The position numbers were made by a program, and so were the translations under genes. Shown one piece after another: positions 1 to 14,093 of a DNA stretch of 14,093 bases; within the stretch, counting starts at the first letter, position 1, and each line of letters starts with the position of its first letter. This DNA comes from Clostridia bacterium (lineage in GTDB: Bacteria > Bacillota_A > Clostridia > Oscillospirales > CAG-272): assembly GCA_017457545.1 (NCBI GenBank), contig JAFTHF010000070.1, positions 1 through 14,093 on the forward strand, read 5' to 3'. The notes below the pieces were generated by a model. It was not told where the DNA came from. It made no database searches and saw nothing but the letters and a program-made list of their open reading frames with translations.

Positions 1-1135
1 AATTTGTAAATGATGCCAAGTTTGCGTTAAACCACCCAACAATACCACCTGCATACATTGTTCCGTTAGTCGAGCAATTTTTTAACTCAGCTGTATTTTC
101 ACAGTTTGTAAGGCTAATACTTTCACCGCTACTAACATATCCGACTATTCCCGCAAGACCTTCAACCGAACTGGTAGTATTGGCTGTAATAGTTCCATTA
201 TTTTGGCAATTAGTCAGTGTGATTGTATCTTGTGACTCTCCGATAATTCCACCAAAACCATATACCGATTTATCACCATTGAACGCTATTGCGCCATTAT
301 TTATACACACGACAAGAGAAATTCCTGTTTGAGCTTCGCCAATAAGCCCCCCTACATTTGCCTTATTATAAGGAGAAGTAATCGTAATATCTGCATTATT
401 AACTACGTTTATAATCTTTGAGGTCCCCTTTACATAAGTTGCAAGCATTCCAAAGATTGCCGTCGTTTTGGTAACACTTCCATCAATAGCAATACTAATT
501 ATATTAGCGCCTTCATTAAGTGTACCGAACAAATTAGTTGTCGTATGAACCGTATATCCGTTTCCGTCAATCGTTCCCGAGAAGCTTGCTATTTGTGTAC
601 TATTCGGCTCACTTTCAGTTCCGATATCAGATTTCAGACGATATTTTCCCGTTTCTTCTATCTTACTCCACGAACTAATTACAGTATAGCTTCCCGGAGC
701 TTGATCAATGTCGTTTACTGCTTGTTCACCTGCCATATAAGTGCTATTGGCAGTGGTGTAAATCGGATTTATGATAAAGTCATGGGTATCAAGCTCCACA
801 AACATATCGGTAAATACAATAAGATATAAGTAGTTAAAGCCTTCTGTACTTGCGTTAAATTGCAGACTGTCTGCGTATATTTCTGTATATACCTTTTCAC
901 AGTTAGTTACGGTTGCCGAACCTCCGTCAAGCTTATTTGTGATAACAGCTCCAAGTCCCGTAAGAGTGGAAATATCAGTGTTTCTTATTCCAAAGACAAG
1001 GCGGGCATCATTATCCTTCACTTGATATCCAATATACTCTACTGCCTTTTCATCACTTGTATCTGCAAATGCAGAAAAATTAATCGCTGTAACAAGCATC
1101 GCCAAAAGTACTAAAAAAGAAATTAATTTTTTCAT
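1..1135 (-). CDS. Secreted GLUG-repeat surface protein, C-terminus cut by window edge
   Basis: The reading frame is open from an ATG at 1135 to the left edge (378 codons visible, no stop). A typical signal peptide covers residues 1 to about 25 (KK start, hydrophobic core, FSAFA before DTSDEK); there is no lipobox cysteine, so secretion rather than lipidation is predicted. Residues about 30-130 form a separate domain opening with YIGYQVKDNDARLVFGI, resembling from memory an all-beta module common in clostridial secreted proteins. A segment ending in IDGNGYTV leads into GLUG-like repeats with cores GGLIG, GGIIG, AGIVG and GGIVG, alternating with NCxNxG turns, as expected for a right-handed beta-helix. 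It follows the small ORF by 14 bp, and its ribosome site (AAGGAAGGGCGG) overlaps that ORF's stop. It is a paralogue of the 1407-3020 protein. Role probably surface adhesion or glycan contact; any C-terminal anchor lies outside. Sampled lines are 27-38% GC, lower than the paralogue. Confidence 0.85.
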   Translation of the reverse strand, partial: MKKLISFLVLLAMLVTAINFSAFADTSDEKAVEYIGYQVKDNDARLVFGIRNTDISTLTGLGAVITNKLDGGSATVTNCEKVYTEIYADSLQFNASTEGFNYLYLIVFTDMFVELDTHDFIINPIYTTANSTYMAGEQAVNDIDQAPGSYTVISSWSKIEETGKYRLKSDIGTESEPNSTQIASFSGTIDGNGYTVHTTTNLFGTLNEGANIISIAIDGSVTKTTAIFGMLATYVKGTSKIINVVNNADITITSPYNKANVGGLIGEAQTGISLVVCINNGAIAFNGDKSVYGFGGIIGESQDTITLTNCQNNGTITANTTSSVEGLAGIVGYVSSGESISLTNCENTAELKNCSTNGTMYAGGIVGWFNANLASFTN

Positions 1136-1149
1136 AATACCGCCCTTCC

Positions 1150-1305
1150 TTATTTAAAATCATTCCAGCCTAATGAGCCTGCGCCGGAGCTTGTCAAATC
1201 GTTATCCAAATTTAAATCGTCCTCAGAAACAGTTACGGAAAATGTTACAATATCCGCTGTTAACATATCTACGAGGTACGCTGTGGGAGAAATATATTTT
1301 TTCAT
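1150..1305 (-). CDS. Small 51-residue protein of unknown function
   Basis: ATG at 1305 is preceded by a good ribosome site (AGAGGAAAG, 7 bases before the ATG), and the ORF of 51 codons ends in TAA at 1150. It starts MKKYISPTAYLVDM, continues TADIVTFSVTVSEDD, then a D/N-rich stretch and a Gly/Ser turn (SSGAGSLGW) ending in NDFK. There is no signal peptide, membrane segment or cysteine. From memory, gut Clostridia have many short ORFs of the form MKKYxxP...D(I/V)(I/V)T.S followed by an acidic/glycine tail, usually labelled hypothetical; this fits that pattern, but no search could be run. It lies between a stem-loop and the secreted GLUG protein and is likely co-translated with the latter (14-bp gap). 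Function unknown: a small accessory protein or a peptide precursor are both possible. Confidence 0.65.
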   Translation of the reverse strand: MKKYISPTAYLVDMLTADIVTFSVTVSEDDLNLDNDLTSSGAGSLGWNDFK

Positions 1306-1354
1306 ATAAAATCTTTCCTCTTTCTTTAATTTACGGAATAATACAATTATGACT

Positions 1355-1392
1355 CTTGTCCTATACCCTTTTATGTAAGGATATAGGACAAG
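1355..1392 (-). promoter_or_regulatory. Intercistronic stem-loop with perfect 11-bp stem
   Basis: CTTGTCCTATA (1355-1365) pairs perfectly with TATAGGACAAG (1382-1392). After one C-A mismatch a further CCTT/AAGG stem closes over a TTATGT loop. It begins 14 bases past the stop of the GLUG lipoprotein. On the minus strand no T-run follows, so it is a poor classical terminator; it may stabilise the upstream mRNA, attenuate, or mark a processing point before the small ORF. Confidence 0.5.
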
Positions 1393-1406
1393 GTTTTAAT
1401 CATAGA

Positions 1407-3020
1407 TCATCTGACCGAAGGATAATCATCGGTATTTGCCTGCCACTTGGTATCAAAGTCAAATCCAACGAGTGTAGCCTTAGCTGCATCTCCCTTAAGT
1501 GATGCGGCTTCGGTATCAACATTGTTATAGCAGTTGGTAAAAGTAACTTCAATTCCGCTTGCCGCCTGATTTACTCCATAGAACATATCAGCCTTTGTTC
1601 CGGTAAGAATACCTACTACAAGCACATTTTTCACAGTAAGCTTCATAGAAGCCGCCGGGCACTTGATTCTTGCTATTATTCCGCCCACAGAAGTCTTTGC
1701 ATCCAAATTGCCGTAGTTTGCGCAATCTGTAATATTTACGGATACGAAGTTTGCTCCGAGGATACCTCCCGCATAGGACTCGGTTGCGTCAGATACCGTG
1801 ATGTTTCCACGGTTGGAACAGCATTCAATCGTTGCCACCTTATCGACATATACGTTGTCTTCCTTATGGTCTGTACGAATATCTGCGGTAATACCTGCGG
1901 CGTAACAGAATGTTCCTTTATTTGAGGTGTTTACCGTTATGTTACCACTGTTCTTGCAATTGATAAATGTAGCGTTGCCTCTGACAGCTCCCGCTATGCC
2001 TGCGCCTATTCTCTGGGACTTGATATTAGCGGTATTTTCACAGTTTTTGAAGGAATAGTTGCTCTCACGGCTATCTATCTCAAAGGTGCAGCCCAGGATA
2101 CCGCCGGCAAAATTATTGCCCTCGTACGTAGACTTTGCCGTGGTAATTTCTCCGCTGTTCTTACAATTCTCTATTTGCAGAGATTTGCATTTTGCCTGTC
2201 CAACGATACCTCCGGAATAGAGGACGTTACTCTTTTCCTGATTGGTGGAATGTATCTTTCCCGTATTCTCGCAATTATTAATAACATAGTCCGCAACCTC
2301 AACGTATCCCACGATACCCGCATGTCCGTAAATGCCCTTTGCGCCATCTATCGTAACCTCGCCTGTGTTTTTACAGTTTTCAAAGGTAGCTCCCATGTTT
2401 GCAACTCCAACCAATCCTGCCGCATATGCATCAGAGGTTCCTATGTTCTCAAGCAGATCAAGCCTTACCTTGGCATTATTGGTTACGTTGGTTATTACCG
2501 TCTCGCCCTTTGCGGTATTGGCAAGCGCACCTATTACGGTTTTACCGTAAAGAGTTACGTTGCCTTCAATGGTAAGATTCTTTACCTCTGAGGGAACGCT
2601 GGAAGCGTCGTCACCCAGTGTCATCTCACTGTTCAGCTCGTCAAACAACGGAACACTTGTGTATACGGTAAATCCGCAACCGTCAAGCACACCCTTGAAT
2701 TTACCTGTAACGGTGTACGCATTGGGCGTATCGGCATTACCGATATCTGCAGTAAGATGATATTTACCTCTGAGATTGGTAATGTCCTCAAGCTTTGTGA
2801 TGGCAATACTGTCCGAGGATACATCGTCGTTACCTTCATCGTCATTGTCATCATCATTAGCTTCGGGTACTTTATCATCCGGTTTAGTTTCCGGAGCTTC
2901 GGTCGTCGCTGTCGTTTCAGCAGTTGTGTCGGTGCTCTCCTCATCGGCTTTACAGGCAACAAATAGGCTTGATACCATCAACAAACAGATGAGAAGGCTG
3001 AGGATTTTTGTAAGTCTCAT
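1407..3020 (-). CDS. GLUG-repeat surface lipoprotein
   Basis: A 537-residue protein. ATG at 3020 has AAGGAG 6 bases upstream. Residues 1-22 are a lipoprotein signal (VSSLFVAC, lipidated Cys23). Residues about 24-70 are a T/E/D-rich low-complexity linker typical of clostridial lipoproteins. After a segment with KGVLDGCGFTVY (109-120) come about eight degenerate GLUG-type repeats, cores near 201 AGLVG, 234 AGIVG, 270 GGIVG, 306 GGILG, 340 AGIAG, 375 AGITA, 418 GGILG and 446 GGIIA, each followed by an NC.N.G.(I/V) turn, the signature of a beta-helix. It is the third gene of the left operon, 28 bp after the solute-binding protein. GLUG repeats occur in bacterial surface adhesins and proteases; no catalytic residues are visible. 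Likely an exposed binding or scaffold protein. The repeat count is by eye and the edges are soft. Confidence 0.85.
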   Translation of the reverse strand: MRLTKILSLLICLLMVSSLFVACKADEESTDTTAETTATTEAPETKPDDKVPEANDDDNDDEGNDDVSSDSIAITKLEDITNLRGKYHLTADIGNADTPNAYTVTGKFKGVLDGCGFTVYTSVPLFDELNSEMTLGDDASSVPSEVKNLTIEGNVTLYGKTVIGALANTAKGETVITNVTNNAKVRLDLLENIGTSDAYAAGLVGVANMGATFENCKNTGEVTIDGAKGIYGHAGIVGYVEVADYVINNCENTGKIHSTNQEKSNVLYSGGIVGQAKCKSLQIENCKNSGEITTAKSTYEGNNFAGGILGCTFEIDSRESNYSFKNCENTANIKSQRIGAGIAGAVRGNATFINCKNSGNITVNTSNKGTFCYAAGITADIRTDHKEDNVYVDKVATIECCSNRGNITVSDATESYAGGILGANFVSVNITDCANYGNLDAKTSVGGIIARIKCPAASMKLTVKNVLVVGILTGTKADMFYGVNQAASGIEVTFTNCYNNVDTEAASLKGDAAKATLVGFDFDTKWQANTDDYPSVR

Positions 3021-3048
3021 TTTCTACTCCTTTTTCTATATTTATTTT

Positions 3049-4497
3049 TTAAGAGTTCAAGGTTTCAACGATTGAGGTGATCTTGTTTTCCCATACCTCA
3101 TGGCTCATGGTATATATAGATGCCCACGCCTTAGATTTGTTTGCGGTACTTCTGAAAATATGATATATATTTATGTGGTCTGCAAACATTCTCGCCGCAT
3201 CGTAAACGACGTTATCCGTGATAATATCGAACATCTTTGCGTTATCATCGTTGGGAAGATATCTGTAGGAGAATGCGGTGTAATATACCTCAGGTGTTAC
3301 TGCACGGTAGCTATAGGACGCAAATGCTTCCAATGCAGCTCCCGAAAGCTCCATATTAGGTGAGTTTGTCGGAACACTGTACATACTTACCCAAAGAGTA
3401 GGAGTTGAATAATACTCCGCCTCCTTTACCTGCTTGAACACGGGAAGAATTGAAAAATTGAACGGGAGATCCGCAAGCGTTGTCATAAGCGCTCCCACAG
3501 ACTCGGTTGTAAAGAGGCTTCTGCTCTTTGCAAACAGACCCTCGTTGTTTACAGTTACGTTTGAATTGTCACATATCAATGCCTGTATCTCATCAAACCA
3601 ATCAATGAATCTGGGCTTTTGAAGATCAGTGGAAAGATTCATAACTCCACCGTTATTCTCAATAAGCGTATAGCCTGCGGAATACAGGAAATTATCGCAA
3701 TGAACGTCTATTCCCATTACGTAACCGTAATCTCTCGTACTCTCGTCAGCGCCCTGAGACACAGTAGCTATCATCTGCTTGAAAAGCTCAATAGTCCAAT
3801 CTCCGTCCTGTACCACCTCATAGATGCTACGTCCGTTAACCATACTGTCAAGTCCCAGCGAAGCATACATATCCATGTTAACGTACATACAACAAATATT
3901 GTTTATAGCAGTAGTGGTAATATCGCCCGAGGCAAAATACACCTTGTCGCCAACCGCAGTACACTCATTGAGATTTTTGGGCCACCAGGGCTTCTCAAGG
4001 TCAAGGTAGCTGATGGTATTAAGATCGGCGTACAAATTTTTCATTGCACCGACTCCTGCAGAGGGAGTATACTGAGATACCATGTGATACGAATTATCTC
4101 CAGCCATTATATCGTTTTCAAGCGCTTGTATGAACGTATAATGATCTGCCCATGCACCGGGCTGATCGATTATCTCCAATTCAACATTGAGTCTCTCGCA
4201 AACGCTTCTCTCTCTCTCATAAAGAGCCTTTTCCACTACATTGGAGGATTGTGCTCTTATTCCCCAATCCGCTTTAAGCTGGTCCTTCCAGGTAAAAACT
4301 CTTAGCAGTTCATTTTCGAAATCGAGATCGTCGGGAAGATCGTCTTTGAGATATCCGTTTTTATCAAACATACCGTCTGATGTGTCAGCCGTATTGACCG
4401 TGGCATCTTCATTAGTTTCACTTTTTGCACAGCCAACCAACACCATAGCAAGCATAGCTATACAAAGGAAGAGCGAAATAAACCTGATTTTTTTCAT
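3049..4497 (-). CDS. ABC transporter extracellular solute-binding lipoprotein
   Basis: A 482-residue protein. ATG at 4497 is preceded by AGGAG with 6-base spacing. Signal peptide with classic lipobox LVGC (Cys23), then an acidic linker. The mature part has family-1 (sugar-type) binding protein traits: an early beta-strand LLRVFTW, an R..C..L/V-E motif (VCERLNVELE), DIMAGDNSYHMV for the first lobe, LYADLN before a PWWP segment, VGDKVYFASGD, DGDWTIELF, and a late VPTNSPN with an Ala/Tyr-rich helix. It should bind a sugar or small oligosaccharide outside the membrane and deliver it to an ABC permease. No permease or ATPase gene lies in this window, so its partners are elsewhere. It begins 15 bp after the EEP lipoprotein stop, so the two are co-expressed; this suggests capture of a product released by the neighbouring enzyme. 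The ligand is not predictable here. Confidence 0.85.
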   Translation of the reverse strand: MKKIRFISLFLCIAMLAMVLVGCAKSETNEDATVNTADTSDGMFDKNGYLKDDLPDDLDFENELLRVFTWKDQLKADWGIRAQSSNVVEKALYERERSVCERLNVELEIIDQPGAWADHYTFIQALENDIMAGDNSYHMVSQYTPSAGVGAMKNLYADLNTISYLDLEKPWWPKNLNECTAVGDKVYFASGDITTTAINNICCMYVNMDMYASLGLDSMVNGRSIYEVVQDGDWTIELFKQMIATVSQGADESTRDYGYVMGIDVHCDNFLYSAGYTLIENNGGVMNLSTDLQKPRFIDWFDEIQALICDNSNVTVNNEGLFAKSRSLFTTESVGALMTTLADLPFNFSILPVFKQVKEAEYYSTPTLWVSMYSVPTNSPNMELSGAALEAFASYSYRAVTPEVYYTAFSYRYLPNDDNAKMFDIITDNVVYDAARMFADHINIYHIFRSTANKSKAWASIYTMSHEVWENKITSIVETLNS

Positions 4498-4512
4498 ATC
4501 ATTCTCCTATCT

Positions 4513-6258
4513 TTATTTTTTTATCTTAAAATCTGCGTATTGCGGCAGATGATCAGATACTATAAAAGTATTGTTCTTATCCACTATCTCATATCTTTCA
4601 ACGGTAACACTGTTATCAAAGAATACGTGGTCAGCAGGAATATCCGAGCCCGAAATCCCTACAGTATCATTAACAAGTGTTTCCGCGGCTCTTGCGCCTT
4701 CTCGTCCGTCGGTCATATCAACACCTAACTTGAAGGTATCAAATCCGCTGTTAACATGGAAGTTAAAGTCTCCTGTATAGAACACGTGGACTCCGCTGTA
4801 TTTGCTCTTAATGGAATTTAACACCTCGTTGGATTCATTTACCTGTATCTGATTTTCTGTTGAAGTACCTGACCAATGCGTATTCATGAGCGCATAGGGC
4901 TCGTTGGTAGCAAAATCCTTGACTACTATCCATGTAATTACTCTGAGCTTATAGCTTTTCTCATTGCTGATATTATATGAATAGCACTTGATCCCCCTAT
5001 CAAGAACGGTGTACTTATCTGCACGATAAAGAATCGATGTAAAGCAAGGAACATTATCGTATGTGCTGTACTCCCATACATACTTCACTCCGTATTGCTC
5101 CTCCAGAAGTTCAAGATAATACGGGAAGCACTTGCTCCACACCTCGTCTGATTCCTGCAAGCCCACCATATCGGGCTTATACGTCGCAAGAACCGCCGCA
5201 AATATCTCCGCTCTCTGAGGCACGGGTGTTGTTTTCCCCGATGCCGTTGCCCATCTGTCTGCAAGTATATTTGCCGACATGACTCTGATGTCACTTGTTG
5301 CCGTAATCGGCTGACTGTCCAAATTAAGTAAATTCTTTTCCATATGTACTCCGTTCGTCAAGGATTTTGCTCTACTTAATGAATAATTAAAATAAAAATC
5401 CGTAATAAATTCGTTTGCTGAATACGGTCCTCCGCAGGCAATGCCGAGCTTTGTTCCGGATACAAACATTTTATAGCTCATGAGCTTTACATTATTTTCG
5501 GCATAAAATGTTGTGCTTTCGCTTCTGTTGGTATTTCCTATAAGTATCTCGTTTGCTTTTTCATTTGCCGATGAATCCGAGGATACTGTCAAGGAGCAAC
5601 CGTATATCTTCTGAATATTATCTCTGAAACTATAGGCAACCGTACTCATTCCATCCGGCTTCGATGCAAATACTATGCTGAATTTTGATATATCCACGCC
5701 ACCTATAGTCAGGCTGTTAGCTTCCGATCGGTATTCGTATTCTTCAAAATACAAGCTTCTGCCGGAAGACGTAGCCTCAATGTTTTCTTTTATAAGATTT
5801 TTTATATAATAGCTTAACGCAGCGATAACAAGATCCTCACTTCTTGCCGTTATGATTATCTTGTTTTCCCGCTCAACTATAACATAATCATCCTTTCCCA
5901 ATGCATCGGTCACATCACGTGATATTCCGTAAGCAGTTCGCCCCACCAATATCTGCCTTGTATCCGCATTATACTCCGCCTCGTCGGTAATTATATCAAG
6001 CGTAGCGCCCGTATTATTGGTTATCTGAGCCTGCAGAGATTTTACATTTCTTATGAGATTTTTACCTGCATTGGCTGGATAAACGATCTGATATAAGGCT
6101 TTACCGTCTTTTACTATCGCCGTTCTTTCATTCACATCAGCCGTTTGCTCGCTTGCGGTATTCGATGTCTGCGCTGAGCTATCATTTTCTGTACAACCGG
6201 TACAACACATCAGCACCGCAAGAACGACCGTCAAAAGCGATTTGAATTTTTTCATCAT
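4513..6258 (-). CDS. Lipoprotein with tandem alpha/beta domains and C-terminal EEP phosphodiesterase domain
   Basis: A 581-residue protein from ATG 6258; ATGs at 6264 and 6255 are in frame, but AAGGGGG spaces best to 6258. Signal peptide with lipobox-like CTGC (Cys22). Residues about 48-160 and 188-295 are two copies of an alpha/beta module, each with an (I)LVGRT / LIGNT loop and a closing helix, resembling the N-terminal domain of GH67/GH20 enzymes. From about residue 323 comes an endonuclease/exonuclease/phosphatase domain with all expected motifs: MSANI (N330), VGLQE (E369), NTHW (H461), GDFN (D497, N499), DH (543-544) and SDHLP (D569, H570). This family cleaves phosphodiester or phosphomonoester bonds with Mg2+, in substrates from DNA to sphingomyelin and inositol phosphates. 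Outward lipid anchoring favours a lipid or glycan phosphodiester over a nucleic-acid housekeeping role. First gene of its operon, divergent from the AraC gene. Paralogue of the 9692-11338 protein. Substrate unknown. Confidence 0.85.
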   Translation of the reverse strand: MMKKFKSLLTVVLAVLMCCTGCTENDSSAQTSNTASEQTADVNERTAIVKDGKALYQIVYPANAGKNLIRNVKSLQAQITNNTGATLDIITDEAEYNADTRQILVGRTAYGISRDVTDALGKDDYVIVERENKIIITARSEDLVIAALSYYIKNLIKENIEATSSGRSLYFEEYEYRSEANSLTIGGVDISKFSIVFASKPDGMSTVAYSFRDNIQKIYGCSLTVSSDSSANEKANEILIGNTNRSESTTFYAENNVKLMSYKMFVSGTKLGIACGGPYSANEFITDFYFNYSLSRAKSLTNGVHMEKNLLNLDSQPITATSDIRVMSANILADRWATASGKTTPVPQRAEIFAAVLATYKPDMVGLQESDEVWSKCFPYYLELLEEQYGVKYVWEYSTYDNVPCFTSILYRADKYTVLDRGIKCYSYNISNEKSYKLRVITWIVVKDFATNEPYALMNTHWSGTSTENQIQVNESNEVLNSIKSKYSGVHVFYTGDFNFHVNSGFDTFKLGVDMTDGREGARAAETLVNDTVGISGSDIPADHVFFDNSVTVERYEIVDKNNTFIVSDHLPQYADFKIKK

Positions 6259-6320
6259 GCTCATCCCCCTTATTCCACATAATCAACATATCTGTACCTT
6301 CGTGTCAGCTTTGCACATAT

Positions 6321-6350
6321 ATTCTATCATAACACCCATCATCTTTGCAA
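6321..6350 (-). promoter_or_regulatory. Promoter of the left operon
   Basis: On the minus strand TTGCAA (6345-6350) and TAGAAT (6321-6326) are separated by 18 bp, placing a start near 6314 and a leader of about 50 bases before the EEP gene. The -35 is weak, fitting an activator-dependent promoter. The -10 context TGATAGAAT is identical to that of the right operon promoter. Confidence 0.6.
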
Positions 6351-6354
6351 TGAG

Positions 6355-6385
6355 ATTTTCGCCAAAGCATATGTGATATTCGACA
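6355..6385 (-). promoter_or_regulatory. Predicted AraC-type operator: two half-sites 21 bp apart
   Basis: On the plus strand ATTTTCGCCA (6355-6364) and ATATTCGACA (6376-6385) form a direct repeat with an 11-bp spacer (period 21). The proximal copy lies 4 bp upstream of the -35 and 28 bp upstream of the -10 of the left operon. The same arrangement occurs at 13383-13413. AraC-family proteins carry two helix-turn-helix units that bind direct repeats about two helical turns apart next to the -35, so this is the likely binding site of the adjacent regulator. Confidence 0.65.
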
Positions 6386-6387
6386 AC

Positions 6388-6515
6388 GTCAAAAATCACA
6401 TTTCCAAGTCAAAGGAGATTTTTAGTCCATCTTGCACATTTTATCAGTATCAAAACAGTCAATATAGCCAAGTTTCAACAAATTTTCCCAATGTCAAAAT
6501 ATATATTTTTCGCCT
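6388..6515. other. Rest of the 6265-6583 divergent intergenic region
   Basis: Besides the two promoters and the paired operator, this non-coding stretch holds two weaker matches to the half-site, ATTTTCCCAA (6482-6491) and TTTTTCGCCT (6506-6515, 7 bp upstream of the regulator -35), and four GTCAA words (6388, 6408, 6458, 6493) at irregular spacing. The weak half-sites are 24 bp apart rather than 21. They could serve autoregulation. No small gene or RNA gene is visible here. Confidence 0.3.
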
Positions 6516-6522
6516 TTTGGGG

Positions 6523-6551
6523 TTGACTTAACCTGCGTTTAATGTTATACT
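6523..6551 (+). promoter_or_regulatory. Sigma-A promoter of the AraC-family regulator gene
   Basis: TTGACT (6523-6528) and TATACT (6546-6551) with an optimal 17-bp spacer, 32 bp before the ATG at 6584. The -35 sits within GGTTGACTTAACC, a GGTT...AACC partial palindrome. A near-consensus promoter suggests steady, activator-independent expression of the regulator. Confidence 0.75.
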
Positions 6552-6583
6552 TATAGTACAAAAATATTGCATCGGAGTTGCTT

Positions 6584-7555
6584 ATGTCTTATTACAGATT
6601 TACGTTGGAAATTCCTAAAGCTAACGGCGAGTTTACTCACTCTCGTTCATCTTCACCAATGCTCTCAAAGGATACACCTCTGAAATACTTCGTTTACAGA
6701 TGCTACACATCGGAAAAGGACGATTGCAAAACACTTTACGTTTCAAACCTTGGGCACGAGTGTGATTGGCCTGATAAAAAAGTGGAAAACATAGTAAACG
6801 ATCGATTTATCATACATTATGTTATGCGAGGTGAGGGATATTTTAACGGTATGAATGTCAAAGCAGGACAGTTCTTTTTTACACATCCGTACGAGGTCTA
6901 TAGCATATCAAACAACCCGGACAACCCGTTGGAATACTACTATATCGGCGTTGCTGGAGCTTGGACACAGGATATCATCAATCAATCTCTGTTCTCCTCC
7001 ATTCCAAAGGTAAACGACTTTGGCTTTGCAAATGAAATTCCCAAGCTCATGTCTAAGCTGTTATATGAAAAGAACGACTTTCTTGATTTTGATTTCAACT
7101 TTTTGAGTACCTTTATGAAGCTCTTGGCTTATCACCGAACAGAAAATAAACGCATCAACGAATATACCTCCAACTCCGACTCTTACGTTTATTACCGCAG
7201 TGCCCTATCATACATACAGCATTATTTCAAGGACGCCATATCTCCCTCGGACGTATGCGCTTATCTGCATATTTCTCCTTCCTATCTTCGCCGCATTTTT
7301 TCGGAAAACTGTATTTATTCAGCCCAGGAGTTAATTATAAGAAAGCGTCTGATGTGCGCTATCAGTCATATCATTTTTGACAACTACACGATTTCCAAGG
7401 CAGCCGATATGGTGGGCTACGAGGACTATGCGCAGTTCAGCAAGCAGTTCAAAAAATATATCGGAATGTCGCCTATGGCATATAAGAAAAAATTTATTGA
7501 GGAAAAGCAGCTTTTAAATATCATCGACGATTCATTCGACAAAAAGGCAACCTGA
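6584..7555 (+). CDS. AraC-family transcriptional regulator
   Basis: A 323-residue protein from ATG 6584; GGAG (6574-6577) lies 6 bases upstream. An in-frame TTG at 6578 would add two residues but is too close to the ribosome site. Residues about 65-125 form a cupin-type sensor domain (HYVMRGEGYFNGM, then NVKAGQFFFTHPYEVY). The C-terminal part carries two helix-turn-helix units: about 219-244 (ISPSDVCAYLHISPSYLRRIFS) and about 268-302, with the family signature YTISKAADMVGYEDYAQFSK followed by KKYIGMSPMAYKK. Such proteins sense a small ligand, often a sugar, and activate transcription. It is divergent from the left operon and converges on the right operon. The paired 21-bp-spaced sites before both operons fit its two-HTH architecture, so it is the likely activator of both. 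The ligand is unknown, plausibly a product of the locus. Confidence 0.93.
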   Translation: MSYYRFTLEIPKANGEFTHSRSSSPMLSKDTPLKYFVYRCYTSEKDDCKTLYVSNLGHECDWPDKKVENIVNDRFIIHYVMRGEGYFNGMNVKAGQFFFTHPYEVYSISNNPDNPLEYYYIGVAGAWTQDIINQSLFSSIPKVNDFGFANEIPKLMSKLLYEKNDFLDFDFNFLSTFMKLLAYHRTENKRINEYTSNSDSYVYYRSALSYIQHYFKDAISPSDVCAYLHISPSYLRRIFSENCIYSAQELIIRKRLMCAISHIIFDNYTISKAADMVGYEDYAQFSKQFKKYIGMSPMAYKKKFIEEKQLLNIIDDSFDKKAT

Positions 7556-7579
7556 GCGATGTAAGCATTGCGCCGCAAC

Positions 7580-7635
7580 AAAAGAAGAACATCAAGACCA
7601 CCTGAAAAATCAGTGCCCGATGTTCTTCTTTTTAT
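7580..7635. terminator. Bidirectional intrinsic terminator between convergent genes
   Basis: AAAAGAAGAACATC (7580-7593) pairs perfectly over 14 bp with GATGTTCTTCTTTT (7619-7632). The intervening segment can fold an inner CACCTGA/TCAGTG hairpin (one bulged C) over AAAA. T-rich flanks follow on both strands (TTTTTATTG on plus, TTTTGTTG on minus), so it can end the regulator transcript and the right operon. Confidence 0.85.
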
Positions 7636-7647
7636 TGTTACAAATTT

Positions 7648-9681
7648 TTAATTCAAATCGAAGAGGTCGTAATCAACCTTTACACTGCCCCATGTATACG
7701 TATATCTCACCCATGCGTAGCGTGAAAGCGAATTGTCGGTGTGCTTGGGGTATCCGTGAGCTATGGCAAAGCTGTCGATCTTAACGCCGTCCTGAAGATG
7801 AAGCAGAGTCGCTTTAAGCTTGGCTCTACCGCCGCCTCTGATATAGTCGGGCTCATAACAGCTATACATATTTCCGTCCTCGGTGGCTTTGGCAAAATTG
7901 GTAACAAAGCCATTCCATGAAGCGCATAACGCCTCCTTGTCACCTGTCATAATTCCATACCAGAAAAGCGCCTCCGCCTTCCAAATAGTCCAAGCATGAC
8001 CTGCGCATATGGCGTGTCCTTCGCCGTCCCCCTCCCAGATAGTCTCCCACCATCTGAACGATGATCCGTACATTCTTGCGTCGGGTGTGTATATAGTCCA
8101 TGCCTTGTGAATATCAAGTACCTCTTTGGCAAAAGCAAGATACCTTTCATCGTAATTCAAATTTGCGCAAAGGTACACAAGAGAAAGCGCTGTACAGGAT
8201 ATAGAACCGTCCTCATATTTTGAAGATGCACCCTCCGTCGGGAAATTAAGCCCTCTTGACAGCAGATACTCCGCCATTTCCAGAGCCGTCCTTCTGTATT
8301 TATCACTCTTTTCGGGGTCAATATCCTTCAACTCTATGGCAAGATCTACCACGGGGATCATCGGGGTTACTACTGTGGTATAATCCTCTCCATTGCCGTT
8401 GAAAATCATACCTCCCTTATAGTAATTCTCAAGCAACTCGTCCATTGCCTTCACCGCATAGTCAAGGTACTCCCTTTCATGATACAGACGGTAAGCCTCA
8501 AGCAATATTGATGCTCCCACAAACTGCTCCTGTATCCTTCCCGAGTCACACACATGGTAAGGCGCATATTTTTCCGTTCTGTAGGGAACTATGGTGCGAC
8601 AAGGCACAATTCTGTTATTGCGGCACATAATAATATCAAGCTCGTCTCTTGCAACCTTATCGTATCTCAAATTTCGTCGACTTCTCATATTGGCAAGCAT
8701 TGACCACAAAAACATTCCTCCCTCACAGAGATTTTCGTCGTTATGATAAGGCTTTTTTATGGCATCTGTGCATTTATTAAATAAGACGGCAGAATCAATT
8801 CCGTTCCAAAGAACCGTATTCAGCCCTTTCTTCTCATTGTAATACGGTGTCGCAGTATAATATCCGTATTCGCTCATATTAAGAATAAGCTTTTTATTAG
8901 TTACCTTATAAACAGATGTAACTCCTGTAGGAGAACAAAGGCGAATTTCCGTAGCCTTACCCACAACTCCCACAGCCGCCTTTCCATCAAAGCCGCCACT
9001 AACAATATTTTTCAGCAGTGGGCGGTCGAGAAGCTCCGATATACGCTCGTATGCCTCATCAATGCTGTCTGCAAAAAACACGCTTACAGATATCTCTTTA
9101 CAACCACTTGAACCGAACACTTTATCGAAGGATGCTATTATCTGTAGTCGTGATATCTTTTGATTCCTTCCGTAAAACAGCCTCCAACCATCACATTTCT
9201 TTCTTGAAAGAATAACCATAAAGCGTCCGTCGGGACGGGTCAAAATATAATACAGCTGCTCACCATCATCAGACGTATACGGAGAGGTAGCAAGCAGAGC
9301 GGTCTTATATGAGCCTGTTTCACTGTTTAAAAAGTTCAAATCGAAATTCAAGGCATACTGTGATATCAGCTCGCAAGTAGTTCTTGATTGAATATCAAGC
9401 CTGTCCTCAGATAGCTCATATATAGTCTTTATCCCGTTTTCAGCGTTACTGCACACTGCCTTATTGTAAAACTGTTGAGTATGCTCATATTCGGCAACTC
9501 GATCGTAAAACAACACACCCTCTGTCTTTTTCTCTTGATTTCTGATATCGTCACTGATAAAAGTATAGCCTATGGTTCCTGTAGCACCCTCTCCATTTAC
9601 CATGTTCTGTTGCTCACCGCAGGAAAAAAGTCCTACTATTCTGCCGTTCTCTATCTGTATATTAAAGTACTTATTCTCCAT
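7648..9681 (-). CDS. Predicted cytoplasmic glycosidase-like protein, family not recognised
   Basis: A 677-residue protein. ATG at 9681 is chosen over the upstream ATG at 9738 because a perfect GAGGAGGAA (9685-9693) directly precedes it and the longer form would overlap the previous gene. No signal peptide. Residues 1 to about 230 look all-beta (many short strands, GRIVGLF, IGYTFI, YYILTRPDGRF). A short second beta segment covers about 231-300. Residues about 310-620 are helix-rich with repeated aromatic/acidic patches (QEQFVGASILLEAYRLY, AVKAMDELLENYYKGG, then RWWETIWEGDGEGH and GHAWTIWKAEALFWYG), the pattern of an (alpha/alpha)6 toroid as in six-hairpin glycosidases. Conserved-looking acids E546, E550 and D552 near the double Trp are candidate catalytic residues. 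Last gene of the right operon, coupled to the EEP gene upstream. A role in glycan breakdown is inferred from fold and context; a polysaccharide lyase or an epimerase-like role is also possible. Confidence 0.7.
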   Translation of the reverse strand: MENKYFNIQIENGRIVGLFSCGEQQNMVNGEGATGTIGYTFISDDIRNQEKKTEGVLFYDRVAEYEHTQQFYNKAVCSNAENGIKTIYELSEDRLDIQSRTTCELISQYALNFDLNFLNSETGSYKTALLATSPYTSDDGEQLYYILTRPDGRFMVILSRKKCDGWRLFYGRNQKISRLQIIASFDKVFGSSGCKEISVSVFFADSIDEAYERISELLDRPLLKNIVSGGFDGKAAVGVVGKATEIRLCSPTGVTSVYKVTNKKLILNMSEYGYYTATPYYNEKKGLNTVLWNGIDSAVLFNKCTDAIKKPYHNDENLCEGGMFLWSMLANMRSRRNLRYDKVARDELDIIMCRNNRIVPCRTIVPYRTEKYAPYHVCDSGRIQEQFVGASILLEAYRLYHEREYLDYAVKAMDELLENYYKGGMIFNGNGEDYTTVVTPMIPVVDLAIELKDIDPEKSDKYRRTALEMAEYLLSRGLNFPTEGASSKYEDGSISCTALSLVYLCANLNYDERYLAFAKEVLDIHKAWTIYTPDARMYGSSFRWWETIWEGDGEGHAICAGHAWTIWKAEALFWYGIMTGDKEALCASWNGFVTNFAKATEDGNMYSCYEPDYIRGGGRAKLKATLLHLQDGVKIDSFAIAHGYPKHTDNSLSRYAWVRYTYTWGSVKVDYDLFDLN

Positions 9682-9684
9682 TCG

Positions 9685-9693
9685 TTCCTCCTC
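9685..9693 (-). promoter_or_regulatory. Ribosome binding site overlapping the upstream stop codon
   Basis: On the minus strand the sequence reads TGAGGAGGAACGAATG: the TGA (9694-9692) ending the EEP lipoprotein gene overlaps the GAGGAGGAA ribosome site of the glycosidase-like gene, whose ATG is at 9681. This decides the start of the downstream gene and suggests translational coupling. Confidence 0.85.
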
Positions 9694-11338
9694 AAAGTAT
9701 TTTATAGCATACGATAACCGCTCTGTGATCCGAGGCATAACTTCCGTCGTAGGTATCGGTTATAACATCGTACTCATATACTAAAAAATCTCCCTCGCTC
9801 AAAAAAGCATAATCAATGGTAGTCTGTTTAAAAGTAGGTGTACTTTCGCTGATAAATGCAATATCCGATGAATTTTCAAATTTTTCGGAAAGAATATACT
9901 GTATAGATGGACAATCGACAGTATCGTTAAAGTCCCCCGTAATTGCCGTAGGAATATCCCCGTACCGACTTGTAAGAAAGCTTGTCATTATCTTTACCTG
10001 CTCAAGTCTTACCAAATTATTATTCACATGATCAGTATGGGTATTAACATGAATAAGCTGCTTTCCCGTTTCGTTAACCCTCAACACCACGTAAGTAAAT
10101 ATTCTCGGATAGACAGCTCCCGAAAGCTTTGAGCCGGCTACATCGGGAGTACTTGACATCCATTTGGTACCGCTGTCAACAACAGTGAATTTATCCTTTT
10201 TATAAAATATCGCATTATATTCATTGTCACCGTATGGATATCTTCCCGCTCCTACGCAAGCATATTCGTCACCAAGATTTTCATTGAGAATAGACAGCCA
10301 GCTTCCCGTTGCCTCCTGCACGCCAAAGGTATCGGGGCGGTATTTCTCTATGGTATCCAATACGTTTTTTATTCGGGTACTGTCCGATGTATCCCAATTA
10401 ACATTGAAGCTCATGGTACTCAAGGCATTGGCGGATATCTTATTTATTCCCGCTTCTATCTCAAGAATTCCGTTACTTGCACATATGGCATTGCAAAGAT
10501 CGCTTACCGACTCATATAGTGCAACAGATGTGGAAGCGTATACGTAAAAGCATTCTCCTTTCATGCCTAACCAATATTCATTTTCAAGATTTATTGCCTC
10601 CGGAGCTACGGCAGGCGTATTGCCGACCAGTATGTTTTTTCCCTGCGGCGCAGTCTTTCCCGCAGACCTTGTATCAAGAAGATATCCTGTGGACCGGCAA
10701 ATAGCATCTCTGATAAGCTCTGCCGCTTTTTTATATGCCGCGCCGCTTTGGAACACTATGTCATACTCAGATATGCTCGCTCCGTTAAGTATCATGTCAT
10801 CTAATCTGTATTCACCGTAAAACATAACATTGTCATCTGTAGTAAAAAATAACTCTCTGTTACTCTCAAGCAAAATATCTATAAGCGCTTCAACCGCCTT
10901 ATAAGTAGAGTCAGATGTAATACCACCGACTACAAGCTTTTTATCTTGAAGCCTTACCAAATAGTCATCTGCCTTCTCTATCTCCGAAAGTATATTCTCC
11001 CCTAATGAACGATTTGTTGCACCTACTATTATCTCCGTATCACGTTCAACATAGCCCTCACTCTTTTTTATGTAGTCATCCCGTACCTCAAGCATAATAC
11101 CAAACTGCGCATTTACGGTTTCAACCAAATTATCCACCGCATCGTCAAGACCTTTACTGCCTTCATCGGAAGAATATATTATAACGTAATCCTCAAGCTC
11201 TGATACAGCTATCTCACTGTATATACCTGTATGTGTATCTGTCTGTGAAACGATGTTTTCCCCGTCATTCTTACACCCGCAAAAGGCTATTAAGCCTATA
11301 AAGCAAAGTAGCAAACAAATTATACCCTTAGTTTTCAT
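9692..11338 (-). CDS. Second lipoprotein with tandem alpha/beta domains and EEP phosphodiesterase domain
   Basis: A 548-residue protein from ATG 11338, with GGAGG 10 bases upstream; an in-frame TTG at 11347 sits too near that site. Signal peptide ending AFCGC (Cys22 lipidated). Two alpha/beta modules, about 47-160 (IIVGAT loop) and 188-290 (ILVGNT loop), precede the EEP domain, starting at about residue 307 with MSFNV (N312). The remaining motifs are FGVQE (E342), VNTHTDH (H434), GDFND (D469, N471), IDYAF (D509) and SDHRA (D537, H538), so the active site looks complete. It matches the 4513-6258 protein domain for domain, but the EEP motifs differ in detail (THTDH against THW; SDHRA against SDHLP), suggesting related but not identical substrates. 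It is preceded by the SGNH esterase (23-bp gap) and translationally coupled to the glycosidase-like gene. A surface phosphodiesterase or phosphatase is the best call. Confidence 0.85.
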   Translation of the reverse strand: MKTKGIICLLLCFIGLIAFCGCKNDGENIVSQTDTHTGIYSEIAVSELEDYVIIYSSDEGSKGLDDAVDNLVETVNAQFGIMLEVRDDYIKKSEGYVERDTEIIVGATNRSLGENILSEIEKADDYLVRLQDKKLVVGGITSDSTYKAVEALIDILLESNRELFFTTDDNVMFYGEYRLDDMILNGASISEYDIVFQSGAAYKKAAELIRDAICRSTGYLLDTRSAGKTAPQGKNILVGNTPAVAPEAINLENEYWLGMKGECFYVYASTSVALYESVSDLCNAICASNGILEIEAGINKISANALSTMSFNVNWDTSDSTRIKNVLDTIEKYRPDTFGVQEATGSWLSILNENLGDEYACVGAGRYPYGDNEYNAIFYKKDKFTVVDSGTKWMSSTPDVAGSKLSGAVYPRIFTYVVLRVNETGKQLIHVNTHTDHVNNNLVRLEQVKIMTSFLTSRYGDIPTAITGDFNDTVDCPSIQYILSEKFENSSDIAFISESTPTFKQTTIDYAFLSEGDFLVYEYDVITDTYDGSYASDHRAVIVCYKIL

Positions 11339-11361
11339 AATACGCAAACCTCCATTATACT

Positions 11362-12447
11362 TCAGCTATGAACCTTTTCAGACCATATCCATCTGAATTC
11401 GCTCTCTATCGCCTTTGCCATAAGATAAAATCCGTAGTCATTGGGATGTGTAGTATCGACCGTACACATATCACCGTCTGCATCTCTGAAAAAGCTTGAG
11501 CCGTCAAGGAAAAATACGTTTACATCTCCGTGCTCACGTGCATATCTGTATGCGGAGTATATGGCATTTCTGCGAAGCATATTTTCTTTGTATCTTTGAT
11601 TGTGATAATCGGGACGGCTTATCATAAGATAAGGAATGTCCGGTGCTTTTTCCCTGAACTTCAAATAGAATGGCAGCGCCTTTTCTTCAAGACTTTTGGC
11701 AGATGATGTATTATGGTCAAAATCGCACACGAGCAAGGACATCTCAAGCTCTGAAAGATATTCAGCCATTACAGTCTCTCCCAAAGCAGAGCCCGAAAAG
11801 CCAAGATTGATAAAATCTATATCCGTATGCCTGCAAATTATATTCGGATAGGCATTTCCGGGACGTGATGAGCATGCCCCCTGAGTTATTGAGCTTCCAT
11901 AGTATACGATAGGTGCCACGGCTCTATATTTAAGTCCGCTACCGCAAAATGCCGACGTTTCAAGTCCTATCTCCAAATTTGAAACTGCGCTGTAGCTTGG
12001 GAAATTCAAGGTAAGATACCGCTTTTTTCTGTCAAGGAATTCTATCTTTGCCTCAAAGCCATTCTTCATGTCGGTATTCGGCTTAAATGTATCGTAAAAT
12101 CTGCTATCTGAGGATTCCTCATTGTCAATATAAAGGTCAAATCCCGCTGACGATATAAACGCCATATGTGACATATTGGAATAAACAGGCTGAGTAGTCC
12201 TTATCACAACGCATTTTGAATCTGTACAAAAGCGCACCCTACCACCTGACGTATATTGATTAAGTCTCGCCACTCCGTTATTTACCTGCCTGGCTATCTC
12301 CTCCGGCATACGTATAAATGCCCCCGATTGACATGGATCATAAAGTCCGTATATTTCAAAAGGAGCGCTGCGTGCATTCCGAAATGTCATCCCGTCCTCA
12401 TTCACTTTATTATCGATAATTAGATTTTTGTCTACCTCATGCGCCAT
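11362..12447 (-). CDS. SGNH/GDSL-family esterase with N-terminal beta domain
   Basis: A 361-residue protein. ATG at 12447 has GAGGAG 8 bases upstream. No signal peptide, so probably cytoplasmic. Residues about 28-170 form an N-terminal beta domain with a GLY..........F.R.P pattern (IYGLYDP then AFIRMPEE), like the domain that precedes the GDSL_3-type lipase/esterase domain. The hydrolase part has block I YYGSSITQG (nucleophile probably S186), block II NLGFSGSA (N214, G219), block III CDFDHN (N246 in the oxyanion position, in place of GxND) and block V DTTHPND (D331, H334). These enzymes remove acetyl or acyl groups from glycans and other substrates. It follows the GDPD gene by 22 bp and precedes the EEP lipoprotein. 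Its job in the operon is probably deacylation of imported fragments. The fold call is strong; the substrate is unknown. Confidence 0.88.
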   Translation of the reverse strand: MAHEVDKNLIIDNKVNEDGMTFRNARSAPFEIYGLYDPCQSGAFIRMPEEIARQVNNGVARLNQYTSGGRVRFCTDSKCVVIRTTQPVYSNMSHMAFISSAGFDLYIDNEESSDSRFYDTFKPNTDMKNGFEAKIEFLDRKKRYLTLNFPSYSAVSNLEIGLETSAFCGSGLKYRAVAPIVYYGSSITQGACSSRPGNAYPNIICRHTDIDFINLGFSGSALGETVMAEYLSELEMSLLVCDFDHNTSSAKSLEEKALPFYLKFREKAPDIPYLMISRPDYHNQRYKENMLRRNAIYSAYRYAREHGDVNVFFLDGSSFFRDADGDMCTVDTTHPNDYGFYLMAKAIESEFRWIWSEKVHS

Positions 12448-12469
12448 TTTTCCGTCTCCTCATAATCCC

Positions 12470-13312
12470 TTAATTTTGCTTTTTATAATATCTGTTGGTA
12501 TTCTTCAAATACTCTATAAGCATACTCGGCCAATCAGTTTGAATTATATCAAAGCCCCTGTCTGCAAGCCAGCCCCAGCCCTTTTCCATGTCCTTCGTAA
12601 GAGCGGTATCATCTGAATGAAATGCCGAAAGCTGATCCTTGTAATTATATATTATCGAGTTTGCCCAAATAAGCTTACCGTCTCGGTGCATTTTGTCCAT
12701 TATCTCTCGGCTTATATTCCGCGAACTTTCCGAGGTAAATAACATTTCCGCACCTAAGTAATTAATGTTTCGTTTCATCAATTCCTCATGAAGCTCATAA
12801 TTATCCTTCACTATAGGAAGATATGGAATATCCGGCGCTACTTCCTCAAGTATATTGAATACTTTTTCCGAGGGGCTGCATTTCACAACCGTCTGCTCTA
12901 ACATACCGTGGCGCTTGATCGCATTGTATATTTCAACAGGATGCCCCCAAAATTTATCTACGTTTATATAGCATCTTCCTTTAAAGCATTCCAATACCTC
13001 ATCAAATGTAGCTATACCAAATTGAGTAGGGGTGCGGTCATAATTGACATAACGCAGAGATTTTATATATTCATATGTCATTGTAGGTATTCTTTTATTA
13101 ATTCTGAGATGCGCTTCCTCCATGTTTGGATGAAAAATAACAAGAACACCGTCTAAGCTGACATCGACATCAACCTCAATCATATCAGCACCTTGCAATA
13201 ACGCTATCTCATATGCAGCTATAGTATTACAGGGAATGTTGCCTCCGGATACTCCCCTATGTGCTGCAACTATTATATGTCTTTTAGAAACATCAATCAG
13301 ATCGAACTCCAT
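12470..13312 (-). CDS. Glycerophosphodiester phosphodiesterase family protein
   Basis: A 280-residue protein from ATG 13312; AAGGAG is 7 bases upstream, whereas the TTG at 13333 lies before that site. GDPD fold motifs are in order: AAHRG (H18, R19), NT (29-30), the stretch QGADMIEVDVDVSLDG with metal-binding E46 and D48, then VIFHP (H61), INVDKFW (D119, K120), LIWANS (W216, N218) and IIQTDWP (D260). The family hydrolyses glycerophosphodiesters to glycerol-3-phosphate and an alcohol, and some members act on other phosphodiesters. Departures from the usual pattern are PCNT for PENT and NVDK for the usual E.K. No signal peptide is present, so it acts in the cytoplasm. It is the first gene of the right operon, directly behind the operator. 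Pairing with surface EEP enzymes suggests processing of imported phosphodiester fragments. Family call is confident; the substrate is inferred. Confidence 0.9.
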   Translation of the reverse strand: MEFDLIDVSKRHIIVAAHRGVSGGNIPCNTIAAYEIALLQGADMIEVDVDVSLDGVLVIFHPNMEEAHLRINKRIPTMTYEYIKSLRYVNYDRTPTQFGIATFDEVLECFKGRCYINVDKFWGHPVEIYNAIKRHGMLEQTVVKCSPSEKVFNILEEVAPDIPYLPIVKDNYELHEELMKRNINYLGAEMLFTSESSRNISREIMDKMHRDGKLIWANSIIYNYKDQLSAFHSDDTALTKDMEKGWGWLADRGFDIIQTDWPSMLIEYLKNTNRYYKKQN

Positions 13313-13348
13313 TTGATAACTCCTTATAAACAAAAATATTATTAATTT

Positions 13349-13378
13349 ATTCTATCACATTTTCAATAAATCCGTCAA
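13349..13378 (-). promoter_or_regulatory. Promoter of the right operon
   Basis: On the minus strand TTGACG (13373-13378) and TAGAAT (13349-13354) are 18 bp apart, giving a start near 13342 and a short leader (about 30 bases) to the GDPD start. The extended context TGATAGAAT matches the left operon promoter exactly. Confidence 0.7.
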
Positions 13379-13382
13379 CGGA

Positions 13383-13413
13383 ATATTCGACACAGCGTTT
13401 GTTATTTTCGACT
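13383..13413 (-). promoter_or_regulatory. Predicted AraC-type operator of the right operon
   Basis: On the plus strand ATATTCGACA (13383-13392) and ATTTTCGACT (13404-13413) are direct repeats with an 11-bp spacer (period 21). The proximal copy is 4 bp from the -35 and 28 bp from the -10, the same distances as at 6355-6385. The likely binder is the AraC protein encoded at 6584-7555. Confidence 0.65.
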
Positions 13414-13482
13414 ATGTTATAAAAAGCAGTGATAAGTCTGGGAATTTGCAAGCCGCAGTCAAATAAATATCCCCCGTTTTGA

Positions 13483-13520
13483 TATGCACCCCAAAAGTTA
13501 GACATTTTTGGAGGTGCATA
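13483..13520 (+). repeat. Inverted repeat sequestering the orfA ribosome binding site
   Basis: TATGCACC (13483-13490) is the perfect inverse of GGTGCATA (13513-13520); adjacent CC and GG can extend the stem with a one-base bulge. GGAGG (13510-13514), the orfA ribosome site, lies inside the 3' arm. Read-through RNA from outside would hide it, a known way for insertion sequences to limit transposase made from external promoters. Confidence 0.55.
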
Positions 13521-13525
13521 TTTTT

Positions 13526-13912
13526 ATGGCAAAGAAAGGAACAAAACAGAAAAGGTACTCGACAGAATTCAAGGTGTGTGTTATAATGAATATGCGAGAA
13601 CACCATCTTGGATATCGTGAAACAGCAAGAAAGTATTTTGATGCCAAGACTCGTTCGGAAGAAGAACAGTATACAGGCAGCATAAAAAGATGGGAACGCA
13701 TATTTTTGGAAGAAGGAACCGAAGGTCTGATGAAAGAACGCTGAGGCAATTCCTACGGAAGTAAAAAAGGGCGTCCGCCCAAGCTTGATAAAAAGGTAGA
13801 AGAAGATCTCATCGCAGAGAACCAAAGACTCAGAATGGAGATTGAGTACTTAAAAAAACTGAGTGCCTTAGTTATTGCGGAAGAGCAAAAGAACGGCAAA
13901 AAGCAGAAATAA
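13526..13912 (+). pseudogene. IS3 orfA interrupted by an in-frame TGA
   Basis: ATG at 13526 (MAKKGTKQKRYSTEFK) is placed 11 bases after GGAGG. The protein has the helix-turn-helix of IS3-family OrfA (YSTEFKVCVIMNMRE, GYRETARKYF, IKRWERIFLEEGTEGLM). TGA at 13742-13744 stops it after LMKER. The same frame then continues with a normal OrfA C-terminal half: SKKGRPPKLDKKVEEDL and the leucine-zipper-like NQRLRMEIEYLKKL, to TAA at 13910-13912. Genes nearby use TGA as a true stop, so recoding is unlikely; a CGA or AGA to TGA change is the simplest explanation. This copy probably makes only a short N-terminal fragment unless the stop is read through. Confidence 0.75.
13852..13858 (+). other. Programmed -1 frameshift site (A AAA AAA)
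   Basis: Seven A residues in the orfA frame split as A AAA AAA. The orfB frame is open from 13846, just after a TGA at 13843 in that frame, and orfA ends at 13912, so slippage must fall within this short overlap. This is the standard way IS3 elements make the OrfAB transposase. Confidence 0.7.
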
Positions 13913-14093
13913 TCTCTGAACTAAGGCAAAAGTATCCGCTTAAAGATTTGTTAGAACTTTCCGTGATAGCAAGAAGCATATATTATTACTACCTAAAACA
14001 GAAAAATAAGGACAAATACGAAAGCGAAAAACAAGCTATCTTAGAGATCTATAAATCGCACAACGGCAGATACGGTTACAGAAGAATCTGCTC
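13858..14093 (+). CDS. IS3 orfB transposase, N-terminal part only
   Basis: Read in the -1 frame from the slippery site, the product begins TECLSYCGRAKERQKAE and continues ISELRQKYPLKDLLEL, SIYYYYLKQ and finally YKSHNGRYGYRRIC at the window edge. The (K/R)YGYRRI block is the HTH_21 region that precedes the DDE integrase core in IS3-family OrfB. About 78 codons are visible and open. The catalytic residues are outside the window, so intactness cannot be judged. Because orfA carries a stop before the slippery site, this frame may not be expressed as a fusion. Confidence 0.75.

Follow-up and report, generated by a model that had tools for sequence, protein, structure and literature searches.

In E. 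coli, AraC occupies araI1-I2 as two 17-bp bipartite subsites in a 21-bp register, the proximal one extending into the -35 element. The operators studied here, which lie in a window of 14,093 nucleotides (the whole stretch of DNA that was analysed), resemble araI1-I2 in layout and differ from it in their words. Direct repeats with a 21-bp period have also been described for other AraC-family regulators, including the rhamnose regulators of Bacillales, Bacteroides and Enterococcus (excerpts of PMC3870299), and in Caldicellulosiruptor activation was inferred from tandem sites upstream of promoters (excerpts of PMC8579813). Judged by those excerpts, the present system shares with the rhamnose regulators an AraC-family protein, local control (predicted here), a 21-bp direct repeat and group-specific words; unlike them, it uses other words, and its targets would be EEP (endonuclease/exonuclease/phosphatase), SBP (substrate-binding lipoprotein), esterase, GDPD (glycerophosphodiester phosphodiesterase) and lyase-like genes, to which no substrate is assigned. 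With the local AraC regulons of Caldicellulosiruptor, as excerpted from PMC8579813, it has in common tandem upstream sites, loci of sugar transporters and enzymes and a regulator gene alongside, whereas the organism and the genes differ and transcription starts were mapped in Caldicellulosiruptor. No article found in our search of openly licensed PMC articles named the regulon of the window. The arrangement has the appearance of a genuine genetic switch, though of an ordinary kind, and the modest extra beyond known AraC switches is a second operon that has apparently been taken over.

Promoters, operators and genes of the window

Both operators consist of two boxes 21 bp apart on the minus strand (6355-6385 on the left and 13383-13413 on the right; Table 1), and both promoters are directed leftward. 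At each promoter exactly 28 bp separate TAGAAT from the proximal box, the proximal box lies 4 bp from the -35 element, and the 18-bp spacer and TGATAGAAT are common to the two. The original prediction had given these boxes, the 21-bp and 28-bp distances and the 18-bp spacer, and its coordinates proved exact to the base, left and right. The araC gene (6584-7555) stands back to back with the putative left operon, and the putative right operon is directed toward araC from 13.3 kb. In the divergent region between araC and the left operon, a single inverted half-site (6515-6506) was the sole further candidate when one mismatch was allowed.

Table 1. Features of the window (positions counted from its first nucleotide)
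Feature	Position	Strand	Details
Secreted repeat protein, similar to that at 1407..3020	2..1135	-	truncated at window end
Left operon gene 3, lipoprotein-like repeat protein, labelled GLUG	1407..3020	-	relative downstream in the cluster of 4/5 relatives, absent in G001
Left operon gene 2, sugar-type ABC substrate-binding lipoprotein (SBP)	3049..4497	-	predicted fold only
Left operon gene 1, lipoprotein-like, EEP domain	4513..6264	-	PF03372 1.1e-05, 25.7 bits (cut-off 24.5)
Left promoter TTGCAA-18-TAGAAT, TG preceding -10	6321..6350	-	-35 at 6350-6345, -10 at 6326-6321
Left operator, proximal box TGGCGAAAAT	6355..6364	-	plus-strand letters ATTTTCGCCA; full subsite 6364-6348, CATTG end overlaps -35
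Left operator, distal box TGTCGAATAT	6376..6385	-	plus-strand letters ATATTCGACA; full subsite 6385-6369, CATAT at end
araC promoter TTGACT-17-TATACT	6523..6551	+	
AraC-family regulator, 323 aa, proposed activator of both operons	6584..7555	+	HTH_18 4.6e-16, AraC_binding 4.8e-08
Right operon gene 4, weak likeness to PL27 rhamnose-glucuronate lyase BACCELL_00875	7648..9681	-	5no8 E 3.1e-05
Right operon gene 3, EEP-domain lipoprotein-like protein	9692..11347	-	PF03372 1.1e-13
Right operon gene 2, SGNH/GDSL esterase family, GxDLY N-domain	11362..12447	-	PF14606 1.3e-33, PF14607 1.1e-25
Right operon gene 1, GDPD family with DUF4996	12470..13312	-	PF03009 8.4e-18, PF16387 1.5e-23; closest solved 3i10
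Right promoter TTGACG-18-TAGAAT, TG preceding -10	13349..13378	-	-35 at 13378-13373, -10 at 13354-13349
Right operator, proximal box TGTCGAATAT	13383..13392	-	plus-strand letters ATATTCGACA; CGT in place of CAT module
Right operator, distal box AGTCGAAAAT	13404..13413	-	plus-strand letters ATTTTCGACT; CAA in place of CAT module

When the whole window was scanned with the two-box pattern, allowing up to 3 mismatches, only the two sites matched, each with 0 mismatches; dinucleotide shuffles gave a mean of 0.07 matches and none of 200 held two, a comparison that flatters the pattern because it was derived from both sites. The box letters of the left and right operators are identical at 16 of 20 positions, which was equalled by 22 of 1000 order-2 Markov sequences. 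With the -35 and the extended -10 included, the identity is 28 of 35 and none of 1000 such sequences equalled it (largest 25), in keeping with the earlier claim that words and spacing together are unlikely to match by chance. The strength of the likeness thus lies mostly in the boxes plus their register, not in the box letters alone.

The regulator carries the two-HTH DNA-binding C-terminal domain of the AraC/XylS family (HTH_18 59.3 bits, cut-off 33.6; HTH_AraC 45.4 bits, cut-off 26.6), and the HTH helices are present in its predicted structure (pLDDT 85.3). Its N-terminal part is a cupin-type ligand-binding domain (AraC_binding 33.3 bits, cut-off 21.1), for which the BgaR lactose sensor (6nwh, 6nwj) was the best structural match; at 21-25% identity, the ligand of BgaR is not transferable. 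BgaR also came first in the structure search with the regulator, followed by full-length AraC-family structures such as ToxT and Rns, and 18 homologues besides the protein itself were found, with a top identity of 85%. Pfam and the structure model therefore bear out the proposal that a two-HTH AraC-family regulator is encoded between the operons.

In the left operon, the SBP (3049-4497) is assigned to the ABC sugar-binding proteins through its fold: none of 8 members gave a Pfam match and the PDB gave no sequence match, while the predicted model (pLDDT 75) matched sugar-binding proteins with a best E of 9.9e-14 and a TM of 0.51. Both EEP proteins score above the superfamily cut-off, the right-hand one with 51.9 bits, and QE, NTH, GD-N and SDH, which we take to be catalytic-type residues, are invariant across 7 aligned EEP proteins. 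The mannosyl-6-phosphatase 4c1r is among the closest solved relatives of the right-hand EEP protein (E 1.1e-20), and the SGNH esterase (11362-12447) has a 51% identical relative in G134. The start of the GDPD gene was picked by eye (ATG after AGGAG) and that of the lyase-like gene was taken from a 677-aa database copy. The likeness of the latter protein to 5no8 is weak: the match of E 3.1e-05 spans residues 480-641 only, and the profile E is 0.0039; the PL27 enzyme BACCELL_00875 releases rhamnose from gum arabic (excerpts of PMC8377490). Decorated or phosphorylated glycans may be trimmed by these proteins.

Conservation of the left operator in relatives

One scan of genome_contigs with a pattern written from the window only, including the -10, returned 2 matching stretches, and a scan of viral_contigs returned 0. 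The first, in uncultured Ruminococcus sp. RUG14066, is flanked divergently by an AraC orthologue (43% identical) and an EEP gene whose product has 32% identity to the left-operon EEP. The second was rejected as an operator: it falls inside a 367-codon open frame on a 5.2-kb contig with no AraC-like frame.

Close AraC proteins, defined by a protein search (E at most 1e-50, 41-47% identity) in a sample of 35 genomes from the genus of RUG14066, were present in five genomes (G001, G134, G389, G401 and G404). The gene is divergent from orthologous EEP-SBP genes in all five, and the operator stands in the divergent region of each, in the same register to the -35 position and the -10; the -35 itself is poor in two of them (TTTACT and TTTTAT). 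Comparison of the intergenic regions of related genomes, as the original prediction had asked for, thus found the paired boxes kept at 5/5 orthologous loci. A relaxed promoter model gave one match per genome in these five, none in the other 30 and, as a reversed-pattern control, none in all 35; because it was written with the five sites in view, the informative part is limited to the 30 blank genomes and to there being one match, not more, in each of the five. A matrix made from the five relatives alone ranked the window sites at 6385 (24.9 bits) and 13413 (24.6 bits) first and second, the next scoring 13.4, a ranking that is partly dependent because the five sites were chosen by the window's words or their relaxed form, the loci themselves having been found by protein. 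Of the 35 genomes, 14 have EEP homologues (E at most 1e-15), and the 9 of these that have no close AraC have no promoter match. Outside the genus sample, no close AraC (E 1e-50) beyond G001 was found in the order (394) and class (391) samples.

In the family sample the relaxed model matched 8 of 395 genomes, 3 of them among the close-AraC five, and the reversed pattern gave 1 match; with the two stretches of the strict scan, this is far from the hundreds of unrelated promoters that would have spoken against the model. The remaining matches (in G301, G084, G182, G225 and G130) were viewed with 1.7 to 3.1 kb around each, and in 4 of the 5 no AraC-like frame occurs within that distance. One (L064) falls within large open frames, among them a frame with a score of 1e-08 against the AraC profile, another (L060) falls within a 255-codon frame, and the other three (L061, L062 and L063) are covered by no 150-codon frame. 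These five were treated as chance rather than operators, a judgement that is unproven. Distant AraC homologues of the family sample (G390, 35%; G064, 33%; G070, 32%; G048, 34%) had no promoter-model match. A weak paired site in G390 is directed at that genome's own AraC gene.

Box letters without the promoter are unspecific at 3 mismatches. In the five genomes they gave 13 to 27 matches each, against 2 to 26 for the reversed control, and in two genomes (G401 and G404) the control gave more. The operator outscored all other matches in G001 and G401, shared first place in G134 and G389 and was surpassed in G404.

An alignment of 14 subsites from 7 promoters showed that the full subsite is 17 bp long and bipartite, WRTCGAAAAY-n2-CATWK, with the CAT module, 2 bp past the 10-bp word, conserved to about the same degree as the word. 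CAT is present in 11 of the 12 left-type subsites, the exception being the second subsite of G389 (AAT). The previously proposed consensus TGKCGAAWAT thus described the first part of each subsite and missed the CAT module, and neither the T at its first position nor the G at its second turned out to be required. A unit of 17 bp would suit the contacts of one monomer carrying two HTHs. The left operator has the AraC-type tandem form, two bipartite direct-repeat subsites of about 17 bp with a 21-bp period, and at its promoter the proximal subsite reaches the -35 as in class II AraC-dependent promoters, the CATTG (6352-6348) and the -35 having TTG in common. The right operator has this form in the first part only, and with CAA and CGT in place of CAT it may be bound more weakly. 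Taken together, these results demonstrate that the left operator is a real, conserved tandem AraC-type site and that the right one is a near copy in the same register.

Proposed regulation and alternatives

From these sequences we consider it likely that the AraC-family protein activates both operons. It would bind the tandem operator through two WRTCGAAAAY-n2-CATWK subsites of 21-bp period, the proximal CATTG half extending into the left -35 as at class II AraC promoters. When bound to its ligand, probably of carbohydrate type, it would recruit RNA polymerase to the left operon (EEP lipoprotein, sugar-binding lipoprotein and repeat proteins), and through the second operator copy in the same register it could do likewise at the right operon (GDPD, SGNH esterase, EEP lipoprotein and lyase-like protein). 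The window contains no AraC gene belonging to the right operon itself, and no relative of the lyase-like gene was found in the 35 genus genomes, in a search that had no positive control. Because of that result and the missing CAT, the comparison of genomes lends no phylogenetic support to control of the right operon, which is predicted from the window alone.

It is unlikely, although the least so of the alternatives, that the left operon is the sole working target and that the right copy is decayed, of low affinity or meant for a related AraC of slightly different specificity. Neither right subsite has the CAT that nearly all left-type subsites have, and no orthologous right operon was found for comparison; however, the right site has retained its two 10-bp boxes with their 21-bp period, the gap of 4 bp to the -35, the spacer of 18 bp and TGATAGAAT, and in the matrix of the relatives it falls only just short of the left site. 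The many AraC-family genes in genomes of the group (25 matches in G001), together with distant homologues of the window's AraC that come without the promoter model, would suit a different regulator binding the paired boxes. This we find improbable, since in 5/5 genomes the close AraC has the operator in its divergent region, and the 30 of 35 genus genomes that lack a close AraC give no promoter-model match.

Slightly less credible again is that the AraC protein acts as a repressor through the paired sites. Contact of the proximal subsite with the -35 would allow this, but the sites lie upstream of the -10 and the start and do not cover them, the poor -35 elements of two relatives are as may be expected for activator-dependent promoters, and AraC-family sites so placed are interpreted as activator sites in the excerpts of PMC8579813. 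A chance resemblance between two AT-rich promoters can practically be set aside: some model sequences do match the box letters equally well (22/1000), but none does once the promoter register is included, and the operator is kept at five orthologous loci. Activation of both operons by the AraC protein thus remains the preferred reading, weakened somewhat because distant AraC homologues occur without the operator. On this reading, lipoproteins and enzymes that lack annotation, and whose relatives occur in uncultured Ruminococcus-like bacteria, would become one co-regulated unit that can be tested and whose operator is defined.

Paralogous AraC/SBP/EEP cassettes

In G001, G134 and G389, EEP homologues often adjoin an AraC-like gene, which indicates that the cassette recurs. 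We chose 20 regions by hand from the EEP-homologue matches and took an exploratory look at eight of them (L095, L096, L098, L100, L102, L105, L110 and L111). Ten regions with an AraC-like gene beside SBP/EEP were scored for repeats before the -10, namely seven of those eight (all except L098) plus L099, L104 and L108; the scored stretches were set by hand, and among the 20 regions L101 and L109 were left unscored. In the ten pooled cassettes, 21 bp ranked first of 31 spacings at 6/6 widths (z 3.4 to 4.8), and it was still first without L102 at the one width tried. Taken singly, 21 bp was unbeaten in 3/10 cassettes (L095, L100 and L102), and L104, L108 and L111 score 6/16. In G401 and G404 the automatic repeat score failed to pick out the operator already known there.

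The three scored regions that had not been viewed beforehand (L099, L104 and L108) showed no 21-bp preference (rank 11 to 24), nor did the eight left-out regions (rank 3 to 14); the latter include L097 and L098, which contributed to no spacing in the stretch taken. With all 18 regions pooled, 21 bp ranked 1 or 2 (z 2.2 to 4.2). Because the control regions have no 21-bp preference, the pooled signal depends on the regions viewed first, which weakens the cassette reading, and the 21-bp layout across paralogous cassettes is a lead, not a result.

We tentatively raise the doubtful possibility that the genus holds paralogous AraC/SBP/EEP cassettes of which part follow a common blueprint (tandem subsites, 21 bp, next to the -35) with private words, each an insulated local switch that diverged through duplication; on that view the right operon would be a regulator-less cassette captured by its neighbour's AraC through that protein's words in exact register. 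Should such a blueprint with private words be common to the cassettes, they would form a natural AraC series for reading the divergence of DNA specificity, and shared operators could link cassettes to substrates. The words of the cassette repeats differ from those of the window, as with CAAATGGAGACAT / CAATTGGAGACAT in L102.

Single and paired sites beside AraC-family genes

A further single half-site, a lone copy of the 10-bp box, precedes the araC promoter, whose -35 element sits 7 bp downstream of it, and this half-site could serve in araC autoregulation. However, the window holds 23 single half-sites in total at one mismatch or fewer. A paired site with three mismatches was also found in G390, a genome of the family sample, beside the gene for an AraC homologue that is less closely related to the window's AraC (35% identity). 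There it lies 3 bp before a promoter (TTGACT-17-TAAAAT) directed toward the homologue's own gene, an arrangement that perhaps reflects autoregulation of the homologue.

Coordinates of the features described
Feature	Location	Strand	Remark
Single half-site AGGCGAAAAA	6506-6515	-	one mismatch
Inverted repeat GAAGAACATC...GATGTTCTTC, then T run	7584-7635		between ends of araC and right operon; found by eye
IS3-like transposase region	13480-14093	+	named from sequence appearance alone
Paired site, G390	L013 2511; L017 1339		three mismatches
SGNH esterase, G134	L103:2855-3943		51% identical to right-operon SGNH esterase

Surroundings of the right operon

The inverted repeat looks like a two-way terminator. 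It was absent from the output of a sequence scan with a loop-length limit, perhaps because its loop is longer than that limit. At the other end, approximately 70 bp separate the right operator from the start of the transposase region, which lies behind the operator.

Recurrent cassettes in the genus

Cassettes of AraC, substrate-binding lipoprotein (SBP) and endonuclease/exonuclease/phosphatase (EEP) genes (regions L095-L114) occur repeatedly within individual genomes of the genus. The number of EEP matches was 14 in G134 and 10 in G001, both genus genomes with a close AraC. The G134 SGNH esterase listed in the table shares its region with two EEP genes and one SBP gene, which suggests that the right operon is part of the same repertoire.
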